Positions 1 through 64,000 of a stretch of 64,000 nt of DNA are shown piece after piece. The translations under genes were made by a program, and so were the position numbers. Source of the stretch: an uncultured Pseudomonadota bacterium. Its GTDB lineage: Bacteria; Bdellovibrionota_B; Oligoflexia; Oligoflexales; CAIYRB01. The stretch lies in the NCBI GenBank assembly GCA_903928445.1, contig CAIYRB010000002.1, positions 1 through 64,000 of the forward strand, given 5' to 3'. Position 1 is the first letter of the stretch, and the number at the start of each line of letters is the position of its first letter. The notes beneath the pieces are model-generated. The model saw only the letters and a list, made by a program, of their open reading frames with translations. It was not told the DNA's origin and ran no database searches.

Positions 1-434
1 TCGCCACTCGCACTAGCTGGATGAGTGTACCTGATGGTCATTAGCAATCCTCCACCCACTACACACCGCAGTAATCAAAACCACCCCGAATACTCTAGCT
101 GTGTCTTGTTAGTATTTAATACAGGTCTCAAAACGCATGGCCATGGGCCGGGAATCATCGTAAGGGCGACTAAGCACCTGATATTTAGCATAGCAGATTG
201 GTACCTTGCCCAATACCCTAACTATTTGATTGCCGACTCAAGCCTTCGCGCCTGAAGAGTGCAATATTGAACACCTAAGCTGATCAAACTCACAATGGAA
301 ATCCGAGGGTCGTGACCGACAATTGGGCCGGCGTCTTATTCTTCGTCTCAACGGCAATTGACATATCAATTGCAGCAGTCACCTTGTATGGTCACGCCGA
401 TGTGCGCGTCTTACGAAGGCTATAAAGGTCCACT
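1..434. other. Left-edge stretch with no supported gene
   Basis: No reading frame here has a convincing ribosome-binding site, domain or codon pattern. A 76-codon frame at 25-255 has low-complexity, non-protein-like content. The last part (about 360-430) should hold the promoter of the downstream glyoxalase gene, but I cannot point to clear -35/-10 boxes. Confidence 0.5.
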
Positions 435-854
435 ATGAAATTCCTCCACACCATGGTGCGCGTCCGAGACCTCAAAGCATCCTTATACTTCTACTGCGAC
501 CTTCTCGGACTGGTAGAAACACGCCGCAGCAAGTCAGAGGCTGGGCGCTTTACCTTGATTTATCTCGCCACCGCTCCGGGCGCACCGGAAATAGAATTGA
601 CCCACAACTGGGACAGTACCGAAGATTATGGCAGCGCCCGCAACTTCGGCCATGTGGCCTTTGCCGTGGACGATATCTACGCCATTTGTGGCAGGCTCGC
701 CGCCGGAGGGGTCGTGATTAATCGGCCACCATGCGATGGACATATGGCTTTTATCCGGTCTCCTGACGCGATCTCGGTCGAACTTTTGCAAAAAGGTGCG
801 CCGATAACACCGCGAGAGCCATGGCTGTCGATGGCTAGCACCGGGGCGTGGTAG
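435..854 (+). CDS. gloA: Glyoxalase I (lactoylglutathione lyase), VOC family
   Basis: This is predicted to isomerise the methylglyoxal-glutathione hemithioacetal to S-lactoylglutathione in the cytoplasm. The 139-residue length and two beta-alpha-beta-beta-beta halves fit the VOC fold. The four metal ligands expected for the family are visible: His5, Glu54, His73 (in FGHVAF) and Glu116 (in SVELLQ). The N-terminus MKFLHTMVRVRDL closely follows the bacterial GloA pattern, which supports the ATG at 435. The gene stands alone. It is followed directly by the left arm of a long inverted repeat, so it marks the border of an accessory patch. A dioxygenase of the same superfamily is the main alternative, but the ligand set favours GloA. 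Confidence 0.9.
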   Translation: MKFLHTMVRVRDLKASLYFYCDLLGLVETRRSKSEAGRFTLIYLATAPGAPEIELTHNWDSTEDYGSARNFGHVAFAVDDIYAICGRLAAGGVVINRPPCDGHMAFIRSPDAISVELLQKGAPITPREPWLSMASTGAW

Positions 855-866
855 CCAAATAGGCGT

Positions 867-1008
867 GGTGAAAACCAACGTTACCTGGATAAACCGGTAC
901 TTTAGTGATTCCCTCAGGTCAGATCGGTCATGACAAGTGCGCCATAGCTAATTTGGCCACCCATCTTTACACGGCCCCACCGTTGGCGCATTTATGCGGT
1001 CAACCTTG
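867..1008. repeat. Left arm of 142-bp inverted repeat
   Basis: This 142-base segment is the reverse complement of 4589-4730 with only two mismatches by eye (a C/A in the CCCTCAGG stretch and a C/T near GGCGCATT). Similarity stops sharply at both ends. Neither arm encodes a recognisable protein. The two arms flank about 3.6 kb with two lipoprotein genes, an IS66 scrap and a hairpin repeat. They could be the ends of a mobile unit or a duplicated segment that allows inversion. Confidence 0.9.
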
Positions 1009-1161
1009 GCAGCCCCCCCACGATGACTAACGCCTTCCGGTTTGCTCCAGCAACATGTTGCAATTTAGATCTGTGCCTTCAGCGGGGGATGATCAGCGGA
1101 TCAATTTGAGTTATATCGCTGGAGGAAAGCGGATTCCATTCTTTCAAATCAAACGGGTACC

Positions 1162-1395
1162 ATGACAGGTCGGAAGAGAGCATTCTCGCGACAAAGGGCA
1201 GTATTTCTGCTCTCTGTCGCGGCTATTGTTTATTTACTTGTACATTGTGCCACGACCGGGGAGGCCGGATGCGAATTTGGTTGTGGTAAAAGGCCTTCTG
1301 AGCCAGCCAAACCTTTACAGAAGGTATTTGATACTGCCGTGACGAATGCGGGCAGTGGCAAGAAATCGCAGCTATTGGGAGCCATCTGGAATTGA
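1162..1395 (+). CDS. Possible small exported protein, uncertain
   Basis: This 77-codon frame starts with a basic stretch (MTGRKRAFSRQR) and a hydrophobic segment (VFLLSVAAIVYLLVHC), which looks like a signal peptide with a poor lipobox. The rest is short, with a CEFGCG motif. No good ribosome-binding site lies close to the ATG; a GGAGGA at 1121-1126 is too far away. An opposite-strand frame overlaps it and is equally protein-like. I do not recognise a family. It may be a real small exported protein, a remnant, or nothing. Confidence 0.25.
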   Translation: MTGRKRAFSRQRAVFLLSVAAIVYLLVHCATTGEAGCEFGCGKRPSEPAKPLQKVFDTAVTNAGSGKKSQLLGAIWN

Positions 1396-1565
1396 TAAAC
1401 TTCGTAAATTGCTGTCTTGCCTCGTACCACGCAAACCGGAGCCTTTGCCATCTTGTTGCAAACAACACTTGTATCTTTTCCAGGCGGAAGGTTCGGTTGA
1501 GTGCGAACACTTGTATCGTCAAGGACGATAACGAGCCCACCGGTCGTATCTTCAAGTTTAGTCAT
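1230..1565 (-). CDS. Opposite-strand hypothetical frame, possibly a gene remnant
   Basis: The minus-strand frame reads plausibly as protein (for example TTGGLVIVLDD and GKTAIYEVYQFQ). It stays open upstream of its first ATG for about 23 more codons with similar protein-like character, until a stop. No start codon lies in that extension, so the 5' end may have been lost. It conflicts with the plus-strand frame at 1162-1395; at most one of the two is likely real. No family is recognised. Confidence 0.25.
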   Translation of the reverse strand: MTKLEDTTGGLVIVLDDTSVRTQPNLPPGKDTSVVCNKMAKAPVCVVRGKTAIYEVYQFQMAPNSCDFLPLPAFVTAVSNTFCKGLAGSEGLLPQPNSHPASPVVAQCTSK

Positions 1566-1990
1566 GGATATATGGGCAGTGGATTGCTTGCCGACTTCGA
1601 CAGTTGCCTTACCTTCGCCGTGGTAGTAGGCCTACCACTGAAGAACGAACTTTAATCGCTTGAGTATAACAGCAAATCGGCAGACTATGCCAAATATGTT
1701 TAAAACACTTAGGAAACATGATCCAGAGTTTAGTAAGCGAGCTGGCAGGTTGATCATTGCAGAAGTATCTATGTTGTCGAAGCTCTGCATGAAACGATCA
1801 GTCTAATGGCCAGGGGATTAAGGCAACGCGAAATCGGCCTGCTCTCCAGCTAGACGCCCAACCTGTCAAGTCCAATGAGATGCGATCGCCCTGGCTGAAT
1901 CGCTGGTTGATATATGGTGAGCGATGTATTATTCTTCGAGGCAATAACATTTTTTAATTTTCATATGTCATGAAAATAAAGAGGGTACAA
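1566..1990. other. AT-richer spacer without a supported gene
   Basis: This stretch is visibly poorer in GC than the housekeeping regions and holds no frame with a ribosome-binding site. It presumably carries the promoter for the catalase-like lipoprotein gene. No clear boxes were identified. Confidence 0.4.
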
Positions 1991-3031
1991 ATGCACTTTC
2001 ACACTAAAAATAGTTCTTTGTGCAGACTTGGATTGGCGGCCATATTCGTTACAATTTCAGTGTCCTGTAAAACGCCCCACTCTTCGTCAGGCACCGAATC
2101 AATGGGTGCTGATAACGGCTCATCCTCAATGCCGATCGACCCAGCCTACGAGGCAAAAAAGGCGAAGGAAAAACAAAGTATCTTATGGCAGAAAATCGTT
2201 GCGAGTCGTTATACCAAAATGCCTGAATTTTCAGGACTTGAAGCTCTCCCTGTCCTGGCTAATTCACTCAATGCAAATACCAAGTCGTACTATCAAGTGA
2301 CAATGCAGCGTGAGTCGGACGAGATGCCAGCTGGTCGCGCCAAGCGAATTCATACCTATGGAAGTGTGGCTAAAATCAAGTTCGTAGCAGATCCTTCGTC
2401 ACGTTATTCGGGTCTTTTTAAGGGTGTCAAGTATGGTTTGATTCGCACCTCTTTAGCAGCTAAAAGCTCAGAAACAAACACTATTCCCGGTCTCGCTGTC
2501 AAGTTTTTAATCGATGGTTTGCCTTCCGGCAACTTCATGGCGATGTATTCTCTCGATGGTCAAGATAGCTACGATTATTTCCGAAATACTTTCTCAAACG
2601 AGGTAAAGCCACCCACTGGAGCAGCGGTCAAGATATTGACTGGCGTCTTCTCTCGCGTTTCGAGCCACCCCAACCGTGTTGGCGTTCGTCATCTAGCGGG
2701 TGTCCTTGAGAATGGCGCTAAAGAACCATCTTTTACGGGTCCAAACGTGCTCGAGTTGATCCCTAACAAGAGTGTTCTGTATCCCATTATTGGAGAGAAA
2801 GGTTTTGTTCATGATGTTCGCGACGACTTCCAAAAAATTCCTGCTGGAACTGTCCTATACGAAGTTGTCGCAGTCTTAGATCCTGACGCTGATCCCGTTT
2901 ACTCAAAAAAAGTAGGACGCACAGATAAGGTTGGTAAAATCGTGACGGATTCGGAATTTGTTGCATCTGATTATGGCGACAGTCAACTATTCTTCCGTCA
3001 TGAGAACTATAACACGGATGGTGTTGACTAA
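1991..3031 (+). CDS. Catalase-like (y4iL-type) lipoprotein
   Basis: The product of 346 residues begins with a lipoprotein signal peptide ending ISVSC, followed by a Ser-rich linker. The body carries the order of motifs known from catalase-superfamily proteins: HTYGSVAKIKF, then SGLFKGVKYGLIR, then PGLAVKFLIDG and SGNFMAMYSLDGQ, and NTFSN. These resemble the catalase barrel start and the region before the haem-binding Tyr, as in the uncharacterised y4iL-like subgroup; classic catalase activity should not be assumed. I chose the ATG at 1991 because GAGGG sits about six bases upstream; an in-frame ATG at 1970 has no ribosome-binding site. The export signal implies action at the outer face of a membrane. 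It lies inside the inverted-repeat patch. Confidence 0.65.
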   Translation: MHFHTKNSSLCRLGLAAIFVTISVSCKTPHSSSGTESMGADNGSSSMPIDPAYEAKKAKEKQSILWQKIVASRYTKMPEFSGLEALPVLANSLNANTKSYYQVTMQRESDEMPAGRAKRIHTYGSVAKIKFVADPSSRYSGLFKGVKYGLIRTSLAAKSSETNTIPGLAVKFLIDGLPSGNFMAMYSLDGQDSYDYFRNTFSNEVKPPTGAAVKILTGVFSRVSSHPNRVGVRHLAGVLENGAKEPSFTGPNVLELIPNKSVLYPIIGEKGFVHDVRDDFQKIPAGTVLYEVVAVLDPDADPVYSKKVGRTDKVGKIVTDSEFVASDYGDSQLFFRHENYNTDGVD

Positions 3032-3135
3032 AGAATCGATCGATCACCGCCTATACGCTCCGAAGAGAAGGCGCTCCGGGGTGTGTAGTGGCGAATCTGC
3101 GGCAGCTCGTCGTCGCCGTAGCGTCGTGGGACATA

Positions 3136-3252
3136 GAGGCTGTCCGAAAATTCCGTGTCTCCCTACTTCCGCGCCTCCGTGGTCAAACCCAAACGCCCAA
3201 TTTAACCACAGAGACGCGGAAGTAGGGAGACGCGGAATTTTCGGACATGTTC
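3136..3252. repeat. Hairpin repeat, copy 1
   Basis: Arms of 47 bases at 3141-3187 and 3201-3247 are inverted copies with four mismatches by eye, giving a long hairpin that starts TGTCCG and ends CGGACA. A related copy lies at 28251-28370 in the opposite orientation. The outer twelve bases (AGAGGCTGTCCG on one side, CGGACATGTTCA on the other) are identical in both copies, while inner positions differ but stay paired. This marks a dispersed family of non-coding palindromic elements, MITE- or REP-like. Confidence 0.85.
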
Positions 3253-3260
3253 ATAGTATG

Positions 3261-3420
3261 GCGAGGAGTTTGCGACCGCCAGTCTCTCGTCGGCGACGAA
3301 CTGTGCTAGATCGTCGAATAGCTTCTCGGCTCCCTGCTTGATGTGAGGTTCTCGCGCCATCTTTGGTCAGTACCCTGACCGGTGTCTCGTCGGCGTGAAC
3401 GACGGGGTCGTCGAGGATAC
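3261..3420 (-). pseudogene. IS66-type transposase remnant
   Basis: On the minus strand, 3418 down to 3353 translates to ILDDPVVHADETPVRVL, which matches the highly conserved HADETP core of IS66-family transposases (TnpC), including a catalytic acidic residue. A stop lies one codon before the match, and the following sequence no longer matches in the same frame, so only a scrap remains. The hairpin repeat sits immediately beyond it. The scrap shows that an insertion sequence was once here. Confidence 0.7.
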
Positions 3421-3469
3421 GCTAGTGAATGACGCACAGTTAACTCGGATGGATCAAGGAGGCGTTGAC

Positions 3470-4465
3470 ATGCGCTCAAACAGTGCAATTTGGGGTACAG
3501 AGCATGCCACCACTACGACCTTAGGATCTAAGGCACTGGCTTTGGGCGTAGCACTCTTTTTCTCGGTAGTGGCATGTAAGACATCGTCCCACGAGGACGC
3601 TTCAGTCCAGTCCTTAAAGAGTACCGAAGGTGGCCACTGTGGTCCTCACAAAACCTACTATTTTCACTGGGCATCGGCAGAAGCCGCGAAAAATTGGATC
3701 GAGGGAGCCAGCGGCTCGCAGGGAAACCTTAGCTCTCAGCTATTACCCGCAGGGTCACCCGGTTACCCTATGAATGAGAAGCTGATGTGGACCCTCAAGC
3801 ACAATAGCAATAACCTCGCCAACGTCCTTGGAGCGGCAGTCTACTTGGCTTTTGGCCCCCTAGAAACTCACAAGTGGGGCGACACCCTGCTGATCTTCCG
3901 CTTTCGTGATCGGCAAGGAAAGGGTCTTCCTTGTCAAGATTGGTCAGGTGGTAATGATTTAGCCGTCAAAGCAAGACTTAACAAAATTGCCAACCCTTCG
4001 GATTTGCCGATCTTCATTCAATATCGCAACAGTTTAACTGAGCGTTGGTATATCGCCCCTCGCGCAGCCGATGAAAGCCAAGGTGAGAACGTTGTTTTTA
4101 ATCTGCCTCAGGCTGGGGATGCTGAGGCATTTACCACCGAGCTGATGACATCAGTCACGACCATTGATGAATTCCTCGTTCAATTCACGGGAATTCATTT
4201 CGACAATATACCCTATAGTTCCGAGTTAAGCACCCGCGACTTATGCAACGGCAAAAGGAGCAACAGTAGTGAAACCTTTCTCCAAGAGTTGTACTGCCGC
4301 ACTTTAGTTAAAAAGTTCGCTCAAGTCCTCAGCACCGCGAATCCTGCCAGCTTGGCACCTGAAACAAAGCAAAAGTTAGCCAAATTTGCATTGGCGTATG
4401 ACAAACAATTCATGAATCTGCCAGAGATGGCAGCCGTCATCAAGCACTTTGACCCCGATTTTTAG
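3470..4465 (+). CDS. Hypothetical lipoprotein
   Basis: This 331-residue protein has an N-terminal signal with a hydrophobic stretch ending FFSVVAC, a good lipobox, so mature Cys carries KTSSHED next. I do not recognise the mature domain; it holds four further Cys residues that could form disulphides and aromatic-rich segments (HKTYYFHWASAEAAKNW). Start 3470 is set by AAGGAGG about seven bases upstream; a longer in-frame opening to 3395 overlaps an IS66 remnant and is unlikely. Together with the catalase-like lipoprotein upstream it forms the cargo between the 142-bp inverted repeats. Location at the outer leaflet of a membrane is inferred from the lipobox. Confidence 0.8.
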   Translation: MRSNSAIWGTEHATTTTLGSKALALGVALFFSVVACKTSSHEDASVQSLKSTEGGHCGPHKTYYFHWASAEAAKNWIEGASGSQGNLSSQLLPAGSPGYPMNEKLMWTLKHNSNNLANVLGAAVYLAFGPLETHKWGDTLLIFRFRDRQGKGLPCQDWSGGNDLAVKARLNKIANPSDLPIFIQYRNSLTERWYIAPRAADESQGENVVFNLPQAGDAEAFTTELMTSVTTIDEFLVQFTGIHFDNIPYSSELSTRDLCNGKRSNSSETFLQELYCRTLVKKFAQVLSTANPASLAPETKQKLAKFALAYDKQFMNLPEMAAVIKHFDPDF

Positions 4466-4468
4466 CGC

Positions 4469-4487
4469 GCTGCCGGTCTTTGGCAGC
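4469..4487 (+). terminator. Weak hairpin after the lipoprotein gene
   Basis: Just after the stop codon, GCTGCC and GGCAGC can pair across a seven-base loop. No T-run follows, so an intrinsic terminator is only possible, not established. Confidence 0.3.
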
Positions 4488-4588
4488 AGTCAAAACTCTC
4501 ATCTGCCACAGACTTGCGGGCCCTTAGCGCTTGTAAAAACCCGTGGGGCTATCGCCGTGATGGCCTGCGCCTTGCGCAATGATGATGG

Positions 4589-4730
4589 CAAGGTTGACCG
4601 CATAAATGCACCAACGGTGGGGCCGTGTAAAGATGGGTGGCCAAATTAGCTATGGCGCACTTGTCATGACCGATCTGACCTTAGGGAATCACTAAAGTAC
4701 CGGTTTATCCAGGTAACGTTGGTTTTCACC
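4589..4730. repeat. Right arm of 142-bp inverted repeat
   Basis: Reverse complement of 867-1008 over all 142 bases with two mismatches by eye. A 66-codon frame at 4449-4649 runs into it but shows no family resemblance. The rest of 4466-4860 holds no gene that I can support; it separates the accessory patch from the 3' end of pyc. Confidence 0.9.
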
Positions 4731-4860
4731 GTCTTTGTTTAGGCATCGAGAGGAGGACGGTGGATCGTCAGCCTGCGAGCTGAACAGACCCATCATAAAT
4801 TAACTGTCGATTTGGGCCTTCATTGCTTTGGCGATCGATACGAACATCCACCTGCGCAAC

Positions 4861-7800
4861 TCAAGCCAGATCGATCAGCAGGTCGCCCTCCTCCACCAGT
4901 TCACCCTTGGCCGTGTACACGGCTTTGACTTTACCAGCGGCTTTGGCGCTAACCGCATATTCCATCTTCATCGATTCCGTGACCAAAACAATCTGCCCTT
5001 TAGCCACGTCTTGACCAGCGGTCACGCGGACCTCCAAAATCTTGCCCGGCATCGGCGCGCCGATCTGCTGGAGGGCCATCGGGTCGGCCTTGGCCTTCTT
5101 TTTGCCCGGTACCGCGAAGGCCTCGTCCATCACCTCTAAAGTACGCGGAAAGCCGTTTAGCTGAAAGAAGACTCGCCTGATGCCATCGGCGTTTGGTGCG
5201 GTGACGCCGGAGATACTGATGATCAGCGTCTTACCTGGTTCGATCTCGACTTCGATTTCGCGATTGGGCTTTAGGCCGTAAAAAAATACGTCGGTGGGCA
5301 AGCCAGCCACGTCGCTATAAGCGCGCAAATCCGCGAGGTATTCCTTAAACACCTTGGGATACAAGCGGTAGGACAATACATCGCGCGCCGATGCCGGGCC
5401 ATCGAGGAGCAGCTCCAATTCCGTCTTGGCCTTATCGAAGCTGTCACCGGTCGGTACCGGCGGCTTTTCCGGTGGCGGTGGATTGGCGCCAAGGACCAAC
5501 TCGCGCACGTCCGCCGCAAAGCCACCATAGGGTATGCCCATGTGTCCTTTGAAAAAGCTGACGACCGAATCAGGATAGTCTAGGTGCGGCTTCTTTTGCA
5601 GGAACTCCGGTCCCGTAAGGTTATGCTTTTGCAGGAGCAAGGCCATGTCGCCGACGACCTTGGACGAGGGCGTGACCTTGACGATGTTGCCAAACAAGGT
5701 GTTGACCTCTTGATAGCGGCGGGTCAAATCATAGAACTCCGCCGCCTTGACACCGACCTTTTGCGCTTGATCATAGAGGTTGCTGTACTGCCCACCGGGA
5801 ATCTCATGCTCATAAACATCGGTCGACGTCGCTTTGAACCCAGGATCAAAGGCATGGTACATCTCGCGGACCGTCGCCCAGAAGCGACTAAGTTCGTCGA
5901 GATGGCGCATCGATAGATCGGGACACCGCTCGCTGCCCTCGAGACTCGCGACGATGGCGTTGATGCTCGGCTGCGAAGTTAGGCCAGACATCGAGGAGAC
6001 CGCACCGTCGACGATATCACAGCCCGCCTCGGCAGCGGCGAGCAGCATCGCCTCGGAGCTGCCGGCAGTGGCATGGGTGTGCAGATGCAGCGGCAGATCG
6101 GTGACATCCCTAAGGGCTTTGATCAAGGTGGTGATGGCCCTTGGCCTTAGCAGTCCAGCCATATCCTTGATACACAGGATATCCGAGCCCATCAGCGTCA
6201 GCTCTTTTGCCAACTTGACGTAGTAAGAGGTGGTGTATTTGTCATTGCGCGGATCCATGATGTTGCCCGTATAGCAGATACAGGCCTCAGCGATGCCGCC
6301 GCGCTTTTTCACTTCATCGATGGCAATGGCCATCTGCTGCGGATTGTTCAGGCAATCAAAGACGCGAAATAAATCGAGTCCAGCATCCTTGGTCAAGCGA
6401 ATGAAATCACGAATCACCCACTCGGGGTAATTGGTATAACCCACCGCATTATCGCCGCGCAGCAGCATCTGCAAAAGAGTATTAGGCACTTCCTGGCGGA
6501 TCCCGGCGAGCCGCTCCCAGGGGTCCTCTTTGAGAAAGCGCATGCAAGTATCAAAGGTCGCGCCACCCCAGCATTCAAGTGAATACAGTCCAGTCATGGC
6601 CTTGGCATAATAGGCGGTGGACTGAAAGATATCGTGGTTGCGAAGACGCGTGGCAAACAGCGATTGATGCGCGTCGCGCATCGTCGTATCGGTAATCAGC
6701 AAACGCTTTTGCGCCTTAGTCCATGCCTTTAGCCCGGCGACCCCGCCTTGGTCGTACACCTGCTTGGCGGTGACCTGCCTAGGTAAGGGGAGAGACCGAC
6801 TGTCGAGCACGTACTGATCGGCCTCCCGGCTGTGCTCCTTGGACGTCAGTTTGTGCGGATTATTCACCGTCACATCACTAATGTACTTGAGGATCTTCGT
6901 CGCGCGGTCGCGCGGTGCATTGAATTTAAAGACCTCGGGGTGATGATCGAGAAAGCCGGTGTCTAGCGAGGCGTTGGCAAACTTTGGATGCGAGACGATA
7001 TTGACCAACAGCGGGATATTGTGTTTGACGCCGCGAATGCGAAATTCCTTTAGTGCACGCACCATCTTTTGCGCCGCACCAAACAAATCGACGCTATGCG
7101 CCGTCACCTTGACCAGCAAGGAATCGTAATAGGGCGTCACGAGGCCGCCGGAGGTGGCAAAACCCTCGTCCAGCCGGATACCAAAACCCTGCGCCGGCCG
7201 GTAGGCCAGGATCACGCCAGTGTCCGGAGCGAAGCCTTTGGCCGGGTTTTCCGAGGTAATTCGGCACTGAATCGCCACGCCGCGCTGCTTGACATCCGCT
7301 TGCGACAAAATGCCCATGGTCGGATGGCTCATGTTGCGACCGGCAGGCAGCATGATCGACATCTGGACTAAGTCGACTCCAGTGATCATCTCCGTCACAG
7401 TGTGTTCGACCTGAATCCGCGGATTGACCTCAAGGAAATGATGCCCACCGTCCGCGCTCACGAGGAACTCCACCGTGCCGACGCCAACGTAGCCGACGTG
7501 CTTGGCGATGTTGACGGCGTCACGCAGCAGCGCGGCCCTGGTCTGAGGGGTGATGCCCAGCGCTGGTGCGACCTCGACCACCTTTTGGTGGCGCCGCTGC
7601 ACCGAGCAATCGCGCTCAAACAGGTGGATCACGCCACCATTGACATCGCCAGCCACCTGCACTTCGATATGTTTGGCGTTTTGCACGTTCTTTTCGAGAT
7701 AGACCTCCGACCGACCGAAGGAACTCATCGCCTCGGAACGAGCACGCTGGAAGGCTTCGACCAACTCAGCCTCGTCCTTGACCGCACGAATCCCTTTACC

Positions 7801-8319
7801 ACCGCCGCCCGAAAGAGCCTTAAGCGTCACTGGATAACCGATCTCGGCACAGATTCGCCTAGCCTCGTCCAGACTCTCCACCGGCGCCTCGGTACCCGGG
7901 ATCACTGGCACGCCAGCCTCGCGGGCCACGCGCTTGGCCGCCAACTTGTCGCCAAACAAACTAAGTATATGGGCGCTTGGTCCGCAAAAGGTCAGTCCGT
8001 GCGCGGCACAGGCTGCGGCAAAATCGGCGTTCTCCGACAGGAAGCCGTAACCGGGGTGGATAAATTCACAGTTTTTCTCGACCGCCAAATCGATCAAGGC
8101 CTGCCAATTTAGATAGGCACCCAGAGGATCACCCTTGGTCCCGACTTTATAGGCTTCGTCGGCTTTAAAGCGGTGCGCTGAGAACCGGTCCTCGTGACTA
8201 TAGATAGCGACGGTGCGCATATTTAATTCGTTTGCGGCACGAAAGACCCGCACGGCGATCTCGCCACGGTTGGCGACGAGTAGGCGCCTATTGGCGATGA
8301 CCTTGCTTGAAATATCCAT
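4861..8319 (-). CDS. pyc: Pyruvate carboxylase
   Basis: This 1152-residue enzyme carboxylates pyruvate to oxaloacetate with ATP, bicarbonate and biotin, feeding the TCA cycle. Domains in order: biotin carboxylase (residues 1-450, ATP-grasp glycine loop SGGGGKG at 170-176, EVNPRIQVEH near 298-306), carboxyltransferase (from about 540, with metal-site Asp544 in DTTMRDAH, carboxylatable Lys718 in CIKDMAG, His747 and His749 in HLHTHA), and a C-terminal biotin carrier with the ESMKMEY motif, biotinylated Lys about 1118. Length matches single-chain PYC. The ATG at 8319 has GAGGA five bases upstream; a TTG at 8334 is less likely. No partner genes adjoin. A palindrome at 8439-8460 may be a regulatory site. 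Confidence 0.97.
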   Translation of the reverse strand: MDISSKVIANRRLLVANRGEIAVRVFRAANELNMRTVAIYSHEDRFSAHRFKADEAYKVGTKGDPLGAYLNWQALIDLAVEKNCEFIHPGYGFLSENADFAAACAAHGLTFCGPSAHILSLFGDKLAAKRVAREAGVPVIPGTEAPVESLDEARRICAEIGYPVTLKALSGGGGKGIRAVKDEAELVEAFQRARSEAMSSFGRSEVYLEKNVQNAKHIEVQVAGDVNGGVIHLFERDCSVQRRHQKVVEVAPALGITPQTRAALLRDAVNIAKHVGYVGVGTVEFLVSADGGHHFLEVNPRIQVEHTVTEMITGVDLVQMSIMLPAGRNMSHPTMGILSQADVKQRGVAIQCRITSENPAKGFAPDTGVILAYRPAQGFGIRLDEGFATSGGLVTPYYDSLLVKVTAHSVDLFGAAQKMVRALKEFRIRGVKHNIPLLVNIVSHPKFANASLDTGFLDHHPEVFKFNAPRDRATKILKYISDVTVNNPHKLTSKEHSREADQYVLDSRSLPLPRQVTAKQVYDQGGVAGLKAWTKAQKRLLITDTTMRDAHQSLFATRLRNHDIFQSTAYYAKAMTGLYSLECWGGATFDTCMRFLKEDPWERLAGIRQEVPNTLLQMLLRGDNAVGYTNYPEWVIRDFIRLTKDAGLDLFRVFDCLNNPQQMAIAIDEVKKRGGIAEACICYTGNIMDPRNDKYTTSYYVKLAKELTLMGSDILCIKDMAGLLRPRAITTLIKALRDVTDLPLHLHTHATAGSSEAMLLAAAEAGCDIVDGAVSSMSGLTSQPSINAIVASLEGSERCPDLSMRHLDELSRFWATVREMYHAFDPGFKATSTDVYEHEIPGGQYSNLYDQAQKVGVKAAEFYDLTRRYQEVNTLFGNIVKVTPSSKVVGDMALLLQKHNLTGPEFLQKKPHLDYPDSVVSFFKGHMGIPYGGFAADVRELVLGANPPPPEKPPVPTGDSFDKAKTELELLLDGPASARDVLSYRLYPKVFKEYLADLRAYSDVAGLPTDVFFYGLKPNREIEVEIEPGKTLIISISGVTAPNADGIRRVFFQLNGFPRTLEVMDEAFAVPGKKKAKADPMALQQIGAPMPGKILEVRVTAGQDVAKGQIVLVTESMKMEYAVSAKAAGKVKAVYTAKGELVEEGDLLIDLA

Positions 8320-8438
8320 CGGTTCCTCGAACAAAAGGCGGACAACTTCAGGGTGTTTGCGGGCCTAGCTTAGCGAAGGCCCGAAGAAAGGCAACCCACG
8401 CCGTAAGAAGTGAGTGGTTTACCATCCTGCTATGGCGC

Positions 8439-8460
8439 GCAATCACTTATAAGTGACTGC
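8439..8460. promoter_or_regulatory. 22-bp palindrome upstream of pyc
   Basis: The site reads GCA-A-TCACTTATAAGTGA-C-TGC, an inverted repeat with only one mismatched pair across 22 bases. It lies between pyc and the upstream binding-protein gene, about 120 bases before the pyc start codon. The shape is that of an operator for a dimeric repressor or activator. The regulator is unknown. Confidence 0.5.
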
Positions 8461-8539
8461 AATTAAAGCACTTGAATATTTTTTGCACAGAGCGTTCATT
8501 CTGGGGGCTGTGGGCGCAAGGGGCGTCCTACTCGTCCGC

Positions 8540-9442
8540 TCACTCTGGGAATCGCTTCAGATCCAACCAGTATTCGGGACGTCCCAGCGGCACCGTTGTT
8601 GGCAGCGTCGGATTGATCAGCTCGATGACCCGGCGTTTGCTGATTTGGAATTGCCGCACCAGGCGACCGACGCCGACCACCTTTTCGCGCAATGCATCGC
8701 GCGTGCCATCGGCGATGCCGCGCTCGAAGCCAAGCCGAATCCGCTCAGCTAGGGCGGTCGCATCGGGCCTGACAAAGAAGTAGTCGGGCGCGACATAATG
8801 CAACATCAGCGACGACTCGACCTTAAGCGGCATGCCGCTACGCTGCTGCAGCTCCGAGACTGGTTCATGGAGAGCCCTAGGGAAATAGTCGAAGCGGCCT
8901 TTCACCAGCATGGTAAACAGGTCGTCAAAACGATCGGCGGTATCAAGCTTGAGTTTATTAGCGACGAGGATTTCGGTCGACTGCCAGTCGTGCATCTGCC
9001 CGCCGGTAAGCAGACGCAGGTCCTCTAAGGTCTTAAGCTTGGCAAACCTAGCCTCATCCCCAGCTCGGATCAGCAAGATCCGGTAGCCGTGCAGGCCTTG
9101 AAATATGGGGATAAGAATCGGACGCAGGGTCTTCTCGCGTGCGATCGTCGCGACATTCCAAGTAACATCCAATTCACCGGTCAAAACCAGTCGAATGTCG
9201 CGTGAATGCGTCCCGCCGTCCATCATGGTGATCTGACATGGTCCGTATTCTGCCTCGGTCTTCGCCAGGGCCATCTGCAGTAGCGCCAACGGATAGGCGT
9301 TCGGTGCATCTGCCGTCATAACCTTATGAATTTTTATCGCGCAGGGTTTTGCCATGGGCGCGTCTGCCGCAAGCGCAGGCGCCCAGGCACCGAGGACCGT
9401 TGCCGTCAGGACGCCCAAGACCTTTGCTAGTAAACTAAGCAT
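8540..9442 (-). CDS. Periplasmic substrate-binding-like protein
   Basis: A 300-residue protein with a cleavable signal peptide (hydrophobic stretch, then PALAADA as the likely cleavage region) and a type 2 periplasmic-binding fold by overall character. Segments such as GELDVTWNVATIAREKTLRPI and PLALLQMALAKTEAEYG resemble solute-binding proteins of the amino-acid or TAXI-like group. No permease or ATPase gene lies next to it, so its role in uptake is unproven; orphan binding proteins often serve as sensor ligand-binding parts. It starts 16 bases after the stop of the upstream MBL-fold gene, which suggests one transcript. The mature part has two Cys residues, Cys33 and Cys63. Confidence 0.75.
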   Translation of the reverse strand: MLSLLAKVLGVLTATVLGAWAPALAADAPMAKPCAIKIHKVMTADAPNAYPLALLQMALAKTEAEYGPCQITMMDGGTHSRDIRLVLTGELDVTWNVATIAREKTLRPILIPIFQGLHGYRILLIRAGDEARFAKLKTLEDLRLLTGGQMHDWQSTEILVANKLKLDTADRFDDLFTMLVKGRFDYFPRALHEPVSELQQRSGMPLKVESSLMLHYVAPDYFFVRPDATALAERIRLGFERGIADGTRDALREKVVGVGRLVRQFQISKRRVIELINPTLPTTVPLGRPEYWLDLKRFPE

Positions 9443-9457
9443 GGGGTTCCAGCACTT

Positions 9458-10858
9458 TCACTGAATGACGATGTGTTTGGCTTCACACGCAAGAATTGCT
9501 TGCACCCCGAAGCGTTGCAAGATGTGAGCAGCCAGCGCCCGCTGTGCCTGCGGTTCACCATGATTCAGTACGATCTGGGCCGGGGGTTGCGCCATATGGC
9601 TAAGCCACGTCAGCGTATCGACATAATCCGCATGCGAGGAGAGGTGGTCCAAGGTGACGATTTCGGCGGCAATCGGCACTTCGACATGATGGATCCGTAG
9701 AGTCGCTAGATCAGCGCTATGATCCTGCAAGAACCGGCCTTTGGTCCCCTCCGCCTGATAGCCACAAAAGACAACGGTACTGCGCGGATCAGGCAGCCTA
9801 GCCTTGAGATGATGCAGGATACGGCCGCCGTTAAGCATGCCGGAGGCCGAGATGACGATCATCGGACCATCGCGCATGCAGCTAAGCATCGACTCATCGA
9901 CCGTCTGCGACACCTCAAAAAGCCGGGGTCGAAACGGGTCGGCACTGCCAGTAAAGGCCGACTGGAGGACTTGGTCCTCAGGATGGCGCAAGCAGACCTC
10001 CATGGCCGCGGTGGCCATAGGACTGTCTAGGATTACTGGCACGGCGGGAATCTTGCCCTGGTCCTCAAGTAGCCGCAGCATATAGGTCAGCTCTTGGGCA
10101 CGGCCGACGGCAAACGCCGGGATGACTAAGACCCCACCGCGGGCCATGGTGCGGCGAACGACCTCGGCCAACGCGACCAAACCGTCCTCACGCGGCTGCA
10201 AGCGATCGCCGTAGGTGGACTCGAGCACCAGCACGTCGGTGCCATGGATGTACTCCGGCGGCCGCAGGTGATGCGAGCGGTCATTGCCCAGATCGCCGGT
10301 AAAGGTCAGCGTCCGCATGCCCCGGTCACCAAGATCGGCGGCGATTTGAATCATGCTGGCGCCGATAATATGCCCGGCACGCACCAAGCGAAACGACAGC
10401 CCTTCGGCGAGCGGGATCCACTGATCGCGGCGATGCGGGACCAATCGAGAATTAGCCAAGGCAGCATCCGCTGCTGTGAAGAGCGGCTCGGCGGGGCTGT
10501 GATTTGAGTAGTGCGTACGATTGGCAAAGGCTGCAGCCTCTTCCTCCAAATGTGCCGCATCGAGCAGTAGGATTTGGGTCAGGTCGACGGTGCCCTGGGT
10601 GGCATGGATAGGGCCGGCAAATCCCTGCTGGCAGAGTCTCGGCAGGTACCCCGTATGATCGAGGTGCGCATGCGTCAGCAGCACCCCTGCTAGACTGCTG
10701 GGCTGGATACTAAACGGCAACCAGTTTCGTTCGCGCTTGGCCTTATCGCCCTGGAATAAACCACAATCGATGAGCCACGAACGACCCTGGTAGGTCAACA
10801 GGCTGCGGCTTCCTGTGACGGTATCGTCCGCCCCGAGTACTTGGATGTTCAGCGGCAC
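9458..10858 (-). CDS. MBL-fold beta-CASP ribonuclease-like protein
   Basis: The 466-residue product has the metallo-beta-lactamase motif THAHLDH (His63, His65, Asp67, His68), a GHIIGASM segment, a TGDLGND motif, and the beta-CASP insert with a C-terminal RMMBL-type tail (HLSSHAD, LNHGEPQAQ). Proteins of this group (YsH1/CPSF-73 relatives) cut or trim RNA and need two zinc ions. The start is the GTG at 10858: GAGGGG lies about six bases upstream and the product then begins PLNIQVLGADDTVTGS, the usual family N-terminus. A longer in-frame opening to 10987 adds unrelated residues. The gene lies downstream of tRNA-Arg on the same strand and precedes the binding-protein gene. Confidence 0.9.
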   Translation of the reverse strand: MPLNIQVLGADDTVTGSRSLLTYQGRSWLIDCGLFQGDKAKRERNWLPFSIQPSSLAGVLLTHAHLDHTGYLPRLCQQGFAGPIHATQGTVDLTQILLLDAAHLEEEAAAFANRTHYSNHSPAEPLFTAADAALANSRLVPHRRDQWIPLAEGLSFRLVRAGHIIGASMIQIAADLGDRGMRTLTFTGDLGNDRSHHLRPPEYIHGTDVLVLESTYGDRLQPREDGLVALAEVVRRTMARGGVLVIPAFAVGRAQELTYMLRLLEDQGKIPAVPVILDSPMATAAMEVCLRHPEDQVLQSAFTGSADPFRPRLFEVSQTVDESMLSCMRDGPMIVISASGMLNGGRILHHLKARLPDPRSTVVFCGYQAEGTKGRFLQDHSADLATLRIHHVEVPIAAEIVTLDHLSSHADYVDTLTWLSHMAQPPAQIVLNHGEPQAQRALAAHILQRFGVQAILACEAKHIVIQ

Positions 10859-11129
10859 GTTGCGCCCCTCGTTGGTGCGTGATGAAAGTACGGATGGGCC
10901 ACAACCAACCAAGGCCATGCGGCACTGAGGCTGCGCACAGACGGCACGGCTTGCCCATCGCTTAGATAGACGGATAAACGACAGCACACCGCCTAGACGA
11001 CCTTATTGTAACGACCCCAAGCGCCACCTGCAACCAAAGCCGCCGGGTTCGTCATCAGCTATCCTGCCGAGCAAGGGTCGAAGATGTGCCGTATTTTCGC
11101 CCTGAAACAAATCGAGGGCGGTAGAAAGA

Positions 11130-11206
11130 TGGCGCCCCCGGCACGATTCGAACGTGCGACCACAAGCTTAGAAGGCTAGTGCTCTATCCAGCTGAGCTAC
11201 GGGAGC
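11130..11206 (-). tRNA. tRNA-Arg (anticodon UCU)
   Basis: The minus strand folds into a full 77-base cloverleaf: acceptor GCTCCCG with CGGGGGC, D-arm GCTC/GAGC, anticodon loop CTTCTAA (anticodon TCT), a five-base variable loop, T-arm GCACG/CGTGC with TTCGAAT, and an encoded CCA end. One T-T mismatch is present in the anticodon stem. It reads AGA codons. Confidence 0.95.
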
Positions 11207-11318
11207 GTTAGGCCGCCCACCCTACATCAACAGAGTCTACGGTGTCCACGGTCTCTTTCGCATCGGCATCGCCAAGTGCCACCTTGTCAAGGCTCCAGGC
11301 CGGTGGTAGGTGTGGGTC

Positions 11319-11744
11319 ATGGATGCTGCAACACGCCCAACCTTCCCCCAAATTTACATGCGCCTGGCCTTTGCATTGGCGGAGCGCTCGACGTGCAAGC
11401 GACTAAAAGTCGGCACCGTGATCACCAGCACCGACTTTCGCAAGGTCTTGGCGGTGGGCTACAACGGCAATGCGACTGGCCTGCCAAACAGCTGTGACCG
11501 CGATGAACCAGGCAATTGCGGCTGCCTGCATTCCGAAGAAAACGCCGTCATCAACTGCGACAGCCCGCGCGAGACGCCCAAGCTGGCCTTTGTCACGCAC
11601 ATGCCATGCACCGCATGCGCTAAACGCCTGATCAATCTAGGCAACGTGCGCCAGGTCTACTTCGGGCACCTGTATCGCAGCAGCGACTCGGTGGGACTCT
11701 TTGACCAGACGCATATTCAGATCATGCAGCTCGAGTCCTGGTAG
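11319..11744 (+). CDS. dCMP deaminase-like cytidine deaminase
   Basis: The 141-residue protein belongs to the zinc-dependent cytidine/deoxycytidylate deaminase family. Zinc ligands are His71 in CLHSEENAV, with Glu73 as the proton shuttle, plus Cys97 and Cys100 in MPCTACAK. An extra Cys/His-rich loop before the active site (NSCDRDEPGNCGCLH) is typical of dCMP deaminases and ComEB. The likely reaction is dCMP to dUMP in thymidylate supply. I chose the ATG at 11319; a GTG three codons upstream is also possible. It is convergent with the Ppx/GppA-like lipoprotein gene. Confidence 0.85.
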   Translation: MDAATRPTFPQIYMRLAFALAERSTCKRLKVGTVITSTDFRKVLAVGYNGNATGLPNSCDRDEPGNCGCLHSEENAVINCDSPRETPKLAFVTHMPCTACAKRLINLGNVRQVYFGHLYRSSDSVGLFDQTHIQIMQLESW

Positions 11745-11775
11745 AGGCCTCGGCATGAGCACTAAGCGGCTGGTC

Positions 11776-12861
11776 CTATTTTTTGGCGACAGCCAATTCG
11801 GCGATCAAAACGTGGCGTACATCGGTGTCACTGACCGTCATCTCCTTCACCGCAAGATCCTTCATGATGTGTAGGAGTAGAGTCGCACTCGCTGGTGCTT
11901 TGATGGCGTAGTCGAGGGCGTCGGCGTCGCTGGCGAGTCCGAGGGCGGCGAGGACCTCGGGAGATTTGGTTCCGCGTAGGAGAGGAACCCTAGATTTAGG
12001 CGCCAAGGCGCCCAGGGTGGAGCGCAGGGCTTGAATCTCCGACGCAGCGATGAGGGGATGGCCCAGATCTGCGGCAAGAAATTTACTAATGCTGCCGGTA
12101 CCCACCAGTCGAGTACCGCGCAACAAGTCTGGCGCCAGAGGCATTGGCGCCTGAGCTTCCAGGGCTAGGTCGCAGGCCTGAAACTGAGCGGCGGTGAGGC
12201 TCCCTTCGGGAAGCCACTTGGTGACGATCTGATTGCTGCCGATCTGCGTACTGCCTCCTGAAGCAAAGGCGTCGCGCGTGCCGACGGCTAACTGAAAACT
12301 GCCGCCACCCAAGTCCAGCGTGGCATAGCGGTCATCAGCATGACCGACGCTGCGAAATTTGGCGATCGCTCCCAAATAGCCATAGTGGGCTTCCTCTGCG
12401 CCGGTCAATATGCGTGCCCGCACCACGCCAAGATCATGCTGAATCTTTGCTAAAAAGTCGCGACCGTTGGTGGCGTTGCGAGTAACGGCGGTGGCGATGA
12501 GCGCGACCGAGCCTGGATCTATCCCAAACTCTTCGTGGGCCGTAGTGACCAGGGATTGAATTGCCGCGAGAGTCCGGTCTTGATTCGCCGTAGGAATCGA
12601 CTCACCACTGGCGACCCCCTCGCCCAGGCGAGTGCTTAACCGCACATCTTTGACCGTGACCATCGAACCATCGGTCGATCGTTGCTGCACGAGCATTTTG
12701 GCGCCGGAGCTACCCATATCGATGGCGGCAAAATAAGAAGACTTCGATGCACTAGACGCCAGCGTTTCACTCACGGCAGGTCCCCTGCAGGCGGCAGCAA
12801 AGATCAGGCCTGCAGCAAAGCCACGACGCAAAGGCCCAAGCATTTGCTCAACATGTCCCAT
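11776..12861 (-). CDS. Ppx/GppA-family phosphatase lipoprotein
   Basis: A 361-residue ASKHA-fold protein of the exopolyphosphatase/pppGpp-phosphatase family. It shows the family's first phosphate loop (AIDMGSSGAKML, about 46-57), the catalytic-glutamate region TGAEEAHYGYLG (about 153-164) and the second loop LDLGGGSFQLAV (182-193). Unlike the usual cytoplasmic enzymes it begins with a lipoprotein signal, GLIFAAAC with lipid-site Cys25. Only the core two domains are present; there is no HD domain. Start 12861 has GGAG eight bases upstream. It lies 26 bases after a CHAD-like lipoprotein gene, probably in one operon. Together they suggest polyphosphate handling outside the cytoplasm; this is inference. 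Confidence 0.8.
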   Translation of the reverse strand: MGHVEQMLGPLRRGFAAGLIFAAACRGPAVSETLASSASKSSYFAAIDMGSSGAKMLVQQRSTDGSMVTVKDVRLSTRLGEGVASGESIPTANQDRTLAAIQSLVTTAHEEFGIDPGSVALIATAVTRNATNGRDFLAKIQHDLGVVRARILTGAEEAHYGYLGAIAKFRSVGHADDRYATLDLGGGSFQLAVGTRDAFASGGSTQIGSNQIVTKWLPEGSLTAAQFQACDLALEAQAPMPLAPDLLRGTRLVGTGSISKFLAADLGHPLIAASEIQALRSTLGALAPKSRVPLLRGTKSPEVLAALGLASDADALDYAIKAPASATLLLHIMKDLAVKEMTVSDTDVRHVLIAELAVAKK

Positions 12862-12887
12862 GGCGTGATCTCCGAGGATAGAAGTAT

Positions 12888-13901
12888 TTATAGGTTCAAA
12901 GTCGCAAGGTGTAGGGTGTTCTTCTGCCAGGTCTTCACCGCGGCCCACTCCATATCGAGCTGAATCAAAAGATCAGCGGTTTTCGGACTTCTAGCTTTCA
13001 CAGCGTCTTGATAACCCACCAAACGGTCATGCAATTGGCCATACTTGCTTACCAGGTCCTTAATGATACTCAATTGATCCTTTGCCTGCGCGGATGGCGC
13101 GAGGATGGTCGGGAAATAGTCGTACATATCGAGGATCACCCGAGACCTTTTGCGAAAGTTATGGAAGTCATCGATGTCCTTATCGTTGCTGAGATGGCCT
13201 AGCGCGAGCAAAGCAGGCTCGGCCGCCTGCAATTGGACGATTTGCCCCTTCGTCAGAGCATGCAGGGCGTCGCTTGCCGGTGTGTTAAACGTTGGCACTT
13301 GCGCAACCGACCGCCAGAACAACTTAGACAAATCGTCCTTGTTCCGGGTCCAGGCCTTCGCTGCAGAAATATCGCCGAGAAAATCCGCCAACTGCTGTTG
13401 AAAATCCGGTGCCAGATATTTGCTTAAAAACTTGTCCACACCAGCGCGTTGGGTCGCGAGTTCCTGTGGGTCATAGGTGATGTTCGTCTGCCCCGCGGCC
13501 TGAGGGACGTCGTACAGGTCTTTAAACGTACCGACTTTCTCATAGCCTTCGTCGAGGAGCGGGCGAAGCTCAAGAAAGAAGTCGTGCTTGCGATCTCCAG
13601 GCAAGGCATACACTAGGATATCGATGTAAGCACGCGCCTTGCCGAGAGACTTGCGCAACACCCGCGCATCCGGCGGCAAAGTCTGATCGGTGAAGGTCTT
13701 CGCCTGCGCCGTCGTTGCGGTGATTACGGCGCTTAGCTGTTGTTTGGCCAGCTCGCCGTAGGTGACCTTTGGCGACGTCGTTGCTGCGGCGTCCAGGCCA
13801 CTAGCGGCCGACTGGCTCTGCGGGGTGCGGCAGCCGAGGCCAAGAACGAGTATGAGGCCAAGGGACCAAGACAACGAACGATTTAAAGTCTTAAGACGCA
13901 C
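12888..13901 (-). CDS. CHAD-like lipoprotein
   Basis: The 337-residue protein has a lipoprotein signal (LGLILVLGLGC, Cys24). The mature part is all-helical by composition and contains two halves that resemble the CHAD (conserved histidine alpha-helical) domain: VLRKSLGKARAYIDILVY (81-98) and DDFHNFRKRSRVILDMY (244-260), followed by a helix IIKDLVSKYGQLHDRLVGYQ. Basic residues at these positions bind polyphosphate in known CHAD proteins. The GTG start at 13901 has GGAG about eight bases upstream. The next gene encodes a Ppx/GppA-family lipoprotein, which strengthens the CHAD reading, since both families act on polyphosphate. The similarity is distant, so confirmation by structure prediction is needed. 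Confidence 0.75.
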   Translation of the reverse strand: MRLKTLNRSLSWSLGLILVLGLGCRTPQSQSAASGLDAAATTSPKVTYGELAKQQLSAVITATTAQAKTFTDQTLPPDARVLRKSLGKARAYIDILVYALPGDRKHDFFLELRPLLDEGYEKVGTFKDLYDVPQAAGQTNITYDPQELATQRAGVDKFLSKYLAPDFQQQLADFLGDISAAKAWTRNKDDLSKLFWRSVAQVPTFNTPASDALHALTKGQIVQLQAAEPALLALGHLSNDKDIDDFHNFRKRSRVILDMYDYFPTILAPSAQAKDQLSIIKDLVSKYGQLHDRLVGYQDAVKARSPKTADLLIQLDMEWAAVKTWQKNTLHLATLNL

Positions 13902-14087
13902 AGGGATGCTCCAAGATAAACGATGGAAGAAGGCGGATGGTTTAAACTGAATACGGGCCGAAATGGAATCATTTGACTATAATATATCCGTTTATAGGCA
14001 ATGATTCAGCCCTTCTTTACATAATATTAATGTGGCTCGGCTGGCTCAACAGGTAAACGGCGCAATCGGCCCATGACTCCGGTCACT

Positions 14088-14156
14088 ATATCATACACTT
14101 TAGGATATAAAATTGACGGATGATGGATCAATATTATATCCTAAAGTGTATGATAT
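14088..14156. promoter_or_regulatory. Operator of the hipA-hipB locus
   Basis: Two 22-base arms, 14088-14109 and 14135-14156, are perfect inverted copies separated by 25 bases. Each arm holds TATCATACACTTTAGGATA or its complement, which is close to the TATCC-N8-GGATA operator bound by HipB of Escherichia coli but with one altered half. The pair sits 31 bases before the hipA start. Autorepression by the downstream HipB-like protein is likely. Confidence 0.7.
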
Positions 14157-14187
14157 TTTATCATTGCGACCTCTGCTGGATACCACT

Positions 14188-15453
14188 ATGGCCGATGCTC
14201 TAACCCTTGAAATTCACGACAACAACCTAGGCTGGGTGAACGCCGGAGAGCTAACCTTTGCCGCCCGCGGGGACGTGCGTTGGGAGTACGACCTGGATTA
14301 CGCCGCCGACCATTTAGGCCGGCAAGACAGCGCCGCCTTCTCGATCAATATGCCGGTAGACGTACGCTCGCATAAGGGCGAGCTTCCTCCCTTCATTCTT
14401 GATCTGATGCCCCAGGGGGAACCACTCAAGCGGCTCCTGCGACGCTACCAGATTGGCCGTGATGATGCCTTTGATGAGATTTTGGCGCGGGTTCCCTTGG
14501 CCTCGCCAGGCAATATCCGCATTGCAGAACCATGGCGACAGGTGGATCACCTACGCGACGGCTATCATGAGGCCGGCTTTCTGCGCGAAGATATCATCTT
14601 TTATAAACGGGAATTCGTCGATTATATGGAGCGTCACGGCGCGCCCATTGGCGGGACCACGGGAGCAGGGGGGGGATCACCCAAGTTCCTGCTTCGCCAG
14701 GACGCGGCAGGAAGATTTCATGCCGATGGAATGCTCGACGATCGTTTGACGAAGCGGGCCGTACTTGTGAAATTCCCCTATACAGACAGCCAGAATTCCC
14801 GGGAGCTGCTGCGGGTAGAAAAGATCTATTACGATTTTCTCAGAGAATTGCCGTTGATCACCGGGGATGCGCTCGAGTTTGATCATGATGTGTTGTTTAT
14901 CAATCGCTTTGATCGCCAACGTGACGATGCCGGACGGCTGTGCTATCACGGACTGGAGAGCTTCTACAGCGCCCACGGCATTGCCGTGCATGGAGCTAGG
15001 CTGCAGCATGAGGACAACCTGCGGCTGTTGGCACGATGTTCGTCAGAGCCCGTAGCGGACATGATTGAGTATATCAAGCGCGACCTAGTCAATGTCATCC
15101 TCGCTAACAGCGACAATCATGGCCGCAATTGGTCCCTGATTAAGCGACCGAGCGAAGTGCGCTTGTCCCCTATCTACGATGTGACTGCAATGCGCTTTTT
15201 TGAAGGCGATTTTATCGTCGAGTTGACGCGCTGGGAGCCGCCTCATGTGCCGCTTGCTGCGCGTTTAGCCTGGTTGCAGCAGACGTTTGCTTCGCTGCGC
15301 GAAAGGTTAATTCCAGAGTTGCGGCTTTTTCTTACGGCGCTTGGCAACGTTGATGAACGACTGAGGTTACTAGGAGTAAACCGCGATTTTTTGTCACGTT
15401 CCAAAATCGAACGCGACCAGCTCATGAGTGAGCTAAAGACGACTTTACTGTAG
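14188..15453 (+). CDS. hipA: HipA-like serine/threonine kinase toxin
   Basis: This 421-residue protein has the HipA N-terminal domain (LEIHDNNLGWVNAGELTF), the Gly-rich phosphate loop (TGAGGGSPKFLL) and the kinase core. The catalytic Asp309 lies in NSDNHGRNW and the metal-binding Asp in YDVTAM. Known HipA toxins phosphorylate GltX or other tRNA synthetases and cause growth arrest. The ATG at 14188 fits the family N-terminus; an open frame upstream to 14113 runs through the operator and is unlikely to be translated. The antitoxin-like hipB gene follows 20 bases downstream, the reverse of the E. coli order. Confidence 0.88.
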   Translation: MADALTLEIHDNNLGWVNAGELTFAARGDVRWEYDLDYAADHLGRQDSAAFSINMPVDVRSHKGELPPFILDLMPQGEPLKRLLRRYQIGRDDAFDEILARVPLASPGNIRIAEPWRQVDHLRDGYHEAGFLREDIIFYKREFVDYMERHGAPIGGTTGAGGGSPKFLLRQDAAGRFHADGMLDDRLTKRAVLVKFPYTDSQNSRELLRVEKIYYDFLRELPLITGDALEFDHDVLFINRFDRQRDDAGRLCYHGLESFYSAHGIAVHGARLQHEDNLRLLARCSSEPVADMIEYIKRDLVNVILANSDNHGRNWSLIKRPSEVRLSPIYDVTAMRFFEGDFIVELTRWEPPHVPLAARLAWLQQTFASLRERLIPELRLFLTALGNVDERLRLLGVNRDFLSRSKIERDQLMSELKTTLL

Positions 15454-15473
15454 CCGCATGTGAGGGCAGCTGA

Positions 15474-15743
15474 ATGGCAAAACTACGCGATAAAGATAAA
15501 CGCAACCAGATCCGCCATGAACTCGATGTTCGACTAGACGCCAGTGGAGTGCCCGTTGCCGAATTGAGTAAGAGCTTGCGCAAGATGCTGGGTAAGGATC
15601 AGGTGGAGTTTTGTCAAATGGTGGGCATCAGCTTATCGACACTGCGCAAGATCGAACAGGGGCGCGGCAATGTGACGGTGGCGACCCTGGACAAGGTCCT
15701 GGCACCGTTTGGACTGAGCTTGGCCGTGGTGCGATACGGTTAA
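15474..15743 (+). CDS. hipB: HipB-like antitoxin, XRE family
   Basis: An 89-residue DNA-binding protein with a helix-turn-helix at about 46-75 (LGKDQVEFCQMVGISLSTLRKIEQ is the core region, given here only as a landmark by its GISLSTLRKIEQG part). It ends GLSLAVVRYG, similar to HipB tails. A basic N-terminal stretch of about 20 residues (KLRDKDKRNQIRHEL) precedes the domain. It should neutralise the HipA-like kinase encoded just upstream and repress the locus at the 14088-14156 palindrome. GAGGG is placed upstream of the ATG. Confidence 0.85.
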   Translation: MAKLRDKDKRNQIRHELDVRLDASGVPVAELSKSLRKMLGKDQVEFCQMVGISLSTLRKIEQGRGNVTVATLDKVLAPFGLSLAVVRYG

Positions 15744-15828
15744 GGGCGCACAGCAATTGTCTATTGGTGCAAATTGGTTCGCTCGTTGCTATCCTTATAA
15801 ACACCACAATACGACATGAGGCCACAAG

Positions 15829-16569
15829 ATGAAGGCGGCGCAGCAGACGGTCTTAGTCGTCGATGATGAACCAGACCTCTGCGATATCGTTGGGTTTGAC
15901 CTCAAAGACGCTGGCTACGAAGTCCTCACGGCAAATAGTGGCCATGAAGCCCTCGATTTGGTCAAGTCGCGGTCGATTGATGCAATCATCAGCGATATCA
16001 GAATGCCCAACGGTAGCGGCATCGATCTACTCGAAGGCGTCAAACAGCGTTCCACAGATCGTCCGGTGGTTTTGTTGATGACCGGTCATTCAGACCTGAC
16101 ACTAGAAGACGCTTTTGATAAGGGCGCCGAGGTCGTTCTAAGTAAGCCCATTGTTCCGGAACAATTGCTATCGGCCTTGACCTCCGCTTTGTTGACGCTC
16201 GATGAACGCTTGGCGAAAAGGCAGCTAAGGCTCAAGACTGAGCTTGATATTGAACTCAATCTGCCTGATTCCACACAACCGTTGCAGAGCAAGGCGCTTA
16301 ACGTCGGCCGCGGCGGCGCCTTCATTGCGATATCTCCAACGCCCAAGGCCCAGGCTGGAACGCAGGTCGATTTTCGCTTTAGATGGCGCAACGCCAAACC
16401 ACAGAGCATCGAGGGGCAGGGCATCATCAGATGGGTCCGAGCCGAGGCTACAGCCGCACTTCCAGCGGGAATAGGGATCGAATTTATCAGCCTCGCGGGA
16501 CCATCGCGGGAAAAGCTCGCAAGCTTGATCAACGAGCTAAAGATTCACGCCTTTATCCCTAAATCGTAG
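15829..16569 (+). CDS. Response regulator with C-terminal PilZ-like domain
   Basis: A 246-residue two-domain protein. Residues 1-120 form a receiver with the acidic pair Asp12/Asp13, phosphoacceptor Asp56 (ISDIRMP), Thr85 and Lys106. Residues about 125-240 look like a PilZ domain: a KRQLRLK stretch stands for the RxxxR motif and NVGRGGAFI for the (D/N)xSxxG motif, with Ser replaced by Gly. Loss of that Ser and a weak first motif make c-di-GMP binding doubtful. Receiver-PilZ proteins usually control motility or surface traits. No sensor kinase is adjacent. Convergent with proS. Confidence 0.85.
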   Translation: MKAAQQTVLVVDDEPDLCDIVGFDLKDAGYEVLTANSGHEALDLVKSRSIDAIISDIRMPNGSGIDLLEGVKQRSTDRPVVLLMTGHSDLTLEDAFDKGAEVVLSKPIVPEQLLSALTSALLTLDERLAKRQLRLKTELDIELNLPDSTQPLQSKALNVGRGGAFIAISPTPKAQAGTQVDFRFRWRNAKPQSIEGQGIIRWVRAEATAALPAGIGIEFISLAGPSREKLASLINELKIHAFIPKS

Positions 16570-16601
16570 TAAAACCAGTCACTTCCGCGCAGCGCCTCGG
16601 A

Positions 16602-18116
16602 TCAATAGCTCTTGGCAAAGATCACCCGCTGCTGGCTCGGACGGCCAGAAAAAATGCAGGTCCCGGCTTCCTTCGGTCCATCCAGCGGGATGCACCGAGC
16701 GGTAACCTTTAACTCCTTGAGTTTAGCCAAGACATCATCGCCCTCGGACCAATGCGCCAGGGCAAAGCCACCATGAATCTCTGGCTTTTGCTCATTCTTC
16801 GCGGTGAAAAAGGCGACAAACTCGGCGTAGGTGTCGATCTTTTTCGTGTGGGCTTCGCGATGCGCCTTGGCTTTGGCAAGGAGGTTGTCCTGCATCTCGT
16901 CGAGCGTCTTCGTGATTCCAGCGATAAGCTCGGCGCGAGGCGTAAAGGTCTTCGCCTTCACATCCTGATCGCGGCGAAGCACGCAGATGGATCCCGATGC
17001 GACGTCGCGCGGACCGATCTCCAGCCGCAGTGGCACACCCTTTTTAATATGCTGCCAGGCCTTTTCGCCGCCGCGCAGATCGCGATCATCGATCTGCACC
17101 TGCAGCTCTTGACCGGCATACATCTGCTCGCTCAGCTCTGCTTTCAAGGCCCGGCAAAAAGCCAGCACCGTCTCGCGCTCGTCATCGTTGCGGTAGATCG
17201 GTAGGATCACCGCATGCCAAGGCGCTAGCCTCGGTGGCAACACCAATCCATCGTCGTCGGAATGGGTCATGATCAAGCCACCGATCAGACGCGTCGACAC
17301 GCCCCACGAGGTCGTCCACGCCGTCTCCTCGACGCCCTCTTTGTTCAAAAACTTAATGCCCGAAGCGGCCGCGAAGTTTTGACCGAGAAAGTGCGAGGTC
17401 CCCGACTGCAAGGCCTTGCGGTCCTGCATCATCGACTCGATGGTATAGGTGTCGACGGCACCCGGAAAGCGCTCATCGGGAGTCTTCTCGCCTTTGATCA
17501 CTGGCATGGCCATATAGTGCTCGGCGAAGTCGGCGTAGATATCGAGCATGCGCCGGGTCTCTTCGACCGCTTCCGCGGCGGTGGCGTGCACGGTGTGACC
17601 TTCTTGCCAGAGGAACTCTGTGGTGCGCAAAAAAAGCCGCGTCCGCATCTCCCAACGCATGACGTTGGCCCATTGATTGATGAGGATCGGCAGGTCGCGG
17701 TAGGACTGGACCCACTTGGCATAGGAGGCGCCGATGATGGTCTCGCTGGTCGGGCGAATGATAAACGGCTCGTCAAGCTCACCTGCCGGCTGCAGTCCCC
17801 CGCCCGGCTTGGCCTCCAGACGGTGATGCGTGACCACCGCGCATTCCTTGGCGAAGCCCTCGACATGGGTCGCCTCCTTTTCGAGAAAACTCAGCGGAAT
17901 CAGCAGGGGAAAGTAGGCATTGACGTGGCCGGTCGCCTTGAACTTGCGATCGAGAACGCGCTGCATGTTCTCCCACAAGGCGTAGCCCCAGGGCTTGATC
18001 ACCATGCAGCCGCGCACGACGCTGTTTTCCGCCATATCGGCGGCCTTGACGACTTGCTGGTACCACTCTGGGTAGTCATCATTGCGGGTCGGGGTGATCG
18101 CGGTCTTGGCTGCCAT
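16602..18116 (-). CDS. proS: Prolyl-tRNA synthetase, archaeal/eukaryal type
   Basis: The 504-residue class II enzyme charges tRNA-Pro. It has the motif 2/3 landmarks RPTSETIIGASYAKW, RWEMRTRLFLRTTEFLWQEGHT and the anticodon-binding domain near RDLRGGEKAWQHIKKGVP. It ends IFAKSY: the C-terminal Tyr and the zinc-like tail domain mark the ProS type 3 (archaeal/eukaryal-style) form, not the long bacterial form with an editing insert. A set of bacterial lineages carries this type. The gene is divergent from adenine deaminase. Confidence 0.95.
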   Translation of the reverse strand: MAAKTAITPTRNDDYPEWYQQVVKAADMAENSVVRGCMVIKPWGYALWENMQRVLDRKFKATGHVNAYFPLLIPLSFLEKEATHVEGFAKECAVVTHHRLEAKPGGGLQPAGELDEPFIIRPTSETIIGASYAKWVQSYRDLPILINQWANVMRWEMRTRLFLRTTEFLWQEGHTVHATAAEAVEETRRMLDIYADFAEHYMAMPVIKGEKTPDERFPGAVDTYTIESMMQDRKALQSGTSHFLGQNFAAASGIKFLNKEGVEETAWTTSWGVSTRLIGGLIMTHSDDDGLVLPPRLAPWHAVILPIYRNDDERETVLAFCRALKAELSEQMYAGQELQVQIDDRDLRGGEKAWQHIKKGVPLRLEIGPRDVASGSICVLRRDQDVKAKTFTPRAELIAGITKTLDEMQDNLLAKAKAHREAHTKKIDTYAEFVAFFTAKNEQKPEIHGGFALAHWSEGDDVLAKLKELKVTARCIPLDGPKEAGTCIFSGRPSQQRVIFAKSY

Positions 18117-18254
18117 AAATGGCCCCTATGCTCAGCAAGTCGGAGGGACTTGGGTTAGTCGTCAATGGCCTTTGTCATCGACCAAGGTCATACTACTTCT
18201 GTGCCCAGGAAAGAACCGGAAAGGCCCAAGGATCGCCTCAAGGAGCAATAAGCT

Positions 18255-20054
18255 ATGAGCGAGCATTCGCCGAAAAAAGCAGACTATGGTTCGGCCGAGG
18301 CGTTGCGTGCCATGATCGCCGCCGCACGCGGCGACCACCCCGTCGATCTGGTGCTGCGCGGGGCGCATTATTTGGATGTCTTCACCGGGGCCTGGGCTTA
18401 CGGCGACGTTGCCGTCCACCGCGGCGTCATCGTCGGAACCGGCGAGGCCTACACCGCGACGACGGAGGTCGACGCTTCCGGCCAATGGATCGTGCCGGGC
18501 TTTATCGACTCGCATGTGCACATCGAAAGCAGCCTGCTCACCCCGGCACGTTTTCAACAGGCGGTGTTGCCTGAGGGCACGACCAGCGTCGTCTGGGACC
18601 CCCACGAAATCGCCAATGTCTGGGGTGTTGCCGGCATCGAATGGGCCTTGGCGCAAGCGGCCGACGCGCTCCTCGACATCTTTGTCATGATCCCAAGCTG
18701 CGTGCCATCGACCAGTCCCGAGATGCGCCTGGAAACCAGCGGCGCAGTCCTCCATGCCGCCGACTTGGCACCGCTGCGCGGCCACCCCAAAGTGCTTGGA
18801 CTGGCCGAGATGATGAACTTTCCCGGACTGCTCAGCGGCGACCCGGACATCATGGCCAAGCTCACCGACTTTGCGCACATGCGCCGCGATGGTCACTGCC
18901 CACAGTTGTCCGGCAAAGACCTAAACGCCTACGGCGTCGCCGGGATCCATAGCTGCCACGAATCCACCACCCTCCCAGAAGCACAGGAAAAACTCCGCAA
19001 AGGCATCCACGTCCTGATCCGCGAAGGATCCTGCACCAAGGACGCCGACGCCCTACTGCCGCTGCTGACCCCCTACTCCTCCGCCTGCATCGGCCTGTGC
19101 AGCGACGACCGCAACCCAGCCGATATCGCCGCCGAGGGCCACCTCAATGCGACCTTGAACAAGGCGCTGCAGCGGGGCATGGACGAGATTCCCGTCCTCC
19201 GTGCTGCGAGCTACGGCGCTGCCCGCTTGTATGGGCTGGATGACCGCGGTGCCGTCGCCCCCGGTTATAAGGCCGATTTGGTGCTGATTGCCCCAAGGCA
19301 GGGAGCGACTTGGCGTCAGGGCCTGACGGTGAAAGCGACCTACAAGGGCGGCATCCTAGTGCAAGCCGAGGCCTTGGAGCATGCGGCCACCAGCCGACGG
19401 GCGACGCCTAAGCGGCGGAGTCTCCATTTGGCGGCGGTGGAGCCTGAGATGCTTCGGGTGGCCGCTAAGGGAGGTCAAGGCAGCGCTGCGGCGGTCCGCG
19501 TCATCGGTGTCCTTGAACGACAAGTGCTGACGGCTTCGGAGCGGGCGGTGCTGCCGGTTGCGGGCGGCCAGGTCCTGAGCGATCTGAGCCAAGACGTCCT
19601 CAAGATCGCCGTCTTCGAGCGCCATCACGGCACGGGCCAACGCAGCGTGGCTTTTGTCCGCGGTTTTCACCTCACTTCTGGTGCCATCGCCACCAGCATC
19701 AACCATGATTCGCACAACGTGATCTGCGTCGGTAGCAGCGATGCTTTAATGGTCAAGGCTCTGAATATCCTCAGAGAAATCGACGGCGGCATCGTCGTCG
19801 TCAGCGCCGACGGCCGCTGCGAGCAACTCCCCCTGGAAATCGCTGGACTGATGACCGATCGCCACCCGAACACCGTCGCGACCACCCTGCACCGCCTCAA
19901 GGCCCTCACCGCCGCAGCCGGCTGCCGACTCGACGAGCCCTTTCTGCAATTATCTTTCCTTGCGCTACCCGTCATCCCGGCATTAAAGATCACCGACTTG
20001 GGCCTCGTCGACGGCCACAACTTCAGCCTTGTCCCCGTACTCATAGACGGATAG
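18255..20054 (+). CDS. ade: Adenine deaminase
   Basis: The 599-residue metal-dependent amidohydrolase converts adenine to hypoxanthine and ammonia in purine salvage. The metal-binding HxH is visible in GFIDSHVHIESSLLTP, with further family blocks TTSVVWDPHEIANVWG, GLAEMMNFPG, GIHSCHES and IGLCSDDRNP, and a C-terminal half with FHLTSGAIATSINHDSHN typical of Ade. Length is standard. GGAG lies upstream of the ATG. The next gene, a cysteine dioxygenase, starts only 43 bases later and may be cotranscribed, although the functions are not obviously linked. Confidence 0.96.
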   Translation: MSEHSPKKADYGSAEALRAMIAAARGDHPVDLVLRGAHYLDVFTGAWAYGDVAVHRGVIVGTGEAYTATTEVDASGQWIVPGFIDSHVHIESSLLTPARFQQAVLPEGTTSVVWDPHEIANVWGVAGIEWALAQAADALLDIFVMIPSCVPSTSPEMRLETSGAVLHAADLAPLRGHPKVLGLAEMMNFPGLLSGDPDIMAKLTDFAHMRRDGHCPQLSGKDLNAYGVAGIHSCHESTTLPEAQEKLRKGIHVLIREGSCTKDADALLPLLTPYSSACIGLCSDDRNPADIAAEGHLNATLNKALQRGMDEIPVLRAASYGAARLYGLDDRGAVAPGYKADLVLIAPRQGATWRQGLTVKATYKGGILVQAEALEHAATSRRATPKRRSLHLAAVEPEMLRVAAKGGQGSAAAVRVIGVLERQVLTASERAVLPVAGGQVLSDLSQDVLKIAVFERHHGTGQRSVAFVRGFHLTSGAIATSINHDSHNVICVGSSDALMVKALNILREIDGGIVVVSADGRCEQLPLEIAGLMTDRHPNTVATTLHRLKALTAAAGCRLDEPFLQLSFLALPVIPALKITDLGLVDGHNFSLVPVLIDG

Positions 20055-20097
20055 GTTGGAGTTATATTCACGCAATGAATGCAATCAAGGAGTCTGG

Positions 20098-20652
20098 ATG
20101 CTCAGGCTAGTGCAGGAAATCACCACCGTCGTCGAACGCGGTCCCGTCGGCCTCACCGAAGTGAAGCAGATGGAGCAATTGGTCGCGCTCGCGGTGCCTC
20201 GCCTACAGCAGACCGTGTTGTGTTCCAGACCGCTACAACCCGGGAGGTATCTTTGTTACCAGGACAAAGTGCACGGCTTTGTCATCATGGTCCTCGCCTG
20301 GGGACCGGGCGATGCCACGCCCATCCATGATCACGGCATCTGGGGCGTTGAAGCGGTCTTAAAACATAGCCTGCGCGTCACGAATTTTGACGAGTCTGAG
20401 ACGGACCCGCAGCCGATGTCGTCGATGGTCATCAGCGCTGGGGACGTGATGCATAATTTGCCGCCGGCGCGCGATGTGCACCGGGTGGAGCATGCGAGCG
20501 GCGACTGCGCGTTGTCCTTGCATATCTACGGTAAGGAGATGACAAACAATCGGAGCTTTGTTCCGGGAGTGGGTTTTCGGGTGTGTCAGCTGGCGTGTCA
20601 TGATCTGTGTTTGGCGGATGTTTGTCAGCCTTGTGGGGTGGCGACGGTCTAA
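20098..20652 (+). CDS. Cysteine dioxygenase, cupin family
   Basis: The 184-residue cupin is predicted to oxidise L-cysteine to cysteine sulfinate with a non-haem Fe(II). Iron ligands are His77 and His79 in PIHDHG and His128 in DVHRVEH, and the Tyr144 in LHIYG matches the catalytic Tyr of the family. The start at 20098 has AAGGAG six bases upstream; an in-frame TTG at 20056 is less likely. The C-terminal 30 residues are Cys-rich, which is unusual. A 3-mercaptopropionate dioxygenase is the main alternative. Confidence 0.85.
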   Translation: MLRLVQEITTVVERGPVGLTEVKQMEQLVALAVPRLQQTVLCSRPLQPGRYLCYQDKVHGFVIMVLAWGPGDATPIHDHGIWGVEAVLKHSLRVTNFDESETDPQPMSSMVISAGDVMHNLPPARDVHRVEHASGDCALSLHIYGKEMTNNRSFVPGVGFRVCQLACHDLCLADVCQPCGVATV

Positions 20653-20718
20653 GGCGTCGTCCGACGGATTCGTCTCGCCCCCTGAGTCGCGCCCTATACG
20701 TGCCGTCACCGACCTCTG

Positions 20719-21348
20719 CTAGGCACGATGCCTCGCCGCCAACACCTCAACCACCTGGTCCAAACGCAGATTCCGTCCCTTCAGCAACACCATCAGATGA
20801 AACAATAGGTCCGCCGATTCCCCCAGCAAAGCCTGATCATCCTGCGCCGCTCCAGCCAACGCCACCTCGACGCCCTCTTCCCCAACCTTTTGCGCCTGCT
20901 TCAACACACCGCGGTCCAGCAATTGACGCGTGTACGAAGGAGTCGCCGCAGGAGCATCGGCGCGCGCATCGATGATCGCGCTCAGGTGATCAAGAAACGT
21001 CAGTCCAGAAGCGCCGTCGCCGTCACCAAAACAGGACACCGCTCCGGTATGACAGGTTGGCCCATGCGGCCGCACCTTCACCAGTAAAGCGTCCCTGTCG
21101 CAGTCAAACGACACCTCTCTTAATGCCAATGTATGACCACTGCTCTCGCCCTTTTGCCACAGCGCTTGACGCGAGCGACTGAAAAAGGTGACGAAACCGC
21201 TGCTAAACGTCGCAGCTAAACTCTCCTGGGTCATATAACCAAGCATCAGCACCTGATGCGTGGCCTCATGTTGGATAATCGCCGGGATTTGGCCTCCGCC
21301 TTTACTCCAGTCGAGCGTTGCACTTAAATCCGCCGTCAGTCGGGTCAT
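20719..21348 (-). CDS. hisIE: Bifunctional phosphoribosyl-AMP cyclohydrolase / phosphoribosyl-ATP pyrophosphatase
   Basis: The 209-residue fusion carries out steps 2 and 3 of histidine synthesis. Residues 1-115 are the HisI cyclohydrolase ([29 protein letters not shown], zinc-site Cys in DCDRDALL and CHTG). Residues about 125-209 are the HisE pyrophosphatase ([29 protein letters not shown]). It is the last gene of the his operon and overlaps hisF by four bases. It converges on the cysteine dioxygenase gene. Confidence 0.96.
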
Positions 21349-22112
21349 AACCGCACCTCCAGTCCAGCCAAACGCAGCGCGTCCTTGACCGCGGCGATCG
21401 TCAAATCACCCGAGTGAAACACACCAGCAGCTAAAGCTCCGTCAACATCGGCGCGCTGAAAGACCTCGACAAAATGCTGCGTGGTACCAGCACCGCCAGA
21501 GGCAATCAGGGGCAGCGACGTCGCCGCTCGGACGGCGCGGAGTTGGTCGAGGTCGTATCCGGCGCGAACCCCGTCTTGATCCATGCAGTTGAGCACGATC
21601 TCGCCGGCGCCGCGCTGCTCGACTTCGCGTACCCAGTCGACGGTGCGACGCCCGGTGTGCCGCATCGTTTTGCTACTACCGGTATATTGAAACACAAACC
21701 AATCCCCGTCGATCCACTGGGAATCGATGCCGACGACGACGCTCTGGTTGCCGATGCTGCGCGCAATCTCACCGATCAACTCCGGACGCTCCAGGGCTTT
21801 CGAATTGACCGAGACTTTATCTGCACCCGCAGCGAGCACAGCACGAGCGCTATCGACGCTGTGGATGCCTCCGGCGACGCAAAATGGAATATCCAGCAGC
21901 TCGGCGATGCGGCTGATCCAACTGCGTTCGACGACACCGCCCACGGTACTGGCTTTGATATCGTAAAAGACGAGCTCGTCGGCACCAGCGTCGCGGTAGC
22001 GCTGCGCCAAATCGACAATATCGCCCATGACGACATGACCGGCGAACTTCACCCCTTTGACCACCTGGCCGTCACGCACATCAAGACAGGGAATCAAGCG
22101 TTTGCAAAGCAT
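21345..22112 (-). CDS. hisF: Imidazole glycerol phosphate synthase cyclase subunit
   Basis: A 255-residue TIM barrel that closes the imidazole ring using ammonia from HisH. The family start [23 protein letters not shown] and catalytic Asp residues (CLDVRDG; NCMDQDG) are present. It overlaps hisA upstream by 19 bases and hisIE downstream by four, which points to translational coupling. Confidence 0.97.
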
Positions 22113-22837
22113 TGCAGCGCCTCCGCCAAGGTAAACCGTCCGGTGTATAGAGCCTTGCCGACGATGGCGCCGGCTAAGGGCAGACGGCGGATCGCCTGTA
22201 GATCGGCCAAGGAAGAGACGCCGCCAGATGCGAGGAGCTGTAAGCTAGGATAGCGTTCAAGCATCTGTTGGTAGAGATCGAGGTTTGGTCCAGACAACAC
22301 CCCGTCGCGGCTGATATCGGTGCATAGAACATGGCGCAGACCAGCGGCCAGATAGGATTCGAGCACCGACCAGGGCGTCACGGCGGCCTCTTCGGTCCAG
22401 CCCTGAATCGCTAAGTTATAATCCGTCCCATCCGTCCTCGGCCGCACATCGAGGGCGAGCACCAAATGCTCGGGACCAAACTGCTTGGCCATGGTCAGCA
22501 CCACATCAGGCGACCGCACCGCAAGGCTCCCGACCACCAGGCGACTAACACCAGCAGCGACATAAGCCGCCGCCGTCGCCACGGAGCGAATGCCACCGCC
22601 GACTTGCACGACCAGACCTGAGGCCTGCACCATGCGTTTGATCAGCTCGGCATGCGGCGTGGCGCCGTCGCGGCTACCGTCAAGGTCGACGATATGCAGA
22701 TGGCTAGCACCAGCGCTGCGAAACGACACTGCCATAGCGACGGGATCCTCGCCGTAGACCGTGGCTTGATCGAATTGACCTTGGTGCAAGCGCACACAGC
22801 GGCCTTGGTGTAGATCGATAGCGGGGTAGAGGTTCAT
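22094..22837 (-). CDS. hisA: Phosphoribosylformimino-5-aminoimidazole carboxamide ribotide isomerase
   Basis: A 247-residue TIM-barrel isomerase, the fourth step of histidine synthesis. It shows the family start [20 protein letters not shown] with catalytic Asp8, the VQVGGGIRS phosphate site and TDISRDG with the second catalytic Asp. It lies between hisH and hisF in the operon. Confidence 0.97.
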
Positions 22838-22850
22838 GGTTTATCGAGGC

Positions 22851-23441
22851 TCATAGTTTGAGGAAGTTCTCCAGGATGCGAGCACCAGCCGTCTGGCTCT
22901 TTTCAGGATGAAACTGCACGCCATGCACATGCTGCCAACGCACGACCGCAGGGACCTCGCCACCATGCTCGGTCCACGCGGTCACCCACGGGCCATCCGG
23001 CGCTCGGTAGCTGTGCACGAAGTAGACATAGTCGTCCGCAGTGATTCCTTGCAGCAAGGGATCTTCAAGGCGGCGCGTGAGCTGGTTCCACCCCATGTGC
23101 GGAATGCGCACGGCTTGGTCCGCGGTCAAGCGCGTGACGCGACCGGGGATCAGTCCCAAACCAGCGACGTCACCCTCAGCCGAGCTGCTAAACAACAACT
23201 GCATCCCTAGGCAAATACCGAGGATGGGCTGGGTGAGACCTTGAAGCACCGGAACTAAATGAGCATGATTTAGCTTGGCCATCGTATCAGCCGCAGCTCC
23301 AACGCCCGGCAGCAGGACCTTGTCGGCAGCTTTGATCAGCGCTGGGTCCGAGGTCAGGCGCCACTCGGCGCCCAGCCGCGTCAATGCGTTCGTAACCGAG
23401 CGCAGATTCGCCCCGCCGGTATCGACGACTGCGATATTCAT
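22851..23441 (-). CDS. hisH: Imidazole glycerol phosphate synthase glutaminase subunit
   Basis: A 196-residue class I glutamine amidotransferase that supplies ammonia to HisF. The nucleophile Cys lies in GICLGMQLLF, and the His-Glu pair in GVQFHPEKSQ. The start codon overlaps the stop of hisB in ATGA fashion, so the two are translationally coupled. Confidence 0.97.
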   Translation of the reverse strand: MNIAVVDTGGANLRSVTNALTRLGAEWRLTSDPALIKAADKVLLPGVGAAADTMAKLNHAHLVPVLQGLTQPILGICLGMQLLFSSSAEGDVAGLGLIPGRVTRLTADQAVRIPHMGWNQLTRRLEDPLLQGITADDYVYFVHSYRAPDGPWVTAWTEHGGEVPAVVRWQHVHGVQFHPEKSQTAGARILENFLKL

Positions 23442-24469
23442 AGGACCCCCTTGGTGGAGGGTATACCGCCGTCGCCGCTTTGCTTGATGGCTTGACGCAG
23501 GCTGCGCGCCACGCCTTTAAAGATGCCTTCGACCATATGGTGAGCATTGTCGCCGTGGGCTTCAACGTGCAAGGTCGCACCGAGGGTTTCGGCCAGGGAG
23601 CGAAAGAAGTGCGGCACCAACTCGGTCGGCAAGCCGCCGACTTCGGCACGGGGAAAGGCCGCTTTAAACGTCAGATGGGGCCTGCCACTTAGGTCCAAAG
23701 CAACGGTGACCAGGGTTTCATCCATCGGTACGACAGAACCATAACGCTCGATACCAAAGCGGTCGCCAAGTGCTAGGCGCATCGCCTGGCCGAGTGCCAG
23801 CGCGGTGTCTTCGACGGTGTGGTGTTCGTCGATATGGAGGTCGCCTTGGACATCGATCTTAAAGGTCATGCCACCATGCCGGGCGAGTTGCTCGAGCATG
23901 TGATCAAAGAAGCCGATGCCGGTGAGGATCTGACTGGCCTCACCGTGGCTATCCAGAGTCACCATGATGTTGATCGTCGTCTCTTTGGTGGTGCGACTGG
24001 CGCGAGCGCTGCGGCGTTGTTCCACCAGAGTCGAGGCGAGGAGCTGCCAGGCGGGTTCTGCCTGGCTTAGAGCTAGGTGGGGTATGCCGAGATTAGCAGC
24101 GAAGATCGGGCCAGCGGTGCCCATTCCGATCACCGCTGTGCGAATGCGGTCGAGTTCGTCACCGACCAGCCACGGCCTGACTTGAACCAGGTGCGGGGGT
24201 AAGCTGCTGGCACCCTCTAGGTCGCCGGGCAAGGCACGAAGAATCTGCAAAAAGCGCACGCCCTGCTGCTGCAAAAGCTGGAGGATCGATTCATCCCTGG
24301 CGGATGTTTGCGGCTGTACCACCGCGACCAACTCATAACCGGCGGCAGCTAAACGTAGCAGCGACGGTATCAGCAGGGGCTTTGGCACCATGCCAGTCAA
24401 GCCGGCGTCCGGCTCGATATACAAGCTGGAGGCGGCAAAAAACACCAAGCGATTGAGTCCACCGGACAT
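23438..24469 (-). CDS. hisB: Imidazoleglycerol-phosphate dehydratase with degenerate HAD phosphatase domain
   Basis: The 343-residue protein has the layout of the bifunctional E. coli HisB. Residues about 148-343 are a complete IGP dehydratase (FFDHMLEQLARHGG, DEHHTVEDTALALG, HFFRSLAETLG, HHMVEGIFKG). Residues 1-145 align with the HAD histidinol-phosphate phosphatase half, but the nucleophile motif DxDGT has become FFAASSLYI (Ala12, Ser14), the metal-site GDRxTD has become GMGTAG, and the zinc Cys/His loop is absent. The phosphatase half should therefore be inactive, leaving histidinol-phosphate hydrolysis to an unlinked enzyme. The ATG at 24469 has GGAGGT upstream and overlaps the hisC stop. 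Confidence 0.93.
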   Translation of the reverse strand: MSGGLNRLVFFAASSLYIEPDAGLTGMVPKPLLIPSLLRLAAAGYELVAVVQPQTSARDESILQLLQQQGVRFLQILRALPGDLEGASSLPPHLVQVRPWLVGDELDRIRTAVIGMGTAGPIFAANLGIPHLALSQAEPAWQLLASTLVEQRRSARASRTTKETTINIMVTLDSHGEASQILTGIGFFDHMLEQLARHGGMTFKIDVQGDLHIDEHHTVEDTALALGQAMRLALGDRFGIERYGSVVPMDETLVTVALDLSGRPHLTFKAAFPRAEVGGLPTELVPHFFRSLAETLGATLHVEAHGDNAHHMVEGIFKGVARSLRQAIKQSGDGGIPSTKGVL

Positions 24470-25533
24470 CAGGCACCTCCTTTGGCTAAAGCCGCGAGCA
24501 AGGCGAGGTTTTCTGCGGCCGAGCCGACGCTGATGCGCACGCAATCTTGCAACATCCATTCGCGGCTACGATCTCGCACGACAAAGCCGGCCTCCGAGCA
24601 GACCTGCATAAAACGCTTGGCGTCCTTGGTCTTGATCAAGAGAAAGTTGGCATCACTCGGGAACACCCGCAGCACCGAGCCAAGCTTAGCCAGGCCAGCG
24701 GCCAAGGCGTTGCGCTCGTCTATGACGCGGCTTAACCGCACCTGGAGCACGTCTGTGCTTAGCCGAGCGAGTTCCTTGGCGCCTGCAGCAGCAGCAGGCC
24801 GACTGATCGGATAGGGGGCCCTGACCTTGTGCATCAAGGCGATGATGTCAGGATCAGCCACGGCTGCACCCAGACGCACTCCGGCCAAGCCCCAGGCCTT
24901 CGACAAGGTGCGCAGCACCACGAGGTTAGGGACCCGCTGCGCCTCAGCAGCCAAGCTACGCTCAGTCGAAAATTCGATATAGGCCTCGTCAACCACGAGG
25001 ATGGCTCTACCCTCGAGCGCTTTGGCTAGCTGCAGCACGCGGGTCTGCTGGTAGCTGTTACCGGTCGGATTATTCGGATTGCAGAGAAACACGAGTTTGG
25101 TCGACGGTCGCAAAGTGGCCAGGATATCCGCCTCGGAAAAGTCAAAAGTCTCGGGGCTCAGCGGTGCCGAAAGCACCTCGGCACCCTGAATCGCCGCAGC
25201 CACCGCATAGTAACCATAGGTCGGCGGCGTGATTAAAATGCTATCCCGCCTCGCTTCACAAAAGACCCGCACCAGCGCATCGATGGCATCATCGACGCCA
25301 GCGCCGAGGAACAACTGCGCCGGTGTCACGCCAAAGCGCGCAGTCAGGTCTTCGACCAACTCACGCGGCTGCGGCTCTGGATAACGACTCAGCTCGGGTG
25401 TCGTGGACTCGCCGAGTTCATTGGCATCCATGTAAACAAGGTTACTACCAGCGTGGGTATGACTACGCGCCGATTGGTAGGCCTGCATACTAAGAATAGC
25501 TGGGCGAGCCAGCGCCTTGACATCAAAGGGCAC
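24469..25533 (-). CDS. hisC: Histidinol-phosphate aminotransferase
   Basis: A 354-residue PLP enzyme of the aspartate aminotransferase fold that converts imidazole acetol phosphate to L-histidinol phosphate. Landmarks: MDANELGES near the N-terminus, FLCNPNNPTGN, VVDEAYIEFS and the PLP-lysine motif TLSKAWGLAGVRLG. The GTG at 25533 has GGAGG six bases upstream and overlaps the hisD end by 11 bases. A longer open frame to 25569 is inside hisD. Confidence 0.96.
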   Translation of the reverse strand: MPFDVKALARPAILSMQAYQSARSHTHAGSNLVYMDANELGESTTPELSRYPEPQPRELVEDLTARFGVTPAQLFLGAGVDDAIDALVRVFCEARRDSILITPPTYGYYAVAAAIQGAEVLSAPLSPETFDFSEADILATLRPSTKLVFLCNPNNPTGNSYQQTRVLQLAKALEGRAILVVDEAYIEFSTERSLAAEAQRVPNLVVLRTLSKAWGLAGVRLGAAVADPDIIALMHKVRAPYPISRPAAAAGAKELARLSTDVLQVRLSRVIDERNALAAGLAKLGSVLRVFPSDANFLLIKTKDAKRFMQVCSEAGFVVRDRSREWMLQDCVRISVGSAAENLALLAALAKGGA

Positions 25534-26848
25534 GGGCTGCCTCCAAACGTACCTGGACGGCGTTGGCATGGGCGCTTAGCCCTTCCATCTCGGCCAACGT
25601 GGTAACGACCGGTCCAATATCGAGAACCGCCGCGGGAGTTAATTCTTGAACCGTCATCGACTTCATAAAGGACTCCATGGACAAGCCGCCATGGCTGCGC
25701 GCTTGGCCGTAAGTCGGCAAGACATGATTGGTACCACTCGCGTAATCACCGACGGCTTCTGGCGACCACGGCCCAAGAAAGATCGAGCCGGCGTTGTCGA
25801 TCTGCGGGACATACTGAGCTGGGTGATCGAGCTGCACGATCAGGTGCTCAGCAGCATAGGTGTTGGCGATGTCGATCGCCTCACCAGGGTCCTTGGCGAT
25901 GATAAACGCCGCGTGCCGCAAGGACGCCGTGGCGATCTCGCGGCGGGGCAACACGGCCAGCTGGCGTTGCAGCTCAGCTAAAATGGCTGCCAGCGTGGCG
26001 GCATCCAGCGTGACCAAGACCACATGCGAATCGGTGCCGTGCTCCGCCTGCGACAATAGATCGGCCGCGGCAAAACGCGGATTCGCATCTGGCCCAGCGA
26101 GCACCATGACCTCAGACGGACCGGCAGGAAGGTCACAGGCCGCTCCGTCCGGGTCCTGAGCCGCAAGAACTTTGGCTTGGGTCACATAGGCGTTACCTGG
26201 ACCAAACAGCTTATCGACGCGAGGAATCGACTCGGTGCCGTAGGCCATTGCGGCGATGGCTTGCGCACCGCCGACTTTGTAGATCGCGGTCACGCCGGCA
26301 ATTTCAGCCGCAGCGAGGATGCCAGGGTGAATCTGGCCATTGGCGCCGACTGGAGTGCAGACGATCCGCTCACGGCAGCCGGCGATCCGCGCCGGTAGCG
26401 CTAGCATCAACAAGGTCGACGGCAGCGGCGCGGTGCCGGCTGGAACATATAAACCGACTCGACGCAGCGGTCGCCAGAGGCGCTGACAGACCAGGCCAGG
26501 CGAGACTTCCAGGCGCAGCGGCTGGGGCATCTCGGCGCTGTGAAAGCGGCTGAGCTGATCGGCGGCGCGCAGAAGTGCGTCGCGCTGCTGTTGGCCCAGA
26601 GCCTTGGCGCCGTGCTGCCACTCCTCGGCCGAGAGTTTGAAGGGCCCACCTGGAAAGCCGTCGAACTTGGCAGCGTACTCGCGGACGGCGGTGTCACCGC
26701 GCGTGCGCACTTCGGTCAGGATGGCCTGAGCGGCCACGGTGACCGCAGCTTGCGCCGTGGCCGCAGGACGGCGCAAGGCTTGTGCCTGCTGTGCTGAGCT
26801 GAGGTCAGACCAGAGGTAGGTGCGCTTGGTCCATAGTTCCGCATCCAT
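25523..26848 (-). CDS. hisD: Histidinol dehydrogenase
   Basis: A 441-residue NAD-dependent zinc enzyme performing the last two oxidations to histidine. The signature regions AGPSEVMVLAG, LLSQAEHGTDSHVVLVT and SNHVLPT-like GTNHVLPTYGQAR are present, with His residues for zinc and catalysis (EHGTDS; AAEHLIVQ). The start at 26848 gives the usual length; the frame stays open to 26917 but without a ribosome-binding site. Confidence 0.96.
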   Translation of the reverse strand: MDAELWTKRTYLWSDLSSAQQAQALRRPAATAQAAVTVAAQAILTEVRTRGDTAVREYAAKFDGFPGGPFKLSAEEWQHGAKALGQQQRDALLRAADQLSRFHSAEMPQPLRLEVSPGLVCQRLWRPLRRVGLYVPAGTAPLPSTLLMLALPARIAGCRERIVCTPVGANGQIHPGILAAAEIAGVTAIYKVGGAQAIAAMAYGTESIPRVDKLFGPGNAYVTQAKVLAAQDPDGAACDLPAGPSEVMVLAGPDANPRFAAADLLSQAEHGTDSHVVLVTLDAATLAAILAELQRQLAVLPRREIATASLRHAAFIIAKDPGEAIDIANTYAAEHLIVQLDHPAQYVPQIDNAGSIFLGPWSPEAVGDYASGTNHVLPTYGQARSHGGLSMESFMKSMTVQELTPAAVLDIGPVVTTLAEMEGLSAHANAVQVRLEAARAL

Positions 26849-26925
26849 CCGTTTCACCGCTCCATGCAAATGGCATTCAAAGGCCTCGGAGGCCAGGGCT
26901 GCCCAAATCATAAACATAAATCAGA

Positions 26926-27810
26926 TTAGTCAAAGATCTTTTCGATCGGCACGACCAAAATCGACGACGCTCCCGCCGCCTTGAGACGCTCCATCGTTTC
27001 CCAGAAGATCGGCTCAGGCGCGACGGCGTGAATGGCGACGCGGTTGCGCTGACTATGCAGCGGCATGACGGTGGGTTCTTCGAGTCCAGGGATCAGGCCG
27101 CGGATCACCTCGACGGCATCAGCGGGCGCATTCATCATGATGTATTTAGCCTTTTCGGCGCGGACCACGCCGGCAAGGCGCGTGGTCAAGCGGTCCAAGG
27201 TCACGCTCTGTTCCGGGGTCAATGGCTTACTCGTCTTGGCCAACACCGCTTCGCTGCTATAAACCGTGGCGATCTCGATCAAGCCATTGGAGACGAGTGT
27301 GCCACCGGTTGACACCAAATCGCAGATCGCATCGGCGATGCCCAGGGTCGGAGCAATCTCGACCGACCCGGCAATCTCGATGATTTCGGCCTCGAGCTGC
27401 TGCTCCTGCAAATAGCGCTTTACCGTGTTTGGATAGGAGGTCGCAATACGCTTTCCGTTAAGGTCCCGCGGCGAACGCAGCGGGCCATCCTTCGGTACCG
27501 CTAAGGATAACCGACAGCGACCAAACTCCAACGGCCGCAGCGTCGTATAGCGCCCCTGCTTGCCGCGGCAATCCAAGCGCTCGACCAGCATGTTGGCACC
27601 GACCATACCGAGGTGGCAGCTGCCGTCGGCGATATACTCGGGGATGTCGTCATCACGCACCAGCATGACGTCGAGCGGAAAATCCAAAGCCCGGCAATCA
27701 AGCCGACCAGAGCGCCACTCGAGCGTGATGCCGGCGCGTTCTAGCAGGTCTTTACTGCGGTCACTGAGGCGGCCTGATTTCTGTATGGCCAAGCGCAGAC
27801 GGTCATTCAT
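26926..27810 (-). CDS. hisG: ATP phosphoribosyltransferase, long form
   Basis: The 294-residue enzyme starts the pathway by joining ATP and PRPP. It is the long form with a C-terminal regulatory domain (about 220-294, HSQRNRVAIHAV and SSILVVPIEKIFD), which binds histidine for feedback inhibition and needs no HisZ. Catalytic part landmarks: AIQKSGRLSDRS, LVRDDDIPEYIADG, IATSYPNTVKRYL and DLVSTGGTLVSNGL. Its start overlaps the stop of the regulator gene by four bases. Confidence 0.97.
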   Translation of the reverse strand: MNDRLRLAIQKSGRLSDRSKDLLERAGITLEWRSGRLDCRALDFPLDVMLVRDDDIPEYIADGSCHLGMVGANMLVERLDCRGKQGRYTTLRPLEFGRCRLSLAVPKDGPLRSPRDLNGKRIATSYPNTVKRYLQEQQLEAEIIEIAGSVEIAPTLGIADAICDLVSTGGTLVSNGLIEIATVYSSEAVLAKTSKPLTPEQSVTLDRLTTRLAGVVRAEKAKYIMMNAPADAVEVIRGLIPGLEEPTVMPLHSQRNRVAIHAVAPEPIFWETMERLKAAGASSILVVPIEKIFD

Positions 27811-28148
27811 AGGTCCACATCCTTATCTTTAGCGGCGTTGAGTCGAGCCAAAACGGCACGATATCCACCCTCGCCTCGCTCCAAGGAACGCGCGACCCGG
27901 GTGACGGTGGCGGTGCTGACGCCGGTCTTGTCATGAATCTTGCGGTAGGGGACGCCGCGTTCGAGCTGCCTAGCGACGGCCCAGCGATCGGCCAGGGCGG
28001 TCAATTCACCTGGGGTGCACAGGTCGGTCAAAAATCGCCGGCAGCTATCCGGTGAGTCCAGTAACAGCATGGCATGACACAACTCACGGATGTGCCTGGC
28101 CTCGTTCTTGCTCGCTCCCCTCGCTCCACCTGCCTTGATCGCACCCAC
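27807..28148 (-). CDS. TrpR-family (YerC/YecD-type) regulator of the his operon
   Basis: A 113-residue protein with the TrpR-like fold: helical N-terminal part (ELCHAMLLLDSPDSCRRFL), then FLTDLCTPGELTALADRW, and a helix-turn-helix in YRKIHDKTGVSTATVTRVAR. YerC/YecD proteins of this type have been linked to histidine regulation in other bacteria. Being the first gene of the operon with an ATGA overlap to hisG, it is the likely autoregulated repressor. The GTG start at 28148 has GGAGG about five bases upstream. The candidate operator is at 28172-28213. Confidence 0.9.
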   Translation of the reverse strand: MGAIKAGGARGASKNEARHIRELCHAMLLLDSPDSCRRFLTDLCTPGELTALADRWAVARQLERGVPYRKIHDKTGVSTATVTRVARSLERGEGGYRAVLARLNAAKDKDVDL

Positions 28149-28171
28149 TTGGTCCTCCTTCGCTGTCCTGC

Positions 28172-28213
28172 TGTGCTAACGCAGTAGCACAATAGCACAG
28201 ACTGGATAGCACA
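28172..28213. promoter_or_regulatory. Candidate operator array of the his operon
   Basis: TGTGCTA at 28172-28178 and TAGCACA at 28185-28191 form a perfect inverted repeat with a six-base spacer. TAGCACA occurs twice more in direct orientation at 28193-28199 and 28207-28213. The array starts 24 bases before the start codon of the TrpR-like gene, where a repressor would block transcription initiation. Confidence 0.65.
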
Positions 28214-28250
28214 ACCGCAGCGCGGCGTATAGGTCAAACTCATCAATTTT

Positions 28251-28370
28251 GAACATGTCCGCAAAGTTCCCTACCTCCGTACTTCCGCGCCTCCGTGGTT
28301 TAAATCAGGCGCTTGGGTCTGACCACGGAGGCGCGGAAGTACGGAGGTAGGGAACTTTGCGGACAGCCTC
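28251..28370. repeat. Hairpin repeat, copy 2
   Basis: Arms of 44 bases at 28256-28299 and 28322-28365 are perfect inverted copies around a 22-base loop. The flanking twelve bases on each side match copy 1 (3136-3252) in the opposite orientation. It sits between the his operon operator and the peroxiredoxin gene, so it could end or insulate divergent transcription. The 28149-28537 gap otherwise holds only the operator array and the peroxiredoxin ribosome-binding site. Confidence 0.9.
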
Positions 28371-28537
28371 TTGGCCGCCAACCTTTTAGCATCGTCGTTG
28401 CGCCAAAGCCGACGGCTGGCAGCGCACCGGAGGATGCTCCCAGCGGTTTCTTTGACTTTTTGCTTCCCCCTGTTTTAACCGAACGCTATGATTCGCGCGT
28501 CACACGACGACGACCAACACCGCTGGGGAGTTCCCTT

Positions 28538-29587
28538 ATGGCTAAGGCCACGAAGCACAAGAAGAAGACGAAAACCGTGGCCAAGGCCAAGCCAAGCGCG
28601 AAGAAGACCCCGAAGGTGGCGGCAAAAAAAGCCTCGCCGAAGGCAAAAAAAGCGCAGACCAAGGTAAAAAATGCGCAGACCAAGGTAAAAACAGCGGTAA
28701 AAGCCAAGTTAAAAACAGCGGTAAAAGCCAAAGCCAAAGCCAAAGCCAAAGCCAAAGTCAAAGTCAAAGCCAAGGCGAAGGCGAAGGCGAAGGCAAAGCC
28801 CGTGGCCAAAGCCAAGCCGGCTAGCAAGCGCCCCGCGGCGGCTAAGACCAAGCCAAAAGCCAAGGCAGCAGCGCCCGTCAGCGGCAAAAAGACGGCAAAA
28901 AAGGCCGTGATCAAGGTCAATACCCTCGAAAAGGCAGCGAAGGCAGCCAAAGCAAGCCCCGCACCCAAGTCAGCCGTAGCCAGCGGCGAAGTGAAGGTCG
29001 CAACCCCGAAGGCCCCAAGCGTCAAGACGCCAAAGCCAAAGAAAGCGGCCTCATCACCCAAGGCTGGCGACCACAGCGACCACCACGCCGCAGCAGCGCT
29101 GCCGCAGCCGACCGTGCATTTAGCTGTCGGCGATGAAGCTCCAGACTTCACCCTGCCCACGGACGGCGAGTCGGCGCCGGACATTCGTCTGAGCGACTAC
29201 CGCGGCGAGCAAAACATCATCCTCTACTTCTACCCTAAAGACGACACTAGCGGCTGCACCAAGCAGGCCTGCTCATTCCAGAACCACCTGGAGCAATATC
29301 AGGGCCTGGGCGCCAAAGTCATTGGCGTCAGTCCGGACGGCGTCAAGTCGCATGCGAAGTTTCGCGCCAAGTATGACCTGCAGTTCCAACTGGCCGCAGA
29401 CGAAGGCGCCGGCGTGGCGCAGGACTACGGCGTGTGGGTGCCAAAGAGCATGTACGGACGCCATTATATGGGTATCCAGCGCACCACCTTCTTGATCGAT
29501 AAGGCGGGTAAAATCGCTGCGATCTGGCCGAAGGTGGCGGTGGATGGCCACAGCGACGAAGTGCTCGCAGCGCTGCGTTCCCTGTAG
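28538..29587 (+). CDS. Peroxiredoxin (Bcp type) with long Lys/Ala-rich N-terminal tail
   Basis: The 349-residue product has two parts. Residues 1-190 are almost entirely Lys, Ala, Pro, Val and Thr, resembling histone H1-like or AlgP-like DNA-binding tails, and are built on hexanucleotide DNA repeats of the AAAGCC type. Residues 191-349 are a full Bcp/PrxQ thiol peroxidase ([26 protein letters not shown]) with peroxidatic Cys240 and resolving Cys245. The enzyme reduces H2O2 and organic peroxides using thioredoxin. The start at 28538 ([10 protein letters not shown]) has GGGGAG upstream; the frame is open further 5' through the hairpin repeat but without support. A nucleic-acid-tethered antioxidant role is inference. 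Confidence 0.9.
28680..28800 (+). repeat. Simple hexanucleotide repeats inside the peroxiredoxin tail
   Basis: Runs of AAAGCC, AAAGTC and GCGAAG units and a duplicated ACAGCGGTAAAAGCCAA block follow each other in frame. Slippage or recombination between units would change tail length in steps of two residues without shifting the frame. Confidence 0.8.
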
Positions 29588-29591
29588 GAAA

Positions 29592-29618
29592 AGAAAGACG
29601 GCTCCTAGCCGTTTTTCC
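29592..29618 (+). terminator. Rho-independent terminator after the peroxiredoxin gene
   Basis: ACGGCT and AGCCGT pair over a three-base loop, preceded by an A-rich run and followed by TTTTT. It begins a few bases after the peroxiredoxin stop codon and ends its transcript before guaB. Confidence 0.8.
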
Positions 29619-29675
29619 CTCGACTTTGCAGAGGTGGCGGGTAGTATCGACGCCACCGCTCAGAGGGAGGATATG

Positions 29676-31175
29676 ATGACCACGGCCAAACCTTCGGGGC
29701 AGGCTTACCCGCTCCATCCGATCGAATTTGCTTTGACTTATGACGATGTGCTGCTCATGCCACGTCATTCAAAGATCCTCCCAAATGAAACCAATCTAGA
29801 AGCGCAGTTCACCCGGCGGATCCGATTGAAGATGCCTCTGGTATCGGCGGCCATGGATACCGTGACCGAGTCGCAGGCGGCGATCGTCATGGCCCAAGCG
29901 GGCGGCATCGGCATCATCCATAAAAACCTGTCGATCATCGATCAGGCCCGCGAGGTCAAGACGGTCAAGAAGTCGGAGGCCGGTATGGTGCTCGACCCGA
30001 TCACCGTCACGCCGCAGCAGACTGTCGGCGACATCCTCGCCATCATGCGCAAATACAATGTCAGCGGCTTTCCCGTCGTCGATCACGGTGCCTTGGTCGG
30101 TATCGTGACCGGTCGCGATATCCGTTTTGAAAAGAACGCCGGCCGCCCCGTCAGCGAGGTCATGACCGCCAAAGTCATCACCACCCGCAAGGGCGTCAGC
30201 CCGGAAGAGGCGCTTGAGACACTGCACAAGCACCGCATCGAAAAGCTGCCGATCCTCGACGATGACGGCAAGCGACTGGTCGGCCTGTACACGATCAAAG
30301 ACATCGAAAAGTCGCGGCGTTTTCCCAATGCGTCCAAAGACGACAAAGGGCGTCTCTTAGTCGGCGCAGCGATCGGTGCTGGCGGTGACTATCTCGAGCG
30401 GGCTGAGGCCCTGCTTGAGGCCGGAGCCGACGTCATCTGCGTCGACACCGCCCATGGCCACAGTCAAGGCGTGCTCGATGCGGTCGCCACGGTGAAAAAG
30501 ACCTTTGCGCGGTTCCGCTTTGAAGTCGTCGGCGGCAACGTGGCGACGGCTGAAGGCACCACCGCCTTGATCGAGGCGGGAGCCGACGGCGTGAAGGTCG
30601 GTGTCGGACCTGGATCGATCTGCACCACTCGGATCGTCACCGGGGTTGGCGTGCCGCAGCTCTCGGCCGTCATGGAGTGCGCCGCGGCGGCGCGCGGCAC
30701 CGGCGTGCCGATCATCGCCGACGGTGGCATCAAGTTCAGCGGCGATATCGTCAAGGCTTTGGCCGGTGGTGCCGACACCGTGATGATCGGTAGCATGTTC
30801 GCTGGGACCGATGAATCGCCCGGCGAAATGGTGATCTACCAAGGTAAAAGCTACAAGATGTACCGCGGCATGGGCAGCCTCGGCGCCATGGCCAAGGGCA
30901 GTAAGGATCGCTATTTTCAAGGCGAAGTCGATGACGCCGCGAAGTTGGTGCCGGAAGGCATCGAAGGGCGTGTCGCCTACAAAGGGCCGCTGGCCAATTC
31001 CCTCTACCAATTGATGGGCGGCATTCGCTCGGCCATGGGCTACATCGGGGCTGCCACCATCGGTACTCTGCAAGAGCGGGCTCGCTTCCGGCAGATCACC
31101 TCGGCTGGGCTGAAGGAAAGCCATGTGCACGATGTCTACATCACCCGCGAAGCGCCCAACTACAAACTCGATTAA
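29676..31175 (+). CDS. guaB: IMP dehydrogenase
   Basis: The 499-residue enzyme oxidises IMP to XMP, the committed step to GMP. The TIM barrel ([24 protein letters not shown]) is interrupted by two CBS domains (about 100-220), and the catalytic Cys316 lies in [15 protein letters not shown]. The flap RGMGSLGAM is present. The start follows AGGGAGG; ATGs at 29673 and 29676 are both possible, and the second has better spacing. guaA follows on the same strand. Confidence 0.97.
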
Positions 31176-31253
31176 GTTTAGAATGAAAACGGCGGCCGCC
31201 TCGGTCGCCCCCTGACTATGACCAGGCCGACCAGCGGTTTTAGGGAGACGATG

Positions 31254-32831
31254 ATGAACCACCATGTAGCACGTCCAGCCCACAGCGGCATCCTGGTCTT
31301 GGACTACGGCTCACAGTACACGCTGCTGATCACGCGGCGCCTGCGCGAGATCGGCATCTATGCCGAGGTGATCGACGGCAGAGCGGCGCAGGCGCCGGCT
31401 GACTTCGAGGTTGCTGGCGTCATCCTTTCGGGCGGGCCCGACTCCGTCTACGAGGTCGGCGCGAGACGTCTGCCGACTTGGGTGCTGCCGCTAAATAAGC
31501 CGATCCTCGGCATCTGCTACGGCATGCAGCTACTGGTCGAGCACTTTGGCGGCGAGCTCCGCGGCGGTAAAGGCCGCGAGTACGGCCGGGCCAAGTTACA
31601 TCTAACGCCCGAGGTCATCGGTCCTAGTGGCGCCTTGTTCTACGGCATGCCGGTGGCGCAAACCGTTTGGATGAGCCACGGCGACGATGTATCGCGACTG
31701 CCTGCCGATATGTTGGCCGTAGGCCATAGCGACGACGGCGTCGTGGCGGCGATGGTTCACCGGTCGCTGCCGATCGCTGGGCTGCAGTTTCATCCCGAGG
31801 TCAATCATTCCGAGCATGGCCAAAAGCTGCTCGACAACTTTGTCCGCCAAGTGTGCCGCGCCAAGATCAACTGGGACAGCGGCAGCATGCTCGAGTCGAC
31901 CTTACGCTATATCCGCGAGTCGGTGGGCAGCGCCAATGTCTTGGTGGCTTGCTCCGGCGGCGTCGACTCGACCGTCGCTGCGGCCCTACTCGCCAAGGCC
32001 CTTGGGCCGGAGCGCGTGACGGCGGTGTTTTGCGACACCGGTCTGATGCGCAAGGACGAGGTCAGCTGGGTTTCTAATGCTCTAAAAGACCTGGGACTAA
32101 GCCATGTCGAGGTGCTCCATTCCGAAGCCCTGTTCCTCGGTCAGCTCGCCGGCGTCACCGATCCCGAGACCAAGCGCAAGATCATCGGGCGCCTGTTTAT
32201 CGAGGAATTTGAACGCTATGCCACTGGACACAAAGCCGAGTTCACGCATTTAGGCCAGGGCACCCTGTACCCCGACGTGATTGAATCGGCCGGCCACGGG
32301 GCCGGTGCCAAGGTCATCAAAAGCCATCATAATGTCGGCGGTCTCCCGGAGAAGCTGAAGCTGAAACTGTGCGAACCGCTGCGCTACTTGTTTAAAGACG
32401 AGGCCCGTCGGCTCGGCGCGCAGCTTGGTTTACCGGCGGAGATGGTCGATCGGCACCCGTTCCCTGGCCCAGGCCTAGCGGTGCGCATCCTCGGCGAGAT
32501 CACCGCCGAGCGCTTGCATATCCTGCGCGAGGCCGACGCGGTGTTTATCCAAGCGCTGCGCGAGCATGGCCATTATCATGAGATTTGGCAGGCGTTTGCC
32601 GTGCTGCTGCCGGTCAAGTCGGTCGGCGTCATGGGCGATAACCGGACTTATCAAATGACCGTGGCGCTTCGCGCCGTTAATAGTACAGATGCTATGACGG
32701 CGGGCGTGGGCGACCTACCGATGAGCTTTCTCACCCACGTCGCCGCTGCTATCGTCAAGAAGGTCGATGGGGTGAACCGAGTCGTCTATGATATCACGAC
32801 CAAGCCGCCAGCGACGATCGAGTGGGAGTAA
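31254..32831 (+). CDS. guaA: GMP synthase (glutamine-hydrolysing)
   Basis: The 525-residue enzyme, the same length as E. coli GuaA, aminates XMP to GMP. The N-terminal amidotransferase has Cys88 in GICYGMQLL and the His-Glu pair in FHPEVNHSE. The ATP pyrophosphatase has the P-loop SGGVDSTV, and the C-terminal dimerisation domain ends TIEWE. AGGGAG precedes a double ATG at 31251/31254. It forms a purine pair with guaB. Confidence 0.97.
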   Translation: MNHHVARPAHSGILVLDYGSQYTLLITRRLREIGIYAEVIDGRAAQAPADFEVAGVILSGGPDSVYEVGARRLPTWVLPLNKPILGICYGMQLLVEHFGGELRGGKGREYGRAKLHLTPEVIGPSGALFYGMPVAQTVWMSHGDDVSRLPADMLAVGHSDDGVVAAMVHRSLPIAGLQFHPEVNHSEHGQKLLDNFVRQVCRAKINWDSGSMLESTLRYIRESVGSANVLVACSGGVDSTVAAALLAKALGPERVTAVFCDTGLMRKDEVSWVSNALKDLGLSHVEVLHSEALFLGQLAGVTDPETKRKIIGRLFIEEFERYATGHKAEFTHLGQGTLYPDVIESAGHGAGAKVIKSHHNVGGLPEKLKLKLCEPLRYLFKDEARRLGAQLGLPAEMVDRHPFPGPGLAVRILGEITAERLHILREADAVFIQALREHGHYHEIWQAFAVLLPVKSVGVMGDNRTYQMTVALRAVNSTDAMTAGVGDLPMSFLTHVAAAIVKKVDGVNRVVYDITTKPPATIEWE

Positions 32832-32835
32832 GTCG

Positions 32836-35800
32836 TTGAGTCAGCCGCTAGGTCAACATGGGAGCGGGACCAGCAGCGGACCCTTCGCCGCCACGGCGGA
32901 CCTGGTTCACCTGCATGTCCACACCGAGTATTCGCTGCTCGACGGCGCCATCCGCATCCCGGAGCTCCTGAAGCGGGTGCAGAGCCTCGGCCACAAGGCC
33001 GTCGCCATCACCGATCACGGCGCGCTGTTTGGCGCCGTCGAGCTGTATTTAAAAGCCAAGGACAAGGGCATCAAAGCGATCCTTGGCAGCGAGATCTTTC
33101 ACCACGGCACCGACGAGAGTGCGACGCTGGCTAAAGAGTTGGGCCACACACCGCCTCAGGTGCAGGCTTTTCATCTGGTTCTTCTGGCGAAGTCCTTGGC
33201 TGGCTATAAAAATCTGATCAAGGCGGTCAGCGACGGCTTTCTCAAAGGGCTAGCTGCGGTACCGATCGTCCCCGAGGCTTCGCTCGACAGCTACGGCGGG
33301 GATCTGATCGCCTTGTCGAGCTGCCTGCGCGGCGAGTTTGGTTACTTGGTCGGCCAACTGCGCCAGATCGCCGGCGACGGCCCCCTCCCCTTGGATGATT
33401 GGCCGGCGGATCACGCCGCGGCCGGGACGATGCGCGCGCTCAAGGCCCATGTCGCGGCGATGCTGCGACGATTCGGCGTCGGCAACTACTACGTGGAACT
33501 CATCAATAACAACATCCCGGAACAAAAACGCCTACTGCCTGATCTGGTGACAGCGGCACGCTACTTCGACCTACCCTTGGTCGCCTCGGCCGACGCGCAT
33601 TATGCCGACGCTGATAAGGCGGAAGGCCATGCTGTGCTGATCGGCATCAAGCACGGCCTGACGATGTCCAAGATCCGCGGCCGGCGCAAAGGCACGCGTT
33701 TTCACCTCTTCGATAACGACGAGATGCAACGGTATTATGGCGCCTGGCCGGAAGCTCTGAGCAACACCAAAAAGATCGCTGATCAGTGCCATGTCGTCTT
33801 CGAGTTTGGCAAATACTTCCTGCCTAAATTTGACACCGGTCGCGCCGAAACGCCGGAAGACGCAATGATCCGCTTCTCCCGGACCATGCTCGAAGAGCGC
33901 TTTGTCCCTCTGCGCAAAGTCTACGGCCCGAGCTTTGACGCGGCCCGAGAGCAATTTTACAAAGACCGCCTCGAGTACGAGCTCAAGGTGATCTGCAGCA
34001 TGGGCTTTGCCTCATACTTCTTGATCGTGCAGGACTTTATCAACTGGTCCAAGCGCCAAGGCATACCCGTCGGTCCCGGACGCGGATCGGGGGCGGGCTC
34101 GATCGTCGCCTATGCTCTGCGCATCACCGACATCGATCCGATTCCCTATAATTTACTATTTGAACGCTTTCTCAATCCGGACCGGGTGTCGATGCCCGAC
34201 TTTGACGTCGACTTCTGCCAGGATCGCCGCGACGAGGTGATCGCCTACGTCGCGCAAAAGTACGGCGCCAGCAACGTTGCCCAGATCACCACCTTCGGTA
34301 AGATGAACGCCAAGGCGGTGGTCCGCGACGTCGGCCGCGTCTTAGAGCTGGGTTATGGCCGCGTGGATCGCATTGCCAAGCTCATTCCCGACGACCTCGG
34401 CATGACGCTGACCGAGGCCTTGGCCAAAGAGCCCCGACTAAAAGAAGAGGCGGCGCGCGACGATGCCGTCGCTAACCTGTTGCGGCTCGCACTGCAGCTT
34501 GAAGGTCTGGCGCGCCACACCTCGGTGCATGCCGCCGGCATCGTCATCTCCGATGGTCCGATGACCGATTTCGTTCCGGTCTACAAAGTGCAGGACCATC
34601 CCGGACTGATCACCCAGTTTGAGATGAAGATGGCCGAAAAAGTCGGCCTGGTGAAGTTCGACTTTCTCGGTCTTAAAACCTTGACCGTCATTCAAAAAGC
34701 CATCGAGATGATCCGCGTCGTCAAAGCGCCGGACTTTGACATCGAATTGATCCCGCTCGGCGATAAGAAGGTCTACCAATTCGTCAGCGCCGGCCACACC
34801 GTGGGCATCTTCCAGCTTGAATCCAGCGGCATGCGCAATCTGGTCGTCAAGTTAAAGCCGAGCGTCTTCGAGGACATGATCGCCCTGGTGGCGCTGTTTC
34901 GTCCCGGCCCGCTTGGCTCCGGGATGGTCGACGACTTTATCGAATGCAAGCATGGCCGCAAGCAGATCGTCTACCCCGTACCGCAGCTCGAACCCATCCT
35001 CAAGGAAACCTACGGCGTCATCCTCTATCAAGAGCAGGTGATGAAAGTCGCGGGCGAACTAGCCAGCTACTCGCTGGGCGAGGCCGACCTCCTACGCCGC
35101 GCCATGGGCAAGAAAATCGCCGCCGAGATGGAGCAGCAAAAGCACCGCTTCGTCTCGGGTGCCACCGCCAATCAGCACGACCCCGAAAAAGCTTCGGCCA
35201 TCTTCGATCTGATGGCGGAGTTCGCCAACTACGGCTTTAACAAAAGCCACTCCGCTGCTTACGGCTTGATTGCCTACCAGACGGCCTTTCTCAAGACGCA
35301 CTATCCCGCGGAATTCATGGCCGCGATCATGACCTGCGACCTGGACAACACCAGCAAGGTGGTGCGCTACGTCGATGAATGCCGCCGCATGCGTCTAAAG
35401 ATCCTACCGCCGGATGTCAATCGCTCGTCGCTGGCCTTTGACGTACCAAGCGCCTCGACCATCGGCTTTGGCTTGTCGGCAATCAAGGGCATCGGCGCTC
35501 AGGCCCTGGAGCCGCTGCTTGCGGAGCGCCAACGCGGTGGCGCGTTTAAGTCGCTCAGCGACCTGGCCCGCCGCATCAATCTGCAAAAGGTCGGCAAAAA
35601 GACCCTGGAGCTACTGACCCAAGCTGGCGCGATGGACGGATTCGGTATCGCCAGACCGAAGCTGTGCACGCTGATCGCCGAAATCGTCAAATTCAGCGAA
35701 GCCCATCACGAGGCCCGAAACGTTGGCCAACGCGGCTTGTTTGACGGCGAGTCGGAAGCAGCGCAAGCAGCACAGGATCTTTCGTGGCCGCTCACCAGCC

Positions 35801-36480
35801 TCGATAGGCGCCCAGGAGCGCCGGATCCCGAATGGTTGAAAAAAGAAAAGGCCTTGCTCGGCGTCTTCCTCACCGGCCACCCCTTGCAGTTCCACCGCGA
35901 GGACAAAAAGGCCTTTAGCCGCTGCAATACCGCCGACCTCGCCAAGGTCGTCGGCAAACGCGTCAGCATCCTGGCGGTCCTTGCTGCGGTCAACGAGCGC
36001 ATCACTAAAAGCAATAAGCGCATGGCCAGTGTCCGCCTCGAGGATGAGGAGGGTGCGATCGAAGCGGTGATGTTCCAAGCGGAGATCCCACCAGAGTTTC
36101 CCGACCTCGGCACGATCGTCGTTGCATCGGGACAGGTCGGCATGAGCTTCGATGGTACCTCGGTAAGGTTTAAACTCGACAAGATCACGCCGGTCGAAGA
36201 CATGCGTACCGAACACGTCAAGTCGGCGACCCTCTGCATCGCACCCAGCGGCGGTCCACAGGCGCAACGCTTGGACTATCAAGCCGCGGTCGAGGGCTTA
36301 AAGCTGCACCTCGATGCCCATCGCGGCGACACGCCGATGAAACTGCTGGTGCGACTTGGCGACGCGGAGTTAACCATTAGCCTGGACGAGCAGGAGGTGG
36401 AGCTACGCGATTCGTTTATCCACGGACTCGGCAAATTAGCCTTTGCGGCGCTGGAATTACGCTTTCAGCTGTACTCTTGA
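32836..36480 (+). CDS. dnaE: DNA polymerase III alpha subunit
   Basis: The 1214-residue replicative polymerase has the N-terminal PHP domain (HLHVHTEYSLLDG at 25-37), the polymerase core with catalytic acidic motif PDFDVDF (454-460), GPGRGSGAGS, helix-hairpin-helix region and a C-terminal OB-fold (VSILAVLAAVNERITKSNKRMA). The last about 80 residues include a tail domain seen in several DnaE1 proteins. I take the TTG at 32836 as start, with GGAG seven bases upstream, four bases after the guaA stop; the frame is open earlier inside guaA. Residues 1-22 are probably a flexible extension. Confidence 0.95.
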   Translation: MSQPLGQHGSGTSSGPFAATADLVHLHVHTEYSLLDGAIRIPELLKRVQSLGHKAVAITDHGALFGAVELYLKAKDKGIKAILGSEIFHHGTDESATLAKELGHTPPQVQAFHLVLLAKSLAGYKNLIKAVSDGFLKGLAAVPIVPEASLDSYGGDLIALSSCLRGEFGYLVGQLRQIAGDGPLPLDDWPADHAAAGTMRALKAHVAAMLRRFGVGNYYVELINNNIPEQKRLLPDLVTAARYFDLPLVASADAHYADADKAEGHAVLIGIKHGLTMSKIRGRRKGTRFHLFDNDEMQRYYGAWPEALSNTKKIADQCHVVFEFGKYFLPKFDTGRAETPEDAMIRFSRTMLEERFVPLRKVYGPSFDAAREQFYKDRLEYELKVICSMGFASYFLIVQDFINWSKRQGIPVGPGRGSGAGSIVAYALRITDIDPIPYNLLFERFLNPDRVSMPDFDVDFCQDRRDEVIAYVAQKYGASNVAQITTFGKMNAKAVVRDVGRVLELGYGRVDRIAKLIPDDLGMTLTEALAKEPRLKEEAARDDAVANLLRLALQLEGLARHTSVHAAGIVISDGPMTDFVPVYKVQDHPGLITQFEMKMAEKVGLVKFDFLGLKTLTVIQKAIEMIRVVKAPDFDIELIPLGDKKVYQFVSAGHTVGIFQLESSGMRNLVVKLKPSVFEDMIALVALFRPGPLGSGMVDDFIECKHGRKQIVYPVPQLEPILKETYGVILYQEQVMKVAGELASYSLGEADLLRRAMGKKIAAEMEQQKHRFVSGATANQHDPEKASAIFDLMAEFANYGFNKSHSAAYGLIAYQTAFLKTHYPAEFMAAIMTCDLDNTSKVVRYVDECRRMRLKILPPDVNRSSLAFDVPSASTIGFGLSAIKGIGAQALEPLLAERQRGGAFKSLSDLARRINLQKVGKKTLELLTQAGAMDGFGIARPKLCTLIAEIVKFSEAHHEARNVGQRGLFDGESEAAQAAQDLSWPLTSLDRRPGAPDPEWLKKEKALLGVFLTGHPLQFHREDKKAFSRCNTADLAKVVGKRVSILAVLAAVNERITKSNKRMASVRLEDEEGAIEAVMFQAEIPPEFPDLGTIVVASGQVGMSFDGTSVRFKLDKITPVEDMRTEHVKSATLCIAPSGGPQAQRLDYQAAVEGLKLHLDAHRGDTPMKLLVRLGDAELTISLDEQEVELRDSFIHGLGKLAFAALELRFQLYS

Positions 36481-36503
36481 TCGGTAAAAAATAGGAGTTT
36501 AGG

Positions 36504-37487
36504 ATGCGCTACGTCGCCACGACCGGCCCCGGCGGAGCCGAGGTGCTGCAGATCCAAACCACCGCGACGCCAAGTCCAGGACCAGGAGACGTACTGATTC
36601 GCGTCGCAGCGTCCGGCGTCAATCGACCCGACTTAGCCCAGCGAGCCGGTCTCTACCCTCCCCCACCCGGGGCCTCGCCTATCTTGGGTCTTGAGGTGGC
36701 CGGAATCATCGAAGGAGCGCCTAGTGACTCGGGCTTTCAGCCAGGCGACCGCGTCTGCGCGCTGGTCCCCGGCGGCGGCTATGCCACGCACTGCGTGACG
36801 CCGGCTAGCCACTGTCTGCCCATTCCAAAGAATCTGGACTTCACGCATGCGGCTGGCATAGCTGAAACCTTTTTTACCGTCTGGGCCAATGTGTTCCAGA
36901 TCGGCGGTCTGAAGGCGGGCCAGCGCTTTCTGGTCCACGGCGGCACCAGCGGCATTGGCGTCACGGCGCTGCAGCTGGCTAGGGCCTTTGGCGCCGAGGC
37001 CTATGCGACGGCCGGTAGCGAGCGCAAGGTTGCGGCCTGCGTCGAGCTTGGGGCGCGTGCGGCGATCAACTACCGTAGCGAGGACTTTGTCGCGAGGCTC
37101 GCTGCACTGACTGAGGGTCAGGGCGTGGACGTGATCCTGGATATGGTGGGTGGTGATTACACGGCAAAAAACATCGCGTGTTTAGCGATGAATGGACGGC
37201 TGGTGCAGATTGCGACCTTGGGTGGGGCGAAGGTGCAGATCCACTTGCCAACGGTGATGCAAAAGCGGTTGGTGATCACTGGGTCGACGCTGCGACCGCG
37301 CAGTGTAGCGGACAAGGCGAGGATTGCGAGTGAGCTGCGGGAGCGGGTGTGGCCGCTACTGGAGTCTGGGCAGGTGAAGGTGGTGGTGGATAAAGTGTTT
37401 GAGTTTGGGGATGTGCGGAAGGCGCATGAGTATCTGGAGGCGGGGGAGCATATTGGGAAGGTGATTTTGGTTCATGAGGCGGGGTGA
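36504..37487 (+). CDS. NAD(P)H quinone oxidoreductase, MDR superfamily (PIG3-like)
   Basis: The 327-residue zinc-free medium-chain reductase has a GroES-like N-terminus (MRYVATTGPGGAEVL, GVNRPDLAQRAGLYPPPPG) and a Rossmann fold with the nucleotide motif VHGGTSGIGVTALQLA. The PPPPGASPILGLE segment matches the PIG3/TP53I3 subgroup. It should reduce quinones with NADPH. AGGAG precedes the ATG. The last third of the gene is noticeably richer in G on the coding strand than the first part. Confidence 0.92.
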   Translation: MRYVATTGPGGAEVLQIQTTATPSPGPGDVLIRVAASGVNRPDLAQRAGLYPPPPGASPILGLEVAGIIEGAPSDSGFQPGDRVCALVPGGGYATHCVTPASHCLPIPKNLDFTHAAGIAETFFTVWANVFQIGGLKAGQRFLVHGGTSGIGVTALQLARAFGAEAYATAGSERKVAACVELGARAAINYRSEDFVARLAALTEGQGVDVILDMVGGDYTAKNIACLAMNGRLVQIATLGGAKVQIHLPTVMQKRLVITGSTLRPRSVADKARIASELRERVWPLLESGQVKVVVDKVFEFGDVRKAHEYLEAGEHIGKVILVHEAG

Positions 37488-37648
37488 GGTGGTGAAACGC
37501 AGAGGCGCGGCGAGATTTAGGATGATCCTCACTTTACCGGCCGCTGGGTCTGTTTCATCGACCAACACAACACTCTATGGAGTTCGCGGCATCGCGGGCT
37601 TCTTGGCTGGCGGCATAGCTACTCGGTGTCCAGTTCTTTGCAGAGGCC

Positions 37649-38182
37649 TCATTTCGTAGATTCAACCTGATTTTTGAGCTTCGAAAGTCCCTTTTCAAAC
37701 TCGCCACCAATCATTTTATCCACGCTGATAAAGATACCCACCAATCGGAACAGGAAATTATTGTGACCATCAACGCTCCATGTCACTTGAGTCCCCCCTG
37801 CTACGGGAGTTAAGGAAATTTCGGCAAATTGCGACATCTCCATGGGTTTTGTATACACCAGTTGTGATTTAACGGATTTGTTCGGTACGCTCTCAATGAT
37901 CGTTGAAGAGCCTGTACCCATTTTACCGGTGCTCTCCCAAAACGATTTCGACTGTACGCCTTCTTCCGGGCCTGAATATTGCATTTTGCAGTTGGGGTCA
38001 GAGTCTTGCCAAGGCATCCAATCATTCATTTTTTTGGAATTATTGAGATAGGGAAACAATCTTTCTGGTGTTGCCGCGATGACCATGTCACGTGAAATAT
38101 TCATAGCGGGCTCTTTTAGAGCTGCATAGACAACCAAGCACAGAATCAGAATACCGACCAAGGCCAAAATTTTGACTAACAT
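37649..38182 (-). CDS. Membrane-anchored SRPBCC (polyketide cyclase-like) protein
   Basis: The 177-residue protein has an N-terminal membrane segment (LVKILALVGILILCLVVYAAL) and a START/SRPBCC-type lipid-binding fold (ISRDMVIAATPERLFPYLNN, then NDWMPWQDSDPN, and a C-terminal amphipathic helix FEKGLSKLKNQVE). Similar proteins are annotated as polyketide cyclases or dehydrases without known substrates. GAGGAG lies before the ATG. It is monocistronic as far as can be seen. Confidence 0.8.
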   Translation of the reverse strand: MLVKILALVGILILCLVVYAALKEPAMNISRDMVIAATPERLFPYLNNSKKMNDWMPWQDSDPNCKMQYSGPEEGVQSKSFWESTGKMGTGSSTIIESVPNKSVKSQLVYTKPMEMSQFAEISLTPVAGGTQVTWSVDGHNNFLFRLVGIFISVDKMIGGEFEKGLSKLKNQVESTK

Positions 38183-38416
38183 GTCCCTTGCTCCTCATTT
38201 CTTGGCGTCTATGGTTCAAATATTCGATACCAGAATGATACCGGAAGACATGACCAGTATCTAGTCGGGCCATTTTTTGCTCGCCTTTATAAACACGGTT
38301 AAACACCGCTGGTTCGAAGTTTTCATTCAAGTAATATCAATAAGCTATAAAATACTCCTAATGTTTTACCGTGAAAATACCGTATAATTGTCAGACAAGT
38401 GCGCGAAGGGTGGACC

Positions 38417-38707
38417 ATGGACCCCAGCCAACGACCGGAGAAGAAAATGAGTGCCACCGTCAAACAGAGGGGGCCTGAGATCAATTTCGATTCGGACGAA
38501 CAACGGGCACTCATTGAGGAAGCCGCGCAAAGTCGTGGGCTCTCAGTAACGGCATTCATCCGCAGCAGTGCGCTGAAAGAAGCTAACGAAATCTTGAAGC
38601 AAAGTCAGTTGATACTCCTGTCGGACAGAGACTGGAGCACTGCCACTGAATTACTTGCCTCCCCACCGGCGCCAAATGAGGCCCTAAAGAAACTACTTAA
38701 AGTTTGA
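38417..38707 (+). CDS. DUF1778 (TacA-like) antitoxin
   Basis: A 96-residue protein with a ribbon-helix-helix-like N-terminal part (INFDSDEQRALIEEAAQSRGLSVTAFIRSSALKEA), the DUF1778 hallmark, and a C-terminal tail that binds GNAT toxins in known TacAT systems (SDRDWSTATELLASPPAPNEALKKLL). ATG codons at 38417 and 38447 both have ribosome-binding sites (GAAGGG and GGAG). It lies nine bases before a truncated GNAT toxin gene. It is probably an orphan antitoxin today. Confidence 0.85.
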   Translation: MDPSQRPEKKMSATVKQRGPEINFDSDEQRALIEEAAQSRGLSVTAFIRSSALKEANEILKQSQLILLSDRDWSTATELLASPPAPNEALKKLLKV

Positions 38708-38716
38708 AGGGTCTGA

Positions 38717-38938
38717 ATGCTTCGATTTCTGCCCATCGACGCTTCGATGGATCTCAAGGCATTTTCATGCGAGGAAGAGCCGCTCACGACCTACTTCCAC
38801 CGTTTCGCACTTGGTAACCACAAAAAGGGCATTGCTACGTGCGTTGTCTGTCAAAATGAGGACGATCGAATCGTCGGCTATTACGCTTTCAGCATGGCTC
38901 AAGTCGCAAAGGATAGCTTATTGCCAGAGGCCGCCTGA
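38717..38938 (+). pseudogene. Truncated TacT-like GNAT toxin
   Basis: The 73-residue product matches the first half of TacT-type acetyltransferase toxins (FSCEEEPLTTYFHRFALGNHKKGIATCVVC, then RIVGYYAFS). It stops at LLPEAA, where full-length toxins continue for about 90 more residues with the acetyl-CoA loop. The sequence beyond runs straight into the 3' end of the ABC permease on the other strand. The 3' half is gone, so charging of aminoacyl-tRNA is unlikely. Confidence 0.75.
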
Positions 38939-38958
38939 CTGCGGCGGCGGCATCCCCG

Positions 38959-39729
38959 TTATAGATCGGCGCGTTCGAGAAACAGCCAGGCGGCCAGAAC
39001 CGCCGTGAGGCCGTAGGCAATGGCGACCCAGGTGGTGAGGGCGAAAGGATCGAAGGCCGCAGAGGCGTCGTGCCAGGTCACCAGGGTACCGAGGCTAGCG
39101 AAGGGTAGATAGGGGACGACGGCGGCCAGCTGTTTGTGCTCGAGGGTGAAGGTCAAAATTGGTTCGAGTAGCAATGGCCACAGTACCAATAGCATGATCG
39201 CCGGGACCGGACGACGCAGCACAACGCCGCTGAGGACGGCGGCGTTGAGTAAGGCCATGCCGTAGATGAGGTAGCCTAGCTCGGCGCGAAGCAAGGACAG
39301 CAGCGAGGAGGCGACGCTGACATCGACCTGTTCGATCGAGGCGTAGCCGAGCAGAAAGCCGCAGGCAATGGTGGTGATCAGGCCACAGGTGACGAGGAGG
39401 AGGTTTTGCATGACCCAGCTGAGCACGATCTGCCAGCGTTCTAATCCGGCAATGACCTGAGCCCGCACGACCTTTAGTTCAAACTCAGCGCAGACCAGTT
39501 GAATGACAAAAAACGCCGGAATATAGAGCAGCCAACGACTCAGTCCGACGATGGTGCGCCAGACTGCGGGTCGGGCAAAGAGCCCGTGCAAGAGGTCGAC
39601 GCTGCCTTGGATGTTGAGCGTGAGTTGCGACGCGGCGTAGCTCAAAAGGACGATTAAGCCAAGGTGGAGCAAGGTGAAGCGGTGAAAACTCCGGTAGCCG
39701 AACAGCTTGGCTATAAGTAAACGAATCAT
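38959..39729 (-). CDS. ABC-2 type transporter permease
   Basis: A 256-residue protein with about six membrane segments and the general look of ABC-2 exporter permeases. It starts four bases inside the 3' end of the ATPase gene (ATGA overlap), so the two are coupled. No substrate can be inferred. The gene ends next to the toxin remnant. Confidence 0.85.
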   Translation of the reverse strand: MIRLLIAKLFGYRSFHRFTLLHLGLIVLLSYAASQLTLNIQGSVDLLHGLFARPAVWRTIVGLSRWLLYIPAFFVIQLVCAEFELKVVRAQVIAGLERWQIVLSWVMQNLLLVTCGLITTIACGFLLGYASIEQVDVSVASSLLSLLRAELGYLIYGMALLNAAVLSGVVLRRPVPAIMLLVLWPLLLEPILTFTLEHKQLAAVVPYLPFASLGTLVTWHDASAAFDPFALTTWVAIAYGLTAVLAAWLFLERADL

Positions 39730-40625
39730 GTCGGGTCTCCCTTGCCCATCAAGGCCAGGTATTGGCTCTCTAAGCTGGGTTGGCGTTGGACGAGGTGGTG
39801 CAACACGATGCCTGCTTCTAGCAAGTGTTTATTTAGTTGGGCGCAGCTAAGGGTGGACTGGTAAACACGCAAGAACCCTTCAGCTGGCTCGATCCGGGCA
39901 TGCGCATCGAGTTTGCGTAGAGCTTGCTCTAGAGCCGCGAGGTTGACGGCCCCCAGTTCCAGCCAGCCGCCGGTCGCAAACACCGATTTGGTCGGTCCGA
40001 CATGGTGCAAGGAACCCGCCTTGAGGATGGCGACGTGGTCGCACACCTTCTCGACCTCGTCCATGATATGGCTGGACAGGATGACCGTGCCGCCGCCCTT
40101 GGCGAACTCGCCGATGATGGCCCTAATGTCGTAGATGCCCTGCGCGTCGACACCGTTGGTCGGCTCATCGAGGACGAGCACCTCGGGCTTACCTAGCAAG
40201 GCTGCGGCGATGCCGAGCCGCTGCTTCATGCCAAGGGAGTAACCATGAAACAGTTGATGCCGAGCCGACCATAGGCCAACCTGCTGCAGGGCTCGTTGTA
40301 CCCCAACCGCAGGGACTCGCTTGATCGCCGCGATGGTCGCCACATTCGCCTCGCCCGACAGCCATGGGTAGAAGCTCGGCTGTTCGAGCAAAGCCCCAAT
40401 GCGCAGGCGCTGCCGCGCCGATGCGGCCTGACCAAACCAACGCACGCTGCCACGGTCAGGCACGACCGCTCCAAGCAGCATCGCCAGAGTCGTGGTCTTA
40501 CCACTACCGTTGAGACCGAGCAGCCCGAAGACCTGCCCGGCATCGACGGACAACGACAGGCTCGTCACCGCCGCCTTGCCGGCGTAGGATTTGCTCAGTT
40601 CGTGCGTGGCTAACACTGCGCTCAC
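39726..40625 (-). CDS. ABC transporter ATP-binding protein
   Basis: The 299-residue ATPase has Walker A GLNGSGKTT, signature YSLGMKQRLG, Walker B VLVLDEPTNGVD and the switch His in VILSSH. The C-terminal 80 residues are a typical CcmA/NatA-type extension. It pairs with the adjoining ABC-2 permease to form an exporter of unknown substrate (antibiotic or lipid exporters are common in this class). Confidence 0.93.
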   Translation of the reverse strand: MSAVLATHELSKSYAGKAAVTSLSLSVDAGQVFGLLGLNGSGKTTTLAMLLGAVVPDRGSVRWFGQAASARQRLRIGALLEQPSFYPWLSGEANVATIAAIKRVPAVGVQRALQQVGLWSARHQLFHGYSLGMKQRLGIAAALLGKPEVLVLDEPTNGVDAQGIYDIRAIIGEFAKGGGTVILSSHIMDEVEKVCDHVAILKAGSLHHVGPTKSVFATGGWLELGAVNLAALEQALRKLDAHARIEPAEGFLRVYQSTLSCAQLNKHLLEAGIVLHHLVQRQPSLESQYLALMGKGDPT

Positions 40626-40738
40626 GGTAGGTCCTTTCGCGAAGGGGGCTCCATTTTAGTCTATGGATAAGATATGGTATATGCGAGCTGTCCCGGATAT
40701 TCCACCGCCGTTCCTTATTTGTTTTAAGGATGCAACCT

Positions 40739-42391
40739 ATGCTTGTACAAGATCTGTTCGGATCATCCTTGCGCCGTCTGCCATGGATCTCGATGCTGAT
40801 TCTGTCCTTGGCCGGACTCGCCGCTTGCCGGACCAGCAAGGCCGGATCGGACGTCAAGGCGGAACCAGCCAGCAGTGCTGGCGCGCTGGTTGCGACCTTT
40901 CCCGATGACTTCTTTTTTGGCGTTGCCACCGCGCCAGCGCATGTTGAGGACCACCTCGACGATATGTGGCTCCAGTTTGCCCAAGATCGGGCAAAAGATG
41001 GGGTCAAGGCCTGGACCAACGCCGGCTTTCCAGAGCTGCGGCTCAATTTCTGGACCGACTATAAAACCGAAATCGATCTGGCCCACGAGCTTGGTAGCAA
41101 GGTCTTTCGCATGGGAGTCGACTGGGGGCGCCTGGTTCCAACCCAACCGTCCTTGGATGGTTGTCCCGGCCGGGAGAGCGCGTGCATGCCAGGCGTCACG
41201 GACAAAGCGGCCTTGGCGCACTATCACGAGATCGTTCGCTATGCCCGCAGTCAAAATATGACGGTGATGATGACCCTGTACCATCACTCCCTACCGATTT
41301 GGCTGATGAACCTAAAGCCCGACAGCAAGGGCAACAACACCGATGGTGGCTGGACCAATGCCGATACCATTGACCACTTTAGCGCATTTGCCAGAGACGT
41401 CGTTACGGAGCTTAAGGCTGATGTCGATCTATGGGTGATCTTCAACGAACCGGCGGTGTTCGCCTCGCTAGCCTACGGTGCCGGGATCTGGCCGCCGGCT
41501 AAAGGATTCGATATTACTGCAATATTTAATTCCAACTACTATACAGGGAATGTTTACAAAGCATTTAACAACATGATCGCTGCCCACAACCAGGTCTATA
41601 GACTCATCAAGAGCATCGATACCGTATCAAGTCAAGATCCATTGACGGACTCCTACGGACCAGCATCGGTCGGTATCGCCCATAACGTCGGACTGCAAAC
41701 CGGCGAGTCTTTTATCGATCAAAAGCTGGCCGACTTCACGCGCTCCAACATGAACTATTATTTCATCGATGGCATCCGCGATCATCTCGACTTTTTGGGA
41801 CTCAATTATTACGGCGAGGAGCATATTCAAAACGCCAGCATTTCGCCTCAACCCAACCGCGAGTACAGCGACTCTGGCAGAGGAATCAATCCGACCGGCC
41901 TATTCCTCACCCTCAAGGATATGCATGACCGCTACGCCAAAGACAAGCCGCTGCCGATCATCGTCACCGAAAACGGCATTGCCGACGCCAGCGACATCCT
42001 GCGCCCCTCGTATCTGATTGAACACCTCCTCGCCATCGCCGCAGCGAGGAAGGCTGGCATTGACATCAGGGGCTACATTCTTTGGACTCTCTCCGACAAC
42101 TGGGAATGGGCGGACGGCTATTGCCCGAAATTTGGCGTTGTCGCCGTCGACCGTTCAACCGAGCGTTTAGATCGCACCAAGCGCGGCTCCTTTGCCCTTT
42201 ACCAAGCCATTGCCGCAAGCCACCAGATCACCCAAGAACAGCGTAACACCGCCTGGTCAACCGTGCGCAGCCATGTCGGCCAGAACCGACCTTTCTGTCG
42301 CAGCAGCGACGGCCGCAATTCACTCAACACGCCGGCCATGCGCCCCATCGTCGACAAGGATTGGCGCTTTACCGACCAGACCGTAGAGTAG
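40739..42391 (+). CDS. Glycoside hydrolase family 1 lipoprotein
   Basis: The 550-residue protein has a lipoprotein signal (LILSLAGLAAC, Cys30) and a GH1 barrel. Acid/base Glu237 is in FNEP and nucleophile Glu411 in TENG; FFFGVATAPAHVE near residue 58 and the GYILWTLSDNWEWADGY segment are family landmarks. GH1 enzymes are beta-glucosidases, beta-galactosidases or related. Placement on a membrane surface is unusual, since most bacterial GH1 enzymes are cytoplasmic. The start at 40739 has AAGG nine bases upstream; 40730 is an alternative. It is divergent from the ABC exporter. Confidence 0.9.
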   Translation: MLVQDLFGSSLRRLPWISMLILSLAGLAACRTSKAGSDVKAEPASSAGALVATFPDDFFFGVATAPAHVEDHLDDMWLQFAQDRAKDGVKAWTNAGFPELRLNFWTDYKTEIDLAHELGSKVFRMGVDWGRLVPTQPSLDGCPGRESACMPGVTDKAALAHYHEIVRYARSQNMTVMMTLYHHSLPIWLMNLKPDSKGNNTDGGWTNADTIDHFSAFARDVVTELKADVDLWVIFNEPAVFASLAYGAGIWPPAKGFDITAIFNSNYYTGNVYKAFNNMIAAHNQVYRLIKSIDTVSSQDPLTDSYGPASVGIAHNVGLQTGESFIDQKLADFTRSNMNYYFIDGIRDHLDFLGLNYYGEEHIQNASISPQPNREYSDSGRGINPTGLFLTLKDMHDRYAKDKPLPIIVTENGIADASDILRPSYLIEHLLAIAAARKAGIDIRGYILWTLSDNWEWADGYCPKFGVVAVDRSTERLDRTKRGSFALYQAIAASHQITQEQRNTAWSTVRSHVGQNRPFCRSSDGRNSLNTPAMRPIVDKDWRFTDQTVE

Positions 42392-42415
42392 CTACTAGAC
42401 TTTTCCGACTAGACG

Positions 42416-42694
42416 GTGCAATGGCCGCAAGCTGAGGGCGAATTTCGCGAAGTCCTGCGCCTGCAACCGAACTACGGCCTGGCCTATTTCAACCTCGGCA
42501 TCACCTTGCACCGCCAGGGTCAACTGCAAGCTGCCAAAGAGGCCTTGGAGCATGCGTTGAGCCTCGTTGGAGATTTGCCGCAGGCCGCCGTCCAGCTCGG
42601 ACGGGTGGCGATGGATCAAAAGGATGTTCCCGAGGCGGAGCGGCGCTTCAAACAAGCACAAGAATGGCAGCGGAGTATAGAGAGTCGCCAATGA
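42416..42694 (+). CDS. Short TPR protein, possibly truncated
   Basis: A 92-codon frame with two to three tetratricopeptide repeats (AEGEFREVLRLQPNYGLAYFNLG, then AKEALEHALSLVGDLPQAAVQLG, then AERRFKQAQEW). No start with a clear ribosome-binding site is seen; the GTG at 42416 is tentative. It may be the 3' end of a larger TPR gene lost upstream. Confidence 0.55.
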   Translation: MQWPQAEGEFREVLRLQPNYGLAYFNLGITLHRQGQLQAAKEALEHALSLVGDLPQAAVQLGRVAMDQKDVPEAERRFKQAQEWQRSIESRQ

Positions 42695-42747
42695 TAGCGG
42701 CAGAGAAGCCGCTCGTGACGCTGTCACTTCTTGACCAGATCAAGGTC

Positions 42748-43986
42748 TCAATGTAGCTCATCCGTGTCGCGCAGCTTAGGAAAGAGCCATGCCCATAGCG
42801 CGACCACTGCAATGGTGCCAACGCCACCAATCAGCGTCGCAGGAACCGTGCCAAACCAGGATGCAGTCAGGCCTGACTCAAATTCTCCGAGTTCGTTCGA
42901 CGCGCCGATGAAGACTTGATTGACGGCCCCTACTCGACCGCGCATCGCTGGCGGCGTGCGCAGTTGCACCAAGGTGGTGCGGACAAAGACGCTGACCAGA
43001 TCGGCTGCGCCTATCGTTACTAAACAAAGCAGAGACAAAGTGAACGACGTCGATAGGGCAAAAACACAGGTACCAGCACCAAACAAAGCGACACAGCCAA
43101 GCATCACCTTGCCGGCGTTGTGACGCAGCGGACGATAAGCCAGATACACCGCCATCAGAGCCGCACCTAAAGCCGGTGCGCTGCGCAGCACGCCGAGTCC
43201 CATCGGTCCAATATGCAGGATATCGCGAGCATAGATCGGCAGTAGCGCGACGGCGCCCCCGAGTAATACGGCGAATAGGTCAAGTGAGATCGCACCGAGT
43301 AAAACTTGATGCGTCCGCACATAATGAATACCTGCCAATAATCGGGACCAATTGGCATCACCTGGTTCCATGCGGCCGGTGCGAATGTGTAAACCAAGGA
43401 TCGCTAGGAGCGCGACCGTGCTAAGGATCCCACAGGCTAAATAGACGTCAGCTGGTCCCTGGTGCAGCCCATAGAGAACGCCGCCCAATGCTGGGCCAAG
43501 GACCGTAGCGATTTGCCACACGCTTGAGTTCCACGCCAGGGCGTTGGCGAAATCGCTGGTGGGAACCAGGCTAGGAAGCAGCGCCGAAGCCGCCGGGCCG
43601 CCAAAGGCCCGGGCCGTGCCGAACAGCAGCAAAATCAGATAAATGGGCGTCAGACTGTGGGTTAAGTCCATGCCGCTGGTGGCGGTCCAATACAAGGCGG
43701 CGGCACACAGCAACATCATGACGTAGTAGACGATCAAGATCTGCCGCCGGTCAAAGCGGTCGGCGACATGGCCGGTGAGCAGGGCCAGCAGCAAGGCCGG
43801 AGCGAATTGCAGCAGCCCCACCATCCCAAGGTCAAACGCACTCTTGCTGATGTCATAGACTTGCCATCCAACCGCGACCGATTGCATCTGGATGCCGAGC
43901 GTACCGGCCAGCCGGGCTACTTCATAGTAGCGAAAATCACGATGTTTAAACGCCGTCAGTGGCGCGGCGTTAGGCGGATGGGACAT
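42748..43986 (-). CDS. MFS transporter (EntS/MFS_3-like)
   Basis: The 412-residue protein has 12 predicted membrane segments and the major-facilitator motif between TM2 and TM3 (GHVADRFDRRQIL). The opening FKHRDFRYYEVARLAG is typical of the enterobactin-exporter-like subgroup. Export of a small metabolite or drug is likely, substrate unknown. GAGG lies before the ATG. Confidence 0.9.
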   Translation of the reverse strand: MSHPPNAAPLTAFKHRDFRYYEVARLAGTLGIQMQSVAVGWQVYDISKSAFDLGMVGLLQFAPALLLALLTGHVADRFDRRQILIVYYVMMLLCAAALYWTATSGMDLTHSLTPIYLILLLFGTARAFGGPAASALLPSLVPTSDFANALAWNSSVWQIATVLGPALGGVLYGLHQGPADVYLACGILSTVALLAILGLHIRTGRMEPGDANWSRLLAGIHYVRTHQVLLGAISLDLFAVLLGGAVALLPIYARDILHIGPMGLGVLRSAPALGAALMAVYLAYRPLRHNAGKVMLGCVALFGAGTCVFALSTSFTLSLLCLVTIGAADLVSVFVRTTLVQLRTPPAMRGRVGAVNQVFIGASNELGEFESGLTASWFGTVPATLIGGVGTIAVVALWAWLFPKLRDTDELH

Positions 43987-44697
43987 CGAAATGATCCTCA
44001 GGGAGCTGGGGGGGCGTCCATGAGTCTGCCATATCTAGGCAGCATTTCGTGCCAAAATCGTCGCAAAAATCGTGGGCAAAAAATTTTGAGGGGACCCACC
44101 CTAAGGCGAGTCCCCCGCGCAACCGCAAGGACGACCGGCAAGCCTCACTGTTTCCAGCTGCTATTGACGATATAGCGGGGTGCATAATCGCCGTCGTTCC
44201 AGGCGTGGAGCGAACATGCCGCGCGGCCACGGGCCTGGTTGAAGTCTCAGCTGCCAGGCCTGGGCCGAGTAAATGGGCGAGTGATATAGGACTCGGTTCG
44301 CCTACTGCATTTAGGCCCTTAAAAGCCAATGATTTGAAACAGTTCGTGAAGATGAAATAAACGTAAAAAATGTCTATAAGCATTTATATTTTACACTAAA
44401 TATTTCTCTTGTGCATTATTATGATATATCTCGGCGCTTACGAGCGCACGACGCGAGCGTGATTATACCATGCTAGCATCGTTGATGTTTACCTAGTAAG
44501 ACGCGAAGACTAGTGCATCAGGCCGCGATACAGCTGGATCATCCAGAAATATTTTAGACGGATACTAGACGTCATGCGATCGCACCAAAGATAGTGCGTA
44601 TTCCGCCGAAGGCGGGGGCCCGTTCCGGGCCAAAGGCGCATGCTCGAGTACATTGACGTACCGTGCAGTTCGTGCCTTTAGGCACACTGAGCCGCAT
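43987..44697. other. 711-bp gap without a supported gene
   Basis: The first half holds frames without ribosome-binding sites or family resemblance. An AT-rich island lies near 44340-44500. Around 44600-44645 a GC-rich stretch with nested inverted repeats (GCCGAAGGCGGG, CCCGTTCCGGG) recalls insertion-sequence ends, but no transposase remains. Confidence 0.4.
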
Positions 44698-45357
44698 TTA
44701 CTTCGATGTCTGAATAAAGATCAGAGCAGACGGCCCGACAATGTGATCATAAGTTTGCCCAGGCTTTGCCACGGTGTCGATCGCCGAGCCGATCTTGCAC
44801 GTGGTGGTCGCGCCGGGCGCCACGTCGACACCGTGTGGACACGGCGCACCAGAGGTGTGCATACGGTGCGTCACGGTATCATCGTTATAAATCGTGAGCA
44901 CGTCACCAATCTTCAATTTGATGGGCGTCGCTGCAGTGTTCCACGGCTCCTTGCCAGTCCCGACCTTGATGTGGAATTTAGTGTAATCAATCACCGGCTG
45001 CGGAGTGGTCGCCGCTGGCACCGGGGCAGGCATATCGGCCGGAGGCGGGGGCGTTGGTGCATTCGGTGACAGCGCAGGGAGCGCTGCGTTTAGGTCGGGC
45101 GCGGGCGTCGTCGGGGCTGCAGGTGCGGGATCGACCGTCGTAGCTGCGGCTGGCGCTTCTACCGGGTTGACGTTGGTAGAAGGAGTCGGGCCTGCCTTAG
45201 CATTGGCATCGCCACCTGTGGCGCTGTTCTGAACAGCCGTGACCCGGCTGTTCTCAGGAGCCTGCGCTCCTGAAGAGCAGCACACGGTAGCGACCATCAT
45301 CACCGCGAGGCTGACCCCGGCAAATAATCTAGCTCTGTAGCGATTGGTCGTAATAAT
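44698..45357 (-). CDS. Cupredoxin-like lipoprotein with Pro/Ala linker
   Basis: The mature protein is a Pro/Ala-rich linker of about 85 residues followed by a C-terminal domain of about 95 residues that looks like a cupredoxin: IGDVLTIYNDDTVTHRMH, GAPCPHGVDVAPG, CKIGSA and a final beta strand SALIFIQTSK. The usual C-terminal Cys-His-Met copper loop is missing, so metal binding is uncertain. The first conventional start, GTG at 45303, would cut off the basic start of the signal peptide. An ATT at 45357 or 45354, with GAGGG just upstream, would give ITTNRYRAR followed by a full hydrophobic stretch and VATVC lipobox. The call here uses the ATT; the minimal form is 44698-45303. Confidence 0.7.
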   Translation of the reverse strand: MITTNRYRARLFAGVSLAVMMVATVCCSSGAQAPENSRVTAVQNSATGGDANAKAGPTPSTNVNPVEAPAAATTVDPAPAAPTTPAPDLNAALPALSPNAPTPPPPADMPAPVPAATTPQPVIDYTKFHIKVGTGKEPWNTAATPIKLKIGDVLTIYNDDTVTHRMHTSGAPCPHGVDVAPGATTTCKIGSAIDTVAKPGQTYDHIVGPSALIFIQTSK

Positions 45358-45499
45358 AGGGCCCTCGTCTTAAGTGGATCAGTTGCAACCACGCACTAGG
45401 AAACGTATCGGATGATGCCAGATCCGGCTTGAGCCCAACTGCAATATGGTCACTTTCAATCATCAAGCTGGGTACTTAGCTCAAGCGGAGGAGGGTCTT

Positions 45500-45601
45500 T
45501 TGAGCAACTCTGGCATTTGCGCCGTCTCGCCCTGGCTCCGCCGCGCGCATTTTTACGGCTTTAATTACGACTATTTAGAATATAAAGCCTTGATTTTATG
45601 A
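45500..45601 (+). CDS. Possible 33-residue leader ORF before the ZIP gene
   Basis: A TTG-started frame of 33 codons is preceded by GGAGGAGGG, the strongest Shine-Dalgarno-like run in the neighbourhood, four bases away. The product ends in an aromatic cluster (HFYGFNYDYLEY). It stops 60 bases before the ZIP transporter gene. It might be a regulatory leader peptide or chance. The remainder of 45358-45661 holds nothing else that I can support. Confidence 0.3.
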   Translation: MSNSGICAVSPWLRRAHFYGFNYDYLEYKALIL

Positions 45602-45661
45602 GCCAACTGCCCCAATACCTTATTGCAAATCGTTCGCGATCTAGAAAAGCCATTGGAGACC

Positions 45662-46450
45662 ATGCTGCCGACCCTGACCTACCAGACTCTGGCGATCACC
45701 GTCGGCACGGCCTGTTGCACACTTGTGCCTTTTGCGTTCGGCGCGAAACGGGGTTTGCCCAGGGGCCTCTTACCCCTGGCAACTGGGATGATGACAGGCC
45801 TGTGTTGCTTTGGCCTGCTACCCGAAGCAGGCAAAGAGGGCGGCGCACTAAGCCTGGGGTTGACCGCATTGGTTGCCGTGGTTTATTCGCTGCTGCACCT
45901 TAGACACATCCATCACCAGCCAGCAGCCACAACTCAGACCGCTCACGCCCATGACGAGGCAACCGGCAGCTATGGCACCCATGTGCATGGCGACACCAAC
46001 CGCCCCTTGGGCATTTTGGCCACGGCGATTTTCGTCCACTCGCTGCTCGATGGCTCGCTGCTGGTGATCTCAACTGATTTGTTTACTCAGGCGGCCACGT
46101 CAGTCACCGTCTCGCTATGGATTCACAAGGCTTTTGAAGCTTTATCGCTCGCCTCGCTGGTCTATTGGCGAGTGAGCAATCGCCAGGTGGCGGCGCGGTG
46201 GCTGACGGCCTATGTGCTTAGTTTCCCATGCGGCGTGTTCTTGACGTTCTGGCTGCAACAACTGGTGACCGCAAGCGGCTTGCAGCGCGTGGCACTGGTC
46301 GTGATGAGCGTGGCCATCGGCAATCTGATCGGCTGTCTGATCTTTGACTTTATCCTGCCGTCGATCGGCCGTTTTAAACACCATAAGGGTGAGGTCTTCT
46401 GGCTGGCCTCGGGCATTGCTGCGGCGACTCTGCTGCTGTGGGAACTCTAG
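45662..46450 (+). CDS. ZIP-family metal transporter
   Basis: The 262-residue membrane protein has about eight membrane segments with a His-rich loop between TM3 and TM4 (HIHHQ, HAHDEA, HVHGD). TM4 carries HSLLDG and TM5 HKAFEALSL, the positions of the metal-binding HNxxEG and HExPEG motifs in ZIP carriers, though with changed residues. Zinc, iron or another divalent metal would be the substrate. GGAG precedes the ATG at 45662. A zinc-ribbon gene follows. Confidence 0.8.
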   Translation: MLPTLTYQTLAITVGTACCTLVPFAFGAKRGLPRGLLPLATGMMTGLCCFGLLPEAGKEGGALSLGLTALVAVVYSLLHLRHIHHQPAATTQTAHAHDEATGSYGTHVHGDTNRPLGILATAIFVHSLLDGSLLVISTDLFTQAATSVTVSLWIHKAFEALSLASLVYWRVSNRQVAARWLTAYVLSFPCGVFLTFWLQQLVTASGLQRVALVVMSVAIGNLIGCLIFDFILPSIGRFKHHKGEVFWLASGIAAATLLLWEL

Positions 46451-46556
46451 CCACATCCGCAGCCCCTGAGCACCCGACGTGAAGCACGAACGTTCCACTC
46501 CAGAGCGAGCCGCGCTATCATGAGGGGATAGCAAATTCTCAGGGCGGAGGCCTCCA

Positions 46557-46859
46557 ATGCCGATCTATCGCTACCTGTGCACTGCCTGCGACGAGGGATT
46601 TGAGGTCCAAGCCAAGATGGCCGATGCCGCACCGCAAAAAGCACCCGGCTGCAATGAGAGCCACTGCCACCTCGTCAAGCAACTCAGCCGCGTGGCGATC
46701 CTCACACCGGGTAAAGCCAGCCTCAGTGCCGCTAAAAGCCACCTGCAGCAGGCCGATGCGATCATCACCAAAAGCGGCGCTAGCACCAAGTCTCAGGAAG
46801 GTTGCGGCGAGGTTTGCCCGACCAGCTGTCAGGCGAGTCGCTACCTGAGTCGAACCTAG
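46557..46859 (+). CDS. FmdB-type zinc-ribbon protein
   Basis: The 100-residue protein opens MPIYRYLCTACDEGFEV, the FmdB/CxxC_CXXC_SSSS start, with a second Cys pair around CNESHC; the first 45 residues form the zinc ribbon. The C-terminal half is low in structure with three more Cys residues (GCGEVCPTSC). Function is unknown for the family. GGCGGAGG lies just before the ATG. It follows the ZIP gene by about 100 bases. Confidence 0.85.
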   Translation: MPIYRYLCTACDEGFEVQAKMADAAPQKAPGCNESHCHLVKQLSRVAILTPGKASLSAAKSHLQQADAIITKSGASTKSQEGCGEVCPTSCQASRYLSRT

Positions 46860-46872
46860 TGCCGTCCCAAGC

Positions 46873-47781
46873 CTAATTCTCCGGCACCGGGTCGACCCAG
46901 ATCTGGATGTTGTCGGTGAGCTGGCCGCCGTTTAATTGCAGATAAAGTGGCTTGCGCAGGTCAAGGTGGACAGCACCCTTGGCACAAGGATTGTGCCCTT
47001 CATTGACCTCTTTAAAGCGGTTATTCCAGTGCTGCGAGGGACACACGTCAAAGAGGTAGGCATCTACCGAAATGCGTTTATCCTGACTGTATACTTTAAA
47101 CTTCTGATTACAAGGAATCGGGCAACGCGGCTCCTTAACCTCTCTGCGCCCATTGGTCCAACGCTTGACGTCATCAGGCATGCGGTCAAACTTACCGAGG
47201 CAGTCACTATCGCCGCATTCCGTCCAGCTATCGTTGTCGCACTCCCCGTGCCAAAGCGGCGACTGCTCGGTGGTCGCAAAGTAGATGCCACCGTGTTCTT
47301 GAGCATCGCCGCACACGGTTTTGAAGTAGCTCTCGGTGCCGACCGGATAGTAGGTGGTCTGAAACAGCACTAAATTGCCACTTGATGGTTGCTGACCTGG
47401 CGCGGGCGAACCTGCGTACTGCGGCTGACCACCTCCAGGCATTGGGACTTGACAGGCCTGTTCTTGTTCCCAACCCCACTCACCGCCGGTGGTCGTGTTG
47501 CAGATCGGCGCAACGCGGCAGGATGCTTCATTCGCCCAGCCCCAGCCGCTAGCATCCGTTGCCACCTGGCCCCTAGGACACAGCGGCGGGAAGCGGCAGG
47601 TATGATCCTTATCATAGCCCCAACCGTCGTGACGCTCGTCCGGGACATCTTTGGAGCAGTAAGGATAAGACGACGCATCGGCCAGCTTCGCATTGTGACT
47701 GGCGGTCTTGCAGGACCATACGGCAGTCACACTAAGGAGCACGGCTGAACATTGAAGATAAGCGGTCGATTGGGACTTCAT
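46873..47781 (-). CDS. Expansin-like lipoprotein with three CBM10-like repeats
   Basis: The 302-residue protein has a lipoprotein signal (VTAVWSC, Cys24). Residues about 40-112 hold three repeats with the pattern WG[W/Y]-x(5-6)-C: GWGYDKDHTC, GWGWANEASC and EWGWEQEQAC, which resemble the cellulose-binding CBM10 core. Residues about 130-302 have a barwin/expansin-like double-psi beta-barrel look (YYPVGTESYFKTVCG, FDVCPSQHWNN, AVHLDLRKPLYLQ) with paired Cys residues. Expansin-like proteins loosen cellulose or peptidoglycan without hydrolysis. A surface-bound role on polysaccharide is inferred. The ATG has GAGGCG upstream. Confidence 0.75.
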   Translation of the reverse strand: MKSQSTAYLQCSAVLLSVTAVWSCKTASHNAKLADASSYPYCSKDVPDERHDGWGYDKDHTCRFPPLCPRGQVATDASGWGWANEASCRVAPICNTTTGGEWGWEQEQACQVPMPGGGQPQYAGSPAPGQQPSSGNLVLFQTTYYPVGTESYFKTVCGDAQEHGGIYFATTEQSPLWHGECDNDSWTECGDSDCLGKFDRMPDDVKRWTNGRREVKEPRCPIPCNQKFKVYSQDKRISVDAYLFDVCPSQHWNNRFKEVNEGHNPCAKGAVHLDLRKPLYLQLNGGQLTDNIQIWVDPVPEN

Positions 47782-48117
47782 CGGTGCTGCGCCTCGAGAT
47801 TCGATTTCCCCTCTGATGTCTCTTTATCGGCAGATTCAGGGAAAACCTTTAGGCCGCTCTAAATCAACCTATGGCGCAGCACCGCACCGACGTCTATTGA
47901 GGACATAAGCCAATGAAACCATGAATAAAATGAAGGTTGCACCGAGTTGCTTTCGGGTCGTGGACAGCCGTTTGTCGATTTTAAACTAGCGTAAAAATTG
48001 GCCAAAGGTTAAAAATCCAAAAACGCCCCGAATGATTCCGAACAGGTCTTGCTGCCGCGTTGATCTATCACGGCCTTCCACAGCGGGAGGCCTTTCGCAC
48101 TGGAAGGAGTGGAGAGC
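47782..48117. other. Spacer between expansin-like gene and beta-oxidation operon
   Basis: The two genes are divergent, so promoters for both should lie here. No convincing boxes, RNA structure or frame were seen. Confidence 0.4.
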
Positions 48118-49284
48118 ATGGTGGAACAATTCCGACTAGAGGTCCGCAGTTGGCTAGAGGCCAATTGCCCACCGTCGATGCGCACACCGGTCATCGAAGA
48201 TGAAGTTGTCATGGGCGGCAAGGCTGAGCGGTTTAAGAACCCAGAAGCCAAAATCTGGTTTGACCGCATGGTGGCAAAGGGTTGGACCGCCCCGCAGTGG
48301 CCGAAAATCTACGGCGGCGCTGGCCTCACTCCAGCAGAAGCCCGCGTCCTGCGCGAAGAGATGAGCCGCTTGAACTGCCGCCGGCCGCTGTTTAGCTTTG
48401 GCTACTGGATGCTTGGGCCGGTGCTGCTGCAGTACGGTACGGAAGAGCAAAAGCTCGAGCATCTGCCGAAGATCGCCCGCGGCGAAGTCCGCTGGTGCCA
48501 GGGCTATAGCGAGCCAGAGGCTGGATCGGACTTAGCGAGCTTGCGCACTAGGGCAGTGCTGCAAGGCGATCAATTCATCATCAATGGATCAAAGATCTGG
48601 ACGTCGATCGCGCAGGAGTCCGACTGGATCTTTTGTTTGGTCCGCACCGATCCCGACGCTATTAAACAAAAGGGCATTAGCTTTGTCTTGATCGACATGA
48701 GTGACCCCGGAGTCAAGGTCGAACCGATCCTACTGATCAGCGGCGCCTCGCCGTTCTGCGAAGTCTTCTTCAAAGATGTCCGCACACCAGCGAAAAACCT
48801 CGTCGGGCCACTCAACGGCGGCTGGCAGATCGCCAAGGCCCTGTTGACGCATGAACGCCTAAACATCGATGAGATGGGCGACCGCGGTGAGGAGCAGTCA
48901 CTGGAGGACCGCCTGCGTCAAGCCGTCGGGACCGTAGACGGCAAACTCGCCGACCGCGGCCTACGCGACCGCCTAGCGGCTTATCACATGGATAACCAAG
49001 CCTTCCGCATGACCATGGAATGCGACACAGCGCTGCAAAAAGCTGGGCATGCCCCAGGTGCAGCCTCGTCGGTCTTCAAATGGTACGGATCGGAGCTCGG
49101 TAAACGAAAATTCGAGCTGCTCATGGAAGGACTCGGCAACGACAGCCTGGTATGGGACGGACATGGCGCGCCCGAAGACAACCAGGCGACGCGCGATTGG
49201 CTCAGATCCAAGGGCTTCTCGATCGAAGGCGGCACCAGTGAGATCCAGTTGAACATCATCGCCAAACAAGTCTTGGGCCTCTAA
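48118..49284 (+). CDS. Acyl-CoA dehydrogenase, large-subunit-like
   Basis: The 388-residue FAD enzyme shows the family blocks WCQGYSEPEAGSDLASL, IINGSKIWTS and IEGGTSEIQLNIIAKQVLGL. The N-terminus (VRSWLEANCPPSM) resembles the large subunit of heterodimeric dehydrogenases such as PimC. It starts the first step of beta-oxidation on an acyl-CoA of unknown chain. AAGGAG precedes the ATG at 48118. The next gene encodes a partner dehydrogenase 18 bases away. Confidence 0.92.
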   Translation: MVEQFRLEVRSWLEANCPPSMRTPVIEDEVVMGGKAERFKNPEAKIWFDRMVAKGWTAPQWPKIYGGAGLTPAEARVLREEMSRLNCRRPLFSFGYWMLGPVLLQYGTEEQKLEHLPKIARGEVRWCQGYSEPEAGSDLASLRTRAVLQGDQFIINGSKIWTSIAQESDWIFCLVRTDPDAIKQKGISFVLIDMSDPGVKVEPILLISGASPFCEVFFKDVRTPAKNLVGPLNGGWQIAKALLTHERLNIDEMGDRGEEQSLEDRLRQAVGTVDGKLADRGLRDRLAAYHMDNQAFRMTMECDTALQKAGHAPGAASSVFKWYGSELGKRKFELLMEGLGNDSLVWDGHGAPEDNQATRDWLRSKGFSIEGGTSEIQLNIIAKQVLGL

Positions 49285-49302
49285 CCAGCAAGGAGTCCGC
49301 AC

Positions 49303-50448
49303 GTGAACTGGGAAACAACCGACGAAGAAAAGCTGCTGAAGCAATCGGCTGCCGAATTTTTTCAAGAGAAGATGCCACTGGGCGAGCTTCGCTACCTGCG
49401 CAGCACCAAGGATGCCAAGGGCTACTACAAAGACAAGTGGCGGACGATGGCTGAGCTGGGCTGGGCTGGAATCCTCGTACCCGAGGAGTTCGGCGGACTG
49501 GCCTTTGGCTTTCGCGGCCTGGGCCAGATCCTCGAAGAGTCTGGTCGCACCTTAGCTGCGACCCCGTTGCAGGCGACCGTCGTCGCCGCTGGCACGCTGA
49601 TTCAGCAAATTGGCAGCCATGCCCAGCGCAGTGAACTGCTGCCGCAGGTCGCCTCGGGTGAACTGACCTTTGCCGTCGCCCACGAAGAAGGTCGCCGCCA
49701 TAGCGAGACGCAGATTGTGACGCAAGCGACCGCCGGCAAAGCCGTCGGGAGCTTCGTGCTAAACGGCCGCAAAAGCCTGGTCCAAGACGGCAGCGTCGCC
49801 GACAAGCTGATCGTCCTGGCGCAAACGACGCCGGGTGCCGCACCGGGCCAGGGCCTGTCCTGGTTTGTGGTCGACCCTAAACAGACTGGCGTTGAGCTAA
49901 AGCCGTTCACCTTGGTCGACTCCAGGCCGTGCTGTGAAATCGTCTTTAACCAGGTCGCACTCGGCCAGGACGCACTTCTCGGCGAGCTAGGCCAAGCCGG
50001 CACTTCCTTTCACGCCCTGCTGGACCGCGCACGCATCGGCCTGGCCGCAGAGATGCTCGGGTCGGCCACCGAGGCCTTTCAACTAACGCTGAAGTACCTC
50101 AAAGAGCGCAAGCAATTTGGCGTGGCCATCGGCAGCTTTCAGGCACTGCAGCACCGCATGGCCAACATGTACGGTGAACTCACGGTGTCCCGCGCGGTGG
50201 TCGCAGGGTCGCTGGCGGCGCTCGACTACCACAGCCCCGAGACGCCACGCTTGGCCAGTCTGGCCAAGGCCAAAGTCAGCGAGGTCTTCCAGCTCGTCGC
50301 CCGTGAAGCGGTGCAGCTGCATGGCGGCATCGGCATGACCGATGAGCACAATATCGGCTTCTTTTTAAAGCGCGCGCGAGTCAGCGCGGAGTTGCTCGGC
50401 ACGCCGAGCTTCCACCGCGATCGCTATGCCAGTCTGCTGGAATTTTGA
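49303..50448 (+). CDS. Acyl-CoA dehydrogenase, small-subunit-like
   Basis: The 381-residue protein is a second acyl-CoA dehydrogenase of the PimD-like type (MNWETTDEEKLLKQSAAEFF, AELGWAGILVPEEFGG, RKQFGVAIGSFQALQHRMA, LHGGIGMTDEHN). The GTG start has AAGGAG upstream. Adjacent pairs of this kind often form alpha-beta heterotetramers that oxidise branched, dicarboxylic or ring acyl-CoAs. Confidence 0.9.
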   Translation: MNWETTDEEKLLKQSAAEFFQEKMPLGELRYLRSTKDAKGYYKDKWRTMAELGWAGILVPEEFGGLAFGFRGLGQILEESGRTLAATPLQATVVAAGTLIQQIGSHAQRSELLPQVASGELTFAVAHEEGRRHSETQIVTQATAGKAVGSFVLNGRKSLVQDGSVADKLIVLAQTTPGAAPGQGLSWFVVDPKQTGVELKPFTLVDSRPCCEIVFNQVALGQDALLGELGQAGTSFHALLDRARIGLAAEMLGSATEAFQLTLKYLKERKQFGVAIGSFQALQHRMANMYGELTVSRAVVAGSLAALDYHSPETPRLASLAKAKVSEVFQLVAREAVQLHGGIGMTDEHNIGFFLKRARVSAELLGTPSFHRDRYASLLEF

Positions 50449-50489
50449 GGCTAAGCGCCATTCACTAAAGTTGAACTCAGGAGACGGAC

Positions 50490-52604
50490 ATGAGCGGAAC
50501 TTACGACATACACGGCCAGACCGCAGTGATTACCCTAAACAACCCACCAGTGAATGGCCTAAGCCATGACCTGCGGACCAGGATCGTTGCGGGCGTCCAG
50601 GCGGCACTTGCCGCACCAGGTATCCAATCGATCGTCCTGATCGGCAGCAGCCGGGCCTTTTCCGGCGGTGCTGACATCCGCGAGTTCAACCTACCGATTG
50701 GCCTAGCTGAGCCAAATCTGCCGCAGGTCATAGACGTCGTCGAATCCAGCGCCAAGCCCATCATCGCTGCCATTAGCGGCGTGTGCATGGGTGGCGGCCT
50801 CGAACTAGCCCTTGGCTGTCACTACCGCATCGCCCTTGCTGATGCTTTGATTGCCTTGCCCGAAGTCAAACTCGGTGTGCTGCCGGGAGCTGGCGGCACG
50901 CAGCGCCTGCCTCGGCTGCTGAATCCCGAAATCGCCCTCGGCATGATCGTGACGGGTGAAGCGTCCCCAGCAGCTAAGTTCAAAGGCACAGCCTTGTTCG
51001 ACCAGATCGTCGATGGCGATTTGTTGGCGGCTGCGCTGCAGTTCGCTGCAGACCTTGCCAGCGCACCAAAGCCGCTCCTGCGGACCCGTGACCTGCCGGT
51101 GCTTAAAGTCGAGCCAAGCGTCTTTGCGCAGGTCAGCACCAAGCTCTTGGCCGGTATCCAACCCGGCTATCCAGCACCGGCCAAATGCGTCGAGGCAGTC
51201 CGCGCCGCCTTGGACCTACCCTTTTTGGAGGGTCTACGGCGCGAGCAAGAGCTATTTCACGAGCTGGTCGAAACCTCGGCGTCCAAGGCCCTACGTCACG
51301 CCTTTTTTGCCGAACGCGCCGCAACTAAGCTCGCCTCTGTAGCCGAATCCACCCAGGCGCGCCCGATCAAGCAAGTCGGCATCATCGGTGCTGGCACCAT
51401 GGGCAGCGGCATCGCTATGAACTTCCTGAACGCTGGTATCGCCATCGTTATGCTGGAGATCAAAGCCGACGCCCTCGAGCGTGGCGTCGCGACTATCCGC
51501 AAGACCTACGATAGCGCCGTGAAGAAGGGCAAACTGAAACCAGTTGAGCTGGAGCAGCGCTTAAGTTTGTTGCGTGCCACCACCGACTACGCCGACCTCG
51601 CCGCGGCCGATCTGATCATCGAAGCCGTCTTTGAAGACCTGTCGATCAAGGAGCAGGTGTTTCGCAAGCTTGACCAAGTCGCCAAACCCGGAGCGATCCT
51701 CGCCAGCAACACCTCGACGCTCGACCTCAACGTCCTCGCGGCAGTCACCAAGCGCCCCGAAGATGTCATCGGCCTACACTTCTTTAGCCCCGCGCATTTG
51801 ATGAAATTGCTCGAAGTCGTGCGCGGAGCTAAGACCGCTGACGACGTCTTAGTCACCGCGATGGCCTTGGCTAAGAAGATCAAAAAGACCGCGGTGGTCT
51901 CCGGTGTCTGCGACGGCTTTATCGGCAATCGCATGATCGCGCCCTACAGCCAACAAGCCATCCAACTACTCGAAGAAGGCTGCACTCCCAGCCAAGTCGA
52001 CCAAGCGCTCGAAGCGTGGGGCATGGCGATGGGCCCGTTTCGCATGGGCGACCTCGCCGGCAACGATATCGGCTGGGCCATTCGCAAGCACCAGCGCTTG
52101 ACGGTGCCGGACCCCGAGTACCCGCGCATTCCCGATCGCCTGTGCGAGATGGGTCGCTACGGCCAAAAAACCGGCGCTGGCTGGTACCGCTACGAAGCTG
52201 GCAGCCGCGACGCGCTCGTCGATCCCGTCGTCTTGGACTTGATCACCGCCTACCGCGCTGAAAAGGGCATTAAAACGCGGGCCATCAGCGACGCCGAAAT
52301 CGTCGAGCGCTGCATCTACGCCCTATATCAAGAAGGCACCCGGATTCTGGACGAGGGCATCGCTCAGCGCGCGTCGGATATCGATCTAGTTTACCTATGT
52401 GGCTATGGCTTTCCGCTGCATCGGGGCGGGCCGATGTTTTACGCCGAGGCCGTCGGGCTTGCGGCGGTGGCGCAGCGGGTGGCGAGCTTCTATGCGCAAA
52501 GTGGCGATCCATTGTGGCGGCCGGTGACGGAGGCGCCAGTGCGGAAGAGTTCGCGAGGCGGCGAGTCGGTCAAGGCCGAGACTAGGCGGTCGACTGAGTT
52601 TTAA
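50490..52604 (+). CDS. Bifunctional enoyl-CoA hydratase / 3-hydroxyacyl-CoA dehydrogenase
   Basis: The 704-residue protein joins an N-terminal crotonase domain (about 1-190; AISGVCMGGGLELALGCHYRIA and PEVKLGVLPGAGGTQRLPRL, with the glutamate pair of hydratases) to a 3-hydroxyacyl-CoA dehydrogenase (NAD motif GIIGAGTMGSGIA near 295; HFFSPAHLMKLLEVV; C-terminal helical domains). This is the peroxisomal-type, monomeric layout, not the longer FadB. It completes the two middle steps of beta-oxidation after the dehydrogenase pair. AGGAG precedes the ATG. Confidence 0.95.
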   Translation: MSGTYDIHGQTAVITLNNPPVNGLSHDLRTRIVAGVQAALAAPGIQSIVLIGSSRAFSGGADIREFNLPIGLAEPNLPQVIDVVESSAKPIIAAISGVCMGGGLELALGCHYRIALADALIALPEVKLGVLPGAGGTQRLPRLLNPEIALGMIVTGEASPAAKFKGTALFDQIVDGDLLAAALQFAADLASAPKPLLRTRDLPVLKVEPSVFAQVSTKLLAGIQPGYPAPAKCVEAVRAALDLPFLEGLRREQELFHELVETSASKALRHAFFAERAATKLASVAESTQARPIKQVGIIGAGTMGSGIAMNFLNAGIAIVMLEIKADALERGVATIRKTYDSAVKKGKLKPVELEQRLSLLRATTDYADLAAADLIIEAVFEDLSIKEQVFRKLDQVAKPGAILASNTSTLDLNVLAAVTKRPEDVIGLHFFSPAHLMKLLEVVRGAKTADDVLVTAMALAKKIKKTAVVSGVCDGFIGNRMIAPYSQQAIQLLEEGCTPSQVDQALEAWGMAMGPFRMGDLAGNDIGWAIRKHQRLTVPDPEYPRIPDRLCEMGRYGQKTGAGWYRYEAGSRDALVDPVVLDLITAYRAEKGIKTRAISDAEIVERCIYALYQEGTRILDEGIAQRASDIDLVYLCGYGFPLHRGGPMFYAEAVGLAAVAQRVASFYAQSGDPLWRPVTEAPVRKSSRGGESVKAETRRSTEF

Positions 52605-52611
52605 GCCGAGC

Positions 52612-52647
52612 ACGACACTCACCGGCCGGGAGGTCGGTGAGTGTCGT
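52612..52647 (+). terminator. Hairpin after the beta-oxidation operon
   Basis: A perfect 12-base-pair inverted repeat (ACGACACTCACC / GGTGAGTGTCGT) with a 12-base loop begins eight bases after the stop codon of the FadB-like gene. No T-run follows, so it may act as a 3' stabiliser or work with Rho. Confidence 0.6.
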
Positions 52648-52923
52648 AGCAATGTTAACCGCTGACGACCTAGCGACTTTGCTCTTGTCCCTGTTTACAA
52701 GGAGTTTGAGTTTGCCTTCAATAAACTTTGTGGTCGCGGCCATGACTCTTTCGGCTGCCTTTTGGGTCGGCACGAATATATTGCAGCCATCAGCGAAACC
52801 AACTCGTCGAGTACTACGTTGCTAAGTAGCGGGGATAGGGGCGAACCTTGAGTCGTTCCCTCCCCCGTTGCCGCAATGACGCCGTCGGCCATTATACCAT
52901 TGCGAAGGATCATAAAGGCTGGA
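52630..52923 (-). pseudogene. Group II intron reverse transcriptase remnant
   Basis: Minus-strand fragments match the group II intron maturase/RT family: GTTQGSPLSPLLSNVVLDEL (the TPQGGPLSPLLAN block), then in another frame GFADGCNIFV (degraded YADD active site) and AAERVMAATTKFIE with KLKLLVNRDKSKVAR. The pieces are separated by a frameshift and a loss of about ten residues, and both the N-terminal RT part and the maturase and endonuclease domains are gone. It begins at the very end of the M24 peptidase gene. Confidence 0.75.
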
Positions 52924-53613
52924 TCATGTCGGGTCGGCGTCGAGCAAAAGGTCTTCGAAAAAGGCGCCGTAGAGCGACGAAGAGTGGCGAATTTGGATTT
53001 CAAGGACCCAGCGCGCTGTTGCGGGTCTGAATGCGACATCGGCGATCGCCCCAGAAAAATGCAGATGATGCGGAAAATTCGCCAGGCGATGGCCATTGGC
53101 CTCGTGTAGATTAAGATGCCACCCCCGCGCCTGCGCCGCTTGCTCAGCATAACGGTACAGGGCCTGCCCGGTGGACGCTTCCATGAGCCACTTGCGCCTG
53201 ACTTCCGCATAGATGGCCTCGGCGTCGCTAGCACAACGTCGCAGCTCGGAATCCTCGCCCACGACAAAGGTCTTTGCCGCATCCCCTTCATAGCCGTCCC
53301 ACAGTGGCCCGATATCAACGAAGTAAATATCGTTTTCCTGCAGGACTGGATCTCCGTCCGACGGCACACCGAAAGGCTTCACTGTATTCGCGCCGAATCG
53401 CATTTGGGTAGGATGCCAGAGGCGCTTTGCACCCATCGCTGCTAACGTCTTATTGGCGAGCCGGAGGGCTTGCGTTTCGTGCATGCCCGGTTTAATGAGC
53501 TCTGCGATCGCATGCAGTGCGTGCCAGGTTTTGGCCCGTGCCGCGATCAGCCGGTCTTCCGAGAAAGCCGGACCGCAGGCCTCGACGGTAGTCTTATCGA
53601 TGGGGTCATCCAT
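52924..53613 (-). CDS. M24-family metallopeptidase (aminopeptidase P-like)
   Basis: The 229-residue protein has the pita-bread fold with all five metal ligands: Asp100, Asp111, His175, Glu205 and Glu220. It is shorter than aminopeptidase P and lacks its N-terminal domain, so it resembles methionine aminopeptidase in size. The substrate is unknown. The 3' end abuts an RT remnant, so the original C-terminus might have been altered, but the last ligand region is intact. Confidence 0.85.
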   Translation of the reverse strand: MDDPIDKTTVEACGPAFSEDRLIAARAKTWHALHAIAELIKPGMHETQALRLANKTLAAMGAKRLWHPTQMRFGANTVKPFGVPSDGDPVLQENDIYFVDIGPLWDGYEGDAAKTFVVGEDSELRRCASDAEAIYAEVRRKWLMEASTGQALYRYAEQAAQARGWHLNLHEANGHRLANFPHHLHFSGAIADVAFRPATARWVLEIQIRHSSSLYGAFFEDLLLDADPT

Positions 53614-53722
53614 AAAGGAAAACAGTCTCCAGGAACTGATTAAATGGACTCTGACGCTCAGGAGCCGGCGAGAACCATACTATGCATTCTCTTTTGGCTG
53701 TTCCGTTTTTTGGGTCGATCCC

Positions 53723-55105
53723 CTATGGCGCCCAACACTCAGACTGTGCCAACCAGTCATGTAAAACTCCTGGCTGTCCGGCAATTCCGCCGAAATACTC
53801 TGATTTAATACAACGATACAGTGCGGCACGTTCCGCATCTGACAGCGTCACCCCAGGGGGCATATTTTTATGCACAGCAATGTAGCGGTCGACCAAGGAG
53901 CGACCAATGGGTTGCGGCATTTCCCGGAGGGCGCTCGGAAAATTTAGATGTCCGCGTTGGGCTCCATCATGGCAACGCTCGCAGCTCATCGCTTGTTGAA
54001 GCACTGCAATACGTACGGGATCCGTGACGGTGTTGCCAGAGCAGGCTTGAATGAAGTCAGGGGTACGGCTGCTCAAGTCCGTCGGACCAATGCCTGGGCC
54101 GAAGGCCGCCATATCGATTCCAGCATATTGAGCCGCGGCATACCTGCCAATGATCCTATTCACGCGCTTGACAACATCGCCAAACCTGGCCTCATCGAAC
54201 GAACGCGGATCCGGCCTGATCGACAGCACCGGGCTCTTGTGGCAATCATAACAATTCTCAAGAGAGCCCGTTTCCTTGAAGCGCGTGCTGAGCGTGATGC
54301 CTCCTGCGTTTCTTAGGCGCCAGAGATCTGTTAACCACACCTTCGGCGTGCTAAGTTTTTGGTTGTTAGACGGATCAGTTTTCTGAACCGCGACCACCGA
54401 GAAGCTGCTCGGAAGGCTATCTGACGGGGTGTTGCGAAGACCGAACTGGATGAACCGGTCGAAACGTGGATCAGGGACGTAAACAAAGAATCGCCTCAGC
54501 GCGCCGGATCCGTCGGGCGTTGCCAAATGCTGCGAGCGATAGATGAAGGGAATCCACTTCAGATCATCACGAGCAATGCCTGCATTGATTTTATCGATGT
54601 AGGCGAGGGCTTTGTTTTCTAACTTTCCGGATCCTACGGCGTCATCGTCCAACCACTTCAAGAAATCCGCACTGGTCAGCTCAGGAGGAGCCTGTAGCAT
54701 TTCGGGGAAGGGCGACATGGCATAATACTGCTGGTCCGTCGTAGCTAGGCCAAAAGAATGTCCAGGCTGTTGAGGCCAAAACAGAGCAGTCGCAAAGCTT
54801 TCAAGGTTGGCGAGGCAGCCTCTAGTTTTTGGAGCCAAGGCACCGAGGTCAGCCGAACATTTTTGCAATGTGCGCGTCGTCGCAGCGACCTTGGCGTCGG
54901 CAAAGCCAGAGGAGAATAGCCCAGAAATTGCTGCATGCTGCCACTGCTGCCACCCCGCGGCTCCAGCCGGGCATGCTTGATCACTGACGCCGCCTACATC
55001 CGCGCTGGCGAGGCTGCTTTCAGTCGGATGCTTGCAGGCATAGACGGCGATCAACCCCAACACGGCCGCAAAGATTACGGGGCGCCTGTTTTTCCAAGTT
55101 GTCAT
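53723..55105 (-). CDS. Di-haem c-type cytochrome-like lipoprotein
   Basis: The 460-residue protein has a lipoprotein signal (LGLIAVYAC, Cys24) and two CxxCH haem-attachment motifs, CYDCH (285-289) and CERCH (375-379), separated by about 90 residues. Outside these the sequence is not familiar. The protein likely works in electron transfer or oxidation at the periplasmic face. GGAAGGG precedes the ATG. Upstream is a DUF4143 ATPase gene on the same strand. Confidence 0.85.
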   Translation of the reverse strand: MTTWKNRRPVIFAAVLGLIAVYACKHPTESSLASADVGGVSDQACPAGAAGWQQWQHAAISGLFSSGFADAKVAATTRTLQKCSADLGALAPKTRGCLANLESFATALFWPQQPGHSFGLATTDQQYYAMSPFPEMLQAPPELTSADFLKWLDDDAVGSGKLENKALAYIDKINAGIARDDLKWIPFIYRSQHLATPDGSGALRRFFVYVPDPRFDRFIQFGLRNTPSDSLPSSFSVVAVQKTDPSNNQKLSTPKVWLTDLWRLRNAGGITLSTRFKETGSLENCYDCHKSPVLSIRPDPRSFDEARFGDVVKRVNRIIGRYAAAQYAGIDMAAFGPGIGPTDLSSRTPDFIQACSGNTVTDPVRIAVLQQAMSCERCHDGAQRGHLNFPSALREMPQPIGRSLVDRYIAVHKNMPPGVTLSDAERAALYRCIKSEYFGGIAGQPGVLHDWLAQSECWAP

Positions 55106-55223
55106 CGCATGTCCCTTCCCTGGTTGGGGCCTAACCTATGCTCCTGTCATCCATTACCGCATCAGTCATCAAGCTTACCATTGACCCCAACGTCACGTAC
55201 GCCATAAATAACTTGTGACCGAC

Positions 55224-56360
55224 CTACACCACGTCTCCAGCCCAAAGCTGAGTTAAAAAATCCTGGAACGGCAATATCTCGATGCTATCAGGTGACTGGC
55301 GGGCGAGGTGACCGGTATGGATACAGATCAACCGCTTCATCATCCCTTCCTCGGCAAGGGCGCGCAGGCCTTTTAAATGTTTGTCGCTAACAAGGTCGGA
55401 GCTCTTGATTTCGATGGCGATGCTGCCTCCGATGATCAGGTCCACCTCAAATTGGCTAGTCGATCGCCAATAGTTCATCTCTTGGTTCTTGCGGCGATAG
55501 GACAGGTAGGCGCGGACTTCAAGGATGATGAAGTGCTCGAAGGCATCGCCGAACTCCTTGCTTTTGGCGCGGATCATTCCGGTTCTTGCCAGCTGCCTGG
55601 TGACGCCTAGATCAAATAGATAGTGCTTGGCCCGAACGGTCGCCTTTCTCTTCTTAGTCTTAGTGAATCCAGAAAGACGAAATCCGATCAGGGTGTCTTC
55701 CAGAATCTGCAGATAATTTTTAAAGGTGCTTGGGGAGACCTGGAGATCCGATGAGAAGCTTTCGTAGTTCAGTTCTTGTCCGTTAGAGCGTCCGATGATG
55801 TCGAGGAACTCGGCAAATGCGGCGACATTTCGCGTCACAGCCTCGGCCTTAATCTCTTCTTTTAAGTAGGTGTCGACGTAGGCCTCCAAATCCTCGTTTG
55901 GTTCCGTCGAATCGTAGATTTCTGGTAGGCCACCGTGGTTCAGCAATCGCAGTAGATCAAATGACTTGATCTCAGGCCAAGTGAGTGGGAACAGCCGAGC
56001 CTCGCGCGCTCGTCCGGCCAGGAGATTGGCGCTGCCGTGCTTCAGTTTACGGGCGCTGGATCCCGTGAGCAGAAACGTCCGTCTCTCCTTTTGGATCAAG
56101 CGGTGAACCTCATCGAGCAAATTCGGCAGCTTTTGAATCTCATCGATGACGACGACCTTTTGGTTGCCTCTAATCAGGTCAGCAAGAGCGCCAGCATCCT
56201 GCAGTAGGACCTTGTAGGTGCGTGTGTCTAATAGGTCGATCACTAAGGCCTGCGGCAGCGATGTTTGGATCAGAGTGGTTTTGCCGGTGGCTCGGGCGCC
56301 GAACAGGAAAAATGACTTTTTTTCCAGTAAGTCTGGTAGATTAAGGCAACGCTTGTGCAT
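55224..56360 (-). CDS. AAA_14/DUF4143 ATPase, copy 1
   Basis: The 378-residue protein has Walker A GARATGKTT (21-29), Walker B VVVIDEIQKLP, the sensor-like LLTGSSARKLK, and a C-terminal DUF4143 nuclease-like domain (YWRSTSQFEVDLIIGGSIAIEIKSS). Such ATPases are common in bacterial and archaeal genomes in variable numbers; their function is unknown and some have been proposed as toxin- or mobile-element-related. The ATG lacks a clear ribosome-binding site. A second copy is at 60843-62009. Confidence 0.9.
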   Translation of the reverse strand: MHKRCLNLPDLLEKKSFFLFGARATGKTTLIQTSLPQALVIDLLDTRTYKVLLQDAGALADLIRGNQKVVVIDEIQKLPNLLDEVHRLIQKERRTFLLTGSSARKLKHGSANLLAGRAREARLFPLTWPEIKSFDLLRLLNHGGLPEIYDSTEPNEDLEAYVDTYLKEEIKAEAVTRNVAAFAEFLDIIGRSNGQELNYESFSSDLQVSPSTFKNYLQILEDTLIGFRLSGFTKTKKRKATVRAKHYLFDLGVTRQLARTGMIRAKSKEFGDAFEHFIILEVRAYLSYRRKNQEMNYWRSTSQFEVDLIIGGSIAIEIKSSDLVSDKHLKGLRALAEEGMMKRLICIHTGHLARQSPDSIEILPFQDFLTQLWAGDVV

Positions 56361-56451
56361 GAAAATCCAGAATTGAAATGTTGACTTTCATGAAATACAA
56401 TATTTATGTTGCGCTTTTTCACCTCAATAGTCCACCCAAATGCTATTTTGC

Positions 56452-56601
56452 TGGCGCTGCGGATCCGACTCTCGGGCCTACGGTGGGACTGGTCTGGGAC
56501 TGGCAATTTGTCGGCAGCTTGCCTTCATCATGAAGGGGCAGATTTCCGTGCAGAGCACCCCTGGAGTCGGCAGTACCTTTCACGTTACATTGCCAATTTA
56601 A
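56452..56601 (+). pseudogene. Histidine kinase C-terminal remnant
   Basis: In frame from about 56461 the plus strand reads [19 protein letters not shown], then [21 protein letters not shown] and a stop at 56601. This is the G2 box and end of a HATPase_c domain. The rest of the kinase is absent. The remaining gap up to 56857 has no gene. Confidence 0.8.
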
Positions 56602-56803
56602 TCTAGTTTTGTACGACGACTCATCGCGTGTGTTATCCGCAGGGGAGCCTCGGCGTCAACCCCCAGCTGACGATTTACGGGCTTGTAGCGCGTATGGCCC
56701 ACGAATTGGTTGGTGGCAAACAGATTTATTTTGACCGGCAGTATCTTCCTTAGGTATTCGCCATCTGCGAAGTTTTTGCCACAACTCGCATAGTCAGCTA
56801 CTT

Positions 56804-56812
56804 TGGTATAAT
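56804..56812 (+). promoter_or_regulatory. Extended -10 promoter for the nhaR-like gene
   Basis: TGGTATAAT matches the extended -10 consensus (TGnTATAAT) exactly and lies 45 bases before the ATG of the LysR-type gene. No good -35 box lies at the usual distance, which is common for extended -10 promoters. Confidence 0.65.
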
Positions 56813-56857
56813 ACTTCACAAGAACACTAAAATTCTTGATATTAAAGTGGAGACGCC

Positions 56858-57748
56858 ATGACACAGCGCCCGTGGGTCAACTACCATCACCTTCTTTACT
56901 TTAAGACCATAGCCGTTGAAGGTGGCATCGCCAAGGCAGCAAAAAAACTCCGCCTTGGCCAGCCTACCCTCTCAACGCAAATAAAACAGTTCGAAGCGAC
57001 CCTTGGTCATGAACTTTTTGACCGTTCAAAGCGGCAGTTTCAGCTGACCGAAGCTGGCCGCATGGTGTTGGGATATGCCTCCGAAATATTCAAACTAGGT
57101 GACGAGATGGTCGACTCGCTAGGCGACCAACATTTTTCCGCCAAAATTCAGGTTCAAATTGGCACTGTCGATACTGTCCCTAAGCATCTTACGCTTAAGG
57201 TTTTTCACCAAGCGCAGGCTTCCTTCGATTGCGTTGTCTCAATTTCTGAAGGTCACGGCGATGAGCAATTTCGCGAACTGCGCGCCCACAGACTCGACTT
57301 AGTCATCTCGAACTATCCACCACCGGTGGGCGAGGCAGCCGGATTTTATGCGAAAAATATTAAAAAAATGCCTGTCGCCGTTTGCGGGGCCGCCAAGTTT
57401 TCAAATCTCAGGCGCGGTTTTCCAGCGTCTCTGAAGGGTCAACCTTTTATCATGCCGTCTCCTCAAAGTAAGCTTCGCCACGAAGTCGAGCACTTTCTTA
57501 AGCTTAATGATATTCATGTTGACACAATCGCAGACGTGCAGGACACGAGCCTCCAAAAGTTGATGGCCGCCCACGGTGACGGGCTGATTGCTATCGCTAT
57601 ACCAGCAGCTGAGGAACTGATTTCAAATAAACAACTTATCAATATCGGCACAGTCCCCGATGTTCACGAGGAGCTCTGGCTCATCGCCGCCCAGAGGCGC
57701 ATTCAAAACCCGGTTGCCGCGGCGATCATCAAGGAATTCAACATATAG
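56858..57748 (+). CDS. LysR-family regulator, NhaR-like
   Basis: The 296-residue protein has an N-terminal winged helix (NYHHLLYFKTIAVEGGIAKAAKKL, QPTLSTQIKQFE) and an effector domain. The tyrosine/histidine-rich opening and PTLSTQI helix match NhaR, which responds to Na+ and controls antiporter genes. No antiporter is adjacent. Its only close neighbour on the other strand is a baeRF3-like gene, so target genes are unknown. GTGGAG precedes the ATG. Confidence 0.85.
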   Translation: MTQRPWVNYHHLLYFKTIAVEGGIAKAAKKLRLGQPTLSTQIKQFEATLGHELFDRSKRQFQLTEAGRMVLGYASEIFKLGDEMVDSLGDQHFSAKIQVQIGTVDTVPKHLTLKVFHQAQASFDCVVSISEGHGDEQFRELRAHRLDLVISNYPPPVGEAAGFYAKNIKKMPVAVCGAAKFSNLRRGFPASLKGQPFIMPSPQSKLRHEVEHFLKLNDIHVDTIADVQDTSLQKLMAAHGDGLIAIAIPAAEELISNKQLINIGTVPDVHEELWLIAAQRRIQNPVAAAIIKEFNI

Positions 57749-57761
57749 CTGGTACGAAAAA

Positions 57762-57795
57762 GCTCCCCGGGTAGCACACTGCTAACCCGAGGGCC
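57762..57795. terminator. Convergent-gene hairpin
   Basis: CGGGTAGCA and TGCTAACCCG can pair with one bulge between two convergent genes. An A-run lies on one side, so it may stop transcription from the minus-strand gene; evidence is moderate. Confidence 0.4.
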
Positions 57796-57800
57796 GTAAA

Positions 57801-58988
57801 TTAGGCACGCAATTCCTCTCGATGATACGCCTGACGCCGCCAAGAATCCCGCATCAATTCATGCGTCAATGGCATGGCCACTGGCGCATCGCTCCAGCGC
57901 AAGACCGCCGCGATCAGATGGTTGCGCGGCATTTTTACGCTAGGAAGAACCGTCACCCCGCCGCCTTTAACCAAGGTCAACTCAGCAAGATCGTCGAGAA
58001 GGTCGTCAGCCGGGGTGTGGCCAAGTTGATCCAAAACCTGAATTTGTCCAGAATTTCTGTCCAAATGACCCCAAACTTGCCGATCCTCAGCAACCAATAG
58101 ACTCTGAATTTGTCCCCTCGCCGCGGCGCGCGCGATCTCCTGTAAGTCGGTGGTGGCGAGACCCGAAGCTTCGGCTTTGCGGAAAGCGATGACCGAGCGA
58201 TAATCGAGTTCGTCGAAATAGTCGCCCATTGTGGTCATACTTAAATTAGTTAAAGCCTCAACATCGTGACCATCGACGTGGCCCGATATCCCCCGCTCAA
58301 GCAAGTTCCCATAGGAACAGAAATCCCGAAAGGTCTCCTGCTGATGGTGAGGGCCTGCAAGCAGCAGCGGGATGCGCTCGCCGTGAATGGCGCACTCGAT
58401 CTGTCGGTTAAGCTGCTCCATATTATCATTCAAGTCTTTCTGGCGCCGAATTTTTGTACCATCCGCAAGCCAGTGCTTGCTGCCTCGATCGGCAAGCACT
58501 GGGCGATCCTGCGGCAACTTCAACGCAATGCGCTCAACGTGCTTCGTGCCATCGACCGTCACGAGATACAAATCTGCGTGCTTCTTTCTTAATGCCAGCA
58601 AATAGTAGCTGCGCCGCGACTGCACACAGCGCAGTACCGGCTTAATGTGGAAGCTATCGGCCGCAACCGCCAGATCGGATATAATAGTCGGCAGCCGAAC
58701 GATGCCGGAAAACTGCTCGCTGTGATAAATACCGATTCCGCCTTTAGCTCTTTTGAGGCCAAGGATCGACAGCGCTTTTTTGAGAGGATGCAACAAGCGA
58801 TCCCGTGTCTTTCTATCGTAGGTTCGGACAACTAACGCCTCGGCACTCTTATAAAGTCGCTGCAAATTGAGCCGCAGCTTGGCATCGCCGTCCTTGCCGG
58901 AAACATCGGTCGCAAGGTAAAGAGAAATTGCCGGAGCGGACTTCGCCTTTACCAACTTTACTGCCTCGTTTACCGTCATCGTTTTCAT
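57801..58988 (-). CDS. baeRF family 3-like (bacterial archaeo-eukaryotic release factor) protein
   Basis: The 395-residue protein has the three-part look of baeRF3 proteins: ISLYLATDVSGKDGDAKLRLNLQRLYKSAE at the start, FHIKPVLRCVQSRRSYYLLALRKKHADLYLV in the middle and a C-terminal RNA-binding-like domain (TTDLQEIARAAARGQIQSLLVAED). This family, distantly related to eRF1/Pelota, has been proposed to rescue or recycle ribosomes; its function is unproven. GGAG lies about eight bases before the ATG. Confidence 0.75.
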   Translation of the reverse strand: MKTMTVNEAVKLVKAKSAPAISLYLATDVSGKDGDAKLRLNLQRLYKSAEALVVRTYDRKTRDRLLHPLKKALSILGLKRAKGGIGIYHSEQFSGIVRLPTIISDLAVAADSFHIKPVLRCVQSRRSYYLLALRKKHADLYLVTVDGTKHVERIALKLPQDRPVLADRGSKHWLADGTKIRRQKDLNDNMEQLNRQIECAIHGERIPLLLAGPHHQQETFRDFCSYGNLLERGISGHVDGHDVEALTNLSMTTMGDYFDELDYRSVIAFRKAEASGLATTDLQEIARAAARGQIQSLLVAEDRQVWGHLDRNSGQIQVLDQLGHTPADDLLDDLAELTLVKGGGVTVLPSVKMPRNHLIAAVLRWSDAPVAMPLTHELMRDSWRRQAYHREELRA

Positions 58989-59741
58989 CTGTCAGTCTCC
59001 CTTGTAAGCGGGGCATCATCTACTGCCCCTTGTTTACTATCAACTAGCCTATCGGAATATTGCAGATTTCCTGAAATAGATAAGTGGAATGATTAGATTC
59101 GCTTTTAACAATGTTATTCGATGCTCATCGGAAACCCTCAACCGGCCATTTTATAAATAACCTCGGGCATATACAGACTGCTGGCCACCGCAAAGCAGTC
59201 AAGTACCGGGCCCAGCTCAGGGTGGGCTACCAGCTCACCGTCCTTGCTAAGGTAGCCACTGACGCTGCCGCCGAACTCATCGTGGCCGAAGGCGACGGAT
59301 GTACGTCCCTTCAAACTGGCCTTCGTAGGGAAGATGACCGTGTTGCTACCTAAATCGACCCAGGGACCTTCTCCCTGCACGCGAACAATCGCATCGTGGT
59401 GGCCGTCGCTTAGCCAAGCAACCCATCAACCCGCCCGACGGCCGTTTAAAGCCTGGTCGTAATGGTCGGATCACTGACAAAACTCTGGGCAGTCATGGAG
59501 ATTACGTGGTTAATCCGTAAAAGCCGTGGGTTAGACGCCATGCCGCCAGATCTCTCGTGGCAAACGTGACTCTTTTTTAGTCCTCCCCGCCTCATCAGCA
59601 GTATGCGCCCCAATGCGGCGTCAAGGGAAATTCACACGCACTTTCAGAAGGATAGTCTGCTGACGGGACGCATCAACCTCGACATCGCCGCCGGGGCACA
59701 ATTTTTGCAGACTAATCGGTTAAACGATAGGAGTCCAAACC
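58989..59741. other. 753-bp gap with one low-confidence frame
   Basis: Between baeRF3-like and the protease gene I see only the minus-strand frame at 59138-59404 and the ribosome-binding site of the protease. The rest is featureless to the eye. Confidence 0.4.
59138..59404 (-). pseudogene. Protein-like fragment, unknown family
   Basis: The minus strand reads protein-like for about 90 codons (AWLSDGHHDAIVRVQGEG, FGHDEFGGSVSGYLSKDGE, DCFAVASSLYMPEVIYKMAG), ending at a stop. It is open upstream to a stop codon without a good start. The Gly- and Asp-rich beta character suggests a piece of a secreted or beta-propeller-like protein. It could be a small gene starting at the GTG at 59380. Confidence 0.3.
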
Positions 59742-60812
59742 ATGTCTGCACTGCTTCAGGCAAGAAACTTTATGCTTCTTGGCTTCATTCTTACAGGATT
59801 GTCCGGATGCAGCACCGGCGTATCCTCCAGCAGCACGCCAGCGCCTAAGAATACGGCCGATGCGACCCAATCAACACCCCGTGGTAAATGTCTCAACATT
59901 GTCGGCGGCACGCCGGATACTGGGTATAACGCGGTACATGTCCTGCTCTTAGTAGATCCCACAACAGGCAATGTAAGCTCATCATGCGTTGGCACCTTCA
60001 TCTCTGACAACACCATGATTACAGCAGGTCACTGTATTCCGGCGGCGGGCGAAAAGTATCTGCTCGCTACCACCAACGCGGGGCAACTGCAGAAGACGGC
60101 CAAACCTGCCGCAGGCGCCATCGCTGCCAAGCAGATTTTTGTTGATTCCCGTCTAACCACAAACTCGGGCGGTGGGCGCGATGTGCCCCATGATCAGTCT
60201 CTAGCGATGGACGTCGCAGTTGTCCTGTTTCCCGACAACACCTCAAAAGAGTGGCTCCCGCTAGCTAGCGCCAACGTCCCGGCAGGCACGCCTGTTCGAT
60301 TGGTCGGCTACGGGGTCGACAACGCCCTCTATCCCCAAAAGGACGCAATGCCCAGCGTGCTGATCAAACGAACCGGAACCAACCAAATCGCCCCCACCGA
60401 CTTGCTGAAAGCGAATATGAATGTCGAAGGGCAATATTTCACTTTTGCATGGGGACAACCCGGAGAAGCCGCTGCGCACGGCGTCAGTACAGTCAGTGGA
60501 GCACCGGGAGACTCAGGTGGACCTCTGCTAGCTGGAAGCACAGTGATTGGCGTGGTCTCGCGTGGCCTGACCTCCGTCGATACTCCAGATTTGGAGAAGA
60601 ATATCGGGACCAACACACTTGATATATTCGTCGATGTCAGCAATAGCATCGCCCAAAGCCTGCTGCAGAAGGCCAAAGCCGCAGGAGCTCATATCACTTT
60701 AGCCCCTCCCAGCGCGGGATCAGCGCAGCCTGACACCACCGCCACGCAGTCGTCGAGCATCCAGACGGCGCAACCGCAATCCACCGCAACAGGCGGTGCG
60801 TGCGCTCCGTAA
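59742..60812 (+). CDS. Trypsin-like serine protease lipoprotein
   Basis: The 356-residue protein has a lipoprotein signal (LTGLSGC, Cys23), an IVGG activation-site motif at 53-56, and the chymotrypsin-fold triad His97 (TAGHC), Asp157 (AMDVAV) and Ser258 (GDSGGP). The IVGG start implies activation by cleavage of an N-terminal propeptide. A low-complexity Ser/Thr/Gln tail follows the domain. AGGAG lies eight bases before the ATG. Likely acts on the cell surface or in the periplasm. Confidence 0.92.
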   Translation: MSALLQARNFMLLGFILTGLSGCSTGVSSSSTPAPKNTADATQSTPRGKCLNIVGGTPDTGYNAVHVLLLVDPTTGNVSSSCVGTFISDNTMITAGHCIPAAGEKYLLATTNAGQLQKTAKPAAGAIAAKQIFVDSRLTTNSGGGRDVPHDQSLAMDVAVVLFPDNTSKEWLPLASANVPAGTPVRLVGYGVDNALYPQKDAMPSVLIKRTGTNQIAPTDLLKANMNVEGQYFTFAWGQPGEAAAHGVSTVSGAPGDSGGPLLAGSTVIGVVSRGLTSVDTPDLEKNIGTNTLDIFVDVSNSIAQSLLQKAKAAGAHITLAPPSAGSAQPDTTATQSSSIQTAQPQSTATGGACAP

Positions 60813-60842
60813 CACGTCAATTTCAGCCGCCACTATTCACCA

Positions 60843-62009
60843 TCACACCAACAAAGCACCATCGAAAAGTAATCGACAAAATTCAGATATTGGATAAACA
60901 GCGACATCCTCCGAGATGAGGCAGTCCTCGCCGAGGTAGACACCGATAAGCCTGTTAAGCTGCCGCGAATCAGCTGCTGAATGGAGGCCTTTATTGAATT
61001 TTCGATCCCACCTTTTTGCGGCTTTGACCTCAATCGCCCACTTCGATTTTGCCTTACTCACCACAAAGTCGACTTCGGCACCGCTAGGAGTGCCCCAGTA
61101 GTGAAATTCAAACTTCTTTTGGAAGTAACTAGAGTAGGCCCGCAACTCATTAAGTACGAATGTCTCGAGCAAATATCCAATTCTATCGCCTGGACTCTCG
61201 CCCAAGTCCCCAGTTAAGGCCCTGACGATTCCACAATCAAAGAAGTAGAATTTTGGATTAACCACCTCCTTCACTTTCGCCTTTAAATGCAGCGGCTCAA
61301 GGAAAGTGCCGATGAGGGTATCAACTAATATCGAAAAATAGTTGTCGACTGTCGATCTGGCTATACCCGCCTCGCGCGAGATATTGCTCATATTGACGAC
61401 CTGTGCATTCATAAGCGCTGCATGCCGCAAGAATCTATGATAGTTCTGCAACTGTCTCACGGCAGCTTCGCGTGCGATTTCTTCTTGCAGATAGGTCTCG
61501 ACGTAAGCATACAGAAAATCGCATTTTTCCGCAGGATCTGCGATATTCAGAATTCCCGGCAGAGTACCAAAATTCAAAGACTCCTTGATATCAAACGCAT
61601 CACCAAGTTCCCTGGCACATAGCGGGAACATCTCGCGCTTGAAAGCGCGGCCGGCCAACATATTGGCATCAGCCTGCTTAAGCTTCCTGGCGCTGGATCC
61701 GGTCAGTGCGAATTGGTACTTGTCACGATAGTCGAAGATCAGTGAATGCACTTCATCAAGCAAAATGGGCAGCTTCTGAATTTCATCTATGACTATTTTG
61801 GAGCCCGGTGGCAAAGCCTCAATTCGCGAGCGAAGTAAACCAGGGTCGGCGGAAAGTTTCAAAAATTCCGCTGAACGCAAAAGGTCCACAATCAAATCCG
61901 GCTGAAAATGATCACGCAACCAGGTGGATTTGCCGGTTCCTCTGGGTCCAAAGAGAAAAAACGTCTTCGCCGGGCATTCCAAAATCCTTGAGAAGTTCAT
62001 TGGTTGCAT
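60843..62009 (-). CDS. AAA_14/DUF4143 ATPase, copy 2
   Basis: The 388-residue protein has Walker A GPRGTGKSTW, Walker B KIVIDEIQKLP, ALTGSSARKLKQADANMLAGRA and the DUF4143 core (FHYWGTPSGAEVDFVVSKAKSKWAIEVKAA). It is clearly homologous to copy 1 at 55224-56360 but diverged over most of its length, so it is not a recent duplicate. A palindromic site at 62021-62055 lies directly before its start, suggesting autoregulation or toxin-like control. Confidence 0.9.
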   Translation of the reverse strand: MQPMNFSRILECPAKTFFLFGPRGTGKSTWLRDHFQPDLIVDLLRSAEFLKLSADPGLLRSRIEALPPGSKIVIDEIQKLPILLDEVHSLIFDYRDKYQFALTGSSARKLKQADANMLAGRAFKREMFPLCARELGDAFDIKESLNFGTLPGILNIADPAEKCDFLYAYVETYLQEEIAREAAVRQLQNYHRFLRHAALMNAQVVNMSNISREAGIARSTVDNYFSILVDTLIGTFLEPLHLKAKVKEVVNPKFYFFDCGIVRALTGDLGESPGDRIGYLLETFVLNELRAYSSYFQKKFEFHYWGTPSGAEVDFVVSKAKSKWAIEVKAAKRWDRKFNKGLHSAADSRQLNRLIGVYLGEDCLISEDVAVYPISEFCRLLFDGALLV

Positions 62010-62020
62010 TGCCTTCCATT

Positions 62021-62055
62021 GATTCTGTAAATTTTACCGTAAATTTTACAGAATC
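62021..62055. promoter_or_regulatory. Palindrome before the copy-2 ATPase gene
   Basis: GATTCTGTAAA and TTTACAGAATC form an 11-base-pair inverted repeat. Inside, GTAAATTTTAC occurs twice in direct orientation (62028-62038 and 62040-62050). The site is 12 to 46 bases before the start codon of the ATPase gene. Confidence 0.6.
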
Positions 62056-62181
62056 ACAAGCACCCCTCAAGTGCGGTCTTTTCGGCCAAAATTGCCGGGC
62101 TAGCTGAGGGGCGGCAGCCAAGCGTCGTAGGACGGCCTCTGCGCTGCCTCCCTGCTGGGCCTCCGACTGGAACTTAAGATC

Positions 62182-62305
62182 CTATATAGTTGGTGGCTTC
62201 AGCTGGAGCGAAGCCAGCAACTATATAGGTTATATACTCACTATATAGTTGCTGCATAGTAGCGGTCGTGCTAACATCTATATAAGATGTGTATAGTCTA
62301 TATAG
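62182..62305. promoter_or_regulatory. CTATATAG operator-like array before the Fic gene
   Basis: The self-complementary core CTATATAG occurs four times, at 62182, 62221, 62241 and 62298. The first two cores sit in a 19-base inverted repeat (62182-62200 and 62210-62228, one mismatch). Three cores extend to CTATATAGTTG and one is its complement. The array ends eight bases before the Fic start codon, where a repressor would act. Confidence 0.65.
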
Positions 62306-62312
62306 TTGGTAG

Positions 62313-63659
62313 ATGATGCGTCGACTCCCCGAAACTCCTCCAACCATCGCCGCCGAGAAGCTCTTTCTTGCGATAAAATTAATGGAAAACCAGGATGTTA
62401 AGGCCTTTGTCAACAAGGCCACCGACGAATACTACCATTGGGAGAAGGTCAAGCATTTGCCAATACCGAACGGCCTCGACGCTCAAGACGCCTGGGCCGC
62501 GGTCAAGGTAGCGCGACTGACCCAGAGAGTCACCCTCCCCTTGGTCGATCACCATGGGCGTCCTTTTCATTTTGGTGTTCATGGAATGATCCAAGAACAA
62601 CTCCATGAGATTGACCGCTGGAGTGGCACCAACCTTGCCCTGCCGGAAGTCCCCGGACTTGGATCGCAGGCAAGCCGTGATCGAATCATCATGAACTCGT
62701 TGATGGAGGAGGCCATAGCTACGGCCCAGATTGAGGGGGCTGCCACCACGCGTGAAGTGGCCAAACGCATGCTGCAGACCAAACGCGTACCCCGCGATCG
62801 AAGCGAGCGAATGATCGCGAATAGTTTTCAAACGATTCGCTTCATCAAGGAAAGGATTGACGAACCTCTATCAACAGAACTTTTGTTTGATATTCAACAA
62901 AAAATCACAGAGGGAACGCTCGAAGACGAGACTGCGACGCGTAGGTATCGGAAGACTACCGAACATATTAATATCGTCGACACGATCGACGGCGAGGTGA
63001 TCTTTACCCCTCCGGCCGCAGACTTGCTCGACGCGAGAATGAAGCTGTTTTTCGCATATGCAAATCAAACGGAACACGAACCCTTTTTGCATCCACTGAT
63101 CAAGGCAGCAATCCTCCACTTTTGGCTCGCTTATGAGCATCCATTCGTCGACGGAAATGGCAGAACAGCGCGTGCGCTCCTCTACTGGTACATGCTGAAG
63201 CAGGGCTATTCGCTATTCGAATTTCTAACCATATCGCGAGCCATTGCTGCAGCTCCGGCGCAGTACTACCGATCATTTCTTCATAGCGAAACCGACGACA
63301 ATGACGCGACGTATTCGATTATATTTCAAGTCAAGATGACGAAAAAGGCCCTCACTGATCTCCGCACCTACCTAAAAGAAAGACAGACCCAGCAAGGAGC
63401 TATCAACGCAGCGCTCCGCAAGGTGCCCGGGCTAAATCACCGTCAAAGGTCCGTCATTGAAGACGCGCTTCGGTATCCTGACCGTCTTTACACCTTTCAA
63501 GGCTACCAGGCGGAATTTAGCATCACCTATGTGACGGCTCGTAACGACTTACTCGCCCTTAAGAAGCTAAATTTTCTCGAGGAGACAAAGATTGGACGGC
63601 AGAGGGCATTTATTCCCGTAGAACATTTGGCCGAGTCGATCGAGGCTATTGGCTGTTAG
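62313..63659 (+). CDS. Fic-domain AMPylase with inhibitory motif and winged-helix tail
   Basis: The 448-residue protein has an N-terminal helix bundle (DUF4172-like region), the inhibitory helix motif TAQIEG with Glu141 ([S/T]xxxE[G/N]), the Fic core with HPFVDGNGR (276-284) and a C-terminal winged-helix-like part (ITYVTARNDLLALKKLNFL). The inhibitory glutamate in front of the Fic core makes it class II, self-inhibited in cis. Fic proteins transfer AMP to target proteins and some act as toxins. The double ATG at 62313 lacks a strong ribosome-binding site. The winged helix and the upstream array suggest autoregulation. Confidence 0.9.
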   Translation: MMRRLPETPPTIAAEKLFLAIKLMENQDVKAFVNKATDEYYHWEKVKHLPIPNGLDAQDAWAAVKVARLTQRVTLPLVDHHGRPFHFGVHGMIQEQLHEIDRWSGTNLALPEVPGLGSQASRDRIIMNSLMEEAIATAQIEGAATTREVAKRMLQTKRVPRDRSERMIANSFQTIRFIKERIDEPLSTELLFDIQQKITEGTLEDETATRRYRKTTEHINIVDTIDGEVIFTPPAADLLDARMKLFFAYANQTEHEPFLHPLIKAAILHFWLAYEHPFVDGNGRTARALLYWYMLKQGYSLFEFLTISRAIAAAPAQYYRSFLHSETDDNDATYSIIFQVKMTKKALTDLRTYLKERQTQQGAINAALRKVPGLNHRQRSVIEDALRYPDRLYTFQGYQAEFSITYVTARNDLLALKKLNFLEETKIGRQRAFIPVEHLAESIEAIGC

Positions 63660-64000
63660 CCTTTGCTTTGATACTGACGCTGCAGTGCGGAATCATCTCC
63701 CACTTTGCAGAACGCCTCCGCCGCCTATGCATCCGCCGCGGTGAGCATGCGGTACTCGTTACCCTGATGATTCCTGGGACAGCTCTGATATACTTTAAAA
63801 TTAACTGGTTACTGATTCGGCTTGGCGTTGTTGAATGATTGCTGCCTACGGCCGCAAGACAAGATGCTGCCGGCCAAACGGCAGCATCGTTACATGGACG
63901 CCCACGACCGGAGCGAACGCCCACTTTAACTTAAGTTTCACTTTGCCGCCGCCCCGCACAGGTCTTATTTACCGTTAAACACATTTTCGTAGAATTTGAA
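63660..64000. other. Right-edge stretch without a supported gene
   Basis: Only the hairpin at 63863-63888 stands out. The frames here are short and carry no recognisable motif. Confidence 0.45.
63863..63888. terminator. Perfect hairpin near the right edge
   Basis: GATGCTGCCG and CGGCAGCATC are perfect inverted copies around a six-base loop. On the minus strand a T-rich stretch follows, so it may terminate a minus-strand transcript entering from the right. Confidence 0.45.

Follow-up and report, generated by a model that had tools for sequence, protein, structure and literature searches.

Predicted CHAD-like and Ppx/GppA-family lipoproteins encoded by adjoining genes in an Oligoflexia genome, and a candidate role in extracytoplasmic polyphosphate use

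Introduction

CHAD, CYTH, Ppx and PPK proteins are usually regarded as cytoplasmic polyphosphate (polyP) machinery. E. coli YgiF, a cytoplasmic CYTH-CHAD triphosphatase, carries both domains in one 433-aa protein. The CHAD proteins of solved structure, or phosins (CtCHAD 6qv7/6qva, RcCHAD 6qv5 and PptA 6rn5), are built of two four-helix bundles and have an H-x-x-R-x-x-x-R signature. According to the main text of PMC6537752, in which the words signal peptide, periplasm and lipoprotein and words beginning with secret do not occur, polyP is bound by the solved CHADs via such His and Arg residues and a basic pore. According to the main text of PMC10892726, from which the terms signal peptide, periplasm and lipoprotein are absent, phosins sit on polyP granules, polyP is mainly cytoplasmic, and the CHAD gene is found in chad-ppx clusters of acidophilic archaea and in ppk-chad clusters of Acidithiobacillus. 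A CYTH-CHAD protein is dealt with in passages of PMC6416229, where export is not named.

Little is known of how bacteria handle polyP outside the cytoplasm. The gonococcal surface carries a polyP pseudo-capsule, for which, according to passages of PMC10237660, the genes moving polyP have not been identified and no CHAD protein is named. The chad-ppx and ppk-chad clusters, the YgiF fusion and gonococcal surface polyP are known already; what was not found described is an exported CHAD protein. A search of the open-licence PMC literature on CHAD with signal peptide, lipoprotein or periplasm returned no such description, and searches of the same literature for periplasmic polyphosphate, and for extracellular polyphosphate with periplasm and exopolyphosphatase, returned no matching paper.

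The gene pair and its surroundings

The window is the whole 64,000-nucleotide stretch of DNA analysed here. Its preliminary description had proposed two adjoining same-strand genes for polyP-related lipoproteins. Both open reading frames were verified on the minus strand, at the positions given in that description. The features of the pair are as follows.

12888..13901, minus strand: CHAD-like predicted lipoprotein of 337 aa; GTG start, signal at residues ~1-23, Cys24, CHAD fold at residues 43-337
13830..13901, minus strand: predicted signal peptide and lipobox-like Cys of the CHAD-like protein (..LVLGLGCRTP..)
12862..12887, minus strand: intergenic gap of 26 nt, with a GGAG Shine-Dalgarno-like site inside
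11776..12861, minus strand: Ppx/GppA-family predicted lipoprotein of 361 aa; ATG start at 12861, Cys25, GGGSFQ phosphate motif
12787..12861, minus strand: predicted signal peptide and lipobox of the Ppx-like protein (..GLIFAAAC..; pattern match)

The GTG start of the CHAD-like gene is preceded by TTGGAG, and the ATG of the Ppx-like gene, 26 nt past the stop codon of the CHAD-like gene, is preceded by CGGAG. This ATG is the better start of the two available; the GTG at 12948, with which the listed open reading frame of the Ppx-like protein begins, would make the two genes overlap by 61 nt. The 26-nt gap, with its Shine-Dalgarno-like site, suggests that the two genes form one transcript. The codon-position G+C of both genes is not unusual as compared to that of five other genes of the window.

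The neighbours of the pair are unrelated to it: one flank holds a dCMP-deaminase-like gene, and the other a HipA-like gene (14113-15453, plus strand) followed by an HTH gene (15474-15743, plus strand). An inverted repeat with 29-nt arms (14088-14116 and 14128-14156, 97% complementary, 11-nt spacer) lies at the start of the HipA-like gene. It is probably the operator of this hip-type toxin-antitoxin pair, located between that pair and the CHAD-like gene.

Predicted CHAD fold of the 337-aa protein

The structural model of the 337-aa protein, aligned to solved CHADs, has two up-down four-helix bundles in the CHAD arrangement, and the alignment is co-linear over nearly the whole protein at 9 to 13% identity. 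The window protein alone matches no Pfam family at E<=5, PF05235 (CHAD) included. When its family is compared with PF05235, 11 of the 15 members match at E<=1 (best 3.4e-8), and three of them (L079, L080 and L066) exceed the curated cut-off of 25.6 bits. In PDB searches with family profiles, CHAD chains rank first, with E values of 0.0023 (alignment A6) and 0.013 (alignment A8, in which row L084 begins two codons ahead of its Met). The model and the relatives together support a CHAD fold for this protein, so that the earlier proposal of a CHAD-like helical bundle is borne out at the level of a predicted structure. The protein shares with phosins the two bundles and the signature, which is H247-R250-R254 in the window protein, and differs from them in its lipoprotein-type signal, its strong divergence and its lack of a Pfam match of its own.

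Sequence alignments cross-match the halves of solved CHADs, so that the signature may correspond to either half. A circular permutation was considered, because in several members HMMER paired the N-terminal half of the family with the C-terminal half of CHAD and the C-terminal half with the N-terminal one. This possibility was set aside, since three members (L081, L082 and L084) match in the normal order and the structural alignment is co-linear. The crossed matches probably reflect the internal two-fold symmetry of the fold.

Past residue 30, the CHAD-like protein contains 36 Lys and Arg against 36 Asp and Glu and is not net basic, which speaks against polyP binding. This balance, together with the very low identity to solved CHADs, the loss of the H/R signature in two members and a copper role proposed for CHAD proteins in PMC10892726, would fit a protein that keeps the CHAD fold and binds something else, for example a different oligophosphate, a metal such as copper, a phosphorylated polymer of the cell wall or nucleic acid. 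In contrast, the signature is retained across most of the family (His in 13, and each Arg in 14, of the 15 members; the His is missing from L007 and L008, which belong to a single genus), and some members adjoin genes for PPK1, Ppx, CYTH or phosphate (Pi) transporters. We consider a different ligand quite unlikely.

Export and lipoprotein signals

The N-terminal sequence of the CHAD-like protein is VRLKTLNRSLSWSLGLILVLGLGCRTP and that of the Ppx-like protein, when started at the ATG, is MGHVEQMLGPLRRGFAAGLIFAAACRGP. Both have a short basic N-terminus, a hydrophobic stretch and a Cys in a lipobox-like context, as judged by eye and with a simple pattern. The AAAC of the Ppx-like protein fits this pattern, whereas the GLGC of the CHAD-like protein does not (Gly at -3). 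A relative of the Ppx-like protein in genome G036, 62% identical to it, has a pattern-matching lipobox, VGSC. A relative of the CHAD-like protein in G001, with 76% identity over the 74 residues present on its contig, retains the signal and the Cys (..LALGLGCRTP..) and diverges in the linker past the Cys, which supports the reading of GLGC as a lipobox. Across the exported-CHAD family, where export means a predicted export-type N-terminus, the N-terminal stretch is the most hydrophobic of the protein in 14 of the 15 members; in the exception, L066, an internal stretch is level with it (1.86 vs 1.83).

These results suggest that the CHAD-like protein is probably exported and lipidated, and the lipid-anchor signals earlier proposed for both proteins can be upheld as predictions. 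Because it carries a lipoprotein-type signal, the CHAD-like protein is predicted to be located outside the cytoplasm. Phosins are cytoplasmic and granule-attached, and the export-type N-termini predicted for the window protein and its relatives set them apart in this respect.

The Ppx/GppA-family protein

The 361-aa protein matches PF02541 (Ppx-GppA) with an E value of 5.5e-28 and 98.7 bits, against a curated cut-off of 27. The 14 distinct sequences that it matches in the PDB at E<=0.01 are all named exopolyphosphatase or GppA. It shares with the Ppx/GppA phosphatases (E. coli PPX and GppA; A. aeolicus Ppx, 1t6c) the PF02541 domain, the phosphate motifs and the EEA motif. The Glu of the EEA motif is present in the window protein (LTGAEEAHYGYLG) and in its G036 relative (LSGDDEARYGYLG), and the second Glu is retained in both. 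This Glu, aligned to E. coli PPX via the PDB matches, is one that we take to be equivalent to E121 of that enzyme. The window protein differs from these phosphatases in being a predicted exported lipoprotein and in having GGGSFQ instead of GGGSTE. It is also short, as compared to the 537-codon open frame of the second Ppx of the same genome. This genome further holds one PPK1, and no match to PPK2, CYTH or Pfam CHAD was found in it.

Two lipoproteins and six usable comparison rows (L009, L027, L029, L033, L037 and L085) were aligned at the phosphate motif; five of the 13 rows (L028, L035, L036, L038 and L046) were in the wrong frame and were left out. Both lipoproteins have GGGSFQ, in which the Glu is replaced by Gln, and all six comparison rows have the Glu, as GGGSTE or GGGSVE. 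This Glu is usual in Ppx proteins, and we know of no requirement for it for family membership. Gln at this position is typical of secreted NTPDases.

The substrate of the enzyme is uncertain because of this change in the phosphate-binding motif. The CHAD-like lipoprotein may bind polyP while the Ppx-like protein, as an apyrase-like phosphohydrolase of nucleotides (NTP/NDP or pppGpp), merely shares a phosphate-salvage operon with it, as the Gln in both members of this clade and a weak match to PF01150 (GDA1/CD39 NTPDases; residues 148-204) would allow. However, this match, of 18.6 bits, lies below the PF01150 cut-off of 24.9 bits and is far weaker than that to PF02541, the PDB matches are to exopolyphosphatases and GppA without exception, and the EEA motif retains its second Glu. 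We regard a nucleotide substrate as fairly unlikely.

Distribution of the two genes

Among 58 genomes of the class, the CHAD-like protein is found in nine and the Ppx lipoprotein in two; the phylum-level search covered the same 58 genomes. Ppx matches at 1e-5 occur in 40 of the 58, the only close one besides that of the window being the one in G036; the others reach an E value of 5e-16 at best and are mostly from open frames of more than 500 codons. In a second group of 368 genomes, relatives of the CHAD-like protein are found in eight, and no Ppx-lipoprotein match was obtained at E<=1e-25 in this set, which has no positive control. Four genomes of the same genus (G002 to G005) gave no hit for the CHAD-like protein and a single, distant Ppx match each. 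Viral scans with queries A2 and A3 confirmed no relative. In a plasmid search with the Ppx lipoprotein, the best 10 of 32 records are below 60% identity and none of these covers 80% of the query.

The window's own genome is the only one in which the two genes were found side by side. In G036, they are located on different contigs, and the CHAD-like protein, a short one of 253 aa, no longer has the H/R signature. The contig of G001 stops within the CHAD-like gene. Both genomes with the Ppx lipoprotein also carry the CHAD-like protein (P 0.022, window genome counted). Without the window genome, which was chosen for having both, the co-occurrence is weak, with one Ppx-lipoprotein genome among the eight CHAD-like genomes of 57 (P 0.14). 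Conservation of the two genes as a unit, which the preliminary description had named as a point to check, is not supported.

These results raise the possibility that the two genes are chance neighbours and that each lipoprotein has its own function: no second genome has the adjacency, the G036 Ppx lipoprotein is unlinked to the CHAD-like gene, and co-occurrence beyond the window genome amounts to one genome. Against this, the genes lie on the same strand 26 nt apart, both families are tied to polyP, both genes are present in G036, and polyP or Pi genes also adjoin some other members of the CHAD-like family. A chance association is considered distinctly unlikely.

Gene neighbourhoods of exported CHAD-like relatives

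Sixteen loci were compared (the window, L056-L061, L065 and L079-L086). A gene related to polyP or Pi, with a Pfam match above the cut-off, is found near the CHAD-like gene in five of them, as listed below.

Window, minus strand: Ppx
L003/L056: exported CYTH gene, overlapping the exported CHAD gene by 4 bp
L004/L057: Pit transporter, at a 3 bp gap
L080, mixed strands: Na/Pi cotransporter 2.8 kb off and PPK1 4.2 kb off; adjoining metallophosphatase, ApaH-like by eye
L085: PPK1, divergent, at 120 bp; Ppx 2.2 kb off

Nine of the 16 loci have no recognisable polyP gene nearby, as judged from ten flanking proteins that were scanned against Pfam (0 to 2 per locus, none of L061) and from the rest by eye. 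When the window, which was chosen for its pair, and L086 are excluded, four of 14 loci have a polyP or Pi neighbour, with a probability of 1.4e-4 to 4e-3; when the window is included, five of 15 do, with a probability of 8e-6 to 6e-4. Both ranges take 2 to 5% per locus as the background, a value that was assumed and not measured. What recurs, in a minority of loci, is an exported CHAD whose polyP or Pi neighbour varies. The extracytoplasmic polyP role proposed at the outset gains support from these neighbourhoods, since polyP or Pi genes near four of the 14 loci besides the window are more than the assumed background would give.

The locus resembles the chad-ppx and ppk-chad clusters in that a CHAD gene lies near ppx or ppk. 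It resembles YgiF in that CHAD is associated with a phosphoanhydride hydrolase, most closely in L003, where the exported CYTH gene overlaps the exported CHAD gene. In YgiF the two domains share one polypeptide, whereas here CHAD and the hydrolase are separate exported proteins, encoded by separate genes in L003, and the enzyme in the window is of the Ppx type.

L080 (2490-9965) and L086 (1579-8392) have a common order of exported CHAD-like gene, metallophosphatase, two exported unknowns, Na/Pi cotransporter and PPK1; the order in L086 (genome G179), where the CHAD-like gene is broken, was read by eye only. The exported 284-aa and 286-aa proteins of these loci looked like CYTH by eye and were not confirmed as such (no Pfam match, BLASTP E 0.85, hhalign probability 0.6). 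In L083, an exported phytase-like protein (9087-10334; PF13449, 4.6e-37) is encoded directly downstream of the exported CHAD-like gene. An exported 256-aa protein of the same locus resembles CYTH over a short stretch (BLASTP E 0.011; hhalign E 6.5e-4, with a probability of 28 over 34 columns), which is a hint of CYTH relatedness; its own PDB search gave no match. A PDB search with alignment A9 matched chain 3sy3, presumably a CYTH protein, and this match is biased because A9 includes the L003 CYTH protein.

Proposed mechanism

The reading frames, CHAD fold, Ppx family membership, export-type N-termini and gene neighbourhoods were computed here; from them we infer the ligand, the catalysis, the joint action and the scavenging of Pi. 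We lean slightly towards the reading that the two genes form an envelope unit for polyP capture and hydrolysis; the rival readings overlap with one another, and their probabilities are not meant to add up to one. In the exported, probably lipidated CHAD-like protein, the pore that lies between the two four-helix bundles would bind long polyP or a different oligophosphate, and the adjoining Ppx/GppA-family lipoprotein would cut terminal phosphoanhydride bonds of the bound chain. Pi would thereby be released into the periplasm or on the cell surface and become available for uptake. Possible sources of the polyP are the medium, cells that have lysed or fallen prey, and export by the cell itself; the gonococcal pseudo-capsule is a comparable case, also in a Gram-negative bacterium, of polyP located outside the cytoplasm. 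The pair would be one case within a broader family of exported CHAD proteins, whose partner differs between lineages (exported CYTH protein, Pit, Na/Pi cotransporter, PPK1 or Ppx).

A broader proposal, which we hold tentatively and a little short of probable, is that members of Bdellovibrionota/Oligoflexia have a dedicated extracytoplasmic polyP economy, in which exported CHAD captures polyP and works with hydrolases (Ppx lipoprotein or exported CYTH protein) and Pi transporters (Pit or Na/Pi) that can be exchanged for one another, to harvest polyP released by other cells or to manage that of the cell's own envelope. If so, the exported CHAD family, with the hydrolases and transporters beside some of its members, would allow extracytoplasmic polyP to be approached genetically. 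If this were a nutrient system of predatory lineages, which is a guess, the polyP of other cells would be a source of phosphate.

Additional observations

A similar-looking exported protein of ~255 aa adjoins the CHAD-like gene, or a fragment of it, in two genomes of one genus (L058:7088-7858 and L064:8855-9613); a Pfam scan of the L058 copy (as L006:2368-3135) gave no match above a cut-off. Genome G120 has two divergent exported CHAD-like paralogues (L079 and L082) on separate contigs. In G048, two N-terminal and two C-terminal CHAD-like fragments are located at the ends of contigs C8, C12, C18 and C24 (L063 and L064), as if two near-identical copies had been broken in assembly.
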